Source: Spinellus fusiger
Lineage: Eukaryota; Mucoromycota; Mucoromycetes; Mucorales; Phycomycetaceae
Direction of reading: 5' to 3'
DNA: 64,000 nucleotides
Assembly: GCA_025094145.1 (NCBI GenBank)
Contig: JALLLS010000021.1
Coordinates: forward strand, 248,001-312,000
The position numbers and the translations under genes are program-made. The notes beneath the pieces were generated by a model. That model did not search any database. It had not been told where the DNA came from and saw only the letters and a list, made by a program, of their open reading frames with translations. Below are positions 1 to 64,000 of this stretch, in pieces. Every line of letters begins with the position of its first letter. Positions within the stretch are counted from its first letter, which is position 1.

Positions 1-1828
1 AAGTTTGCTGTAATTTGATTGCATGGTCTCAATCTCTTTTTTAGAACTAGTCAGTTGTTGTTCATAGGCTTGTTGTATTTTGTCTTTAAGAGTGTCCAGT
101 GCCACTTGACTAACAAATAAGATATATATATAATAATAAAAGTCAATAAGACTCATTTTCTCTCTCCAAGGTATTAGTATTGGTAGTTCATTTACTTTGA
201 AGCGGATCCTGTGATAGTGGTGGCTGCAGTATGGGAAAGGGTATCAAGCTCAGCCAAATAGTGACGACGCTGCTCACACAGGTCATCACACGCCTTCTCG
301 ATCTGTGTCTTTGTTTGATCCAGGTAGTTCATCTCTTCTTTTGATACAATCACTTCCTTCTCATTGGCTTTTGCTTTTGCTTGTTTGTGGAATGAAAGTT
401 CGTGTTGTAATCCAAGAATAACCTCTTCTGCATTTTTACGTGCTGCTACTTCAGCTGTAAATCCCTTTTTTATGAGATCAAACTCATGTAAGGCCTTGAG
501 ACTCGCTGACTATAGAAGAATCCAGGAATAAGGTCCATGACTTTTCTATCTCCATGTTTCCAAGAGACTTTACCTTGATAGCATTGAATTTTGTTTGTAC
601 ATCTTCAAGTTGTGCTTTGGTATTTCTTAGTTCTAGCTTCAATACATCTGTCTCTCTTGTTTTGTCGTCTCTTTTGATAGCACTGTTACTTCTACTCATG
701 CCAATGCCTTGTGGATGAAAGGGTGGACTGTGTGAGATATTTATAGACTGTGTATCTATTTTACTGTCTTCAATTCCAGAATCCAATGCCTTGCTCAGCA
801 TATTATTAAGATCGGCAAGCTCTTTGAAAGCTGCTGGAAGAAATAACACATGAATACACCACAAACAACTCCCTCCCCAGCCTACACTTACTGGATAAAG
901 AAGAGGCTTCTGTGTTCTCAAACACATTTGTATTTTCTGTCAGGATAATAGGTACAGGTGCTGTGTGTGTCCAGACATCTTTTCCTATCTGTGATGGATA
1001 GGGAGAGATAGAAACAGTAGCTTCGGGTTCAGACGAAGACTTCATTACACTGCCTTGACGATTTAGTCGTTCTTCTTTTCGTTTCTGTCGTAATTGTTTA
1101 CGCATCTCATGGCAAGAAGTACAAAAGATACCCTTTGTATGTTTGTATGTTTATATGTTTGTGTGTGTGTGTGTGTGAATAGCATACTCTTTTTATTTTA
1201 TTTTTGCGGGTTGATAGAGTGTAGTTGATGTGTTTACCTTGCTTGTTTGTGTAAAGACAAGGTCTTCAATGCGTGTATGGCACTGCACACACGCAAAGCA
1301 CTCTGCATGGTATGCTTCCTCCCCTATCAATGTATAGATGTATATTTATATATAAAAACAGGATAGCCATAAGGATCTTATGACTAACATTCCTTGTTGT
1401 AATACCCATTTTTATTCCTTACCTGTCATGATAGCCTCATCCTTAATTGTTTGGTGGCAGGCATGACATCTATAGGAGCAATCCTCGCAAATCGGACTTC
1501 CATCCCTCAGTAATAGGTGATTGCTATAGCATTCAACTAATTTATTGCATTTAGCACATCGAAAACTAGAGAATAAGTTGTAAAAGACGTTGTTGGGTGT
1601 AGGACAACACAAATACAGCGCATAGAACAATGGTATTAGCTTTGAAATATTCTCCAAAAGAGTGCCCAGTTCTTTTTTTCCTTCACAAACCCACCATTCG
1701 AAATGCCAAATGCCGTCTCCAAACTGCACTACTGAGCCATCTTCAATAGGCTGAAGACAGCCATTACAATGAGGATCTTCATATTCCTCTGAAGAATCAA
1801 AGGATGTTTCTTCGTAATAGGCGTCCAT
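1..1828 (-). CDS. LIM-domain coiled-coil protein, probable Rga-type RhoGAP (3' part outside window)
   Basis: Seven exons fit one frame: 1695-1828, 1423-1565, 1238-1323, 892-1132, 574-830, 196-509 and 1-109 (continuing off the edge), all with GT-AG introns of 61-129 nt. The 428 visible residues start MDAYYEE. Two LIM zinc-binding modules follow: the first opens with CNGC near residue 21 and continues through WHFECFRCAKC after splicing; the second runs from YRCHACHQ through AYHAECFACVQC to GIFCTSCHE. A Ser-rich linker and a long Lys/Glu-rich coiled coil follow (KLELRNTKAQLEDVQ, then HELSFHKQAKAKANEK). Two N-terminal LIM domains plus coiled coil is the layout of fungal Rga1/Rga2 RhoGAPs, whose GAP domain is C-terminal. 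That domain would lie outside this window, so the RhoGAP call is inference. A 5-residue longer start at 1843 is possible. Confidence 0.75.
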
Positions 1829-1844
1829 GAAGAATTCAAACAAA

Positions 1845-2330
1845 TAGAAAAATTCGATTGTTTGCTAGTATTTATTAGTAAAGGTGAAGGGAAAAGAAGA
1901 AGAAAAAAAAGAGAGAAACTTGCTGGCTTCATTTTCTTTCCTTCTTTAATTCCTTCTTTTGGAGAAAGGGTTTGGCTGTCGGGGATTGTACAGTGATTTT
2001 AGCTGTACAAGTGATATTGAATGGTTTATTTTGCTAAGCAAGATGATGGACAGTAAGTTGTTTTTCTTTTTCTTTTTTCCTTCTTTTTCTTTTTCTCCCT
2101 TTGCTTAGTATGGAAATAGTCATAGCCTCCCCCTTTTTCTTATGAAAACATTCCGGAGAGTTCTTAAGGGCTTTTTCTTTTCTTCTTTTTCTTTTTGATG
2201 AATTGCATTGAAGAGAACCAAGCTCATAGCAACATATGGCCCGGAGCATTTTTATAGAGGAGTATCAAATGGGATGTTATGGAAGCATCTCCTAGGCAAC
2301 CATAGAAATGTAGAACACAAATTGATCTGT
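1845..2330. other. CT/GA-rich intergenic segment upstream of the LIM gene
   Basis: Strongly pyrimidine/purine-biased stretches (around 1900-1950, 2055-2100 and 2165-2200) give only low-complexity Lys/Arg-rich translations. It is probably the promoter and 5' UTR region of the LIM gene. No distinct element is visible. Confidence 0.4.
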
Positions 2331-2333
2331 TTC

Positions 2334-2488
2334 CTATTCAACCCTAACACTAATGATTAAACAAGGACAGTGTTCAATCTGAGTGCTAATAAGATCTCTT
2401 CTTAATAGTAAGTCATCGAGCTCCTCCTGGTGTGTAAAGCAGACAAGTCCAAGTGGTTCTGTCCAAGTGTCATGGGGTTTTATACTCT
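2334..2488 (-). CDS. C-terminal exon of an unrecognised protein
   Basis: A likely terminal exon begins after the acceptor TTGAATTAG and ends at a TAG at 2334-2336. It encodes about 50 residues of ordinary composition, including PHDTWTEPLGLVCFTHQEEL and DDLLLRRDLISTQIEHC. This contrasts with the low-complexity Tyr/Ile-rich AT repeats just upstream (2500-2620), which read like an intron. Earlier exons probably lie at 2620-2900, but I could not join them with confidence. No family was recognised. It ends about 500 bp upstream of the LIM gene start on the same strand. Confidence 0.3.
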
Positions 2489-3077
2489 CTAATTCAATAA
2501 AACAGATGAAGAATATACAAAATATATAAATACGAAATATACAATAAATATACAATAAATATACAATAAATATATAAGAAATATATAAGAAATACATAGT
2601 ATACAAAATATATAATATACAAAGTAGACATTTATAAAGAATATTACTATTATAGGGGTGTGTTTTCTACTCTTTGTTTTCTGGTCTCTTGTTTTAGTAA
2701 GAAAAAGAAAAGTGCTTGGCATCCAGAATAGGCTCAGTACTGTCAGATACAGAACATTAGTCTGACAATAGGAGTGAGCAAATACACCAAAGAAAAAAAC
2801 CATCCGTTTTGGTTCTTTCCTTTTGTTCCTGTTACTAGTATAAAAAGATTAAACTACAGAAAGGGGCATCCGATGATAAATATACTACCGTCCACTTTAT
2901 CAAGACACGTTGTGTAGTTCTTCACTAGCCTTGAAGGAAAATAGCCTTTGCTGAGTGTATTTTAGCATTCTTCTACAAAAGTGGGTTAATAATTAGTCAT
3001 TAATCATTAATGAGTTTAACACTCCATTCAGTATCTTGGCTTTACAATTTATATTGGCTCAACATTTCCATCTTTGT

Positions 3078-3240
3078 ATCTATATCCATCTCTATATCTG
3101 TATCTGTATTTCTATCTGTATTTCTATCTGTATTTCTATCTGTATTTCTATCTGTATTTCTATCTGCATTTCTATCTGTATTTCTATCTGTATCTGTATC
3201 TGTATCTGTATCTGTATTTATGTCTGTATCTATAGCCATA
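3078..3240. repeat. TATCTG hexamer / TATTTCTATCTG 12-mer tandem array
   Basis: The hexamer TATCTG and its 12-bp higher-order unit TATTTCTATCTG repeat throughout this segment with few interruptions. The array is open in several frames on both strands, which produces spurious Ser/Val-, Ile/Cys- and Asp/Thr-rich reading frames that are not genes. Confidence 0.9.
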
Positions 3241-3674
3241 TCCATACACATTGATACAGTAGACATAGAATGGCTATGATATTTAACAAAAATAATAATA
3301 GATCTGTAAGAAAGAAATGTCTTTTACTGAGTGTCATCTCTGCTGGCCAGTGCTTTGAGAGGTCTCAATTGATACAAGAAAACTTGGATCTAGACTGTGC
3401 TTACTTGGAATTCCATGAGTTAACTTTTCCATAGAATACTAATAAAAGGGAGCAAGGTTACCTGGAGGATAATGAAAAGAGAAAGAAAGAGTACAGTTGT
3501 AATACAAGATGACGGTTCACTCGAGCTAATCTTGGTTTATTGTAACCATCTGTCAAATTAGTGTTTGATTGCTATAGTCAATTTATTATGCTTTACTATT
3601 CCCAAAATAATGCATAGAAAGAGTAATAATGCCATTTTGGTACAATTATTACTACACAGTGTAATCTATCTTGT

Positions 3675-3850
3675 ATAACAAGATCAAATAAAACATATTT
3701 CATCGCATTTTAGATCTTTTGTCTGTACTATGAGTTTCTATTAGTCATTTAGCTGAGGCTCCAACGATCACTGAGAAGGAAAAGGATGGGAATGAACTAG
3801 AAGGCTTGAATCTTTTCTTGGTTCTAGTAGTCTCTTGCTGACCATGTAGC
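3675..3850 (+). repeat. Dispersed repeat A, copy 1
   Basis: This segment aligns by eye with 4385-4545 (copy 2). Shared blocks in order are TTTTAGAT, TTAGTCATT, ACTGAGAAGGA versus ATTAGAGAAGGA, AGGCTTG and CTTTTCTTGGTTC. The spacing is nearly the same, so it is a diverged repeat and not chance. No protein or TIR was recognised. Confidence 0.6.
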
Positions 3851-4384
3851 ATTTCTAGTTCAGAGAAATAGGTAGAAGTATAATAAGAGAAAATCAATTG
3901 TTTATTTATAATAATAGGATTGAATACTACCAGCTATTATATGACAGTGTATTTAATTATTTACTTGAGTCCAAAAGGTATTGGGTTAGTCAACCTACGA
4001 TTAGGCATGTTCTTTTATTTATTTAATTAACTTCTTTGTCATTTTTATTTTACTTCTATTCTACTCTAAAATATCCACCTACTGTATTCAAATAGACTAC
4101 AGTTTATCATAGATACTTTATCCTAGACTCATTATTTTGTGGCTATTTTCCACGATTTGCCAACTGCTAGTGTCTCTTGTTTCTTTCTATAAATATATAA
4201 ATATATAATGATATGGTTTCTATGTAATTTGTGTAGTGTTCTATTCTTATTTCCATTTTATTACTCCATTATGATGCAGTGATCATCTTTATCCATTACT
4301 CCTCCCTTCTGCCACCCTTAGACATAATTTCATTTTCCCTTAATTCTCAGTATCTCCACTACTAGACATTATAATGTGTTTTGC

Positions 4385-4545
4385 ATGACAAGATACAAAA
4401 AGACACACTTCATTAATATTTTAGATAGTTTACCTGTAGCATGGATTTATGTTAGTCATTCAACTAAGACTCTACTAATAATTAGAGAAGGAAGAATAAA
4501 CCGGCAGGCTTGGACCTTTTCTTGGTTCAGAGAGAATAGATATAA
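4385..4545 (+). repeat. Dispersed repeat A, copy 2
   Basis: Diverged direct copy of 3675-3850, sharing TTTTAGAT, TTAGTCATTCAACTAAG, AGAGAAGGA, CAGGCTTGGA and CTTTTCTTGGTTC in the same order. A 68-codon open frame over it (4376-4582) has no recognisable content and is probably incidental. Confidence 0.6.
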
Positions 4546-4599
4546 ATACAATAATAAAGAAGAGATAAACAGCATTGAATAGTATTGAATAGTATCAAT

Positions 4600-5250
4600 T
4601 ACTATTTATCATGCGTTAATAGGGTTATGCCGTATGAAATGCAGGGAACCTTCTTCAATTTTATCATGTATGTCTACTCTATACTGATAAAGAGGGCTTT
4701 CCAAATAAATGCAAGTGACTGGAGTCATTGCTGTACATTAGTCTGAAGCAGTAGTGTTTTATTGTGCTTATCATGATATTTTGGTCATTGACTAAGCATG
4801 TATTTATAGTCCAACCTAACTGTCCTGCAGGGAAAAAAAAGTACGTAACTCATAGGATTATATGACTGATTCATATTATTCATTCTTTACAGTAAGCTGC
4901 CATTTCCTGGCCATATCACAATGTCTCTACTTTCTGTCTGGTATCTATCATTATTTGAACAGTTAGGATGACTTTTGCGCAAATGACTCTATCCACAACA
5001 GCCTGTATATCTATTTTGAAGAGGGTTCACTCAAATAATGCTATTGGGTATATAATTAGGATAAACATACTTGTTCAAGAAAGTGTGAATACAGCCACAC
5101 TCAATTGAGTTGAGTGCTTGTGAAAATAAATATCAGGACAAAATAGATAGGCCATGTTCAAAATTAAATAAAACATTTTACATTTGATCTATAAGCTCCA
5201 AACTTAAGCATATCAAGTCTCAATATCTTTAATTATAGAAAATAGAATAA
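4600..5250. other. AT-rich intergenic, nothing identified
   Basis: No convincing reading frame, repeat or RNA gene is visible between repeat A copy 2 and the degenerate Tc1-like element. Confidence 0.4.
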
Positions 5251-5261
5251 TAATACAGTTA

Positions 5262-6125
5262 ATATTTTGTATAGCCTTCTTTGGCATCAATGACATCCTG
5301 GCATCTGTCTGTCATACTCTGAACTCATCGTTGTGCAAGTTCAATATCAACTTTCTACATTGATAATAGATACTCTTTTCTTTCTTCAATTCATATTTCC
5401 AAGGCGTATCAGACATGTTCAATTGAGTTCAAGTCAGGCATTTGTGTAGGCTAGTACTCAAAGTCCCTAATCTGATGTCTCTTTTCACCATCTAGCATAG
5501 GCCCCAGTAGGACAGCTAGCACCCTTTTATTTTAACAGAAACTCGCTGTTTTCTTTCTGATACAATTCCATAAACCAAGAATGGAACTCACTAACTAAAA
5601 CAATGATGTATTCGTCTCGGTTTACAGTGCTATCAACAAAGACTAATGAGCCAAATCCATTAGCCTGAAAACAGCTCTAAAACATCACACCATCACCACC
5701 AAACTATATTGTTGAAATAATAGGGTTATAACTATATCGTTCTCTAACTATTTTAATGACACAGGCATCTCTATTGCTCTTTTTCATAATGTATGTTGAC
5801 TTATCAGACTAAATGATACCTCTCCACTGGTTACTTGTCCAACTGGCATGTTCCTTAGCCCAACAAAGCTGCTTTTCTTTGTGTGTTTTTCAGTTAAAGC
5901 TGGCTTGTGGTCTACAGAAAAGGATACATACTCTAACTGATTGAAATAGCTGATAAGGGTGTTTCTACATACATCCACCTCAAACTTGAACATTTGCAAT
6001 TTCAACTGATCGTATGAGGCAAATGGATCCTTTCTAATAATATCCTTCCAGGTGTCTTACATCCATCTCATCCACTTTTCTATGTTTTCAATAACTCTCT
6101 AAATGCAATAGTCATCTACACTCTT
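5262..6125 (-). mobile_element. Degenerate Tc1/mariner-like transposase
   Basis: On the minus strand, broken by many stops and frameshifts, short blocks occur in the order of a Tc1 transposase. There is a helix-turn-helix-like region at 5784-6005 (KLQMFKFEVDVCRNTLISYF, then GLRNMPVGQ). A DDE-domain core follows, resembling 'G-LVF-DST-N-DEYI' near 5600-5660. Next is PTQMPDLNSIEHVWYALE near 5400-5440, where the family has its third catalytic acidic residue. The tail is MTDRCQDVIDAKEGYTKY near 5265-5320. Flanking TIRs were not identified. This is a dead copy; similar tails occur at 39.6 kb and 46.8 kb. Confidence 0.7.
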
Positions 6126-6407
6126 TGATGTTTCTAACACTACTTTAAACTATAGGCTTTTTCCTCATAATCACAGCCAACTCTAATCCAGCCATAAACA
6201 GACAATAAATACCCTATCATCTTCCATATTTTGTCTTGTCCAATTCCCCACAAATGTAATATTCTGAATATCCATCTGAAATACTGTGTTGGCCTAACAC
6301 TATTGAGAAAGAAAAGAGCTTCATACAATAGAGATAGTATCTCTTTTTCCCTTTTATCACTATGCTTCCCAACAAATATTAAATATATAATGCAAAGAGT
6401 TCTATCT

Positions 6408-8606
6408 CTAGGAAGACTCAGTCATTTGAGCAGCAATAGAAAGCAGGAGTTGATCATAACCATACTGTGCCATCAGCTGTAATCCAATGGGATACCCATC
6501 CACTGCTGATGTACCAAAGGGTACAGTAATAGCAGGCAAACCCGACAGACTAGCAGGCACCGTCATCACATCATTCACATAAGCATCCACTGCCTTTGTA
6601 CCAGCCACTTTGGACTGTCTATCATAGTCACTCATCTTGGGTGCTGATGAAATGGCACTGGGAGTGAGAAGAATATGTGCTTGTCCCTCTGTCTTGGTTG
6701 GAGTGTCCTGCAATACATTTGGCTGACAAAAGACTCTATCAAAATCCTCTTGAATACGTCTGCGTGCCTTTTGTGCAGGAAGAAACAGAGTATCATAGGT
6801 TCTATTTCAACATAAGCCCATCGATTCTTAAATAGAAAAGGTAGTTCTCCCTATGCATTACCCTGATATCAGAACATGCGTTCCTAATAAGATACGCTTT
6901 TGGACTTCTGCACCAAATCCCTCTGTTCTGGTGTCTGCATAAAGCATCGACGGATCGGTTGGAGCCACCCTGCTTTGATGGCCTTTATTATCACAGAGAA
7001 GAATGAGTCACTTTTTATTCTATGCAAAAAAAAAGCACCTTACCAAAGCGAATCCCATCATAGCGTGCTAAATTCGAACTTGCTTCTGCCAATGCGATTG
7101 TGTAGTAAGCAGGAAGGGCCAGGGGTGTATGTGGCAAAGTCACTGACATAATGGTGGCTCCTTTGCTTTGGAGACAACGAATGCCACGACGCCAGATAGC
7201 AAGGACATCTTCAGATAGAGGGTCCACATAGTATTCTTGAGGAATCCCCACCACCAGGCCAGTCAAATCCCCCCCTTTCCACCGAGATGCCAGATGCATA
7301 TCATGTTCATCCACCCGGGTTCTGAGATCCACTGGCATAGAAGTAGAATCTTTGCTGTCATGGTGAGAGATCACATCTAATCCAAGCATGCAAGGTATCC
7401 TAGTCAGTCAGCTCGTGTTCATGTGTCTGATGCCTTGGTAGGATGCTTCCTTTCTATTTACCATACACTCTTGTTGTATCAGCCACTGTGCGTGCTAGTA
7501 TCCCCACAGTGTCGAGTGAGTTGGCATACGCTACTAATCCATAACGAGAACAGCGTCCATACGATGGCTTGAACCCCACCACACCACAGTAAGAAGCAGG
7601 CAGACGCACAGATCCGCCTGTGTCTGATCCCAGGGCACTAGTCAACAAGGCATATCAACACACACGCACAAACACACACACACCTCTTCCAATATATCAT
7701 TTCTCTCTCTCTCTCTAAGAATACATTACACTGTACACATGTCCATGGCCACAGCAGCAGCACTTCCACCTGAACTTCCACCTGCCACTCTCTTTTGATC
7801 TTCTTCTACTACTTTGCCTTGACATGTGTAGGGATGTTGAACAGGCCCATGATGACTGTACATTGTAGCCGATCTATCCACGCCCATCCCAATTCCAACC
7901 GTCATTGTTATGTTTACTCGTGGTGGACGAATGGAGGACTTGCTTACCCCATGCCAAATTCATCCATGTTGGTTTTGCCTAGAACCAAGGCCCCTGCTTT
8001 TTGTAGTTGATCCACTACGGTTGCGTCGTAAGGAGAAATAAAGTCTAAGGACCCCATAACAGATGGAATACGTTGATATACATTGACACATGGATACAGT
8101 CTACATGGGATCTTGTTTCTCCCCATGGCAGGTGGATCTTACTTTGAAGCATAGTAGAAGAACAAGTGGTGGACAGTGTGCGTGTGCAAAAGTTATCTTT
8201 AATCCCCATAGAAACACCTTCCAAGGGTCCTGCCATTCTGTCGCTCCATGTCAGTTTCCATTCTTGTCATGCTATGTTTTTTTTTATGTTTTTTTATGTT
8301 TTTTATTATTATTAGAAGCAAGTTACCTTTGTTGACTACGTACAGTGGAAGCTGAAGATTGTGTCTCTAATACGTGTCTCTCTTGGACAGTAACAAAGGC
8401 ATTGAGACGAGGGTTGTGGCTATGGATAGTATCGAGACACTGATGCCATGTTTTTGTGGCCACTGTGCGTCTGTTCTTTTGATGGGTTGTAAAAGTTAGT
8501 TGTTTTTTTCATTCTTTTTCTTTTTGAGTTTCTATAAAGAGGAGTGTTCTTATGCAAGTACCTGTGGCATACCCCATGGACAGATGCGTGCTGACCGAGT
8601 GAACAT
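6408..8606 (-). CDS. HER2: Glutamyl-tRNA(Gln) amidotransferase subunit A, mitochondrial
   Basis: GatA/Her2/QRSL1 is the amidase subunit of the mitochondrial GatCAB-type complex that converts Glu-tRNA(Gln) to Gln-tRNA(Gln). Nine exons fit: 8562-8606, 8327-8475, 8143-8237, 7948-8044, 7739-7873, 7467-7637, 7044-7399, 6862-6934 and 6408-6801. They give 504 residues, the usual size. The amidase-signature Ser-cisSer-Lys triad is visible: Lys in [10 protein letters not shown], cis-Ser in [11 protein letters not shown] and the nucleophile Ser in [16 protein letters not shown]. The start [15 protein letters not shown], on a 45-nt exon, is basic and Ser/Arg-rich like a mitochondrial presequence, which supports this start. 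The C-terminal QLMAQYG region is family-typical. Introns are 60-109 nt. The donor of the exon at 7739 (GTGTAC) is weak, so that junction is the least certain. Confidence 0.9.
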
Positions 8607-8725
8607 GGTAATTCAAAAAAAAGAACAAGAACAAGAACAAAAAGAGGAAGAAAGGGAACAGGAGGAAAGTGTGACCTGTAAAAAAGGCTATCACACACTT
8701 CCCTCAAAGTGCCGTATTCTGTATT

Positions 8726-9185
8726 TTACTGTAAAAGGAATCTCAATCCTGTTGACTTGATAATAGCACACAAGTCACCTTTATTTCTACTTGCACAGAA
8801 TCCTCTGTAAGGCATGGTCAATACACACACACACACACACACATACATACTATACTATACTATACTATACTATACTATCTATCCATATACACTGTGTCTA
8901 CACTCCATGGGCTGTAGATCCATAAGAACTCTGAGGAAGAAGAAAACACTCTGTATTTCTTTTTCTTTTTTTTTCATTGCAAAGACTCTCTCATGGACTC
9001 CCATCATCACAGCCAGAGTCTCTTTGTGACAATGGAGAAAGAAAAAGAGTCTTACCAAAGGGGGACACAGTGAAGAGACAGTCACTGTGGAATGACGTAG
9101 ACAGCCAGAGAGGGGTTGGGTTGTCTACCAACACAAACATCTGTATGAGTGCAAATAGAATCCCAAGAGTGACTTGCCCTGGCAC
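8726..9185 (-). CDS. Small three-exon gene with hydrophobic N-terminus, unknown function
   Basis: Exons 9056-9185, 8891-8930 and 8804-8726 join in frame through good splice sites (GTAAGA...TTCCTCAG and GTATAT...CCTTACAG). They give an 82-residue protein ending at TAA. The start MPGQVTLGILFALIQMFVLV is hydrophobic and could be a signal peptide or membrane anchor. The remainder has several Cys and Trp residues (FLWIYSPWSVDTVGFCAS). No family was recognised. It ends 120 bp upstream of the GatA start, on the same strand. The second intron holds CA and TATAC microsatellites. The call rests on splice and frame consistency alone. Confidence 0.42.
8822..8880. repeat. CA and TATAC microsatellites
   Basis: About ten CA units are followed by about seven ACTAT units. 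They fall inside the predicted second intron of the small gene at 8726-9185. Confidence 0.9.
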
Positions 9186-9365
9186 TGAATAAACACTGGT
9201 GAATCACTCTTTCTCCATCTTCCCCCTTGTAAAGGTTAGCTTACTGAAGAGAGAGAGAGAAGGGGAGAGAGAAAAGCAACACAATTCGTATTCTCTTGAT
9301 GATAATGTTCAAAGGAACTCACCTTATATTTCTATTATGACATATCACCATGGACAGCTCCTCCC

Positions 9366-9663
9366 ATGTCGACTTTTGGACGTACATTGAAGAACATTAT
9401 TAAAGTGGGTCCTGCCAATGCCCTTAAACAAATGAACACCATTGGTGATATCAAGTGGGGTCTTTTGGTGGGCACTGATGTGAACGGCAACAAGTACTTT
9501 GAGAGCCAGGATGAGGTTTCAGGCAAGCGCATGGAGTCGTGCTGAGAAGAGTTGTTTATTCATAATGTGTATGTGGACAGGCCGTGAGCGATGGGTGGAG
9601 TATGCCAGTGACCAGCCTGATTCTGGAGACATTGATCCTCTATGGTAAGCCTTTTCTTTTCTT

Positions 9664-9694
<31 letters not shown>

Positions 9695-9917
9695 GTAGAC
9701 AGCAAGGATTAGATAACTTATGCATTGGATACAATAAAGGTCTGGTTGGATGACTCGTAAGTTTGAGGAGCCTCCTACTGAGTGGACTTTGGAAACCAAG
9801 AAGTTCTGGGGTGAGCCTACACCCAACTTCACAGGCACCTACAAGGCATTCAAAACCTACAATACAACTGTCCCCAAGTTTACTGCTTGGGAGCCTACTG
9901 TCAAGGAGAGAGTATAA
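9366..9917 (+). CDS. NADH:ubiquinone oxidoreductase subunit NDUFA12 (B17.2)
   Basis: This is an accessory subunit of mitochondrial complex I, peripheral arm, matrix side. Exons 9366-9522, 9581-9644 and 9740-9917 give 132 residues. Family landmarks are IGDIKWGLLVGTDVNGNKYF, GRERWVEYASDQ and WMTRKFEEPPTEW, with the C-terminal TYKAFKTYNTTVPKFTAW. The start ATG at 9366 gives MSTFGRTLKNIIKVG. Intron 1 appears to use a GC donor: TTTCAG is followed by GCAAGC, and the acceptor is GTGGACAG at 9573-9580. No GT donor nearby keeps the conserved SGRERW junction. Intron 2 carries a GTT microsatellite (9664-9693). It is transcribed divergently from the small gene at 8726-9185, about 180 bp away. Confidence 0.92.
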
Positions 9918-10052
9918 ACAAAAAGAAAAAGAATAAAGAAAAAGAGCAGCTGTGTAGTATAGCATGTCAGTGTTTATTTTCTTTTTCTTTTTTTTCTTCT
10001 TTTTTTTCTTATGTTTATTTATTATTGCTCTGATTTCCTAGATAAGCAGACT

Positions 10053-10091
10053 GACTGAGTGAAGAGAAGAGAAGAGAAGAGAAGAGAAGAG
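10053..10091. repeat. GAAGA pentanucleotide microsatellite
   Basis: GAAGA units repeat between the convergent NDUFA12 and Rab7 3' ends. Confidence 0.8.
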
Positions 10092-10143
10092 GTGTAGGGT
10101 GTATGTATTGTTTAGAAGAGAAAGGATGTTATTTTTTTTGTTT

Positions 10144-11270
<1,127 letters not shown>

Positions 11271-11279
11271 GAAGGAAAA

Positions 11280-11810
11280 GAAAATAAAGGGGAGTTGGTT
11301 TCAGGAAAAGGAAAAAAAAAAAGTTTCTTTCTTTCTTTCTTTTTTTTTTCTCCCCAGTGAGACAGCACATGATCTTGGAATGTGCCACAGACATCAGCAC
11401 CACGCACGGAAAAAAGAGAGTGAGAGTGAGTGAGAGAGACACCATTGGCCCTATCTGCACCACAATGGAAGGAAGGGCAGTGGGTGGTAATATGACGTAA
11501 GAAGTCTGAGTCTGGTGGGGTGGGTCTGTGAGTGAACACCATTGGCATGTGCTTGTGTAAGAGGAAAGAAGAGTGAGAAAGTACTAATCTGTACAGGTGA
11601 CTGTAATAGGATGGATAGACTACAAATAAGGAAGTGTGTCTATTAGTAACAAAAAAAATAGCAACCATAGCAATTATGGCAACCATAGCAACAACACAAC
11701 AGTAACAGTAGCAAAAGTGACAAGAAAGGCAACCCTCTTTTCATTCTCTTTTTCTATTAGCTGGAACTATTGCCAGACACTCTTCTAGCGTCAAGGCAAG
11801 TGAACAGTTG
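11280..11810. other. Intergenic region upstream of Rab7
   Basis: A GA/CT-rich stretch (11300-11430) and AT/CAA-rich DNA (11640-11720) separate the Rab7 start from the 3' end of the LRR gene. Open frames here are low-complexity Phe/Ser/Leu strings. No gene was identified. Confidence 0.5.
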
Positions 11811-11813
11811 TGA

Positions 11814-13202
11814 CTAGATTTCCTTCATTTCTCCGCTCATCAGTCTCTTCCATGCTACTTCCAAATGGGGCCGGATCTCCTGTAGGCGCACCACTGCCTG
11901 CTCCCATGCCTCTCGATCCTCGTCCTGAGCATTGCCGCCTGCCTCCAGAAGCGTCAGGTAAGGAACACCCGTCTCCACCACCTGTACCATGGCCTCAATA
12001 TCCTCCCGAGTCACCTGATTGCAGCCAATGTCCAGTGTGCGCACCTGACTGTGCTCAAACAGGGGCAGAGTGGCTCCACTGCCAAATCCACCAATGACAT
12101 TACTAAACAGACCAATGTACTCTAAATGGCTTGACAACAGCACTGCCAATCCACAAGGACTCACGGCGTTGTCTCCCAGTTCAAGGTGGACCAGGCTGGG
12201 AGGCATTTTAGGCACAAAGGCAGTCATGGCAGCATCCTCCAACTGATTTGAGCGTAGTCGCAGCTCCACTAAATGGCTGCCACTGAAATCACCTGCTTCT
12301 ATGACGGCCCTGGATTGGATGCCATTGCCATCCAGCCACAGATGGGTCAAATGGCGGTTGGTGGCAAGACTTTTCATGACAGCAGAGAAGAGAGCATTGC
12401 CATGGACAGAGCGAGGATCTTCTGTAGGTGAAGACTCCTCCTCCTTGTCCTTGTCCTCCTTGTCCTTGTCCTCCTCCTCCTCCTTGTCGTCTCTATCTTC
12501 AACACTCGATACATGCATCATCTTGAGTGTCTGCAGTGTGGTGTTACTAGCAAGAGCCTCTCCCAACACCGTGGCCCCCTCCAACAACGGATTATCAGAC
12601 ACATCCAACACAGAAAGCACCCCCAGGTGCTGTGCCAAAACACACGCCCCTCGAGGCCCCACTGCATTCAACGAAAGATTTAACGTGCGCAGAGAAGACT
12701 GTGGCAGCACAGGCGCCAACACCTCCATACAGGCATCGTCCAATTGATTGCGAGACAGCACCAGGGACTCCAGACAGGTGTTCTTGGCAAGACACGCTGC
12801 CACATACCCCACTGAGGCCAGCGACAAGCCCTTGTTCTCCAGGTCCAGGGTCTTGAGCCCTTCATTCACTGCCAGGCCCTCACACAGGAGCTGGACGAGA
12901 GCCCCATGGCCCGCGCCAAAGTCACTGTTGCCCAGGGTCAGCGAGAGCAGGGTTTCATTGAGGGTCAGGGCGTCTGCCAGCTGCTCCACACACGCGCGGT
13001 CAAGGGCATGGCCTGAGCAGTACAGGTGCTCCAGGGTGGTGTTCTGAGCCAGGGCACGGAACAGCGCCACGAACTGGGTGGGGGTGACGACTCTGAAGCT
13101 AAGAATGTGGAGGCTGGTGAGACGGGGGTCGTTGTTGTTGAGTTGCTGGATCCATCGATCCACTGCATTATCAGAACCAGAATCACCCCATGCCATGATC
13201 AA
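11814..13202 (-). CDS. Leucine-rich-repeat protein, ribonuclease-inhibitor type
   Basis: An intronless frame of 462 residues starts MIMAWGDSG. About 12 LRR units of the RI/RanGAP-like class are spread from residue 25 to 430, with the pattern L..L.L..N.. and frequent Gly/Ala after Asn (LRTLNLSLNAVGPRGACVLA, VLDVSDNPLLEGATVLGEAL, LVHLELGDNAVSPCGLAVLL). An acidic Asp/Glu/Lys insert (EEEEDKDKEDKDKEEE) near residue 245 interrupts the solenoid. Such proteins act as protein-interaction scaffolds. No catalytic motif is visible and the specific role is unknown. Its GC content is higher than that of most neighbours. Confidence 0.85.
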   Translation of the reverse strand: MIMAWGDSGSDNAVDRWIQQLNNNDPRLTSLHILSFRVVTPTQFVALFRALAQNTTLEHLYCSGHALDRACVEQLADALTLNETLLSLTLGNSDFGAGHGALVQLLCEGLAVNEGLKTLDLENKGLSLASVGYVAACLAKNTCLESLVLSRNQLDDACMEVLAPVLPQSSLRTLNLSLNAVGPRGACVLAQHLGVLSVLDVSDNPLLEGATVLGEALASNTTLQTLKMMHVSSVEDRDDKEEEEDKDKEDKDKEEESSPTEDPRSVHGNALFSAVMKSLATNRHLTHLWLDGNGIQSRAVIEAGDFSGSHLVELRLRSNQLEDAAMTAFVPKMPPSLVHLELGDNAVSPCGLAVLLSSHLEYIGLFSNVIGGFGSGATLPLFEHSQVRTLDIGCNQVTREDIEAMVQVVETGVPYLTLLEAGGNAQDEDREAWEQAVVRLQEIRPHLEVAWKRLMSGEMKEI

Positions 13203-13353
13203 ACAAGAGAAAATAAATAAATAGATTAATATAGATTAATATAGATATAAATAAATAAATTAATTAAAAAGTGAATGAAAAGAGTGTTTATATCGGAAAT
13301 TAAAATGGAAAGGGGGAAGAGAGAGTTGGGAGCTTCATTATGGGAAAGCCTCA

Positions 13354-13607
13354 TCATTGCTGTCGGGTGCCTTGAGAAGCAGAAGCAGAAGCAGAAGAAG
13401 ATGGAGAAGAGACATCGACACTGTAGCGTGTAAAGAGCTGCTTGGGTGTCTTTCTTGGCAGAGGGGAGGACTCGCTCATGGGAGGAGAGAGAGGAACATT
13501 GACATGTGTCTTGACCAAGGGGTGCAGTGTCCAAGGCAAGGCTCCCATTCTAAGCAGGATTCATAATAACATTCCCCATAGGTTATTGGCTTTTTATTAT
13601 TATTATT

Positions 13608-13638
<31 letters not shown>

Positions 13639-15376
13639 ACGTGTTGGATGACACGCCATGAAATTACCTTGCATAGAACATCTGTAGACGCAGACGCATG
13701 ACTTCATTGTACAGATCAGGCACAGTGTGAGTACTGTACAGTCCCTGGCGCACATTGCGAAGAAACACATAAAACTCACACACTGCCACGAGTCGATCAC
13801 GGCAGTATCTGTCAATACAGGCCCAGTCATCAAAGAACGAAATGCGGAATCGGTAGGGAAACGGTCCCTCTGTCCTTCCACATGCCTGGCATCCCGTCAG
13901 TGCCATGTTCTGGGAATGGCTGCTGAATCTCTCCCATAAGAGTGTTTTGGAGGCAGAGATCTTGAGAGGCGTGTCGATGGATTGGATGGCCTGTTCATTG
14001 GCAAACCCAGCAGGGGCCTCTTCAATAAAGCATGTGTTCATAACAATGGCATCGTTGATCTTACGAGCAGACAGACGGGAAGAAGGGCCAAATCTCAGGC
14101 AGGGCTCTACGTCTTCTGTCTGGCAATTCTTCATAAAGGCAAGGGTGTGGAGTTTCTTGAGGCTTACACTTGCACTGTGTTTGACATAGTCACCGAATTC
14201 CTCCAATAGCACTGGATCGATGCCAATGCTCTCTTCTGTGAGGTGGGGAGTGGTAGTAGTAGTAGTAGCAGGAGTAGCAGGAGTATTAATAGTATTAGTT
14301 GTTGTAGTAGGAGTTGTAGTAGTAGGAGTTGTAGTAGGAGGAGTAGGGGTATGCTGATGATGACTGGCATTCGTATTCGTATTCGTATTCGTATTAGTTG
14401 TTGTAGGTGTTGTTGTAGGTGTAGTAGTAGGTGTAGCAGCAGTAGCAGCAGCAGTAGCAGCACGATGATGGGCAGGAATCAAAGGAATGACTGCCCCTGC
14501 CAAGGAAGCCTCCACAGACACGTGCAGGTCCTGTCCTGAGGATGGATATGCCTCGTGTATTTCTGGTGCCAGCGTCATCGCCTCCATCTTCAGCCGCAAC
14601 TCCTTCAGCTGCATCTGCTCTGCTCCCAGCCTCTCCTGTGTCTCCCTGAGCTGGTTTTCAAGGTGCTTCTGGGCCATCTCGAGGTTATACTTTTCTCTCT
14701 TTTCATTGGCCACCATGCCATTCGCTTCCTCAAACAGCCGCCGTGATAAATCCTCCAACTCACTCTCCACCATGTCTTTTGAATGCTGTATTTCTGCCAC
14801 TCGTTCTATTTCATCCACATACTTCTCATTCAGACGCTCCATGTCTCTCTGGAGAGCAGAAAACTCTTGTGACTTGCAATCCAGGTGTTCTTGGACAAGG
14901 TCCAGGTTCTTCTGCAGCAGGTCAATGTCCGTAAGCTGTTGGGTGATTTTGGTCTGTTCCTGGGCAAGACGCTCCTCCAGGTGCTTCAGTTCCTGCTCAT
15001 GGACAAGGTGCTCATGGACAAGGTGCTCCATCATGGGTATGGCACGGTCACAGAGAGAGCAGTGGGTGGCGTCTGTGTGGGTGAGAATGGTGTGGCATGG
15101 ACAGTCAGTAGGTGGGTGCTGTGGGTGCTGTGGGTGCTGTGTGGGTGGTGTGGCGGGTGTGGCGGGCGTAAAGGAGGAAAGAGACATGGGTGACTTTGAC
15201 TTGTAGTTGAACAGTGGTGAGGATATGCTGGGTGATAGAGGAAGAGAAGGGGGAAGAGGTATGAATTTGGCGTCATTGCTGTCGTGTTTCTCCATGGCTG
15301 CCTGGAGTCGGGAGTATAGGTTGGCAATGTCCTTGGAGGGATCTCTTGTATAAACAACACTCTCTGACGTAGCCAT
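13354..15376 (-). CDS. SEC2: Sec2/Rabin8-type Rab guanine-nucleotide exchange factor
   Basis: This protein is expected to activate a Sec4/Rab8-type GTPase on secretory vesicles. Two exons, 13668-15376 and 13354-13549, join AG to A through GTAATT...CTGCTTAG and give 634 residues. The Sec2 coiled-coil GEF domain runs about residues 110-270; its diagnostic block is LEDLSRRLFEEANGMVANEK. A Thr/Pro/Asn/Ala-rich linker encoded by trinucleotide runs (14250-14460) follows. A conserved C-terminal region ends with CQACGRTEGPFPYRFRISFF and RLVAVCEFYVFLRNVRQGLY. The frame is open upstream to 15604, but the start MATSESVVYTRD at 15376 avoids overlap with the next gene. The last exon is Ser/Pro-rich (VPLSPPMSESSPLPRKTPKQ) and may be phosphorylated. 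The intron contains a TTA/TTG repeat. Confidence 0.88.
13593..13638. repeat. ATT/GTT microsatellite in Sec2 intron
   Basis: Consecutive ATT then GTT units lie within the single Sec2 intron (13550-13667). Confidence 0.85.
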
Positions 15377-15491
15377 ACTATTACTAGAGTGGAGTCGACA
15401 AGAAAGAGAGAGAGAAAAGAGAATATAAAAAGAAGCAAGAAAAGGGGAGAAAAGAAAGATGTCCTGTATATTTATGTTTTCAATCCTATTC

Positions 15492-16460
15492 TCACGTGAT
15501 ATGGGCTGGAGTGACTTCTCCACGCCATAACTCATGAATGACCTTTTGCTGGAGAATGTGCCTTTCAATGATGCCCTCGATATGACACTGCCGTACATTG
15601 CCATACATATGCCCGCCCATGCCTTTCTGGTGGAGAATCAGATTGCCAGCAAATTTATGGCCTCCAAAGTGACTTGTTCCCCAGACTTGGACTTTGTGCT
15701 CGAGTCCCCTCTGCCTGAGTTGCTGTCGAAACTCCTCCACGAGCAAAGGACCGAGAATGCCACACCGCTTGTCACGCATGGTATGAGTGCATACAAGGAC
15801 CACAGTGTCCTCATGTATAGGCTGGATGTCCACAGAGGGCATGGGGGGCAGGGGAGCCAGTGGGTTTGTCCACAGAGCATGGAGCATAGAGAGAAAGGAC
15901 GGAGAGGGGGCAGTAGGATGAACATTTTGTACAAGCTGAAAGTCAGGAAACATTTGGACCTGAAGGTTGGAAGAGGTGGAAGAAGAGGTGGAAGAAGAGG
16001 TGCTGGGACGGTCACAAACAGTCATCAACAGATCACCCTTGGGTGGGTCGGCATGAACACCAGCAGCAGACGTCTGCCTCCATGTCTTGTAGGACTGCTG
16101 AAGAGTAGATAACAAGCCCCCTTGATACTCATCCACCTTGGCCTTGTCCCACTCCCTGCCTTGCTCACCCACAGACACCACCAAATGACGACCCATCACA
16201 GCACACGCCATGTTGCCTGTTGTGTCTACTTTACGCCCAATCACAGGCAACAGAGGATGCTTGCTACAAGGCGTGAAGGAGCTGTCTGGGCCCAAGGGTT
16301 CTGCTGGACAGCAGGGCTCAAATCTCCCCAAAGGAAAAGGCTTGTCATCAAAGGGAATAGTGCATTGGCTGGTAAAACAGCGTCCAGAACCACACCCAGT
16401 GCTCAATGCAGAGAAGACACTTACAGAGCGCCCACAGAGCCGCCCACACAATGACAGCAT
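15492..16460 (-). CDS. Apd1/AIM32-type thioredoxin-like ferredoxin (sucrase/ferredoxin-like family)
   Basis: An intronless 322-residue protein. This fungal family has a C-terminal thioredoxin-like [2Fe-2S] domain with Cys and His ligands. Visible candidates are VCTHTMRDKRCGILG (Cys pair around residues 228-237) and the His-rich TSHFGGHKFAGNLI (HFGGH). The N-terminus (MLSLCGRLCGRSVSVFSALS) is basic and hydrophobic, fitting a mitochondrial location as in AIM32. An Apd1 role in redox stress tolerance is family knowledge only. The stop is 115 bp upstream of the Sec2 start on the same strand. Confidence 0.8.
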   Translation of the reverse strand: MLSLCGRLCGRSVSVFSALSTGCGSGRCFTSQCTIPFDDKPFPLGRFEPCCPAEPLGPDSSFTPCSKHPLLPVIGRKVDTTGNMACAVMGRHLVVSVGEQGREWDKAKVDEYQGGLLSTLQQSYKTWRQTSAAGVHADPPKGDLLMTVCDRPSTSSSTSSSTSSNLQVQMFPDFQLVQNVHPTAPSPSFLSMLHALWTNPLAPLPPMPSVDIQPIHEDTVVLVCTHTMRDKRCGILGPLLVEEFRQQLRQRGLEHKVQVWGTSHFGGHKFAGNLILHQKGMGGHMYGNVRQCHIEGIIERHILQQKVIHELWRGEVTPAHIT

Positions 16461-16679
16461 ACAAGATATAGAAAGTGAGAGAAAGTGAGGGAGACAAGGG
16501 AGAGATGTCGACTTTTTCGTCCCTCCGTTTTCTTTGCTATTGTGACTTGCTTATTCTCTTAATAGAGAGAGCGAGAGAGCGAGAGAGCAAGCGAGGTTAT
16601 GGTGGGCGGTCTTTTGGCCTGATGGGGCCCGTCCATCACAACAGTAGAAGTAGTCACACTTGTCTCGAGTCTGTCTTCC

Positions 16680-17694
16680 ATGAACAAACACCCTCGTCTG
16701 TTGAAGCCCAAAGGTGTCTTCCGACCTACCAAGGCATTTCAGCCGAATGGATTTCAGTCTAAACTTCCTCCTCTGCCCCCACCTCTTCCCAAGCGGCCTC
16801 GTCTTGTGCCTATACTGATAGGAGGAGCACTGCTCTATGTGACGGCTACTTATATGAGCATGGTAATGTTTAAGAGCAAGAGTGATACCACTGCTACTGC
16901 CACTGCCACCACCACCACCCCATCAGTAGCACCACCACCACCACAACAACAACAGCAGCAACAACAACACTTTGATACCACGCCTATCTGGGAAAGTGCA
17001 TCCCAAAGCTATGACAAGGACATTGGCTGGGACGAACGGGTCATGGGCATTGGACTGTTGCGTCGATGGCTCATTGGACACGCCAAGGTAACTCTCTTGC
17101 CCACAGACATGGAAGCTCACCCTCACACACACACACTCCCAGGGACGTGTTCTTGAGGTGTCTACAGGAACAGGCCGTAACCTAGACTACTACCCCTCCA
17201 CAACCATCACAAGCATGACCTTCACCGACCGCCACACCTCCATGCTCAAAGAAGCAGAACAAAAGTACAACAAAAGCAGTCAAAGCAGTCCCAGAAGCCA
17301 TGCTGTCACCTTTGCTGTCTCTGATATCAGCCAACCCACCACCCCCTCTCACTCGTATGACACCATTGTCGATACCTTTGGCCTGTGTTCATGCACCGAC
17401 CCAGTCGAAGCCCTGATCTCTCTTGTGGATGCCTGTGCTGATACAGAGTCACGCATTCTCCTGCTAGAACACGGGCGCAGTCACTATGACTGGCTAAACA
17501 CCCTCCTCGACACCAACGCAGACAAACATGTCGCCCGGTGGGGCTGCTGGTGGAATCGTGATTTGATGGCGCTGCTACAAAATGACCGCATTCAGCAGAG
17601 AATGGAGATTGTCTCTCTCTCACGCTGGCACTTTGGCACTACCTATTGTATTGTTGCCAAACCCAAATCCTCCTCCCCACCATTGACGTCATGA
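16680..17694 (+). CDS. OMS1-like mitochondrial SAM-dependent methyltransferase
   Basis: Exons 16680-17087 and 17143-17694 (intron GTAACT...CTCCCAG, 55 nt) give 319 residues. The N-terminus is basic and Pro-rich and is followed by one hydrophobic segment (VPILIGGALLYVTATYMSMV) near residues 40-62, then a Thr/Ala/Gln-rich linker. The methyltransferase fold starts with motif I GRVLEVSTGTGRN across the exon junction, then a post-I acidic motif (TFTDRHTSML) and the motif II region YDTIVDTFGLCSCTDP. The C-terminal block RWGCWWNRD resembles OMS1/METTL7-class enzymes anchored in the mitochondrial inner membrane. The substrate cannot be told. It is divergent from the Apd1/AIM32 gene. Confidence 0.82.
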
Positions 17695-17814
17695 GTGGTC
17701 TTGGGGTGCTGTGGGAGGGAATGTGACGCCTTTTATTTTTTTCTTCGAATGTTTATTATTTCACCGAAATTGAATTTTTTTTTGTTCTTTCTTTTTTCTT
17801 CCAGCACTTTTAAT

Positions 17815-19246
17815 ATGAGGTAAAATAATAGATAAGTAAATAGGAAAAGAGAATAAAACAGAGAATAGAAAAGAGAATAAAGAGAGAAAAGAGAGAGAAA
17901 AGAGAGGGAAAAGAAAGCAAGTCCAGTGCATGGCTTGTCTTGCATTATGACCAGTATTAGCCATGAGTGTTAGCCATGAGTATTAGCATTTAAAAAAGAA
18001 AACTCCCTAGGAAATGCATGCTTAGAAATACACAACTCAATATAAAATAAACTCTTGTAGCGAACCCCTCCAAGAAATTCAAGACGTTGAAATCGAGTCC
18101 AACTGGGAAGAAGTTGTTGATAACTTTGACAACATGAACCTCAAGACCGACCTTTTGCGTGGTGTCTATGCTTATGGTTTCGAGCGTCCTTCCACCATCC
18201 AGCAGCGTGCCATTATGCCCGTGGTCAAGGGTCACGATGTGATTGCCCAGGCTCAGTCCGGTACTGGAAAAACCGCCACCTTCTCCATCTCCATCCTGCA
18301 GTCCATTGATGTGTCTCTCAAGCAGACCCAGGCCTTGATTCTTGCCCCCACCCGTGAATTGGCTCTCCAGATCCAAAAGGTCGTCCTGGCCTTGGGTGAC
18401 TTCATGGGCATCGAGTGCCACGCCTGTATCGGTGGTACCAATGTGCGTGAGGACATTGTCAAGCTGCAGAGTGGTGTGCACATTGTCGTCGGCACCCCCG
18501 GTCGTGTGTTTGACATGATCAACAACCGTCGTGCCTTCAACACCGAGCACATGAAGATGTTCGTACTGGACGAAGCCGATGAGATGTTGTCTCGTGGTTT
18601 CAAGGACCAGATCTATGATGTGTTCCAGCTCTTGCCAGAATCCACCCAAGTGGTGCTGTTGTCTGCCACCATGCCTTCCGATGTGATGGAGGTCACCACC
18701 AAGTTCATGCGCGACCCTATTCGTATTCTTGTGAAGCGTGATGAGTTGACATTGGAAGGTATTAAGCAGTTCTACGTGGCTGTCGACAAGGAGGAGTGGA
18801 AGTTGGACACTTTGTGCGATTTGTACGAGACAGTGACTATCACCCAGGCTGTCATCTTCTGCAACACCCGTCGCAAGGTAGACTGGTTGACCGACAAGCT
18901 CCATGCTCGTGACTTCACTGTGTCTGCTATGCACGGTGACATGGAGCAGTCCCAGCGTGATGTGCTGATGAAGGAGTTCCGTTCCGGTTCTTCTCGTGTT
19001 CTGATCACCACCGACTTGTTGGCTCGTGGTATTGATGTCCAGCAGGTGTCTTTGGTCATCAACTACGACTTGCCCTCCAACCGCGAGAACTACATCCACA
19101 GAATTGGTCGTGGTGGTCGTTTCGGTCGCAAGGGTGTTGCTATCAACTTTGTCTCCAACGATGATGTGCGCATGATGAGAGACATTGAGCAGTTCTACAA
19201 CACTCAGATTGAAGAAATGCCTATGAACGTAGCTGATCTTATCTAG
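17815..19246 (+). CDS. TIF1: Translation initiation factor eIF4A (DEAD-box RNA helicase)
   Basis: eIF4A unwinds mRNA 5' UTRs within eIF4F. The main exon 18061-19246 carries all DEAD-box motifs: Q motif ([14 protein letters not shown]), I AQSGTGKT, Ia PTRELALQ, Ib [41 protein letters not shown] and [15 protein letters not shown], ending VADLI. The conserved start is missing from this exon. A 5-nt exon ATGAG at 17815-17819, followed by GTAAAA and spliced to CTTGTAG at 18060, gives M-S-E-P-L-Q and a total of 396 residues, exactly family-like. Codon use is strongly GC-ending, as in a highly expressed gene. The tiny first coding exon is inference. Confidence 0.93.
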
Positions 19247-19548
19247 ATTGTATATATTATTATGTTAAAGAAAACGAAGCGCATGGGTTCTACTGCGTAA
19301 CTGTTATTTTATTCCAAAGAAAAAAAAATACGGGTTCTGGAAGATGCAACTACTACAGACAATGGTGTGCTATACTTGTAATTTGATGTGTTTGCTATCT
19401 ATTTATACAGATGGGTTGTGTTGAGGGTTGTGTGGGGCATGAGAAAGACCAAGATGATATAAACATAGATAGAAATGAAACTAGCAAGGCAAATTGTTTT
19501 TGTTGGTGGAAAAAGAAGAGAAAAAAAAGAGACTGGCCATAAGAAAGA

Positions 19549-19678
19549 CTACGACTGGACAGACTTCTTGATGAGGAGAAATGCTAAAAGAGACTTGGCA
19601 AAGATGAGTTGCATGTAAATCCCAAGACACAATAGAAGAGGAGTGTTAATAGGCAAAGCATCTAGCAAAAGAACCAAC
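19549..19678 (-). pseudogene. Possible Svp26/TEX261-like membrane-protein fragment
   Basis: An exon-like segment starts after the acceptor TTTTCATACAG and ends at a TAG. It encodes LVLLLDALPINTPLLLCLGI and then YMQLIFAKSLLAFLL. The spacing of LLL-D-LP and the hydrophobic run ending in KS recall the second membrane region of ER-to-Golgi adaptor Svp26/Erv26, but the expected downstream region is missing and the upstream exons are not evident. It could be a decayed copy or a different small membrane protein. Confidence is low. Confidence 0.2.
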
Positions 19679-20174
19679 CTGTATGAAAAGAAAACTCGAG
19701 GAGAAAAGGAGGACTGTTTTATTGTTTGTGCAAGGGCTTTACTTGTTAGTCGTGGCTTATGAAGGAATTGGGGAAAGAAAAAAATATACACACATACACA
19801 CACACAAGAATGCAAGGAATATGCACAATTGCAGTAAATGAAAAAATAATAATAAGATATCCTCAACCCCGACTTTCTCTTTGTACCTGTGTCTGTTGTT
19901 TAATATGAATTGAATATGCAGTCAGTCTTCTGCTTCTCAAGCTACCTATTACCATTGCAAAATTACACTTTAGAATAGAGCTTATATTGTAGTAAACAAT
20001 CAAAGTATCTTTCAAATGTATATTCATAATAATAGTAATAATAATAATAATCCTGTAAAGACTACAGTTTGATCTGGGATTCTAGTATTTGTTTATCTTA
20101 TTAAGAGTACACCTTTTTCGGAAAGGATTCTCACACTTTATATTTTACTTTTTGCACAAAGTGTGCGGAATGTA

Positions 20175-20507
20175 TTAAAGGGTATGTCTACTTGAACATG
20201 TCGTAAATTTCGAAGAAGAGTAACAACAAAATCCCTTAAGATCACTGATAAGAACATTGCTACATACTTCAGTGATCCTCATGTTTAACGTCTCATTTTC
20301 TAAGAGCTTTTCTCTTTTGAGCTTACTCTTCACAACAGACCAGAGTTGTTCAATTAGATTAAACTCAGGAGAGTAGGGTGGAAGGTATACACATCCATAG
20401 CCACGACTTTTAATAAGTCTGCTACTACCTTCAGCTGTGTGGATAGGTGAATTATCCATTATTATATAATGTCCTTTAAACTCATTGTAAAGATCCAAAA
20501 CATCCAA
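20175..20507 (-). pseudogene. Transposase DDE C-terminal fragment
   Basis: A 110-residue frame holds the second catalytic Asp (IIMDNSPIHTA) and the Glu (FNLIEQLWS) of a DDE_3 domain. In-frame sequence extends upstream of its first Met (NFIASTLDVLDLYNEFKGHY), showing that it is a truncated part of a longer protein. Confidence 0.8.
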
Positions 20508-21064
20508 AGTGCTTGCAATAAAGTTAAAGTAATGACCAGTAACTGTTCAGTAAGACTGTCTATTGCCTGATCTAACGTTGCAGAAGGGTGATCTAAAAAC
20601 TTTTCAGAAAGATGTTTGTTATGGTCTTCATTTAATAATGCTGTTTGGCCCATTTTTGGGGTCTCTACTGGCTCAACTTCGAGATCTCTGTTCATATTCT
20701 GCATGATTTATTCCTGATCTCTTTCAATCCAGTCGTATGCGGCTCGACGAGCAATACCCAACTGCTTAGCTGCTTTACCTGCAGTCATATCTAGTTCATA
20801 AACCAGATGAAAAAAGTGACCTTTAACATCATCACCATGTTTCTTGTAGTAAGACACGGGTGCTGGAGTAGAAGTTGTATTCTTTTTGGTGGCCTTGGGT
20901 TTTGGCTGAGGCTTCTCGGGTGGTTTCAAGTCCAAGTAAGTACTGTAGTCTACGATGTTTTGAAGAGGAAAAGATTCTTTATCTACATCCATCAATATGG
21001 GCTTATTGCCCAATTCATCGATAGTATTTCCCTGTCCATCTTCATAGTAGATTTGTAGGCTCAT
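20462..21064 (-). pseudogene. Transposase N-terminal half (stop-interrupted) of the 20108-21139 element
   Basis: Two successive frames (21064-20708 and 20704-20462) carry the N-terminal Lys/Pro-rich region and the helix-turn-helix of the transposase. The first frame ends at a TAA three bases before the second begins. The second loses homology after SLTEQ, where the internal deletion starts. Confidence 0.7.
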
Positions 21065-21139
21065 TGTTGAAAAAATAGTATTTCGAAAAGTGTGCGATTT
21101 TTTTCTGAGGTTGTGCGAATACTTTCCGAAAAAGGTGTA

Positions 21140-23990
21140 TAAATAAAATAGATAAATTGATAGGAATGTCTTTATTATTAATATCTTATTAAAAGACCCA
21201 GTAGAGAATAGACTCTATCTTCAAGCCATTCTTTATCAATAGAGAACATCACCCCTATATATGAAGAATCCAACCAAAACAACTACAAAAGAGAGAGAGA
21301 AAAGAATAGACACTATGAGAAAAAGGCACCTAGTTCTTCAGATTTATCAGCTTAGCTTTTTCTATACTCAATCTACTCTTTCACTGATTTATTGATTGCA
21401 TTTACACATCTCTGTATTTATAATTTAAATTCTATCCTTCTTCTATAGAGTGATTCTTATGATCAATGATAAAATAATAAAATATTCACCTTTCCCTTCC
21501 AACAAGTGACATTGCATTGAATTCAATAATAGGCATTTGTCCGTGCCTTGTTGAAGTTGAGTCGGTTGAATCATGGTGATTTTCAAACAGTCTTTGAGAG
21601 ATGGTGTCGTCTTTCTTCCTAATGCAAGTCCGTATACAATTTTACTTTATATTGTTACATGGTATATCAATGATCTATTTATCTGGTCAGTCCATGCCAA
21701 GACAAAAGTGAAATGCAGATATATTCCTAAACCCTTCTGACATTTGTTCAAGTGAATTTAGTGGCTGCAGTGTCATATACAATTATGTTTGAGAACTTAA
21801 CACTCAATAAGAAGTTGCCTAATAGAAAGAAGAATAAACACCCAAACAACCAAATCTCAACACTCAACACCCTCCTTTCACTAACTTTCACTATTCATTT
21901 ATTTGGGAACACCAAAACTATTCACATTGGCTACTGTGTTTTCATATTTTATTATTAATCAATAAAAAAACAAGCCTTTTGGATCAAGAATCAGCATCAA
22001 ATAGCCCCCCCCCCTTTTTCTCTCATGAATCTAAACGTCCTTGCCTGTATCTATATCTATCTAGTTTGAAATTTAACAAAGACTACTCACACTTTTACTC
22101 ACCATACATCAGTTGAATTTATACTCTGCATACTTTAATAGCACTGTTGTTCTACCAAGATCATCCGTACCAAGCTCACATCTCATTAGAATGTCTAACA
22201 TATTTTGAAAGACTTGGCTTGGTACATTTATTTTTAAATCTCTTTCCTACTTACGCCTTTCTATTTATTCCTGTATTTATTATGTTGTCTTTCTGTTTTC
22301 TTACTTCCCCTTACCCCGTGTTTTCATAAGATAACCAATGGATTTTGGTACTCATTTAGCATTCAAAACCATAACTTGAAAATAACACAAATAGGATCAT
22401 AAATGAGTGACGTTCATATAATATAATTCTGAGACTAGCTCAGATCTACTTAATTACATATTGTTATAACTAAACTATAATATCATTAAAATATCATGTT
22501 GGTTCTCTTTCGGGTCTTTGTTCTTTTTTTTCTTTATTAAAAAATAGAGCCAAGTTACTCTAAGCATCATGATTGTAACTGCCTAAGAAGAATGTGCTTA
22601 TGATACAGTGGATTATATTTATTTTCTCTCATTTGAAGAAGAGAAAACTTAAAATCAGGTTTCTATTCCTTTCAACATCGTGGAATTATGTTCCAATAGA
22701 ACTCTATTGTTAGATTGATGCTTTCATATAAAGAAATGAATTTCAAATGAATAGGATATTGAATTTAAGAAATCCAAAAATTCATTCATCAGACATGTAA
22801 GGGACCACTGGGAGCAAGTAGGCAGATGGAATATAGTAAGTCTGATAGCAGATATCAGAATACCGATTTTATTATGACAATTGAATAAATATCTATAACT
22901 ATGTTTATGTTTCTATGCTACTATCTAATTTCTGAATGATGAATGCTAAGTGATAAGAGAGCGTATGAGTCATGACATAATAAGGAGTGATAAAGAAGTG
23001 ATAAATCTGAAGTGTGATGAACATAGTCATCACAGTTAAAGTGTAGGTTAAGGTCGGTTAAGGTCATGTAGAATAGGCAGTGATGCAACACCTATTCGCA
23101 TGGATGTCTGTAGGTGGAAATAGGAAGAGTTGCTAAAACTAACTATAGTAATGAAATGTTTCAGAAGAGAAATCTATATAATAGCTAAGCGTACATTTTA
23201 TTCATAATAAATAAAGAAAAGTCAACACATATCTTTGATTCCGCAAGATGGGTGGATTATACTCTGAGGTAAAGTATAGTTGTTGGTTCTTGATCTGTTC
23301 CTGTTTGTTTCCTTTGTTTGTCTTTTTCGTTGATCTGCCGTTAAGAAGATTACCTTTATCTGTCTTCTCGTGTCCCCACAGGCCTACTCTCAGAGTATCT
23401 CTTCCAGACTGCCACAACCATAGTTCTTTGAATCCGTAGAGAGACATGTTCCCTCCATCTACCATTCACGAGCCCCTCCAATCTATACACCCGCTAGAGT
23501 AGCAAGCCTTTCCCTAAGGTCCTATGTGTCTCCTAACTCATCCCGAATGCTCAAAACTACAGCCACTTAAAATTTATGTTAAGGCGTTGGTTAAAGTCAA
23601 TTAATACATGCGGTAGTTCTTACTTTCTTTTCTTTGCTTTTCTTTTTAACATGACTGGAGATATTTTACTATTCAAAAAAGAATGCCCCTAATGTGCTTT
23701 ATCGTTTTCTTCTTTTCAAAAATGTACAAGTTATTTGTTTACGCATCACAAATGTCTTGCCTCTTCTCGTTCCCTTAACGACAAAATGAATAATCATCGT
23801 ATTTACAATGAAAGGAATCGATTGACTTATCCAAACGCGTCAATAATGTTTGCATGTCCCTCATGCGTGAATGTTTATGAGGATAAGAAGATTTTTTTTA
23901 ATTCATTTTGAAGCTTCTCATGTAATGTAAGTTAAATTTACACATTTTAAATGTGATTAGCTTATCTCATAGCTTGATTTTTGCAAAAGA
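21140..23990. other. AT-rich gene-poor DNA
   Basis: No supported gene. A poly-C tract occurs at about 22004 and a short GGTTAAGGTC duplication at 23045-23065. A segment at 23470-23540 (CCTAAGGTCCTATGTGTCTC) resembles 42800-42830 (CCCAAGGCCCTACGTGTCTC) and may be a relic of a shared repeat. Confidence 0.5.
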
Positions 23991-24420
23991 AAAACACAGC
24001 AAGAGGCACCTGTAAACAATCACTGGATATTGAATAATGACAACATATCATTGAAGTTTCATGAATATCATTTATCATGTTTACAATCTCAAACTACTCT
24101 TGATATAGTTGATAATAGTGTTCAAAATATAGAAACAAAAGGTGTGTTTGGTAATGTAAGAAGTATATTTCGCAAAGCTTTGATGTCTAATGAATCGCTA
24201 GCTTATATACCTTTTCTACTTATCATAATAGTCTGTCTAAAAATACTAAAGCAATCTCTTCTGAAATATTTGCCAAGTCTTTCCATCACCTCAGCATATT
24301 GAGTGTAAGAGGCTTCCTAATTTTCAATAATGTTTATGACATTTTGTATGTTTTTTCTTTTAAAATAATAATAATAATTGAAAAGTATCTGTTTAAATTA
24401 TCTAATTCTTTCTTCTCAGG

Positions 24421-24606
24421 GCGATGTCTGGAGTCATGTTGTTACAGGCCCGTAAAAACAACAACACCATCTCTCCCTCGTCTTTAAGAATGGACCTCAT
24501 CAATAAATTCTACAAAAGACGGGATCCGGTGCATTTCTATCTGTATGGCCGTAGATTAAATTCTACAAAAGCGTCAGATTTAATGAAAAGATTTTTGTGG
24601 AAATAG
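24421..24606 (+). CDS. Possible exon of unknown gene or decayed element
   Basis: Following an acceptor-like CTTCTCAG, a frame of 60 codons starts MSGVMLLQARKNNNT and includes FYKRRDPVHFYLYGRRLN. It is richer in coding-like composition than the surroundings. No family was recognised. It lies 0.7 kb upstream of the family-type remnant at 25301-25685 and could be part of the same broken gene. Confidence 0.25.
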   Translation, partial: AMSGVMLLQARKNNNTISPSSLRMDLINKFYKRRDPVHFYLYGRRLNSTKASDLMKRFLWK

Positions 24607-24626
24607 GCAAAATTCTAATGGTAATG

Positions 24627-24910
24627 TCGTAAGACTACTTTCCAAAAAATGGATGTTCGCCATTTGTGTCCCTGAGCAACCAAAAAAGGAAGATGACGAA
24701 AGGCACTAGTGATGTGCAGGCAGCACAAAATACTCTCGTATTATATCATCAGAACGTATACATTATATCATATTGTATAGCATTAGAATAGTAATAGAAA
24801 ATAAGAATAAAAGAAATGTACATTTGAATGAATAAAGAGCAGAGTTTAACCACACGTTAACTGGCCGGATTCCTTTGATATCTAAGATCAAAGACGACAG
24901 TAAGCACATA
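24627..24910 (+). repeat. Dispersed repeat B, copy 1
   Basis: Aligns along about 280 bp with 33945-34235. Shared blocks include GTCGTAAGACTA, AAAATGGATGTTC, CCATTTGTGTC, CATTATATCATC, GAATGAATAAA, AGAGTTTAACC and GTTAACTG...GGATTC, with AAGACGAC near the end. The copies are similarly oriented and clearly diverged. No coding function is apparent. Confidence 0.75.
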
Positions 24911-25300
24911 GATTTAGTAAGACTGCTTCAACATTACTGATATTATATACTCAACTATAGACATTAAGTGAGGAGACAATTACAGAGGAGTTAGGCAGAG
25001 CAAATCTCTTGCTTCTATGCTGTAATGCAACAGAGAATGAGAAAGGAGTAATTAACTCTATTGTAGCTTTGTAAGTGCTCTATTTTTCTTCTTCTATTTG
25101 CTTACTAACATACTATAAAAGAATACCACACTTGTATGATTGTAATATGAACAAAAAACCGGAAGCCCACTTGTCAATCAGCTATATCAACAGCTTCATA
25201 CACGGCCTTCTATCAAGAAAGAATCCTGCGAAAATTCCACACTGGTGTGTTCTATATTAATGTGTATGACATTACCATTTATTAATTTCTTTGTATGTAG

Positions 25301-25685
25301 CTCAAATTTTAAACCTAGCAAGCAAACGAATGATAGTACCAATCGACCAGCTTATGTGGTCGATGTGTATGAACAGTACGATTTTTCCTACTCAAACGTC
25401 TTTGGTGAAGTAAAAGCTTATGAAGACATTCCAGCAAAATCATTAGTCTATGACTTTTATCGGACTGCGGTATTCTGTAAAGACGCGATCGAAAAGTTCC
25501 AGCTTAAGTCAACATTAGGCTTCCAAGCTGTTGGTAAGAACATACTAAAAAATAAACATCTTCAATCAAGTACTTACTTTTTACATGTTCTGTTAGGTAA
25601 AAATATATCATTTTTTGTGATGTCACTGCATTTCAATAAGTTGTATACTTTTACAGAACTAGTATCTTTTGATATACTGTTGTGA
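25301..25685 (+). pseudogene. Two-exon remnant resembling an expanded Mucoromycota hypothetical family
   Basis: Exons 25301-25533 and 25597-25685 join in frame through GTAAGA...TGTTAG. The product includes VVDVYEQYDFSYSNVFGEVK, then YDFYRTAVFCKDAIEKF and LGFQAVGKNISFFVM. From memory, this arrangement ('DVY..YDF.YSNVFGEVK', then a hydrophobic LYR/FYR segment) recurs in many uncharacterised, multi-copy proteins of mucoralean genomes. That is recollection, not a search. The N-terminal part is not attached and the frame ends soon after exon 2, so it is probably a fragment. It sits beside repeat B. Confidence 0.4.
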
Positions 25686-26604
25686 GCCTGGCACTCCCTG
25701 GAGTTCCAACAAAAGATAAACATTCTTCCGTAGTTGCTGAACCAAACACCATGACTCATCAGCCATAACAATTGCTATGTCAATACCTACAGACTAAATG
25801 TTAGTCATTAGCTGTAAAGATTACTGTACTGCTACCTACAGTACCTGATAACAATTAGTCATAATGGCTCTATACTACGTCTAATCATCAGAGAAATAGA
25901 ATAGTATAAATATCTACAATTCTACATACAAACGAAAGTATCTTTTCTCTACCCAAAAGTTCACCCTTCTACTTCTCTAGCTATCAAAGGCTTCCTATCT
26001 CAAGAGTACCTCAAGTTTATTTTAATACCACAAAGACAGAGAGACCTCTTGAACATAATTGGCCATATTGAAGATCTACTATTTATCACTAACATCGTCA
26101 GTTCAGTTTGTATTCCTGCAGCAACTGATTTATCCCAATACTACTGCCCAACAATACCATATTTAGTTGATATGAAAAAACAACTGTCAACAAGAAAAAG
26201 AAAGTGTTCTTTGACACTCAGTCGATAAGATGACGAAGTAAATCCACTTGAACCATGTTTTATTCTAAATAAATTATTATTGATTCTTTTTTGTTCAGTT
26301 ATTTAAAAGTCGATGATTAGTTTGGTGATTTAGGCTAATATAGAACTAATTGATCCGGTTGTCAGACATCTCAAAATAGAATGGACAAGTGAACGTTATA
26401 AGATATGTAATGTGGGGCAAATGAAATCTCAAAGAAACACATAGGTCTCTATGAGGAGGGCTACTAACACAAAAAGTACACAACACTGACCCAATTAGGG
26501 ATGTAGATAGGTTGCTTAGTGGTACAGAGACTTGGGAATGGACAGAAAATAGATAAAGGCCAGAACAACAAAAGATACAATGAAAGAAGGATATAGAGAC
26601 AGGT

Positions 26605-26913
26605 TTGTACAATATCTTGGATAGACGCGCTACTAGAAATGGTACACAACAAACTGAGGATAATAATTTTATCTATTATGATATAAAAATTCTATCTATC
26701 TTGGAGCATCTCCAACGGACTGTCTATCTAATCCTTCAAAATAAAAAGTACTTGGGTTCTGAGTCCTGGCAGTTTAATTTAGAGGGTTTGATCAATTTTC
26801 TGAGAATTAATTATTTTGATTCAAATGGACAGTTGATAGGCAGTCTATTGGAAAATCTAACTTTTGGAGACTGTTTATTCTATAATTCAGGTCTATTTGA
26901 AGAGTCAGGATAA
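26605..26913 (+). CDS. Isolated open frame, unknown
   Basis: A 102-codon frame (MYNILDRRATRNGTQQTEDN, later ILEHLQRTVYLILQNKKYL) has unbiased composition for such an AT-rich area. No splice partners or family were recognised. It may be a relic of the same repeat-associated family as 25301-25685, or chance. Confidence 0.2.
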   Translation: MYNILDRRATRNGTQQTEDNNFIYYDIKILSILEHLQRTVYLILQNKKYLGSESWQFNLEGLINFLRINYFDSNGQLIGSLLENLTFGDCLFYNSGLFEESG

Positions 26914-26919
26914 ACAATC

Positions 26920-28720
26920 TGTTGGGGATGCTTCAATAAGAAAATGAAAATGAACAAGGTGGATATGTACGACATCATTTTGATAGGATTTCCTCCCAAA
27001 AAAAGAAAGAAAGAAATCATTTGGAATTCATAATGACTAAATCTGAAAAATAAATTGAGGTCCGGTTTTTTTTTTTGAAAGGTCAAAAAGCTAAATAAAA
27101 GTACTGTATTTAGAGTAAGCTTAGCCTCTATAATACGATTTAAAAGATAAAAAGGAGACTCAATTTTTATTAGAGAGGTTTATGTTACGATATGTATACA
27201 CCTTATCCTCAAAGAAAGTACATTTCTTTGAGACTATATAGTTTGCTTTGAACTTCCTAGCGACTCATTCGCAACCAAGCTAACTGATCAGCAGTCTCGT
27301 CTATCACTATAGCATCTTTAACTCTTTACTATTTTATAATAGGATATTTTGCTTAGTTTAACTAATACAGTTTTGTTATTCATCTGTGTCTATCTGCTGT
27401 ATTTACAGATATTTGTTGTAGAAGAAGATTATTAAGGTCTTTGCATTTCTCGGATGATGTTCCACAAGAATTTCTCTTATTTTTTCATTATAGAACAATC
27501 ACTGTAGGCTTCTTACTACACTCGTCTTATCTTTTTATTTTATCTTGTTAATACAAGACATCTATCTTAGTCTAAATAAGATGTTTATCTCTTTTCCTTT
27601 TTCATAAAGTTTTTTCTTCTCATTAATAATCGTATCACTGTCTCGTTACAATAACAAAATATTTAATTGCTTGAAGGAACAGTAATAAAAGATTTGTTTT
27701 TTATCCCTTTATTTATTCAATTTTTTTATCAAGATATAGATCATGTTGAATGCATTGTCTACGCTATAGACCTATTATATTATTATTATTATTAAAAAGA
27801 AAACAACTGAATAGTTCATGAGTTGATTGATCTTTTTAATAACCTGTGGTTTTGAATACTAAGTTAGTAATCGATCTATTGAAATCTTCAAGGCATATTT
27901 GTTTGACATTAAAGATATATCTTTTATATTCAAACTTATTTTAGTATACCCATCTTGAACTAACAATCACAATTCAGAAACTAAATAGAGCTAAGCGTCT
28001 CACAACCATTCATATATTAGGAACGTTTAAAATTTATTAAATACTAAACTCTCTTATGATCGTCGGCCTTTGCACTACCTCATGGAAATAAGCTCAGTCA
28101 ATTTGAATTTCATACTTTATCTTAAATAAGAAAATAGAGAAAAAACAGGTAGATAAATATAATAATCGTCTACAGGCATATAGAATCTCATTCAAGAGTT
28201 TTAATTGTTTATTAAATTAATATGTATTGAGGTACTATTCCCATAGACTAGGTGTATTATTTCAAGCCTATAAGAAATTAAGCTAGAGCATAATATATTT
28301 TAATATATAAAAGTACAACTTCAGTACGTGAAATGCTTAGTACAATGCTCAGTAAACAATTTAATGAATTCTTACTTATAGGCTGGGTTGTATTATTTTA
28401 TTTCCATTTATCTCTAAATTGCTCATTTTATTCTATCTGGATTTATATGAATTGAAGTCATTTATACATATACCATATCAGAATAATAGAAATGGCAAAA
28501 AAAAGTGGGGGTAGGAGTAAGAAAACACTTCTACCGACAGGAAACCCACTTTAAAGTGATAATAAATTCAAAATTAAAGTTAGTACTCTGACTATACTAG
28601 AGTCTTATCATTTAAATAGTAATGTAGGAGAAAAACAAGCAGTGAATTCTTCATAGCAGATGTCTTTGCTATTAATTTTTTATTATAAATAAATATACGA
28701 ATAAATAAAGTGTATGATCA
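26920..28720. other. AT-rich gene-poor DNA downstream of the lipase
   Basis: No supported gene, RNA or TIR element was seen. Only short AT microsatellites are present, for example TATTATTATTATT near 27780. Confidence 0.5.
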
Positions 28721-28731
28721 AAACAACTTGT

Positions 28732-30038
28732 TTAACAAGCGCTGTTAAGGCCAAAGTAACTATATAATAATAATAAAAGAAAAGACAGTAAGTAACGAGT
28801 CAATTAGCTATATACTATTTTAACTTACTCGATGTGGTCGCTGATGTCTGTGAAGGGAACAATAGAGTTACTGCAGCTGCTAGAATCAAGGGAGGTGTTG
28901 CAGATGCCTTTAAAAATATAATTAGCTCAACTCATCAAAAAAAAATTAATCAAATACTTACTGACGTTGTCTTGGTCCTTGGCAATCCAGTATTCAACAC
29001 CGGGGTGGAGGTAGCCGTTCATTTGTGGGGGAAGGTGGGGAACAACTAAAATATAGAAAATTAACACCACATAAAGACACCGATGATCTATTAAACTTAC
29101 GATCGCGGTTATGTACAGTACGCTCAAGAGAAATACCAGTTGAGGAGAAGTAATAAGCAAAGTTTGCATCACCGACACGAGGACCACCTATTTTTGAAAT
29201 AAAAATAAAGGATGAGAGTTTGCACTAAAAAGTATACAGGTATGCTTGAATAATTTGACTTACCATAAGTTTTGGCAAAAAGATTCTGGTTAGAGAGTCT
29301 TCCATCACGTTGGTACAAGTCAAGAGTGGCAAGAGTGGCAAGTGCACCGCCAAGAGAGTGTCCGGAAACTACAACTCTGTAGGATGGGTATTTTGTTAAC
29401 TGGTCAAGAACAGCAGGGACGACGGTGGATTGAGCACTGGTATAAGCAGCATAGAAACCAATATGCACTGATGCACCTGCTACAGGAGTATAGGGTACTT
29501 TCTGAAATGTAATATCAGCGATCCAGTTGGAAGGAGAGTGTGTTCCTCTGAAAACAAGCTCAATTTCTTTGGTTTGATCATTTCTGGCAATGTAACCATT
29601 GATATCAAGGTTGCCAATCAAGAAGGATCTGACAAGAGTATAATTTGGAATGCAGTTTTTGCAGTTCCATTGAGCATTGGGGCACACATTTGAACAATAA
29701 GCACTATCGGCGAGTTGCATGTAGGTTTTCAGGGATGAGACCTTTGATGAGGTGGCTTGAGGTAAAGAGGAGAAAGAGCTGACAAACTGTTGAGGCTGAG
29801 TAGAGTTAAAAGCATAACCGCCTTTCTGCTTGGTATTACGAGGCAATGTAGGGTTCATGGCAACAGCTCTTTCTTCTGCATGTAGATCAACGTGAGGAAC
29901 ATTCTTGGCAGGAGCAGTACGCTCATGGATGAGGGAGGGCATTGAGGGTTTAGATTTTTTCAAAGCAGGAGCGGCATCAACTGTAGAACCAGCAGCGATA
30001 AGACCGATAGCAATAGTGGCTAAAGTAAGAAATTTCAT
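28732..30038 (-). CDS. Secreted triacylglycerol lipase, class 3 (Rhizopus/Rhizomucor type)
   Basis: Five exons (29264-30038, 29101-29187, 28962-29045, 28829-28907 and 28732-28759) give 350 residues. The signal peptide (MKFLTLATIAIGLIAAGSTV) and a roughly 70-residue propeptide precede the mature enzyme. Catalytic Ser is in VVSGHSLGGALATL, Asp in VHNRDLVPHLPP and His in DHIDYFGLN. The oxyanion region IELVFRGTHSPSNW and paired cysteines (CSNVCPNAQWNCKNCIP, CNTSLDSSSCSN) match Rhizopus lipases, which have three disulfides. The His lies at the very end of exon 4 and the 28-nt last exon supplies YFGLNSAC. It should hydrolyse extracellular triglycerides. A TATAAATAA box lies about 95 bp upstream. 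It stands alone inside gene-poor DNA. Confidence 0.95.
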
Positions 30039-30130
30039 TATGAGGATGTGTCTAGGAAAATAAAATTAAAAGTAAAAGTAGTGATGGGATATAGTATTAA
30101 ATGGTGAGACATGAAAGTCAAATCTTGGTC

Positions 30131-30139
30131 TTATTTATA
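30131..30139 (-). promoter_or_regulatory. TATA box of the lipase gene
   Basis: TATAAATAA on the minus strand, 93 bp upstream of the lipase ATG. The spacing suits a short 5' UTR. Confidence 0.5.
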
Positions 30140-30149
30140 GTGTTTTTTT

Positions 30150-33100
30150 TCCCGGAGATAAAATGCTATCTTATAAAGCTTAATATTTTTCTAACACAGT
30201 GACGGGACAAAAGTATGTACATCTTTTTGTGTATCTGAATTCTGCCCCATAAACGTGTAGTAGCTGATCTGTGAACCACTAATTGACTATAGTATGCATA
30301 GTAATGTTAATATTCCCATTACTGAACGAAACACAAATTACATTTTATAAATATAGTAAATAAACTATTACATTAAAAGATAAAATTATACTGTGTTTAA
30401 ATTATTATTTGTATCACTAACTAACACAGTAACAGCTAATATACGTAAGATTAATAAACTAGGTAGATCTCTTTACTGTAAGATACTACTATTTTTAATT
30501 ATATAATATCACTTAGGATCAAGGTGATTAAATATTCTATTGATGTAAGATCCTGGGCAATTTTTCTTCTCTTAATTTATAGGTATAGGTACCAATACTT
30601 ATATAAAGGAAAGTGTTGTATTACGCATTGATTTAACTGAGCTGTGAAATAGGACAGAATGTACAGTTTTATAAAATCTATTACCCGCATAAAACACTGC
30701 ATCACAGGGTAAAAAAGAGCTAACTACTGACAGTTAACTTAGTATTAAAATATAATTAAGGCCATATCGTCTTATACCTGTAAATTTCACTTTTTCAAAC
30801 GATTAATATTTGTGTATTTAATCTAATACTATAAACAGTAACTTTTAAGATTGACCTTATATTGAATATATTGATATAGATGAGAAATGAAGGCTGTCCG
30901 GCACTACATACTGTATTCTATAACTGGCTATCTTTCTATCCCCTACCTTGCATAAAGTAAGAGTCGACTTTTAATTCATCTGAAGCTATCCACATTTGAT
31001 TCGTCTCTTATGAATACACTGATTAGTTTCCTACTCCATTTTCCTTTTTGATGAAGTCAGACTTCTCTGACCCATCTTGTCATCAGTTACTGTTTTTAGT
31101 TGCCTCCATTTTTGTTCTTTTGTCAAACCTGTTCTTGCACTCTTTATCTTGTCGTGTGGAGCTTTGTCTTGGATTTCAAGGATATATATCTTGTCTCCAT
31201 GAAATCCATTCCTTAAACCTTTCATTTAAGTTTATTCTTGAAATTTCTATTTTCAAGAGTTTTCTGTTTCTATTAAAAAAGATTATATACTAAAAGCTTT
31301 ATTTTTTATATGAGCAAATTGGTTTATTAGACCCTCTAATTTAACATCTTTATACTTGCTCCGATTGAACACTGTTCTTCGATTTTTCAAAGGTCTACAA
31401 AAAAGCGTGTTCTAACCACAACAAACAATTACACGTATAAAAATAAGAACAAATAATCATAGTATTTGATATAGTCTATATGATATAGTACTAGATTCTA
31501 GTGAGATATATAGTTGTTAATACGATAAATTTAAAAGGTAGATATGATACAGGTAGTAAATTAAAGACAAAGAGAAATAGTACATTGCGGTGACAGTCGA
31601 AATGATGATCAACTGGCTTAGCTCTCTCCTAGACTATAGCAGTATATATCATCTAGAGAATAAGTCTGAGAATACATACTTTGGTAATAGATTTTAATAA
31701 TCAACTTTATATATCTCTTTAACAAACATAACTTTTATTATGTATTTAGGATATGTATCGTAGAGATATAGTCTCTTTTGATGTCATATAGATCTATAGT
31801 TAGCTCTCTTTTACTGCTCTATAATATCACCATCCCTTTACGTTTTTCTACTTCCTCACTGGTCACACACATGACACTCATTCATACAGATGGTAATTTT
31901 TCCCCAAGACTCCGTATTAATCTTTCCACAAGGACAGAGAGTCATATTTGTGAAGTGCATCTTTTCCTCCCCATCTCCTCTCTTTTGCGAGATCACTATG
32001 TAGTGGACAGTCTTCTCAAGAGGTATATATTCATCATAATTAATTTAGGGTCAGCGTAAATAGCGTAATGCAACCCCAAAGCATATCTATTAAAGTTGAC
32101 TGTTTGTGATAATTTCCCAAGATATAAACTCATGGAAGAGGTGCTTTGTCGGCCGTTTTTATTTTTATTTTTTAAAATAAAAAAAATCATTATTGGCATA
32201 AGAGGCTTTTACTGTTGAAAATAACTATTTAACTTATGCTTATCTATCGATAAACCTTGATTATTATTATTTTTCTTGCAAAACTCATAGAGGTATCATT
32301 TTAGATTAATATGGCTGTGCAAGTAAACAACTTTTAAATTAAATATCCATAGAAAAAAAAAACTTATTAAGCAAATGTCACTTTTTATTCAGCAATAACC
32401 AATAGATTAATATATTTAGTATATCTTTCTATCGATTAATTCTCAGTGATTCTAATAGTCTTGAAAGATTGTTTTATGGCAAATACTTCTTTTTTTATTA
32501 CTTATACTAGTTTGTTTGCAATTATCATAAAGCTTCCATGAACTGTCTTAACAACTATCTGAAAATTAAATCTATTTATGCTATTCAGCTGGTATACTAT
32601 AGTCTAACGGTGTTATAACTTACCCTACATCTACTCAAATAAGAGGGCCTATTTTTCTATTTTATATTTGTATATACTATATTTATCACAATATCAGATC
32701 GTCTATGTTAACACAGATCGGCCTTTGAAATATTTATATTGATTTGTTGGTGTGAAATCTGATTTGGTGATATATTTTAGGGTTTAGTGACACTTTCCAT
32801 TCCTATGAAAAGACATACAATAGATTTAGATGAACAAACTCTATAACTGTTGTATACTCTAATCAGTCTTTCTCATTTATTTGCTATAGCTTTCTATAAC
32901 TACATATTAATGATTTCTTCAGATGAAATCTTTATATTTTATTTGATAATACCAAGAACTATAATGATTATTCATTGGGATTTTAAGGTCTATATCTCAT
33001 AATGAATCTATATTCATAGAGAATTATAACAAATAAATGAGAAAAGATTATCGGAAATTAAAACAAATACATAGTTCATCTTATTTTGTTGGGGGGATTG

Positions 33101-33940
33101 CAGTGTTTTCACGCGTATTAAATCTTTGTACAAGGTTGTTTGCAGCACTAATGTCCTGCAGGGGGGAAGAAAAGAAGTAGAATAAACAAAAGTAAATGCA
33201 CAAAATAAACAAATCAATTTTTTTGTGGATTTCAGATCACATTTGTCTCTGGTCTTAACACCTATGATCCTGTGAAAACATCTTTGCTAATTTATGAATA
33301 TCTTTAACATTCCATTATATCTAGTTTTTGAAGCCAAACATTTCTCTTTGATGAATTGATGACTAAATGATTTTAATATCTTTCTGCTGCGCTATTTAGA
33401 TTAGTATTTGATTGCCACTCTTGGCTGTTACTGCATACATTTTAGTTTACTGCTCACCAAGGGATTTATCTGACACATTTATTTATTTATGAGAACAGTT
33501 AGAGATGTATGTTTAATTACAATAACGTTTACATATTAATCTTAATACTTGAGTGGTTAAAGCTTTAAGGATTAATTCTAATGGCTTCAGAACTAATATA
33601 TTCTAAATCGATTTTATTCATAAGCCTAAGATCAATCCTATTGGAATAAGGATGTTAAGTAGCGTGTTTTTCAGATTTTACTATATTATTATTATTGTTA
33701 CAAGAATTTTTACCTACCCTCAGATATAGTAAAATATGATACTCCAAATAATAGCTTTCCTTAATTTCTTTTTATATATTTTCATCAATTTTTTCTCTAA
33801 AAATTCATTATACTAGATTCATTGATATAAGTAGAGAATAGAAAAGTACTCAGAAGCATGATCTATCAGAAAGGAGACTGATGAGTGAACACATTTGTGG
33901 TAAACTATGCTAAAGATTAAAGTCAGCATCAAGTTTATAA
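30150..33940. other. AT-rich gene-poor DNA upstream of the lipase
   Basis: No supported gene. The 60-90 codon frames near 31030-31290 and 31780-32060 lack recognisable motifs and splice context. Confidence 0.5.
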
Positions 33941-33944
33941 TACT

Positions 33945-34235
33945 TGTCGTAAGACTATTTCCAAAAATGGATGTTCTCCATTTGTGTCGCAGAACAACCA
34001 AAAGAGAAAGATCACTGCATGTGTCAGGAACGCGCAAGCAATACGACGCATTATATCATCAACACTCATGCATTATGTCATCAAACTTATACCTCACATT
34101 ATAGTTTATAGCAGTAGAATATCAGTATAAAATAAGTATAAAGAAGATGTACAATTGAATGAATAAATAGAAGAGTTTAACCGCGTGTTAACTGATTGGA
34201 TTCTTTTGATATTAAGATCCAAGACGACATACTGA
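33945..34235 (+). repeat. Dispersed repeat B, copy 2
   Basis: Diverged copy of 24627-24910. It begins GTCGTAAGACTATTTCC and ends near GATCCAAGACGACAT, with AATTGAATGAATAAATAGAAG in the middle. Confidence 0.75.
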
Positions 34236-37125
34236 ACACTGTCGGTAGTCAGTGGTTGCCTTTTATATTGTAAAATCCCAATATGTAGCTAATTGATTGC
34301 TTTCTACTGTGAATGAAAGTGTGTACTATAAAAACTCCGAGTCATCTATTCATCTTTTCTTTTACTCACTACAAAACATCTATTAAACTTTCTTCTCAAT
34401 ATTACACGTCGAAATAGTTGAATAAAGAGACTTTCAGGAAAATAGGATAATTGAAATGACTATTAATGTATTAATTATTGGTTAAGTTTTTCTCACAGTG
34501 ATGAGTCAAACACTGTTGAACTTTTGACTCAATAAAAAACACTTTAAGTCTTTGATTCACCGGAAAATATTGTTATCTGATGGTAGAGCGTATACTATCA
34601 TGCTACGTTATACAATACATTACTGCTGTAACTTCTGGGAATACAAAGACCAGTACTATCTCTCATTAATCAATTATTACTATGTAAGAAGATCTGAACT
34701 GCTCAACTTTCTATTAACACCATAATTGATAATTATATAGGAAAAACACGAACACGAACACGAACAATTGAAAAAGGTATCACTAATAATGAAAAAAAAA
34801 TCAGTAGCCTAAGCCTGTTGTTATTTAATCATGATACAATGACTAATACAATAACTCTCTAACCAATACATAGCATTTTATAACATTAACAAACTATTGA
34901 TATATTAATCTTGTAACATGGATAGAAAAAAATCTCATCACAGTTTGTACAACTAAAAGAATGTAGTAATAAAGTATATTTAAATTAATTTTTTAATCTA
35001 AAGGTAAAAGTAGAAGTGTACAGAGTGATAAGACATTTCATAATAGATAGTGCCTTTAAGTTACACTACTCTTCCTTGATTCTCCAAGTTACTTAGACAT
35101 TGTAACCAATATAAGAATGGAGTACACAACCAGAGAGTTTATTTATAATCATATTACTATTGTCCGATCATATAGATTGATATTCTCATTAGCTCTTACA
35201 GCCTTTAACTATTTGTCAAACGAAAATAAACAGGAATAGAAAATTATGGCTACACACTCTATATTTACACTGCTAAAGAAGATAAGATAAAGCCAGTGTC
35301 TAAAGGCAGTTTTCTTCTGATTTCCGTAAAATTAATATTCAATTTTTTAATCTTTACCATACAGTTCAAAGTATTTTTTATTTTTGGGTGTTTAGTTGCT
35401 ATTCTCGTATTGGGCATGTTATCCACCCTATGAGAGTTTTTGAACAATAAAGATATACATATAAATACTTCAAATACAAAATTGGGAAAAATAATACAAA
35501 GAAAAAAGAAACAGAAAGATGGAGGAGTATAAAGTCTCAAATGAGAGAAATGAGAGATAAAAGAAAATGACAATGCAGATATAGACATTAGTTTTGGGCT
35601 TGGTCCCATAAGCTTTCAATAGACCAATCTTTGGTCTATCTATAAGTGTTGTTGATTATACGGGGCGTCTCACTCAACTCCTTTTATGGCTGAGTCAGAC
35701 CCAAAGTGGTGAACAATGCTATCTTTATCATACAGAGTTGACGGGTCCAAATGACGGATTTTGAAATATCAATTTTCGTATTGAAGAACACAATACAGTG
35801 AAGTATAGAAAAGGGTTCAATTTTTTGTTTTTCTGATAAAAAAATTGTTCCAAAAAATTTTTTTTTTTATATATTCTATTCCTTTTTCCCATACTATGCC
35901 TCCTCATATAACACTACTGAGCAAACAACAAAGACTCTCTTTAACAAAGAGAGAGAGAGAGAAGTGGCTTGAGATTGTTTTCAGACAATAGAGGAATTTC
36001 GCAAGATAATAAAGAAACTTGGCCTGTTTTCTTATAGAGTAGTAAGTAAATATAATCTTACTATTATGAACAAGAAAATGAGACTTTCTTGGACCAAATA
36101 CTATCATATTGAAATCTTTTGCTTTTATATATACCCCTTTTAATAAAGAAAAGAAAATGGTGAGAAATTAAAGGGGTTATATAGTCAGTGATACTGAAGT
36201 TCGGCTACTAATAGAGAATTTCTAGAACCAGGCATTCCAGCAACAATAACAACATATCTCACTCTACTTAATATGATTGATCTCCAACAATATTCGCAGC
36301 ACCATAAAAAATTAATAAGTCATATACAACTATCTCTAGAAGGTAAATAAGCGTTTGAAAATTAATAATTGACCAAATAATAAACAATAAATAAGTAGAG
36401 CATTGTATCTCTGCTTCTTTTGCTCACATTTTCTCTTAAATACAAGGATATTCTCTCTTTATCAGTTAGTGAAATATTATAATAGAGATTATGTGAATCT
36501 CATCTGATCTCAAGGGATATACATGAGTTTAAGCTCTTTTGGAAGCGTTCTTTATAAGGTTATTTCAATAGCATATGCTAGGTTGTTTATCTGATAGAAT
36601 TCGTCGTCTTATAAATTCTTCACATGAGCAAGATGACTACTATGTTAACTCTATTTTTCTTAAGGGAATGTAATGGATTTAGGCCCTTTTTCAAACTCAT
36701 TTGGTCATAAGGTGTCAATGCTGTATGTCAAAAGGTTACTTACTTTAATTTACCACTAATCTTTCTTCCCTCAAATATTTTGTAGTTTGGATTTTTCATA
36801 GGAGTAAGTATACTAGGATGACTAGTTGCTTTGGATAGCCTTGATTCTCAAAATCAACTAAAGTGATTCAATGTTATGGTAATTGTAGCACGTCCCTGAT
36901 ATTTGTGCCTTCCATTGGTGCTTATGATAATTGTATCCCTTTTATCATTGAATAGATGGCGTTGATCAAAGGTTTTTTTCCCAGTGTGAAACATGGGTTT
37001 GAGGCCTTTTTAGATTGATTCTTTGGGAATGTTTCTAATGGTCTCTTCATCACGATGATCATCCCTTCAATATTTGAATAAATGGAACTGACCCAAACTC
37101 TTTCCTACAGAAATCCATAACTCAC

Positions 37126-37177
37126 GCAATACTATTCTTATGCAATACTATTCTTATGCAATACTATTCTTATGCAA
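37126..37177. repeat. 16-bp tandem repeat, three perfect units
   Basis: GCAATACTATTCTTAT is repeated three times without mismatch and followed by a fourth GCAA start. Confidence 0.95.
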
Positions 37178-38558
37178 AAACACACATTTGATAATAAGAA
37201 AATTTAAACAGACGCTGAATAGTATAAAATAGGCCTTAACCTTAAAACTGAATGATAGACGACTTATTTTATCACATGACCTGAATTGACCCTATTGTCA
37301 TCATCTCGGAATGCATGTGTTATGAGTAACAATTCTATATCAGATCATGATATTCATTTTTCTAAAATAGCAATTCTTTATAGAACAAGAAATACGCTCT
37401 AAGGCGTAGTAGAAGTTTCTGACCGCTCTAAAATAATACAATATGTGGCTGTATTTTGTTATAGATACCGATATATTTTACATTCTTTATATTTGAAGCA
37501 AATAATATTTTATGCGATATAATTTAATGCAAGATTACATATTGTAGATTATGATACTTGATAATAGGTATGAAAATCATTTATAGACTTCACCAAAAGC
37601 TTGTTTTACTTGTTAACAAATTATTAAATAGAACAAGCTTCACTGTTTGAAAATTCGTCTTCTTGGTTAGACCGTTTCCAATTTCGAGAGATATAAGCCA
37701 TTTTTCATTTAGCATAGCAGCACATACTCTAGATCGTTATAGAAAGTAGTGAGAAAAAGACTTTATAACCATATATTTATTGTCTCAATATATTATATGT
37801 GTGAGTGCAAAATGGCAAATAGTGACTAAATAAGACAATGATGGATACATTTGTAAATTTGGTACGCTTATCACAAGTATAGATTTAATTGATCAAAATA
37901 TCCACTTGCTTCAAGGTCTATTACTTTAGATAGTAAACTTTGTTAAACATAAGATACTGTGGAATTTATAATATCTACCCAGTGGTATTTACTTATCAAG
38001 GAGTGTAGACTATGAAATACCACTGTCTACTATATTATTGCCTGCTGGGTGTATTAAGGTTTTATGAGAGAATATAGATGCAGAGAAGTCTGATTATTAG
38101 TTCAATGTCCTTCAATGAAAAGCATTAATAAAAATATTTAGCCTTACGTTTACAAAAAATTAAACATCCAGCCTTAAGAAACTCCACAATCAGATGAAAG
38201 TCTATCATAGTGGGGTTTTGTTTTTGTTTTTTATGAGAAAGTATAATGTCTTTTATCGAATCTTTGTATGAAGATTTAAATAATTAAAGCTTTATTGAAA
38301 TATACTATACACATTTTCATTTAAGTTTAATAGACGCAGTTGTGTTTGTATTTTGTAATTAATATAATGCTTGGAAACATTCGTCTAAAAGTTTTATAGA
38401 GATATATACTATTTGTGTGAGGACCAAAAGCTTTAGAGTAAGGTTTTAACTTAAACCATTTTAGCTACTTGATCAGATGACCATTTTTAATCGCTGTCTA
38501 ACCAGATATTTATACATTCAATGGCTATATTGAACATTATATTCTTAAATTGGAAAAT

Positions 38559-38659
38559 AATACACTATTTTCATAAACTATCCGTTCTTTTTCTTTTCTT
38601 TTTTTATATAAAGAAATTTGTTTAAAATTCGAGCAGATAATTTGTGAAAATAGTGTATT
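38559..38659. repeat. Perfect 15-bp inverted repeat, 71-bp spacer
   Basis: AATACACTATTTTCA at 38559-38573 is exactly complementary to TGAAAATAGTGTATT at 38645-38659. The spacer is CT-rich then AT-rich and encodes nothing obvious. It may be a short foldback or solo-MITE relic. Confidence 0.7.
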
Positions 38660-39599
38660 TTTACAGGAGCATAATGAAAAGAAAGTCTTATTTTAAGACA
38701 TAGTGACTCCAGCTACTAGTAGATGATAATAGAGTACAAACATAGTACAGACAATGGCATATAAAATCTATAGGCATGTTTACAAATGAAGTATACAACT
38801 TAATGAATAAAGAACTACATTTAGATCCATCATTAGCTAGCCTCAGAATAATATTTTATTTTCCCGGTAATTTATAATTTTATTCGTCATTTCCCGGAAA
38901 AATTAAAAATAAAAACCACACAGCAGGAAATTGTGTAAACCTTAGGTTAAGTTGGCTGAGACTAATATTTTCCACTTTCCGCTTAAATCCTCATTCGCAT
39001 CAACCCTATTGAGTTCCAATCTTCATTCGATTCAGAGCTTATCAATTCCAATAGCTGAAATAGTAGAGTATTAAGGAATGTCAAGAGATGAACAACAGTA
39101 CATGACTGCATAGTACTTTTTACATATTTATCTCTAAGTATATAAAGCCACTATGGTATATATGAAATATAAAATAAACTGATTTCATAGAACCACTTGG
39201 ATGGCAATCCGCCTAAATGGTCATTTTTATTCATTTGAAAAGGAAATGAATCTGACAAAAAAGCAAAAAAATAAAATTGAATATAGGGTGAGGAATTCAG
39301 CTAAAAAATCAGATAATGCATCTAATTTAGACTATAGCCACAAAGTCGTGAAATTAAGTGAGAGTTAGCAATACACTTAAACAATAAACCTAAACATTTT
39401 AATAAGGCGACCAGAAGAATATAATCGACGGTTTTAAATGCTGATTTCCTTTTTTAGTTTCATATTTTATCTTAATAGTGTTATAGCTTCACGAACTCAT
39501 TAGCTAAAGACATGGAAGTTTCAATAAATACATAAAATAGGGTTAATAATATATAATGGTAGTCTTACTACAAGGTTATTCATTAAACATCGTGGCTAT

Positions 39600-40655
39600 T
39601 CTTGATATCAATGACAGTCTGGCATCTCCGCCCTATGCTGACAATGAGGGTATTTGTTACTTGTTTAGATATTCTTACCCTATTCCAGCATCAGGGTAGC
39701 CTCCAACTTTTGTTAGTGGTATAAACTTTCTTATCCTTCCTAATGAATTTATTGAGTTGAGCCCACAGATGCTCAATTGTATTAGAATCAGGACTTTGTG
39801 AGGGCCAGTAAAGAGTCATTGCTATACTATCAACTACTCTCTCATTGAGTTGTCTTACTCGTATGGGGTCTAGCATTGTCCTCCTGTAGGCAGTAACTGA
39901 CTCCATAGTTTATGAGAGAAGTGTTTGAGTTAAGGGCAGTAGGTTTCTTCCAAGGCATTGATGCACTTGTCGGAGCTTATCGTGCCCTCCACTACAATCC
40001 ATCTCTCAACCCCTTCCCCACTAAAACAATACATACTATCACTCCACCACCACCAAACTCCTTTGTTTCCGGAACATTCCTAAGCTTAAAGGCCATAACA
40101 CACTGCCTGATGACTTTTATTACCTTTCATAGCTCATTAATTCCCCTCTGAACTCATTGGAACAGACAACCTCTTGCCACTGCTCAAGGATTCAGTCAAT
40201 GTGCTCATGGGCCCACTGAAGTCTTACTTTTATACCATTCTTTGTTAAATAAGCTTTATCACTGGACTGAATGAATGAATGAAATTCCATTTCATCAAGG
40301 TAATTTTTTAAAGTCTTGTCTGAGACCTTAATGCCCATGTCTGCCATGATGGCCTCCTTGGTCTGATAAAAATCATTGACTATTGTTCTTCTCAACCATC
40401 GGAGGACACCGTTGTCCAGCTTTTTCGTCGGCCACTCTTGGGACAAGGCACCACCAAGCCTTTCTTCCTGAGGTGTCTCACAATGTCCTTTACAGTGGCA
40501 GGAGGAACATTGAACATACGAGATGTCTCGGCCATGGTGTTGTTCATGTTCAGCACCTTGTGGAGAATGGCTGAGCGAGTCTCGAGGCCAGTATATTTCT
40601 CACATATCTCAAAGGTTTTAGTGAAAATGTTTACGGTATTGGATGAGTCAGACAT
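39600..40655 (-). mobile_element. Degenerate Tc1-like transposon
   Basis: Minus-strand pieces follow Tc1 order. An N-terminal helix-turn-helix lies at 40655-40392 (TSRMFNVPPATVKDIVRHLR). A second HTH and linker lies at 40446-40192 (DMGIKVSDKTLKNYLDEMEF, then LTKNGIKVRLQWAHEH). A C-terminal DDE region lies at 39906-39691 (YWPSQSPDSNTIEHLWAQLN), and the tail CQTVIDIK is near 39610-39630. Frameshifts and stops separate the pieces, so it is inactive. Confidence 0.75.
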
Positions 40656-40679
40656 TAAGAGAAAATAATTGTTATGAAA

Positions 40680-43120
40680 AAGACAATAGTCTGAAATTTG
40701 AAATCGTCAATTAAATTCTTCTGGTAACATAATATTTGGATGTTATTAAGTCTCTGACAGAATAGGTCCTAATTAAAAAAAAAATCACGACAGAGAGAGG
40801 TTTGATATGCTTGAGGATATACATATTCATAAACTGCTGAGTGTTTGGTAGCTTGAGAATAAACAAAGATCACTAAGAAAGGTAAAGTGTTTGTATTAGC
40901 AAGAACCAGATTAATAATAATGAGCAAAAAGACATTTGAAGACATTGTGAACAGATTTATACATGCTCATTCTTTTATTGGATGCAATGATCTTTTGTGG
41001 ATAATAAATAATTAGTTTGGACCTTTCATATTTGTATTTAACACTCAATAATAATCATTATCTCAAAGGATATATCTACTGACCTTTATTTTAGACATAA
41101 TTTTTTGTATAAACACTCATCCCCAATAGCCTTCGAAATGTTTGATTCAACCTAAACAATCCTCAACAGTAACATTTTAGTAAGCTTCTATAATGCAAAG
41201 TGTTGACTCTGAACTAATATCTAAAGGGTTTATTTTACTCTATCTTTTGATTATGAACTGGTGTTCCATTATAGGATTCAAGAAAGGTAAGGTGGAATAC
41301 ATAGATATTTGTGCACTCTTTAGTAAATACTATTCATGACAACTAAAAAAATTCCTTATTTGTTATGCCTGTAAGGGATATTAATAAAACAGGAGGTGAG
41401 ATTATTATACCATCAGATTATGCCACTATTTCTTCTATTGTTAAGCCAAGAGTAGCAGAGGGATATTAATAAAAGTGGTATAAAAGAAACAATATGTGCT
41501 TAGGAAAGAGTTTTTGAGGTGTTCTGTTGAGATTTTTCTAAGTTTCGGAGAAACAGTACGATTGTGTAAATTAAGTTAGTTGAATAAAACAGATGCACTG
41601 CTTCTTGGGATTAAGTACTGATTAGCAGTTATTGGTATAGATATCCTCTCTTTTTACACTAACTCAATACTATAATCTCCTATATGTATTCATTCTCTAG
41701 GTATATTTTGATCTATTCACCAACTGAAAGATAATAACTGTTAACATGTGTCTTATGCTTTAATCAAACACTCAACACATCTTTCTCTATGAAATCACAA
41801 AGATATACACATCCTACATTAATAATATTGTGTCTCAAATCGAGAATAGTCTCTGAGGGAAAATGGCACCCATCTATAGTATTTTTTAGACATTATAATG
41901 TCGATTAATAGACTATCGATATAAATGTTGAGAATAGTAAACAAGGCATCTTAATGTACATATAGATCAAGGTATCGATTTTAATTATTCTTTTTTAACT
42001 ATATGAAAGAGACTTTGGTCTTATATCAGAATATATAATAAAGAAAACGCGTAATTCTCTTAATTACTACTCCCTAAAGATACTTCAAAAACACTAGTTT
42101 AATTAGGATTGCCAAGTTACTTGATAGAATTACTATATAAAATAAACTAAGGTGTCTTAGCCTCAGTTTATTTATGCTATAGAAAAGCAATTCACTAAAC
42201 AGTTGTTTCTTTTATTTGTACATTTTTATTTTTAAATACAAGCCATCATATCTTTATTTCATCTCTTTATTAAAGATGACAGATAAAGTAGTTTTATATC
42301 TTCAGAATCACAAATATGTTTAGAGTAAATGATATGTTTCTAGTTTACTAGATTTAAAGGGTGTGTGAGATAGGGATGTGTGATTCTATCTTCATGGATG
42401 AGATGTATGGACATAATAAATAGCTTGCAAATGAAAAAGGAGACAATATCACTGGCAAGAATAGGAAAAGTAGTATAAAAAGTGTCATTGTCTACTTCTT
42501 TAATAATGAGCAGATCTTTAATTCGAGAAGCTATTTGTAGTAACGATAAGTACTGTAGGCTTTCATAGACTTGAATAGTGGTTTGGATCCAGTTCTTGTC
42601 TTGTTTTGTTTTTGTTCCATCACTTTAAGCTATAGTTTCTTTGTTGTTATTCGTGAAGTATTATTTTTATTTCTACTATCTGTTTGTTCTCTGACATCCT
42701 ATATCGTTTGTGGCATTTCCCATATACACACCACCACCATCACCACTTCATCAACAAGGACATCCCCAAATCCTTTTCTTCCCGTTTATATACTGTGCCA
42801 CTAGCCAGCCTCCCAAGGCCCTACGTGTCTCTCATTGATCTCAAAGTGCCCAACATTACAGATATTACATACTTTGAACCTTAATGCTAGATAATGGATA
42901 ACATATCGACACTTTTGCATATAACTTTTTTACTTTTTACTTTCTACTTTAGTGTAAACATAACTCTATTTTCTCAAACTAAAACCAAAATAGAAAGAGT
43001 ATTTATTGTATTTAATCAAAGGTTTCTTATTTTCTTCTTGTCCTTTGATTCTTTCTGTTGAGAAAAGACATAGACTCCTCAATCATACTCAATTCTTATA
43101 AATATAATTCAAAGGATAGG
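40680..43120. other. AT-rich gene-poor DNA
   Basis: No supported gene. A segment at 42720-42890 with CCCAAGGCCCTACGTGTCTC resembles one at 23.5 kb. Confidence 0.45.
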
Positions 43121-43125
43121 AATTC

Positions 43126-44591
43126 ATGACACTCAAACAACGTGTTGAAAGAAACCCTCTTTATACACCTCCCAGGGATTACTGTCTGAAAGATCTGTCT
43201 CTTAAGAATATGAATCTTAAGAATGAAGTCCCCAAAGAAACACAGCAATCCACCCCACCTACTGAAGAAATACAGACCATTAAAATACCCATTGAAGAAG
43301 CAAATCGCTTGATGCTATCTACCAAAACAGCAAAGGCTATAGGTACTAAGGGTAAACATATTAAAAGATTAACTGTATTCTACACTGCCATTGACCATTA
43401 TAAATAAATATATACATAGCCTTTGTTAGAGTCAGTAGTAATACAGTAGCAGCTAATCTCTGTATCTTATTTTGCGTAGGAATATTAGAAAACATAAAAG
43501 CTCAATTGTCCAATATCAAAATCACCAAGCTTCTCCTGCCCATGGTTGCTCTATGCATACTCTACAGCTCTGCACTGGTAAAGTATTCCCACGTCATCAC
43601 TGAGCCTGCACTAGACACACTCTGTTCCCCTGATTTCATGACTACATTTTCAATCTGTGAGACCCACATATTCCCCATACCAGACTTCACATCTATCATC
43701 AGAGTACAAGAATCACTCTACGACAGAGTGATATCCCAGGTTGGCCCAGATGCCATCTCTACACTAGACTTCAAAAAAGCTGAACTGGCTACGCGTGACC
43801 TACAGGTCATCATCAAACATTCTACGCTAGCCAGTGCCGGTGCTTTAAATGAGAAGCTGGATGAATACAGGGAGAAGTCTCGTATTTTTAGCAGAAATCT
43901 ATTGACGTTGAAGGCCCAGACAAAAGGCGTTATTGACAAATTGATTGCGTACCATGCATTTACAATGAAAGAACTGTCTGATGTTTTGGAAAGAAAGAAG
44001 AGCAGAAAGGAACTGAGATCGGTGTACACATATATAATGTCTCTGACAGGTAACCTATAGTTTATTGACATCTTGTTCGTTTGGAAGAGTGCTTACCACC
44101 ACCACCCCTTTCTTCTTCTTTTCTTTTGAATAGAGAAAGAAGCAAAACGTCTTATTCTTTCCATCGAGAAAGCCCAAGAGTCTTTGAGTGATTTGGAAGA
44201 AGACTTGTATATCTTTAGGGATATTTCAGAAGAAGAGAAGCACTATCAGCAGGCAAATTACCCTGACCTGATAAGAGAGTTTGCCAATCTCCTTCAAGGG
44301 AAACCTTATGAGCGTCCTTTGGTTGAAGAAAATCTTGTTCTACTAAAGAGCTTTGACTTGGAGTGTAGAAACGCTTCTTCTATATTAGCATTGATGATGG
44401 ATCGTATGGAGTCCTTTCAACTGGATTTGGAAGAGTTGAGATCTCAGATCGTAGCACCTATTGTGATACCTGATGCTATTCCTTTGGAGGAACATGTTAA
44501 AAATATTGCGATTGCAATTAAGCGACTTAAGAGTACAAAGTCTGTCCTATGGAAATCAGGGCTGACCATTGATGAAAGTTCATCAGGGTAA
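43126..44591 (+). CDS. Single-pass membrane, coiled-coil protein of unknown function
   Basis: Exons 43126-43351, 43480-44049 and 44134-44591 join in frame through GTAAAC...GCGTAG and GTAACC...GAATAG to give 417 residues. The first ~80 residues are hydrophilic and basic (MTLKQRVERNPLYTPPRDYC). One hydrophobic segment at about residues 90-115 (ITKLLLPMVALCILYSSALV) is probably a signal anchor. Two Cys follow (DTLCSPDFMTTFSICETHIF). The rest is helical and coiled-coil-like (LNEKLDEYREKSRIFSRNLL, then EKEAKRLILSIEKAQESLSD) and ends near WKSGLTIDESSSG. No catalytic motif was recognised. It is the only multi-exon gene between the lipase and 48.4 kb. Confidence 0.75.
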
Positions 44592-44599
44592 TAAGAAAA

Positions 44600-45630
44600 A
44601 AAAGAGTGTTGATATTCTAATAACATGGGATACTACTGGGTCTGATTTCTTTCTTGTTGTAACCATGAAGTGTTAAAATAGCATTGTTTATGTTTATGTT
44701 TATGTTTTTTTTTTAAGAATTTGAGATAAATAAATGAAATTCACTGATAAACTATGAAAAGTTAATATTGCTGGGAATAGAGAGATTTGGTCTCTTGCTT
44801 TAGAAGCTATTATGGGGATTTCATACAAGATGAAACGTAGAACAGCATACATCGTGAGAACAAATACACCCTTTGAGCTTTTGAGAAATAGACTCTTTTA
44901 AAACTAAACATTTGATCAAGGGTTCTTAACAGTATAAATACAGAAAGAAGAATAGTACCAAAAGAAACCAATAAACAAAACATACACTTCATGAGAAGAG
45001 TAGTTGTTAAGTCATCAATAAAATGTACCTGTGCTTTTGAAAATCAGAATTATATTCCTATAAAGACACTTTTTCTACTTTTAATAACAATAGCATACAA
45101 TAGCTATATTAGGCTGCAGTGGTTCATTTGCTTGTCACTACAGTGTTGGAAGGTCCTTGATAAAATTAGAATTAAACTGATAGAACAAAAAATAGGCAGA
45201 AATAAAGACACAGTTCAAACAAACAACTCAATCTATTTGTAAATGAAAAAAAGATCTTATAGTGAAGAAGCGATCTATTGTTCTGATCTTATTTATAGAT
45301 GCAACTCCCTCTCTCTCTCTTTTTATTTAAATCGACACCCTTTCCTTCTATTATAAAGTAAGCTACTCAATCTTAAGTCAAGAAAATAAACAGGTAGATA
45401 CCGTTGCTATTGTTTGTTAGGACGAATTCTTACTAGGTCTTCCTCTGATAAGAGAAAAGAGATCAATGTGTAGACTCACACCTCAAATCACATGCGAGTA
45501 TACCTGTCAGTAGTGCCTAGTGTTGAGATATCTTACCTATTCAATCTGTCATATTAGACTGTAGGGAATATAGTAAGTTATTCTCAAAAGACTGGAGTCA
45601 TTAAGGATTCACCCCACATTGAGAGAAAGT
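44600..45630. other. Intergenic, nothing identified
   Basis: Short open frames near 44810-45240 have no recognisable content. Confidence 0.4.
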
Positions 45631-45640
45631 TCATCGTTGA

Positions 45641-45984
45641 TAATAATAATAGTAATAATAATAATAGTAATAATAATAATAATAATAATAGTAATAATAA
45701 TAATAATAATAGTAATAATAGTAATAGTAATAATAATAATAGTAATAATAGTAATAATAATAATAGTAATAATAATAATAATAATAGTAATAGTAATAAT
45801 AGTAATAATAATAATAGTAATAATAGTAATAATAGTAATAATAATAATAGTAATAATAGTAATAATAATAATAGTAATAATAGTAATAATAATAATAGTA
45901 ATAATAGTAATAGTAATAATAGTAATAATAATAATAGTAATAATAATAATAATAATAATAATAGTAATAATAGTAATAATAGTA

Positions 45985-46019
<35 letters not shown>

Positions 46020-46051
46020 AATAATGATAATAATAATAATAACAATAATAA
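45641..46051. repeat. 410-bp imperfect TAA/TAG trinucleotide array
   Basis: TAA and TAG triplets alternate for about 137 units with perfect triplet phase, ending with a few GAT and AAC variants. The complementary strand reads as poly-Leu and the other frame as Ile/Val, giving long but spurious open frames. The mix of two triplets may form higher-order motifs such as AATAATAGTAATAAT. Confidence 0.95.
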
Positions 46052-46054
46052 AAA

Positions 46055-46770
46055 AGAGGGGATTAGGCTACTATATCGACTGATGAGAACAGAGTAAGGC
46101 TCTATGCCAGTGACAGAAATGTTAGAGTCATAAAGAAGGACAAGACTGCTTATCATCTCCCATCCCCCAGTCATGTTAGCACACTTAGTGAATGAGAGTG
46201 TCCATGTGGGAAGGTGCTTTAGTAGTAAAGATATTGAGAGGCTCTTTGGTAAATTACACTATGAGAATCACAAATCACAACAAAGTCATAAAGAAAGCAT
46301 ACCTCCCTGAACTTCAGTGTTTAGTCTATTAATCATAGAGCAAATTGCCTACTTTTTAAATAGGACTCTGACATCCATAGAAGCAAGTGAACAAAGGATT
46401 AAAGGGTAAATTATGGCATTTAATCCTCTCTAGACTATACTGACAGACCCAATGTTAGTATAAGGTGTTAGGAAGTGATGAATGACAAAGGTAGACCAAC
46501 AGACTATTAAACAGGTTATAATAATAATAAATCCTTTGTATACATGCATCAGTCTTCTCTTTATACATTGAAGGTTTGAAGTTTGTATCCAAGGAATTCA
46601 TAGACTCATACCACCATGGGTGGATAAAGAAAGAAAAGAAAAGAAACTGGATGTTATATCTGCACCATTTCAAAGCTCAATAAGGCTTCTTTATCTCTAC
46701 ATAACTCTTTACTATAACCATAGACATGAGTTATATAGTTAGATCTCAAATTTTACATGAACAAATAAAA
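46055..46770. other. Intergenic, nothing identified
   Basis: No gene-like feature was seen between the trinucleotide array and the Tc1-like remnant. Confidence 0.35.
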
Positions 46771-46779
46771 GGGTATTTT

Positions 46780-47110
46780 GTAGCTATCTTTGGCATCTAC
46801 TACATTCTGACAATGAGGTTTTCTTTCAACTATTGCTCACTTGTGTATAAATGTCGGCTCTATCTTCTTGGAGAAGTTGGACTACTCTAGAGTCTGAGGA
46901 AAAAAGATGGCTAAGTTGAGGATAGCTCTTTATCTCCAGGATCCCGATGAGTTTGGTCTTGGGGTGACAAGAATATCACTCTATTTTCCTCTTGATATCT
47001 CCAGAGTTTCTCCCAGCCATCTTGTTTGCCTCAGCAGAATTAGTCTCTTTGTTTTTGTTTTGTTTTGAATTCTGCTCATGGTGAAAGAAGTCATATTTAG
47101 CATACAAGTA
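46780..47110 (-). mobile_element. Small Tc1-like remnant
   Basis: The minus strand near 46780-46830 reads HCQNVVDAKDSYK, matching the C-terminal tail seen in the elements at 5.3 kb and 39.6 kb. Further pieces nearby (RQTRWLGETLEISRGK, TPRPNSSGSWR) could be parts of the N-terminal helix-turn-helix. The central catalytic part is missing. Confidence 0.45.
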
Positions 47111-47589
47111 GTATCAGCGTCAGACTTGTTGTGTACAACAAACTCTTGCATAAATAAAGCACAAATGTTTCTGCTAATATTTATTTTTATGTTTTATAGT
47201 AGGAGTCTTTCTATAGATACCAGAGTCTAAAGAAGTAAAAGCAAGTAGATAGACACCTTCCTTGGCTATAGAAGACCCATTGAAATTTCAAATGGTACAA
47301 ATTTACTGTTTAGTTACTTTAAAAGTATTTCAGGGTGTGTATTCTCTCTTAAAAACACACTGTAGAATGGCTTTATCTTTTTGGGATTTTTCTCTTAAAA
47401 AAAAAGGGCTTGAGTCAAGGGATGGTTTATTAGACAGTTTTGTCTTTATAAAGATATAATTGTTCAATAAGCTTAGGTTGAAGATAAAGAAAAAGAAAAG
47501 TCTATGAGAGAAATTAGCTCATAGGAAGCATTGAAATTATTCAAACATTTACGCCTATAGTTGCTGATATGAAGGAATCCTATTCTTCC

Positions 47590-47632
47590 TTTCTTTTAAT
47601 TTCTTTCTTTCTTTCTTTCTTTCTTTCTTTTG
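47590..47632. repeat. TTCT tetranucleotide microsatellite
   Basis: About eight to ten TTTC/TTCT units lie in the gene-poor stretch 47120-48420, which otherwise holds nothing identifiable. Confidence 0.9.
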
Positions 47633-48438
47633 AGTTTAATGATCTCATAAAGGCGGTTCTAAAGTTAAATCATAAGCCATGCCTCTTTTCCATAATAAGT
47701 GTAGATCCTATTATAATTTAATACGAGTGGTTTCGAATACTTTAATTTCTGCTCATTAAAGTAATAATTGTTCTTTTTGCATATGCCTTTGTTTTGATGA
47801 CCAGTGGAATACTTTGTTTAAATAAGGTATAGATAGAATGCTAAAGACAAAGACAAAATATTGTAGTGGATTGGAATTGAACATAATTCCTTACAAGTTA
47901 TTATACAATGGGAAGTGAAGAAGTTTGGAAAGATATGAATTGACTTACTCTGAAAATCAAACAACAGTATGATCGTAATATTATTCATTGTAGCTTAGAT
48001 AAATAGCAATGATCTGAATAGACATTAAGATTGCAGTTATATTTCTACTTTTATACATCTATTACATTATGCAACATTAGAAAGAGGAAGCAAATAATAA
48101 GCGGCAAAAAACTCAATTACAAAGAAAAATGTAAATACAGTGTGTAGCCATCTCTATTGAATATATTAGCATTTACAGACAGTCGTGGTTGAATTCACTA
48201 TATATGGATAGTTTAATAGGTTTTATTCATCATGAGAATAAAGAAAAGAGAGGGCTTTGCCTATCTTTTCTGTGACAATAAAAAAAAGGTATGTCATCTT
48301 TGACTTTTAATTGACTGCAGATCCAGTAACGCACACACGCACAGATCCAGCAACGCACATATGCACACACTACACACAACACACACTGATAGTGTTCTTT
48401 ATAACTAAGTAGTAGTTAATTAATAAATAAATGAAAAG

Positions 48439-48447
48439 AGTATATAA
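48439..48447 (+). promoter_or_regulatory. TATA box of the DPBB gene
   Basis: GTATATAAG lies 85 bp upstream of the ATG at 48524, with a pyrimidine-rich stretch after it that could hold the transcription start. Confidence 0.5.
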
Positions 48448-48523
48448 GCTAAACACTTGTCTCTTCTTTTATAACTCATACAATCCTTTCCATATCTACT
48501 TTTATTCATTCATACACTCTAAC

Positions 48524-48922
48524 ATGCCAGCAATGTATCATCTATTCTCTATCCTACTCCTTTGGCTCAACTGTCTGTCTCTTGTTCAACCAGCCTCTCT
48601 TGCCAAGCGTGGGTTTTCAGGCGACGGTACTTATTACGATGTAGGACCTGGCTCCTGTGGATCTTTCAATGGCAATGATGAATTAGTGGCCGCACTCAAC
48701 CACATTCAAATGGGCTATAGTGCCAATCCCAACAACAACCCCAACTGTGGTCGTACGGCCCTTGTTACTGGTCCTAATGGTGAAAAGGCCAGAATTACTA
48801 TTGTCGATACCTGTCCTGGATGTGGCTATGGCTCTTTGGATCTGAGTCCAGTAGCCTATCGAGCCCTGGGAGGAACCATCGAGGCTGGACGTGTTCATAT
48901 CACATGGCGTTGGGCTGACTAG
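48524..48922 (+). CDS. Secreted double-psi beta-barrel (RlpA/expansin-like) protein
   Basis: An intronless 132-residue protein starting MPAMYHLFSILLLW; a hydrophobic signal peptide ends near VQPASLAKR. The mature part has the DPBB pattern of fungal barwin/expansin-like and riboflavin-aldehyde-forming-enzyme-like proteins. GDGTYYDVGPGSCGSF starts the fold, CGRTALVTGPNGEKARITIV forms the core, and DTCPGCGYGSLDLSPVAY contains the characteristic D-x-C-x2-C and D-L-S. The C-terminus is VHITWRWAD. Such proteins are small secreted wall- or surface-associated factors. No catalytic role can be claimed. The frame is open upstream to 48431, but the TATA spacing and signal peptide favour 48524. Confidence 0.88.
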   Translation: MPAMYHLFSILLLWLNCLSLVQPASLAKRGFSGDGTYYDVGPGSCGSFNGNDELVAALNHIQMGYSANPNNNPNCGRTALVTGPNGEKARITIVDTCPGCGYGSLDLSPVAYRALGGTIEAGRVHITWRWAD

Positions 48923-49045
48923 TCTCTCTCTCGGGAAAAAAGATACATCAAAACAATATACTCCTTCTTTCTATCCCATAGATTATTATCTACTTTACCA
49001 ATAAAATAAAATAAAATATTTATGTACAAAAGGTGTTTTATTTGT

Positions 49046-50302
49046 TTATAGAGTCTCTCTTGGATCTTTAATGTTGAATATCTTTAGATTCCCGGCATAT
49101 TTGCCTTCAGAGTTCATTTCGTCGCCTGCATAGGCCAAGAAGTAATCTCGTGGATGCCATGCTACTGTATTCATAGCAGCAGTACATTCGATATGATGTA
49201 CTGATTCTCCGCTCTCCACATGGGACTAGAATCCATACATTGATCAGTTCACCCACTCACCCACTCACTCACTGATATAAGAGTAGCATGGTAACTTACA
49301 ATATCAATAAAGTTATCCTCAGATGCAGAAGCAATAAACTGTCCATCATAACTAAAGCTAAGTGTTCTTACAGGCCACCTATAGTGCAACAAGACAGGTT
49401 ATTACCTACATCACAGTAGAATTAGACTTGCGTGAGTTCAGAAAAGGCACGGACACATGTATATTTCTCCATATCCCACAGAGTGACCATAGCATCTGCA
49501 GATCCTACAGCAAGATATTTGTTGGTAGGATCTGATTCCACACAGTAACAGTTGGCGGTGTGTCCTCTCAATGACTGCAGTAGCTTAAGAGAAGGGTATT
49601 CATACACCTTGATAGTGCCCTGCCCTGTAGTTACATAGAACAGATTGTTGGCATTGTTCCATGCAATCTCATTCACCTAATGCTGTTATCTAACTGATGG
49701 CGACTCCATTGACTTACCTCTACATTGTGCTTCTGTGTCTTGGCAATGGTGTATGTACGTGTATCAATAATGCTGATAGTATCACTCTTATCTCCCACAG
49801 CAATATTATTGCCATCAGGACTCCAGCAGATATTGATATTTTCACCTCCTGTCTGCACCACTGCAGTACATTTGCCCGCTTTTATGCCAATACCCCTTGT
49901 CATTCAATGGCTGTTTCTTTCATTCTTTCATTGTCTTTCTCTCTCTTTGTACTTACAACGCTGATCCCATATACGTGCTGTCTTATCACAGGAAGCAGTG
50001 GCCAATCGATCAGGATGTGTGGGATCCCAGTCCAATTGATCCACACTGTCTGTATGGCCCTTGAGTTCAATCGAGTGGCGAATGTCCGTCTACAGTAGAG
50101 GTGAGTCGTCTAACCCACTCTTACACACACACAGAGAGAGAGAGAAAGAGAGAGAGAGACTTACACCACGATGAGGTGTCCATACGCGTGCTGTTTTATC
50201 AACAGAACCTGACGCCAACCGACGTCCATCACAGTTCCATGCCACTGTATGAACCTTTTCTTTGTGTCCCTTGTACTCTTTTATTTTCGAGTGATCAAAC
50301 AT
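49046..50302 (-). CDS. TEX1: THO complex subunit Tex1/THOC3 (WD40)
   Basis: Part of the THO/TREX complex that couples transcription to mRNP packaging and export. Six exons (50165-50302, 49957-50089, 49718-49878, 49432-49676, 49300-49378 and 49046-49225) give 311 residues, close to family length. WD40 repeats are visible: KVHTVAWNCDGRRLASGSVD, SVDQLDWDPTHPDRLATASC, ENINICWSPDGNNIAVGDKS, VNEIAWNNANNLFYVTTGQG, TNKYLAVGSADAMVTLWDME and WPVRTLSFSYDGQFIASASE. The start MFDHSKIKEYKGH matches where THOC3 similarity begins. Intron 4 (49379-49431) appears to start with GC: CTCAC is followed by GCAAGT, which is needed to give the conserved LTWPVRTLSFS. Confidence 0.93.
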
Positions 50303-50329
50303 AGCTGACACCTTGTCTTATTAGATCCT

Positions 50330-50660
50330 ACAGCCCTGGACTCTGTTTGTTTTACTTGTTCTCTGGTGATGGAGGCACCACCAAACGTATAGTGTTTGGG
50401 AATGCCTGTAGGTGGACTCCAGTCATAGGTGATTTTTCCTGTGTCTTCTTCTTGATGAGAACCATCCACTTCCATGACTGCTTAAAATGGTGTAGACACA
50501 ACAAACAAACAAACAAACAAACAAACAAACACCAGTGTAATGTTGGCACTGACACTGAAATATTAGAGCAAAAAGGCAAAAAGGCAAAAAGACAAAAAGA
50601 CAAAAAATAATAATCCTCACCCCCTCTCCACCTACGCCCATGTCTCTCTTTGTACGCTAA
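50330..50660 (-). CDS. Possible small gene upstream of THOC3, unknown
   Basis: A frame at 50475-50281 (MEVDGSHQEEDTGKITYDWS, then TGIPKHYTFGGASITREQVK) has coding-like composition. It is preceded by an acceptor (TTTTAAGCAG). A short upstream exon beginning MGGAFSVQRETW (50671 downward), with an N-terminal Gly that could be myristoylated, may belong to it, but I could not fix the join. The frame overlaps the THOC3 start codon region, so its 3' end is doubtful. No family was recognised. The CAAA repeat at 50503-50530 would be intronic. Confidence 0.3.
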
Positions 50661-50716
50661 ATGCACCACCCATTTTATTATGATAATGATGATGAGGGAT
50701 GATAGACAAAGAAGAC

Positions 50717-51436
50717 CTAAGCTGCCTTGTTAGCTTTTCCTGCTTTCTTAATGGATCCCTTGTCTGTTTTTGGTTGCATTTTTTCATTGGCCATTCCAAA
50801 GGGAGAATCCACACGGAAAGGACGTTTCAACTCGCCTGTGGTGGTTGTCTCACCCCAGAAATGAATGCGTGCTTCTTTACTCAACAAGAAGGTTTTGAAT
50901 CCCATAATGGATTGGATGATCAGTGGCTGAATATAGTTGAACTTAAGATGAAGAAGACCAATCATAGCAATCCCCAATAAAGACTGTTTCATGGTCTTTG
51001 TGATTTCATTCACATCATAATCTACAGGTGGGTTAGTAAAAGAAAGGTGTGTGTGTGTGTGTTTACCTTGAACAGTGATATTGATCAATTGTTCTTCAGT
51101 GTCGGTTCCATCCCATGATCTTCCTGCTGGCTCTACATAGCGTAATATTGTCTTGTCTATTATATATATATTGATACATATTGATACATATTGATATAGT
51201 CGAGTATTTTAAGTATGTCTGTTGTTATTGCACTTGTTGCTATTACCGTTCTTTGTCTTTACAGTACGAATCAAGTACAAGGACAGTGCAAAGATAATAA
51301 GTTGGGCTGAGATGTACATGCCACGGAGAAAGACAACATGGTCTTCAAGTGACAAGTATTTTGTGGCTTGTCTTGTAGCAAGGAAGAACACCACATTGAA
51401 CAGAGGGTGGTTAAGTGTCTTGTTCCAATTGACCAT
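50717..51436 (-). CDS. PHO88: Pho88/Snd3 ER membrane protein
   Basis: Pho88 (SND3) is an ER membrane protein of the SRP-independent targeting pathway, first described through phosphate transport. Exons 51247-51436, 51067-51156 and 50717-51021 give 194 residues, the normal length. The first hydrophobic region is FLRGMYISAQLIIFALSLYL, after the conserved LEDHVVF (family 'LDNPDVLF'). KTILRYVEPAG matches the family's LKYVEPA. The second membrane region is LLGIAMIGLLHLKFNYIQPL. The conserved GELKRPF and the Lys-rich tail (TDKGSIKKAGKANKAA) close the protein. The start MVNWNKTLNHPLFNVVFF at 51436 matches the family N-terminus. Introns are 90 and 45 nt. Confidence 0.9.
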
Positions 51437-53680
51437 ATGGGACAAGCAGTTCCTTTTATGGAAAGAGAAGAGAGGAAAAAGAGGCACATTTTATTTTCCA
51501 ACGTGGCTGTCTTTGTCTTTGTAATTTATTAGCCAATCATAGAGCGATTAGGAGAGAGAGTGGGACAGAAAAAATCCATCCCACCCAGTTGCATTGATGA
51601 TTGAAGGGAGAGAAAGAAAGAAAGAGAGAGTAGACAATGTGACGTGTTTTTCCATCACCCTACACACCAGGAGATTTTTCTGACCTTTAAGCGGTTATTT
51701 TTCCTTCCTTTTACGTTCAACTTCTTGCCTTTTATGGAAATGTGTTTAAAATCAAAAGGTTTGCAAGTATCTAAATAATTGTTTCCTTTTGTGGATACCT
51801 CAATATCAAATTGTATTATCAGTAAAATATATTGTTTATTGTAATAATATAGCTAATAATACTGTAGCTAATAACATACTATTACTATAGCTACTGCTGT
51901 TCTATGCGTATTCCTTCATAGCAATAGAATCCACAACCTAAAAGCCTTGTGCTTTATCCTTGGGAGATAGATAACTATGCTCAGGAGTATACCCTAGACA
52001 GCCTAGACACCTTAGACAGTATAGAAGGAAGAAGACCACCTGAGACTGACTTGAGAAAGAGTCTTAACTCATCTAATAACAGAAGAGTGTATTAGTAATA
52101 ATTCAATCAAGAGAGATAGTATGCTTACCTTGTACTTAATACTTGTCTTGAGAATAATGAGTCATATATCATCTATTAGAAGAGTCAGTGCTGTCTTGTG
52201 GATTAAACTAAGATCAAGCCCAGATGAAGACACTGCTTACCTTTTCATCACTAGAATAGTCCTTGGTAGTGTCTATCACCTCCTTCTATTGTTTCTCTTT
52301 GTTAATAATAGCACAATACCTTGCTCAGTTATGCCCATCTTGACGAGTACTTAATTGTTATACTGTGGGCTTAAGGATAGCACATGTTAAACATTAAATG
52401 CAGTGATTGAGTTGCAATGTCAGGTTTACTTCTTCCTTTTATCCAACTTTATAGTGTTTAATTGCACAGTTCATAGTCAATGCCAAGACAGACAGACAGT
52501 GAGAAGGTTGTTTTCAAACACATTAGCCAACCAAAGAAATAACATAATTTCATTGTTCATGTATTTCTTTATATATCCCAAAAATATTATGTTGCTATGA
52601 AACAAGACACACAAGACCTCTTAAAGCTGGTTACTCATACGGAGATTGACAGAAAAGAGAAGGGTGTGAGCTGACAGAAGGCAAACTGGTAGTTGTAATA
52701 ATAATGGCACCCTGTGGGAATACAGAAAGAAAACAAGTCGAGAATAAGAAACAGTCAGTTACTCAAGTCCTTAAAGCCTGTCTTGTTTATACTCTAGGAA
52801 GCTGTTTGGATCAAAGTCTATTTTATTAAAGATGTAGACAATTACACTTTTTATATTAGTTTGCTATTTCTTCTTTGACTATGAATTTGTCTAATTTGCT
52901 ATTCTCAAGTAATAGCTATGGTTTTCATAGAACATTCAAGAAGACTGGGAAGGGTAACTGTCTTGTCCTATAATGTGTATAATCTTGGTCCTGTATTTCA
53001 AGGCCATAGAATTCAATAAAGTGGTTTTATTGTAAATAAAGTTTATCTCTTCCCTGAAACATACATAGGACAAGAGGAGGGAGTCCATCTCTGAATTTAC
53101 TGAGATGTTATTATCATATAACTTTGATCCTTATAGCTTGATGAGATATATATGAAAGTAGCCTCAAGATATATACTATGTAACTTTGTAAAATATATCT
53201 TTTATTCTGCAATAAAGGTGCACTGTGGTTATCAACAAGACCACTAGAGAGATGAATCTGTAGTTGTTTGGTCTCTAGCAGGGACAACGAAATAGAGTAT
53301 TAGTACAAAGGCTGGTCTAGGGAAATCAAAGAGGGTACATGAACAGGAACACAACACACGACTTGATCACAACTGGTAACTAGGCAACTGTTCTTTAAGC
53401 ACTTCTTTTCTTTCTAGAATGTTGTTGTAGTCTGCATTACTTTGGTGATTCTGATTAAGCAAATGACTTGTGAAATTTAGTTTTGTTCTCTTCTGTTCGG
53501 ATATAAATATCTGCTAATTACACTGTCTGTTGTTCTTCATAACTTCTATCCTTTTTATTTTGTTTGCCTTTGTCTGGCATATAAACCAACAGCTGTGATC
53601 TGGTAAGTGTTTGTGTATGTTTATTATGTCTGACATGTTAGTCAGTTTCTATTTTATATTCTTTTACTATAATAAGCCCA

Positions 53681-54210
53681 GTGAATCCGTTACAAAGGCA
53701 AAGGCAAAAAGAAGGTGCCAGTGCAAGGGTAATACGACATCCACATAGAGAGTACATTAATACATGTCGAACTAATTGTTTTTACTATTATTTTATTATT
53801 AAAAAGGTGTATTGGCACCTAAGAATATTGGAGTATAATCCTACCAGGCTGCTAGTCGTTGCCTATGGCACAGGAATAAAGGTAAAAGATGCTGCCAAAT
53901 TTAAAAGCCATTGTGTTGGTTTGCCAAGAATTTTATATCAATCATTAAAAAAAGACAAAAGGGTGGAGATCTTCTTATGGTTGATGTTGATAAATTTCGA
54001 AAATCGAGAGTAAACATGATTGACCTCTCACCTAATATGAAAAGCTCTTCTAACAGTTACTCTTATTTTTGTTCTCAAGATCTGCCACACTTGTAGCACA
54101 CATAACCTCACCGAAGTATTCATAAATTTCAACAGTATTCACGCTTACCAAGGTTGCGGAATTGTTTAGAACAGAGATGTGAATGCATCAAAGGGTATCT
54201 ATACAGTCAC
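53681..54210 (+). pseudogene. Fanzor (eukaryotic TnpB-like, OrfB family) C-terminal remnant, copy A
   Basis: Pieces in three frames follow the order of a TnpB/Fanzor C-terminus. TRLLVVAYGTGIKVKDAAKF then VGLPRILYQSLKK are in frame one. After a shift at the A-run near 53948, KRQKGGDLLMVDVDKFRKSR occupies the RuvC-II position, where the family reads roughly 'DEF.TS'; the expected catalytic Glu is Lys here. After a further shift and a stop, CGIV then NRDVNASKGIYT at 54155-54200 matches the zinc-ribbon end and the RuvC-III Asp motif. The N-terminal half with the first RuvC Asp was not found. Homology is by motif recall, not search; the protein is dead. Confidence 0.7.
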
Positions 54211-54230
54211 ATAAGAATATATATTCTTAT
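54211..54230. repeat. Perfect 20-bp palindrome in element tail (mirrored at 55965-55984)
   Basis: ATAAGAATATATATTCTTAT is self-complementary and directly follows the Fanzor remnant. A second small hairpin, CCAC-ATCGAAA-GTGG at 54251-54265, follows. This tail lies where guide (omega) RNA is encoded in related elements. Confidence 0.8.
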
Positions 54231-54432
54231 TCATATTATATTATATATCGCCACATCGAAAGTGGTTTCCTTTGGGATTCAGATATTTACAGGTAAATCT
54301 ACATAATAGTCTTTATTTAAGAACTAACATGAATACATAATTTATTTTTGCTCCTTTTCAAATCTATGTCATTTCTTAAACAATTGTAGTTCGACTATTT
54401 CTTTTTACATCCTAAAGATCTCCTGGTGTGTA

Positions 54433-54590
54433 AAAAGAGACACGGCTACAGCACCAAGTGAGAATAGCTATTATTTATTATTTATTATTTATTCTCCCTT
54501 ATCATCTATTCTCCCTTAATATTATTTATTATTTATTATTATTCTATCAATCAGCGCCTCTTTTTTCTTGTCTTCTTCACACCCCAATGA
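54433..54590. other. Spacer between copy A and the sandwiched gene
   Basis: AT-rich, with TTATTATTTATT-type repeats (54470-54545). It probably holds the 3' UTR of the minus-strand gene. A GATCA run (54868-54892) lies in that gene's second intron. Confidence 0.5.
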
Positions 54591-55616
54591 TCAGGTGGGA
54601 TTGTAAGACACATAGCGTCTTTGTCCTTTACTGTGTGTGCCTGGATCTGATACTGGATCTGTTTCCCACAATCGCTGTCGACGTCCAGAAGTATACCGAG
54701 TCAACGGTTGGCTGTGTCTTTGAGCAGGTGCCTCTCTTATCCAATCAGGAAGCGGTCTATGGCGTTGAACATAGTACTCCCGCAGGATTCGTGACACATG
54801 ACTTTCACCCTCACAGTCAGAGCCATCCGAAGCTATTCCCAGCCCCATAGCAACAAGGCAGAAACAAAACAGATCAGATCAGATCAGATCAGTTTCCATG
54901 GACAACACATTCCTCTGGGTATCTTCTCCTCTTTCGATTGGACACACATGAGACTCACCTGCTGCCACGTGCTCCTCCACCTCTTCTTCAATCAGTGACT
55001 GTGTAGCATTCAACAGTCGCTGCCATAATTTGTTGCTAGGGGTTTTGTTATCTTGGAGCAATGCCTTGGCATCTTTATCAGCCAATGAAAAAGGACATGT
55101 CAATCTACAGCCATCTTCCCTCACTGCACAACAGATAGACTGTCTCTCACACTCACTCCTTTTCTACTCACTCTTTTCCTGTAGCTGTTTCCACTTGTCG
55201 TTCTGCCGTACTTTCCCCCATAGTGACTTCCCATGTATTGGTGGTAGGGCGTTCATAGTGGTGGTGTTCATCATACTGGAGGTGGCTTCTTCGGGAAGAT
55301 GGACGGCATATTGTTCATAGTAAGAGCTCTCTTGTTCTTCAGGTGTCTTTTGGAAACGAGCCCATTTATTGCTGTTGCTGCTGCTGCTGCTACTACTATC
55401 TATGCTGTGGGTGGTGGGAGAGGCATGAGGTGGTGGACTTGGCACAGCGTCACTCGAGGACAAGGAAACAACAGGTAATGGCAGCAGTGGGGGTAATGAC
55501 GGCTGAATCCGTGTTTTGCAGTGATGGCGTGCTGGGTACATGCCCACATCCTGTCCGCAGTCCTTGCAGAGAACAATGAGCTTGGACATGCGATAGTCTA
55601 CAGTCTGAGCTCCCAT
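54591..55616 (-). CDS. Three-exon gene between the inverted elements; Mso1-like C-terminus
   Basis: Exons 55172-55616, 54959-55072 and 54591-54832 join in frame (GTGAGT...GATAAAG and GTGAGT...GGAATAG) to give 266 residues ending at TGA. The N-terminus has LIVLCKDCGQDVGMYPARHH followed by Cys, a small possible zinc knuckle. A Pro/Ser-rich linker follows, then SLWGKVRQNDKWKQLQEK, SNKLWQRLLNATQSLIEEEV and ESHVSRILREYYVQRHRPLP leading to DWI. The last block recalls fungal Mso1-type Sec1-binding proteins of exocytosis. That call is tentative; the gene model itself is well supported by frame closure. Only 146 bp separate its ATG from copy B and 158 bp its stop from copy A. An alternative start is at 55589. 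Confidence 0.75.
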
Positions 55617-55762
55617 AGTAGATAGGATTCTAATTGATATTGGATCGTAAAGAAGAACAAAGACATTTTTAAGGCTCCGTTCTGCTTTAAAGGAGGGAAA
55701 TAGTGACATTAAATGTTCTTTTTTTTTTCTTTCTATTTTCATCTGTTGAGTCATGGGAAATC

Positions 55763-58534
55763 TACACACCAGGAGATCTTTAGGATATAAAAAGAAATAG
55801 TCGAACTACAATTGTTTAAGAAATGACATAGATTTGAAAAGGAGCAAAAATAAATTATGTATTCATGTTAGTTCTTAAATAAAGACTATTATGTAGATTT
55901 ACCTGTAAATATCTGAATCCCAAAGGAAACCACTTTCGATGTGGCGATATATAATATAATATGAATAAGAATATATATTCTTATGTGACTGTATAGATAC
56001 CCTTTGATGCATTCACATCTCTGTTCTAAACAATTCCGCAACCTTGGTAAGCGTGAATACTGTTGAAATTTATGAATACTTCGGTGAGGTTATGTGTGCT
56101 ACAAGTGTGGCAGATCTTGAGAACAAAAATAAGAGTAACTGTTAGAAGAGCTTTTCATATTAGGTGAGAGGTCAATCATGTTTACTCTCGATTTTCGAAA
56201 TTTATCAACATCAACCATAAGAAGATCTCCACCCTTTTGTCTTTTTTTAATGATTGATATAAAATTCTTGGCAAACCAACACAATGGCTTTTAAATTTGG
56301 CAGCATCTTTTACCTTTATTCCTGTGCCATAGGCAACGACTAGCAGCCTGGTAGGATTATACTCCAATATTCTTAGGTGCCAATACACCTTTTTAATAAT
56401 AAAATAATAGTAAAAACAATTAGTTCGACATGTATTAATGTACTCTCTATGTGGATGTCGTATTACCCTTGCACTGGCACCTTCTTTTTGCCTTTGCCTT
56501 TGTAACGGATTCACTGGGCTTATTATAGTAAAAGAATATAAAATAGAAACTGACTAACATGTCAGACATAATAAACATACACAAACACTTACCAGATCAC
56601 AGCTGTTGGTTTATATGCCAGACAAAGGCAAACAAAATAAAAAGGATAGAAGTTATGAAGAACAACAGACAGTGTAATTAGCAGATATTTATATCCGAAC
56701 AGAAGAGAACAAAACTAAATTTCACAAGTCATTTGCTTAATCAGAATCACCAAAGTAATGCAGACTACAACAACATTCTAGAAAGAAAAGAAGTGCTTAA
56801 AGAACAGTTGCCTAGTTACCAGTTGTGATCAAGTCGTGTGTTGTGTTCCTGTTCATGTACCCTCTTTGATTTCCCTAGACCAGCCTTTGTACTAATACTC
56901 TATTTCGTTGTCCCTGCTAGAGACCAAACAACTACAGATTCATCTCTCTAGTGGTCTTGTTGATAACCACAGTGCACCTTTATTGCAGAATAAAAGATAT
57001 ATTTTACAAAGTTACATAGTATATATCTTGAGGCTACTTTCATATATATCTCATCAAGCTATAAGGATCAAAGTTATATGATAATAACATCTCAGTAAAT
57101 TCAGAGATGGACTCCCTCCTCTTGTCCTATGTATGTTTCAGGGAAGAGATAAACTTTATTTACAATAAAACCACTTTATTGAATTCTATGGCCTTGAAAT
57201 ACAGGACCAAGATTATACACATTATAGGACAAGACAGTTACCCTTCCCAGTCTTCTTGAATGTTCTATGAAAACCATAGCTATTACTTGAGAATAGCAAA
57301 TTAGACAAATTCATAGTCAAAGAAGAAATAGCAAACTAATATAAAAAGTGTAATTGTCTACATCTTTAATAAAATAGACTTTGATCCAAACAGCTTCCTA
57401 GAGTATAAACAAGACAGGCTTTAAGGACTTGAGTAACTGACTGTTTCTTATTCTCGACTTGTTTTCTTTCTGTATTCCCACAGGGTGCCATTATTATTAC
57501 AACTACCAGTTTGCCTTCTGTCAGCTCACACCCTTCTCTTTTCTGTCAATCTCCGTATGAGTAACCAGCTTTAAGAGGTCTTGTGTGTCTTGTTTCATAG
57601 CAACATAATATTTTTGGGATATATAAAGAAATACATGAACAATGAAATTATGTTATTTCTTTGGTTGGCTAATGTGTTTGAAAACAACCTTCTCACTGTC
57701 TGTCTGTCTTGGCATTGACTATGAACTGTGCAATTAAACACTATAAAGTTGGATAAAAGGAAGAAGTAAACCTGACATTGCAACTCAATCACTGCATTTA
57801 ATGTTTAACATGTGCTATCCTTAAGCCCACAGTATAACAATTAAGTACTCGTCAAGATGGGCATAACTGAGCAAGGTATTGTGCTATTATTAACAAAGAG
57901 AAACAATAGAAGGAGGTGATAGACACTACCAAGGACTATTCTAGTGATGAAAAGGTAAGCAGTGTCTTCATCTGGGCTTGATCTTAGTTTAATCCACAAG
58001 ACAGCACTGACTCTTCTAATAGATGATATATGACTCATTATTCTCAAGACAAGTATTAAGTACAAGGTAAGCATACTATCTCTCTTGATTGAATTATTAC
58101 TAATACACTCTTCTGTTATTAGATGAGTTAAGACTCTTTCTCAAGTCAGTCTCAGGTGGTCTTCTTCCTTCTATACTGTCTAAGGTGTCTAGGCTGTCTA
58201 GGGTATACTCCTGAGCATAGTTATCTATCTCCCAAGGATAAAGCACAAGGCTTTTAGGTTGTGGATTCTATTGCTATGAAGGAATACGCATAGAACAGCA
58301 GTAGCTATAGTAATAGTATGTTATTAGCTACAGTATTATTAGCTATATTATTACAATAAACAATATATTTTACTGATAATACAATTTGATATTGAGGTAT
58401 CCACAAAAGGAAACAATTATTTAGATACTTGCAAACCTTTTGATTTTAAACACATTTCCATAAAAGGCAAGAAGTTGAACGTAAAAGGAAGGAAAAATAA
58501 CCGCTTAAAGGTCAGAAAAATCTCCTGGTGTGTA
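55763..58534 (-). mobile_element. Fanzor-carrying TIR transposon, copy B (2772 bp, inverted)
   Basis: Same length as copy A and in exact reverse orientation, with TACACACCAGGAGAT at 55763-55777 and its complement at 58520-58534, TA-flanked. The only difference I noticed by eye is one base near the inner end (CATCC in copy A, TATCC in copy B). Identical frames appear at 56182-56514, 57595-57792 and 57841-58074. Near identity means a very recent duplication or ongoing conversion between the arms. Confidence 0.88.
55985..56514 (-). pseudogene. Fanzor C-terminal remnant, copy B
   Basis: Mirror image of 53681-54210 with the same frameshifts, the same Lys at the RuvC-II position (MVDVDKF) and the same in-frame stop before NRDVNAS. 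The protein was already broken before the two copies separated. Confidence 0.7.
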
Positions 58535-58719
58535 GAACCGTGTCGTATAAACTACCTACAGATTCACCTAATGAATGAAAAAGTAGGTAAAAAAAGTCCT
58601 ATTTATGGAAAATAGAGGATGCGGCTGTTGAAATGGAATAAAAAAGAAAGAATAGAGGTAATATATAAATATATAAAAATAAAATGAAAATAAAGGACAT
58701 CTACACCCTACATATTTCT

Positions 58720-61613
58720 TTATAGCACACCATTGACAATCTCAAAGGCTTGTCTGTACACTTCAAGGCGTTCTTTGACTTTGGCTCTTTCCAGTGTCAT
58801 ACCTTCGTCTTCTTTCAACAGATCAGGGAAGAGTTCCTTTTTGTAGAGCAAAGTGACCAGTCGATTCTGCACTGTCTCACGGGAATGGTTGACCAAAAGA
58901 TGCATCACAGACTTAGGTACCATGTCCTGCACATTCTTACGCACAATGTTAAAGTAGTTTGTAATCAGTGTGCGAATCAATTGCACCTCTAATTCCTCTC
59001 TCTCCATCACAGGCACACCATCCCCATGAATAGACACTTGCTCCAGTTTACGCTCTAATTCACTCTCCATAATAGAATTCACCGACATGGGGGGAACATA
59101 GAGACTGTTTTCGAGTGCATGTTGGGATCCAAGAACAGGTCGATCACTCTTGTTGGCACCTCCAAAGAAAGAATTCAGGAAGAAGTCCTTGGGTGGTTTT
59201 TGGCTATCATAGCGAGGGTCTTCTTGTTCTTTAAGGCTGGAGAGAGAGTCTTTGCGCTGGAATTTCTTTTTGTCTGCCATGGCCTTCTTTCTCTTTTTGC
59301 TTTCATTCTCGACATTGAACATGGCACCTGCTGCTCCAAGGAAATCGGGGTGATTTGTGTTGATATAGGCCTTTTCAATAGCAATTAGGCTTTCTACATA
59401 GGTGGAGGTAGGCGTCAATCGTTCCAGGAGGAGTTCAGAGACAACTTCAGTAAGACGTGCCTGGAGTCTAGGATAGCGCATCAATTCCTTCAAAAGTAAC
59501 AAATATATATATATATATATATATAAGACAGTGAGTGGATTGGCCAGTCTGCCTATATACTGATGGGTAGATTGCTTTAGATGTTCCTTACCTTGTCTTC
59601 TGAAGCATGGCATATCTTCAACAGTTCTTCATACACAAGCTCAACACAACGAAGACTGGGAGTCTCTAGTAATTTGATCTGTGGTTTGACAAGCAGATCA
59701 AAGGCAATCTCTGGCACAAACAAAGAAGGTCGTGGTCCTGTGGAGTTACGAATGGCTGTACGAATGTCGTTGTTGGTGAGATGAGAGCAGGGACGAATGG
59801 CATCCAGGGCATTCCCAAACACATGATTAAAGATATAGTAAATCCTTGCTCCTCCACAGCTACAAAAAAAAAGAGAGTACATCAGTACAAGGAGAACAGT
59901 GCATCTAAGGACTTACAGCTCTTTGGTAGAGAGTTCATAGCAAGTACCATCAATGGCTGCTACAAAGGCATTGGCAAATCGAGTCAACATGTGCAACACT
60001 AAAGCACCCTACACCATAGAAAATTCCATTCATAGGTCATGGCGTTTGTTAATATTATGACTTGAGGAGCAGACACTACATCTCATTGGACTTGCATGAT
60101 GTTCAGATTCGGTGGTTAACGAAGGCTCACCCAACTGTGCCAAGTCTTGCTGTGTTTGGCTCATCAATGAACTTAGCCTTGACCTTAACTCTGGGAGTTT
60201 CTCTTTAATGTGGGCCAGAAGAAGCTACACAGGGAATTAAACAAGGTGAAAGGAAAACCCACCGTCTGTTATTGGATCCATAGACATAAAATATATATAG
60301 AAAAGAGACATCTCCACTTACTGTGTTGAGGAGTTTACCAAGGTATTGCGTGCCACACCGTTCAGCAATACTACGGTAGGCAATGTGCTGTTGGAAAAAG
60401 AGATTCTCAGAGGCAATGGCATTGGTCATGGGCTTATTTGTCAAGATATCTTGCTGGCTACGGTTAACTACACCCACAAACCCTAACTTGAGTGGATAGG
60501 AGCGTCCTGTCAATATGTCCAGTGCTGTGGTGCCAGCATCCATAAGATCCAATTTGGTCAATACGCCTACAGTGCGTTTACCTGGATAGATACATTACAA
60601 GTCAGTGGGAGTGGAGTGGACCATAAAGGGGATGGATTTGATACTGTTTCTCATATGCTCTCTCCCTTACCCTCGGAATCCACCTGTCTCGCCATCTTCA
60701 GACTGTCAGAATTCACCAGATCACTGTTGGCGGGCGTCACTGCCAATATAATACTAATAAAACCATCCACCATTCAGACATACTTTTGTAAGACAACCAC
60801 ACAAAAGCATAGACTCTATTCTCTACTAGAAAAGAAAGAAAGAAAGAAGCTGCTCCGTACCTATTGGGCTTTGAGATATAATCCATCATAAGATCCCTGA
60901 TTTGTTTCTCAATGTCGGACGGTTGATCTCCTATTCATATCCACAATATCCAAAGTATCCACAATATCCACAGCATCCACAGCATCCACAATATCCACAA
61001 CATATATACATATCCAAATCCAAATCCAATCATCAACACCACAATAGATACTCCATACCCATACAAAAGAATAATAAAGAATAAAAATAATAAACTTACC
61101 CATTGGAATCTATCACAACATCTACTTTATTGCCTTATTTGACAAAAATAAAAGGAACACTCTCCACAATGCACAGGAAAACCTTACCTTTGTCAATCCA
61201 GGCAAATCCACCAAGGTCAATGTCAACACTCGAGGAGAATAGATACGCAAATGAATTGGCACACGAGAAATGCCCTTATTTTCACCTGCGACTCTTGCCG
61301 TTTCTCTCTCAATCTCACTCTTAATCTCTTGAAAATCATAGAACTTTGTCTCTTGCGTATGAAGAAACTCGCCATAGTCTGCTGCATCAGCACGGTTCAG
61401 GGTGATCAACTGCAGGATAAGAGGACGACGCGTGACAATGCCACTGCCACGGGGGAGAAAGTCGCGTTGGACAAAGGTTTCGAGCACAGAGGACTTTCCA
61501 GACGACTGGGACCCCACCACAACAATCTGGGGCAAGTCGAGAGTACCGTGGTCGCTTATGGAGGCAGTGACTGTTTGCAGTTTATTGGTGAGTTCTATGA
61601 GGTGGTTGGCCAT
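58720..61613 (-). CDS. DNM1: Dynamin-related GTPase Dnm1 (mitochondrial/peroxisomal fission)
   Basis: Nine exons (61188-61613, 61100-61109, 60861-60930, 60671-60753, 60322-60581, 60096-60224, 59917-60008, 59592-59859 and 58720-59487) give 701 residues. G1 is [15 protein letters not shown]2 includes [13 protein letters not shown]3 is LVDLPGLTK and G4 is [10 protein letters not shown]. The Dnm1/DRP1-type signature is [17 protein letters not shown], with the stalk block [21 protein letters not shown] hydrophilic insert ([20 protein letters not shown]) and the GED at the end ([39 protein letters not shown]) place it with Dnm1 and not Vps1. Exon 2 is only 10 nt. Intron 6 (60009-60095) appears to start GCAAGT. 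Confidence 0.94.
59498..59524. repeat. TA dinucleotide repeat in Dnm1 intron 8
   Basis: About a dozen TA units lie within the last intron (59488-59591). Confidence 0.9.
60939..61001. repeat. ATCCACAAT-type 9-bp tandem repeat in Dnm1 intron 2
   Basis: Seven variants of ATCCACAAT/ATCCACAGC lie in the intron between the 10-nt exon and exon 3. Confidence 0.9.
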
Positions 61614-62580
61614 GGTGCTGTCGTAAAAGGAAAAGGAAAAAGAACGAGGGCAAAGATAGGTCCAAGTGACTCTGTAAAGTGACTCTGTAAAATGACTCTG
61701 TAGGGGTGTTGTTAGATATGTCTGTTCTTCCTGCTGCTGTTGCTGCTGCTGTTGCTATTATTGCTGCTGTTATTGCTGCTGTTGCTATTATTGCTATTAT
61801 TGCTATTAGTATAATGACTAGAGCAGAGAAGAGTTGTAGGCATAGGAATACACATAGTATTTCTCATAGATAGCTATTACCACTTATAGGAACTGATATT
61901 GGTGGATAGAGCTGCGTATAGAAAGGTAGGAACTACTGGACTTGGCTCTATAGAAAAGAAGTCGAGAGAAAGTCCAATATGTACCTTTATTTTTATTTTT
62001 TATTTTTTATTTTATTTTCTAGAGCGGAGATAGCCTCTCGAGACGGAGAATAGATAATCACAGTCCGTGATCACATGATCTAGGAGGAGAGAGGACTCTT
62101 CTGTAAGAGGGTGGAGGCCAATCCTTTACTCGAGTCCCAAAAGACAGAAGAAAGACAACAGCAATTGTCAATCTATTCTCCTTTAGAATGACATGAGAGC
62201 CTATAGACTACCCTTGTATTGTGTCTGTGGATTCTTTATAAGAAGTCTAGGTAGATCAGTATAGCACACAAATACAGTGGAAGTGGTTGTTTCTATCCAT
62301 AACAACAGAGTACACACTTGATCTGTTTCATAATGCAGAGATTCTAGTGTATTTACTTTTCTTCCATTCTATTCCTTTGTTTATTATTAGAGATGGTAAG
62401 AAAGAAAGAAAAGAATCCATTTTCCTATTTCTATGGTATTTACAATGGCAGTCAGGAGAGTGGATTTTATTAATGATCAATCATTCAACCAAAGACGGGA
62501 CAGTAAATACCTCTGTCCATGTCTTTTCTGAAGCCAGTGATGTTTCTTGTCACCTTTCTTTTATCAATTGAGACACTCTA
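61614..62580. other. Region upstream of Dnm1
   Basis: Contains a TGC/TGT/TAT trinucleotide tract at 61731-61810, a TTTTATTT run near 61990-62020 and a CTCGAGACGGAG segment at 62037. It is presumably the Dnm1 promoter plus intergenic DNA. No gene is supported. Confidence 0.5.
61731..61810. repeat. TGC/TGT/TAT trinucleotide microsatellite
   Basis: Mixed CTG, TTG and TAT triplets in phase over about 80 bp, upstream of the Dnm1 start. Confidence 0.9.
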
Positions 62581-62585
62581 ATTCA

Positions 62586-62588
<3 letters not shown>

Positions 62589-62618
<30 letters not shown>

Positions 62619-62619
62619 G
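62589..62619. repeat. ATT trinucleotide microsatellite
   Basis: About nine to ten ATT units. Confidence 0.9.
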
Positions 62620-62624
62620 GCATT

Positions 62625-64000
62625 GGTGCTGGAGATGGGTGTACAATGAGAAGAAGAAGCCATCATGAAAGAAGAAGAGAGTTAGCACTGTAATAGACAC
62701 CTTGATAAATATTGTCACAGTGATTATGGCTATAGAATTCAAACGGAAACGATAACTCTTTTTCACCTGGTGAACTTTTGTACAGTAGTTTAGGGCCGTG
62801 GTAATTGGCCCAACTAAAAGAACGTCTGTTTACCAGGTAGAATGGTCGCTGGTTCGAATCATGGTGTGGAAGAGACATTTGTTGATATCTCTGTGTTGCA
62901 CTGTATTTCCTAGCTTGAGGCTACTTTGCCTACCCAAACACTCTCTGTATGACATTTAGCTTACACTGGTTGGCTCTTGGTGCTACTTTTTATTGGTAGA
63001 AATCTGTCTCAACTTCATTCATTCACTTGTCTTATGTATTCTTTTCCCTCCCGTGTTCACTCAATTGACCTTACAGTCCCCTTCAAACCATGGACATTGT
63101 GCTTTATACGCGTTAAGTAGGAGTTTATAAACATTTCGTCAAGCATTAAAAATAAAATAAACTCTGGTGCCAACTACAGCATTGTACATTTACTTTGTAC
63201 AATACATACCCAAAGAGAGACAAAGATAGTTTGTTTTGATAAAAAATAAAGAGAGAAGTTGAACATTATACCAATATAAACCATTAAAGAGCATAGATGG
63301 CCTTGATGTTTATTCACTTTAGTAATTGGAAATGTATCCAAAAATACAGAACAAGGTGTGGAATACCCTTGTATTTCTGTCTATTTTTTAAATAAAAAAA
63401 TGTGTCTTGTTTTAGGCTATCGAATCCTATATCTTACAGAGTCCATAATAAGTTTGTAACTCATCAACAAAGCCCAAAGAAGTTGAGGCTCTAGGAGATA
63501 TTGGAGATAAGGAACGAAAGATGAAGGCACAGAAATAGTAAAGGGCTCGACTGAATTTATTGAATATTGGCCCTTCACCTAACATTGGACAGTTCATAAG
63601 ATTAGACTGTTTGAAATTGAAATGGCCATAGTGTAGTTTTGCTGTTGATTCAAATCAAAATGATATGTAGAAAAGGCAGCATATACGTGCATAGTTGTAT
63701 TATTATAGATACAGTGTGGTATCTTTATTATTACTACTACTACTGTTCTATGTATTTGTCCACTCTATAGTCATTCTAATATTAACAGTGCTCAGTTGAA
63801 TACAATAGATTGTTCATCTCTTTATCTGTAAAGACATCTATTGGTCGTTTACACATCATTATGACTTGTATCAACAGTAAAACTACAACATATAATTCCA
63901 ATCTCAAAAAGTGTAATTTAATTATTTGAACTGTACCAAATTATGACTAGAATTCTATCATAAAAGGAAGAATAGAACTCTTCCTGTCTTCCTGTCTTCT
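62625..64000. other. AT-rich DNA at the right edge
   Basis: No supported gene. A tRNA-like segment at 62785-62870 is discussed under rejected items. Confidence 0.45.

Follow-up and report, generated by a model that had tools for sequence, protein, structure and literature searches.

Near-identical inverted copies of a TA-flanked element with a Fanzor remnant enclose an Mso1-like gene in Spinellus fusiger: a probable case of local gene conversion

How did two copies of one element come to stand in opposite orientation, and almost without difference, on either side of a fungal gene? This question is raised by a locus in a 64,000-nucleotide stretch of Spinellus fusiger DNA (the window), a species for which our literature search found no publication joining its name and genome. 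The original prediction described near-identical inverted copies of the same length with TA-flanked 15-bp ends, and the alignment confirmed this. When copy A was aligned without gaps to the reverse complement of copy B, all 2772 of 2772 columns were paired with one mismatch, in agreement with the difference counted by eye. The repeat search returned a single inverted pair, with arms at 51660-54432 and 55763-58535 and a spacer of 1330 bp. Both copies start with TACACACCAGGAGAT and end with ATCTCCTGGTGTGTA; the flanks beyond these ends are unrelated, and the near identity stops at the ends. Extrusion of a cruciform with 2.77-kb arms and a 1.33-kb loop was judged unlikely. The features of the locus are listed in Table 1.

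Table 1. Positions of the two element copies, their parts and the adjoining host genes within the window.
Feature	Position	Strand	Basis
Copy A, complete TACACACC-family element, 2772 bp, with broken Fanzor remnant	51661..54432	+	alignment, repeat search, genome comparison
Copy B, TACACACC-family element inverted relative to A, 2771/2772 identical	55763..58534	-	alignment, repeat search
Left terminal inverted repeat of A, TA at its start	51661..51675	+	
Right terminal inverted repeat of A, TA at its end	54418..54432	-	
Right terminal inverted repeat of B, facing the gene	55763..55777	+	
Left terminal inverted repeat of B, outer end	58520..58534	-	
Sole A/B difference, C in A and T in B	54408..54408	+	
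Fanzor/TnpB C-terminal remnant of A	53642..54225	+	relatives match PF07282
Fanzor/TnpB C-terminal remnant of B, lesions as in A	55970..56553	-	no A/B difference here
Mso1-like gene, exon 1; deposited start 55709, alternative 55616	55172..55709	-	
Mso1-like gene, exon 2; acceptor per deposited model, another possible near 55123	54959..55072	-	
Mso1-like gene, exon 3 and stop, with Mso1 Sec1-binding motif	54591..54832	-	PF14475, 30.2 bits (cut-off 29.1)
Neighbouring host gene, dynamin-family GTPase, C-terminal part (Dynamin_M, GED)	58720..59613	-	

The TACACACC family to which both copies belong is large and old. Its terminal 15-mer, allowing at most one mismatch, occurs 693 + 685 times versus 1 + 0 for the reversed control, and in alignments reaching within 2 bp of the end, TA was present in 65 of the 67 at the right and in all 43 at the left. 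TA at both ends combined with inverted repeats agrees with a cut-and-paste element with a TA target (Tc1/mariner-like). Since A contains no stop-free stretch longer than 123 aa, it carries no transposase itself. DDE_3 transposase genes abound in the genome (150 listed of 174 matches). The family probably consists of non-autonomous TA-flanked DNA transposons. Apart from copy B, the sequences most similar to A among 40 scored of 1804 candidates lay on contig C124 (94% over positions 706-2772) and at C112:243109-245950 (93% over the full length). A recent burst of the family was considered and is unsupported, as none of the unlinked matches to A above 94% in this scored set was longer than 140 bp, all being shorter. 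At the position of the sole A/B difference, T is found in 66 of 68 aligned right ends of the family, the other C being that of locus L065.

Fanzor1 elements with TA-flanked inverted repeats include Spu-1 of Spizellomyces and families in Mucor, Rhizopus and Phycomyces, as described in PMC3627910, and ghost elements of Spu-1 are described in PMC10432273. Judged by these descriptions, the present elements resemble the Spu-1/Fanzor1 system in their TA ends, inverted repeats, size of 2-3 kb and copies without an intact gene, and their relatives share with Fanzor1 elements (PMC3627910) a Fanzor C-terminus with a C4 zinc finger and an RD motif. They differ from it, as far as it is described there, in terminal repeats of 15 bp instead of 33 bp, in a copy number exceeding that of Spu-1 (17 full-length copies; 42 Fanzor and 134 ghost loci), and in a gene that apparently has an intron in its C-terminal portion and is disrupted in both A and B.

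The copies had been called Fanzor-bearing, which holds in so far as each contains a Fanzor/TnpB C-terminal remnant, but this remnant is broken and is not a working gene. In A, the frame is interrupted around 53945-53962, a tyrosine codon at 54146-54148 replaces a zinc-ligand cysteine of the relatives, and an in-frame TAG follows at 54167-54169; judging from the letters, a GT...AG intron is probable at about 54010-54079. An intact Fanzor/TnpB catalytic frame is absent from A and B, where the longest stop-free stretch comprises 123 aa. The open piece of A by itself had no PF07282 match. A protein search with the Fanzor piece gave four candidates, none reaching an E-value of 0.001, and thus no homologous protein, while the solved structures nearest by sequence included a TnpB-like protein among others, all PDB matches being weak. 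In relatives, the zinc-ribbon (TNB) domain was recognized by PF07282 at at least 150 places (150 scored of 457 candidates), and a spliced piece of relative L021 matched at 49.8 bits. No full-length Fanzor protein was found among the loci read, and the reading frame of L046 was without meaningful match. As both copies carry the same broken remnant, the A/B identity is younger than the decay.

The DNA between the copies contains an intact, single-copy, Mso1-like host gene. It matches the deposited 297-aa S. fusiger protein BDF14DRAFT_1793701 and is conserved among fungi, chiefly Mucoromycota (53 protein matches), and the centre occurs once in the single assembly searched. Of the complete three-exon gene predicted at 54591-55616, the three exons stand, with GT/AG at their introns, whereas the start differs from that of the deposited model.

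We consider it somewhat better than an even bet (probability of roughly 0.55) that A and B are separate insertions homogenized by local gene conversion. Two members of the family would have inserted separately on either side of the Mso1-like gene and happened to face opposite ways. Lying as inverted repeats only 1.33 kb apart, they could pair and exchange sequence, and repeated gene conversion would have rendered all 2772 bp uniform. Alike from end to end, A and B display no conversion border, and a fresh duplication would look the same. The original prediction of either a very recent origin or gene conversion holds as a pair of options. Conversion is favored by other pairs of the family, in which exact tracts cover part of the element and stop at sharp borders.

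Such tracts are long and shared between neighboring copies whose background identity is about 88%. In the C112 pair (45.9+/60.9-), about 1.0 kb is near-identical and is followed by sequence at about 88%; the C141 pair is near-identical over about 1.2 kb and about 88% alike elsewhere; and the C176 484-/546+ pair shares about 0.4 kb, the remainder being about 87% alike. At C183, two structurally different elements have 672 exact bp in common and no further stretch at an E-value of 1e-20. Borders within a diverged background, as left by arm-to-arm conversion, were thus seen in the C112, C141, C176 and C183 pairs. A C/T polymorphism of the family, 14 bp from the right end, still differs in the C112, C141 and C176 484/546 pairs, which are near-identical inward of it. 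Sharing depends on distance: of 66 locus pairs on the same contig, 6 shared exact tracts of 400 bp or more, versus 2 of 2013 other pairs (the pair C104/C131 was left out, being one locus); without the five loci fetched as close pairs, the numbers were 5 of 65 versus 2 of 1705. Against this reading, unlinked near-exact tracts were also found between C30 and C169 (1008 bp), C17 and C23 (537 bp) and C131 and C173 (437 bp at 99%). An inverted pair at C157, about 18 kb apart, has right ends only 88% alike, and a direct pair at C176 shares 1659 exact bp. By orientation, eight exact tracts of 400 bp or more were inverted, one direct and one ambiguous (p = 0.04); four of the eight (C131, C167, C172, C183) had been fetched as close inverted pairs, and without these loci the ratio is 4 to 1, which makes orientation bias weak as proof for the Fanzor family. 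We infer that the process recorded in these tracts also made A and B identical.

A wider sample was obtained from tied profile scores, a proxy only, using lists of 150 scored of 457 PF07282, 1544 DDE_3 and 477 RVT_1 candidates; the matches used were 150 listed of 174 for DDE_3 and 150 listed of 151 for RVT_1. Zinc-ribbon matches (150 scored of 457) were tied in score and frame in 15 of 23 pairs less than 20 kb apart, of which nine came from C172 and C167 alone and the rest amounted to 6 of 14. The corresponding numbers were 5 of 36 at 20-70 kb, 0 of 101 beyond and 29 of 11010 for unlinked pairs. All 12 tied DDE_3 pairs within 20 kb were inverted, and 0 of 8 direct pairs were tied (150 listed of 174). 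For retroelements (RVT_1, 150 listed of 151), 0 of 34 pairs within 20 kb were tied, a weak control given that unlinked pairs also yielded 0 of 11020. The DDE_3 orientation and the retroelement control give some indication of a process specific to DNA transposons, which counts against the conversion reading. The DDE_3 pairs were rejected as instances of the same phenomenon; the one that was read, at C6, has identical arms of 1539 bp in which no inner inverted ends were found. In the family of A and B, six pairs less than 6 kb apart were found, all inverted and all near-identical or tied, and about 4.6 pairs are expected by chance for 172 evenly spread loci. Clear element pairs among these six are A/B, C131 and C183 only; C167 has exact ends on the outer side only.

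The main rival to gene conversion is a recent aberrant or local transposition, in which a transposase acting in trans either brought together ends from sister copies (hybrid-element insertion) or relocated one copy by 1.3 kb; we regard this as possible, if rather doubtful. Such an event would leave two identical inverted copies around a segment that is either inverted or unchanged. The full-length identity of A and B, their precise ends, the abundance of DDE_3 transposase genes and the uniformly inverted orientation of tied DDE_3 pairs are all consistent with it, and PMC2775673, in the part that bears on this point, associates hybrid-element insertion with two identical opposite copies and ectopic recombination with chimeric ones. 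However, neither A nor the C131 element had an unlinked, near-identical counterpart of full length among the scored candidates, and none of the linked pairs read that lie more than 5 kb apart was identical over the whole part read. If transposition made identical pairs anew, close pairs at ordinary family divergence would be expected as well; about 4.6 pairs within 6 kb are expected by chance, yet the six that were seen include none of this kind.

Fanzor is thought to aid the survival of its transposon via break repair. A more far-reaching version of the conversion reading, which we hold to be quite improbable, is that transposon-made breaks, arising by excision or by the Fanzor nuclease of an intact copy, are mended from the nearest family member; the family would then form local, orientation-dependent neighborhoods that rewrite each other and flip genes, with A/B as a live gene-orientation switch. 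In the literature on Fanzor with gene conversion, we found no published account of genomic traces left by Fanzor-linked break repair; several hundred related copies with distance-dependent exact tracts make such traces testable.

An assembly artefact, with the assembler copying or averaging the second arm or its sequence, is very improbable. Redundant contigs do occur (C104), but A and B have different flanks on both their outer and inner sides, the arms can be told apart by one base, the centre occurs once, no N is present in loci L001-L025, and the linkage dependence of exact tracts is unlike random mis-assignment of reads. Duplication of a haplotype or contig as the source of B was rejected on the same differing flanks and single-copy centre. 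The suggestion of a composite transposon carrying a host gene, a 6.9-kb unit moving by its outer ends, is the least credible: intact outer inverted repeats beside TA would permit mobilization in principle, but A lacks a transposase, the centre is a single-copy gene conserved among fungi and the arms-plus-centre unit has no second copy in the assembly searched; the TA target being palindromic, the element ends are silent on such movement.

Under homogenization by gene conversion, occasional crossing-over between A and B would be expected to invert the gene without losing it, whereas crossing-over between direct copies would delete the DNA between them, which could account for all six pairs within 6 kb being inverted. 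That the central gene could flip had been proposed for A/B; no flipped centre of this locus was found in the assembly, but one was seen at a comparable locus. At C131, complete elements form a second inverted pair, identical throughout, and on the small redundant contig C104 the centre of C131 is flipped while the adjoining flank of about 8 kb matches C131. Both orientations are therefore present in the assembly, but with only one junction visible, as C104 starts inside an arm.

Two inverted DNA-transposon copies also bracket host DNA in Galileo (P superfamily) of Drosophila buzzatii, where, according to the account in PMC2775673, copies are chimeric and recombination between them inverts the segment. 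There, 7-bp target duplications prove the exchange, which a 2-bp TA cannot do, and the inversions are chromosomal, compared with 1.3 kb and one gene here. Near-identical inverted arms and a unique spacer are likewise features of gene-converting palindromes, such as those of mammalian sex chromosomes; their identity is put down to arm-to-arm conversion, but their arms are duplicated host genes and not transposon insertions. Palindromes of this type are the subject of PMC3308322. Near-identical transposon copies need not mean recent jumping and may be old insertions refreshed by neighbors. With its end 53 bp upstream of the start codon in the deposited model, B lies within a possibly invertible unit and could change the promoter of the Mso1-like gene. 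The dynamin-family gene ends 185 bp from B.

Spinellus fusiger, a mould of mushrooms placed in the Mucorales (Phycomycetaceae), is represented by an assembly of 38.08 Mb in 197 contigs, and the window is positions 248001-312000 of contig C112. The original prediction described two mirror-image, near-identical blocks (A and B) and asked for the number of differences between A and the reverse complement of B. Direct comparison bore this out, since the copies lie on opposite strands and align over 2772/2772 bases with one mismatch and a spacer of 1330 bp. Their likeness ends at a 15-bp repeat, with TA outermost, that is present at all four ends. They differ only at 54408, where A has C and B has T; because T occupies the equivalent position in 66/68 aligned right ends of the family, the simplest reading is that A has mutated. 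A and B are a tidy, genuine inverted pair of decayed transposons flanking an intact host gene.

Locations of the inverted pairs and of other features
Feature	Location	Description
Copy A	51661-54432 (+)	2772 bp
Copy B	55763-58534 (-)	2772 bp
C131 inverted pair	C131:146710-150151	two complete 1024-bp members, centre 1394 bp
C104 (redundant contig)	C104:1-11797	11.8 kb, compared with C131:146710-158861
C167 inverted arms	L068:603-1855 and 3368-4620	1253 bp, one mismatch
C6 inverted pair (locus L072)	C6:316-5145	1539-bp arms, 100% identical, DDE_3 pieces; centre 1752 bp
Tied inverted DDE_3 pairs <20 kb	C150, C110, C24, C119, C187, C6, C132, C124, C160, C176, C35, C94	
Recurring C172 pair	C172:96007-111312	second occurrence 13,270 bp onward
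Tandem array	45640-46051	ATA/ATAATA type, 412 bp, ~90% regular
Tandem array	3073-3234	12/24/36-bp TATCTGTATTTC-like unit

The protein of the central gene matches a deposited S. fusiger protein. The gene has three exons, as originally predicted, with its start at 55709 in the deposited model instead of 55616. Its product contains the Mso1 Sec1-binding motif and has 53 protein matches, mainly from Mucoromycota and also including some Glomeromycotina and Zoopagomycota (assigned by names). The gene is single copy in the assembly, a low-complexity stretch excepted, and a dynamin-family gene adjoins B, 185 bp beyond it.

No long reading frame was found in A or B. Pieces of a Fanzor/TnpB C-terminus, divided by a probable intron, lie close to the right end of the element; in A this remnant has a broken frame, a tyrosine replacing the zinc-binding cysteine of its relatives and a stop within the final motif, and the C-terminal part is better preserved in relatives. 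The open piece of A by itself did not match the zinc-ribbon profile PF07282; the spliced piece of the related locus L021 scored 49.8 bits (cut-off 26.3) and matched TnpB-like chains weakly (best E 5e-5). The profile occurs at at least 150 places in the genome (all 150 scored of 457 candidates). The terminal 15-mer, with at most one mismatch, was counted 693+685 times in the genome vs 1+0 for the reversed control, suggesting a family of about 690 elements if all ends are paired. TA was present at 65/67 right ends and 43/43 left ends whose alignment reached within 2 bp of the element end.

The near identity of A and B is most likely due to local gene conversion. Exact tracts of at least 400 bp were shared by 6/66 same-contig pairs vs 2/2013 unlinked pairs (65 loci; C104/C131, one single locus, left out of the unlinked pairs), and by 5/65 vs 2/1705 after removal of five loci fetched for close pairs. 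When a tie in zinc-ribbon score and frame served as a proxy (150 listed PF07282 rows), tied pairs made up 15/23 below 20 kb (C172 and C167 supplying 9, the remainder being 6/14), 5/36 at 20-70 kb, 0/101 beyond 70 kb on the same contig and 29/11010 when unlinked. On C112, two copies whose ends lie at 45.95 and 60.86 kb keep near identity over the ~1.0 kb next to the right end, with ~88% likeness beyond that; such near-identical stretches span ~1.2 kb in a C141 pair and ~0.4 kb in the C176 484-/546+ pair, and on C183 an exact 672-bp right part is common to two structurally different elements, with no further common stretch at E 1e-20. These patterns are marks of neighbour-to-neighbour exchange. 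Poor fits are an inverted C157 pair ~18 kb apart whose right end is merely 88% alike, a direct-orientation C176 pair with 1659 exact bp in common, and unlinked tracts in C30/C169 (1008 bp), C17/C23 (537 bp) and C131/C173 (437 bp at 99%).

Among the best 40 of 1804 candidates, the best other matches to A were 94% alike over part and, on the same contig, 93% alike over full length, and no unlinked near-identical relative was found genome-wide, pieces <140 bp aside, which speaks against recent long-range jumping. Of the predicted alternatives, recent origin or gene conversion, the tracts between neighbours favour the latter. Locus L003, which has its right end at a distance of 56 kb from the right end of A, has 2228 bp in common with A/B in four exact pieces, summed over both copies.

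Alternatively, an aberrant transposition that unites ends belonging to sister copies would leave an inverted pair of identical sequence, as described in PMC2775673. In favour of this reading, among the matches listed, tied pairs of the DDE_3 transposase profile <20 kb apart were inverted in 12/12 cases (12/23 inverted pairs tied vs 0/8 direct; Fisher p 0.012). However, ~4.6 pairs <6 kb are expected by chance for 172 family loci, if evenly spread, vs six observed (A/B, C131, C167, two in C172, C183). All six are inverted; the shared part is at least 99.8% alike in A/B, C131, C167 and C183. Of the two C172 pairs, the one that was read has 96.2% overall likeness and an exact tract of 465 bp, and the second was judged from its tied score alone. 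Homogenisation of chance neighbours together with loss of direct ones would give this pattern, the numbers being small. The C167 pair has exact ends on the outside only and one inner border with an inexact end. In the C6 pair, the only DDE_3 pair read, no inverted ends were found on the inside, and its anatomy is different. Retroelement rows gave tied pairs in 0/34 cases <20 kb (among the matches listed), a control of little power because unlinked pairs were tied in 0/11020 too. A composite transposon, one option of the original prediction, is unsupported, as the centre occurs once in the assembly, with no second copy found.

Flipping of the centre at A/B is plausible. The C131 members are 100% identical over 1026 bp, and in C104 the C131 centre is reversed relative to the right flank, for which an identity to C131 of 100% over ~8 kb was reported. 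Since C104 starts within an arm and carries nine clustered base differences there, it shows a single junction, which may be a misjoin.

Across the assembly, inverted near-identical DNA transposons are in apparent excess. The C167 arms take in 20 bp of DNA beyond the outer ends, for which simple insertion is no explanation, and the inverted Fanzor-family pair on C172 recurs with identical spacing, reflecting a segmental duplication or an assembly repeat.
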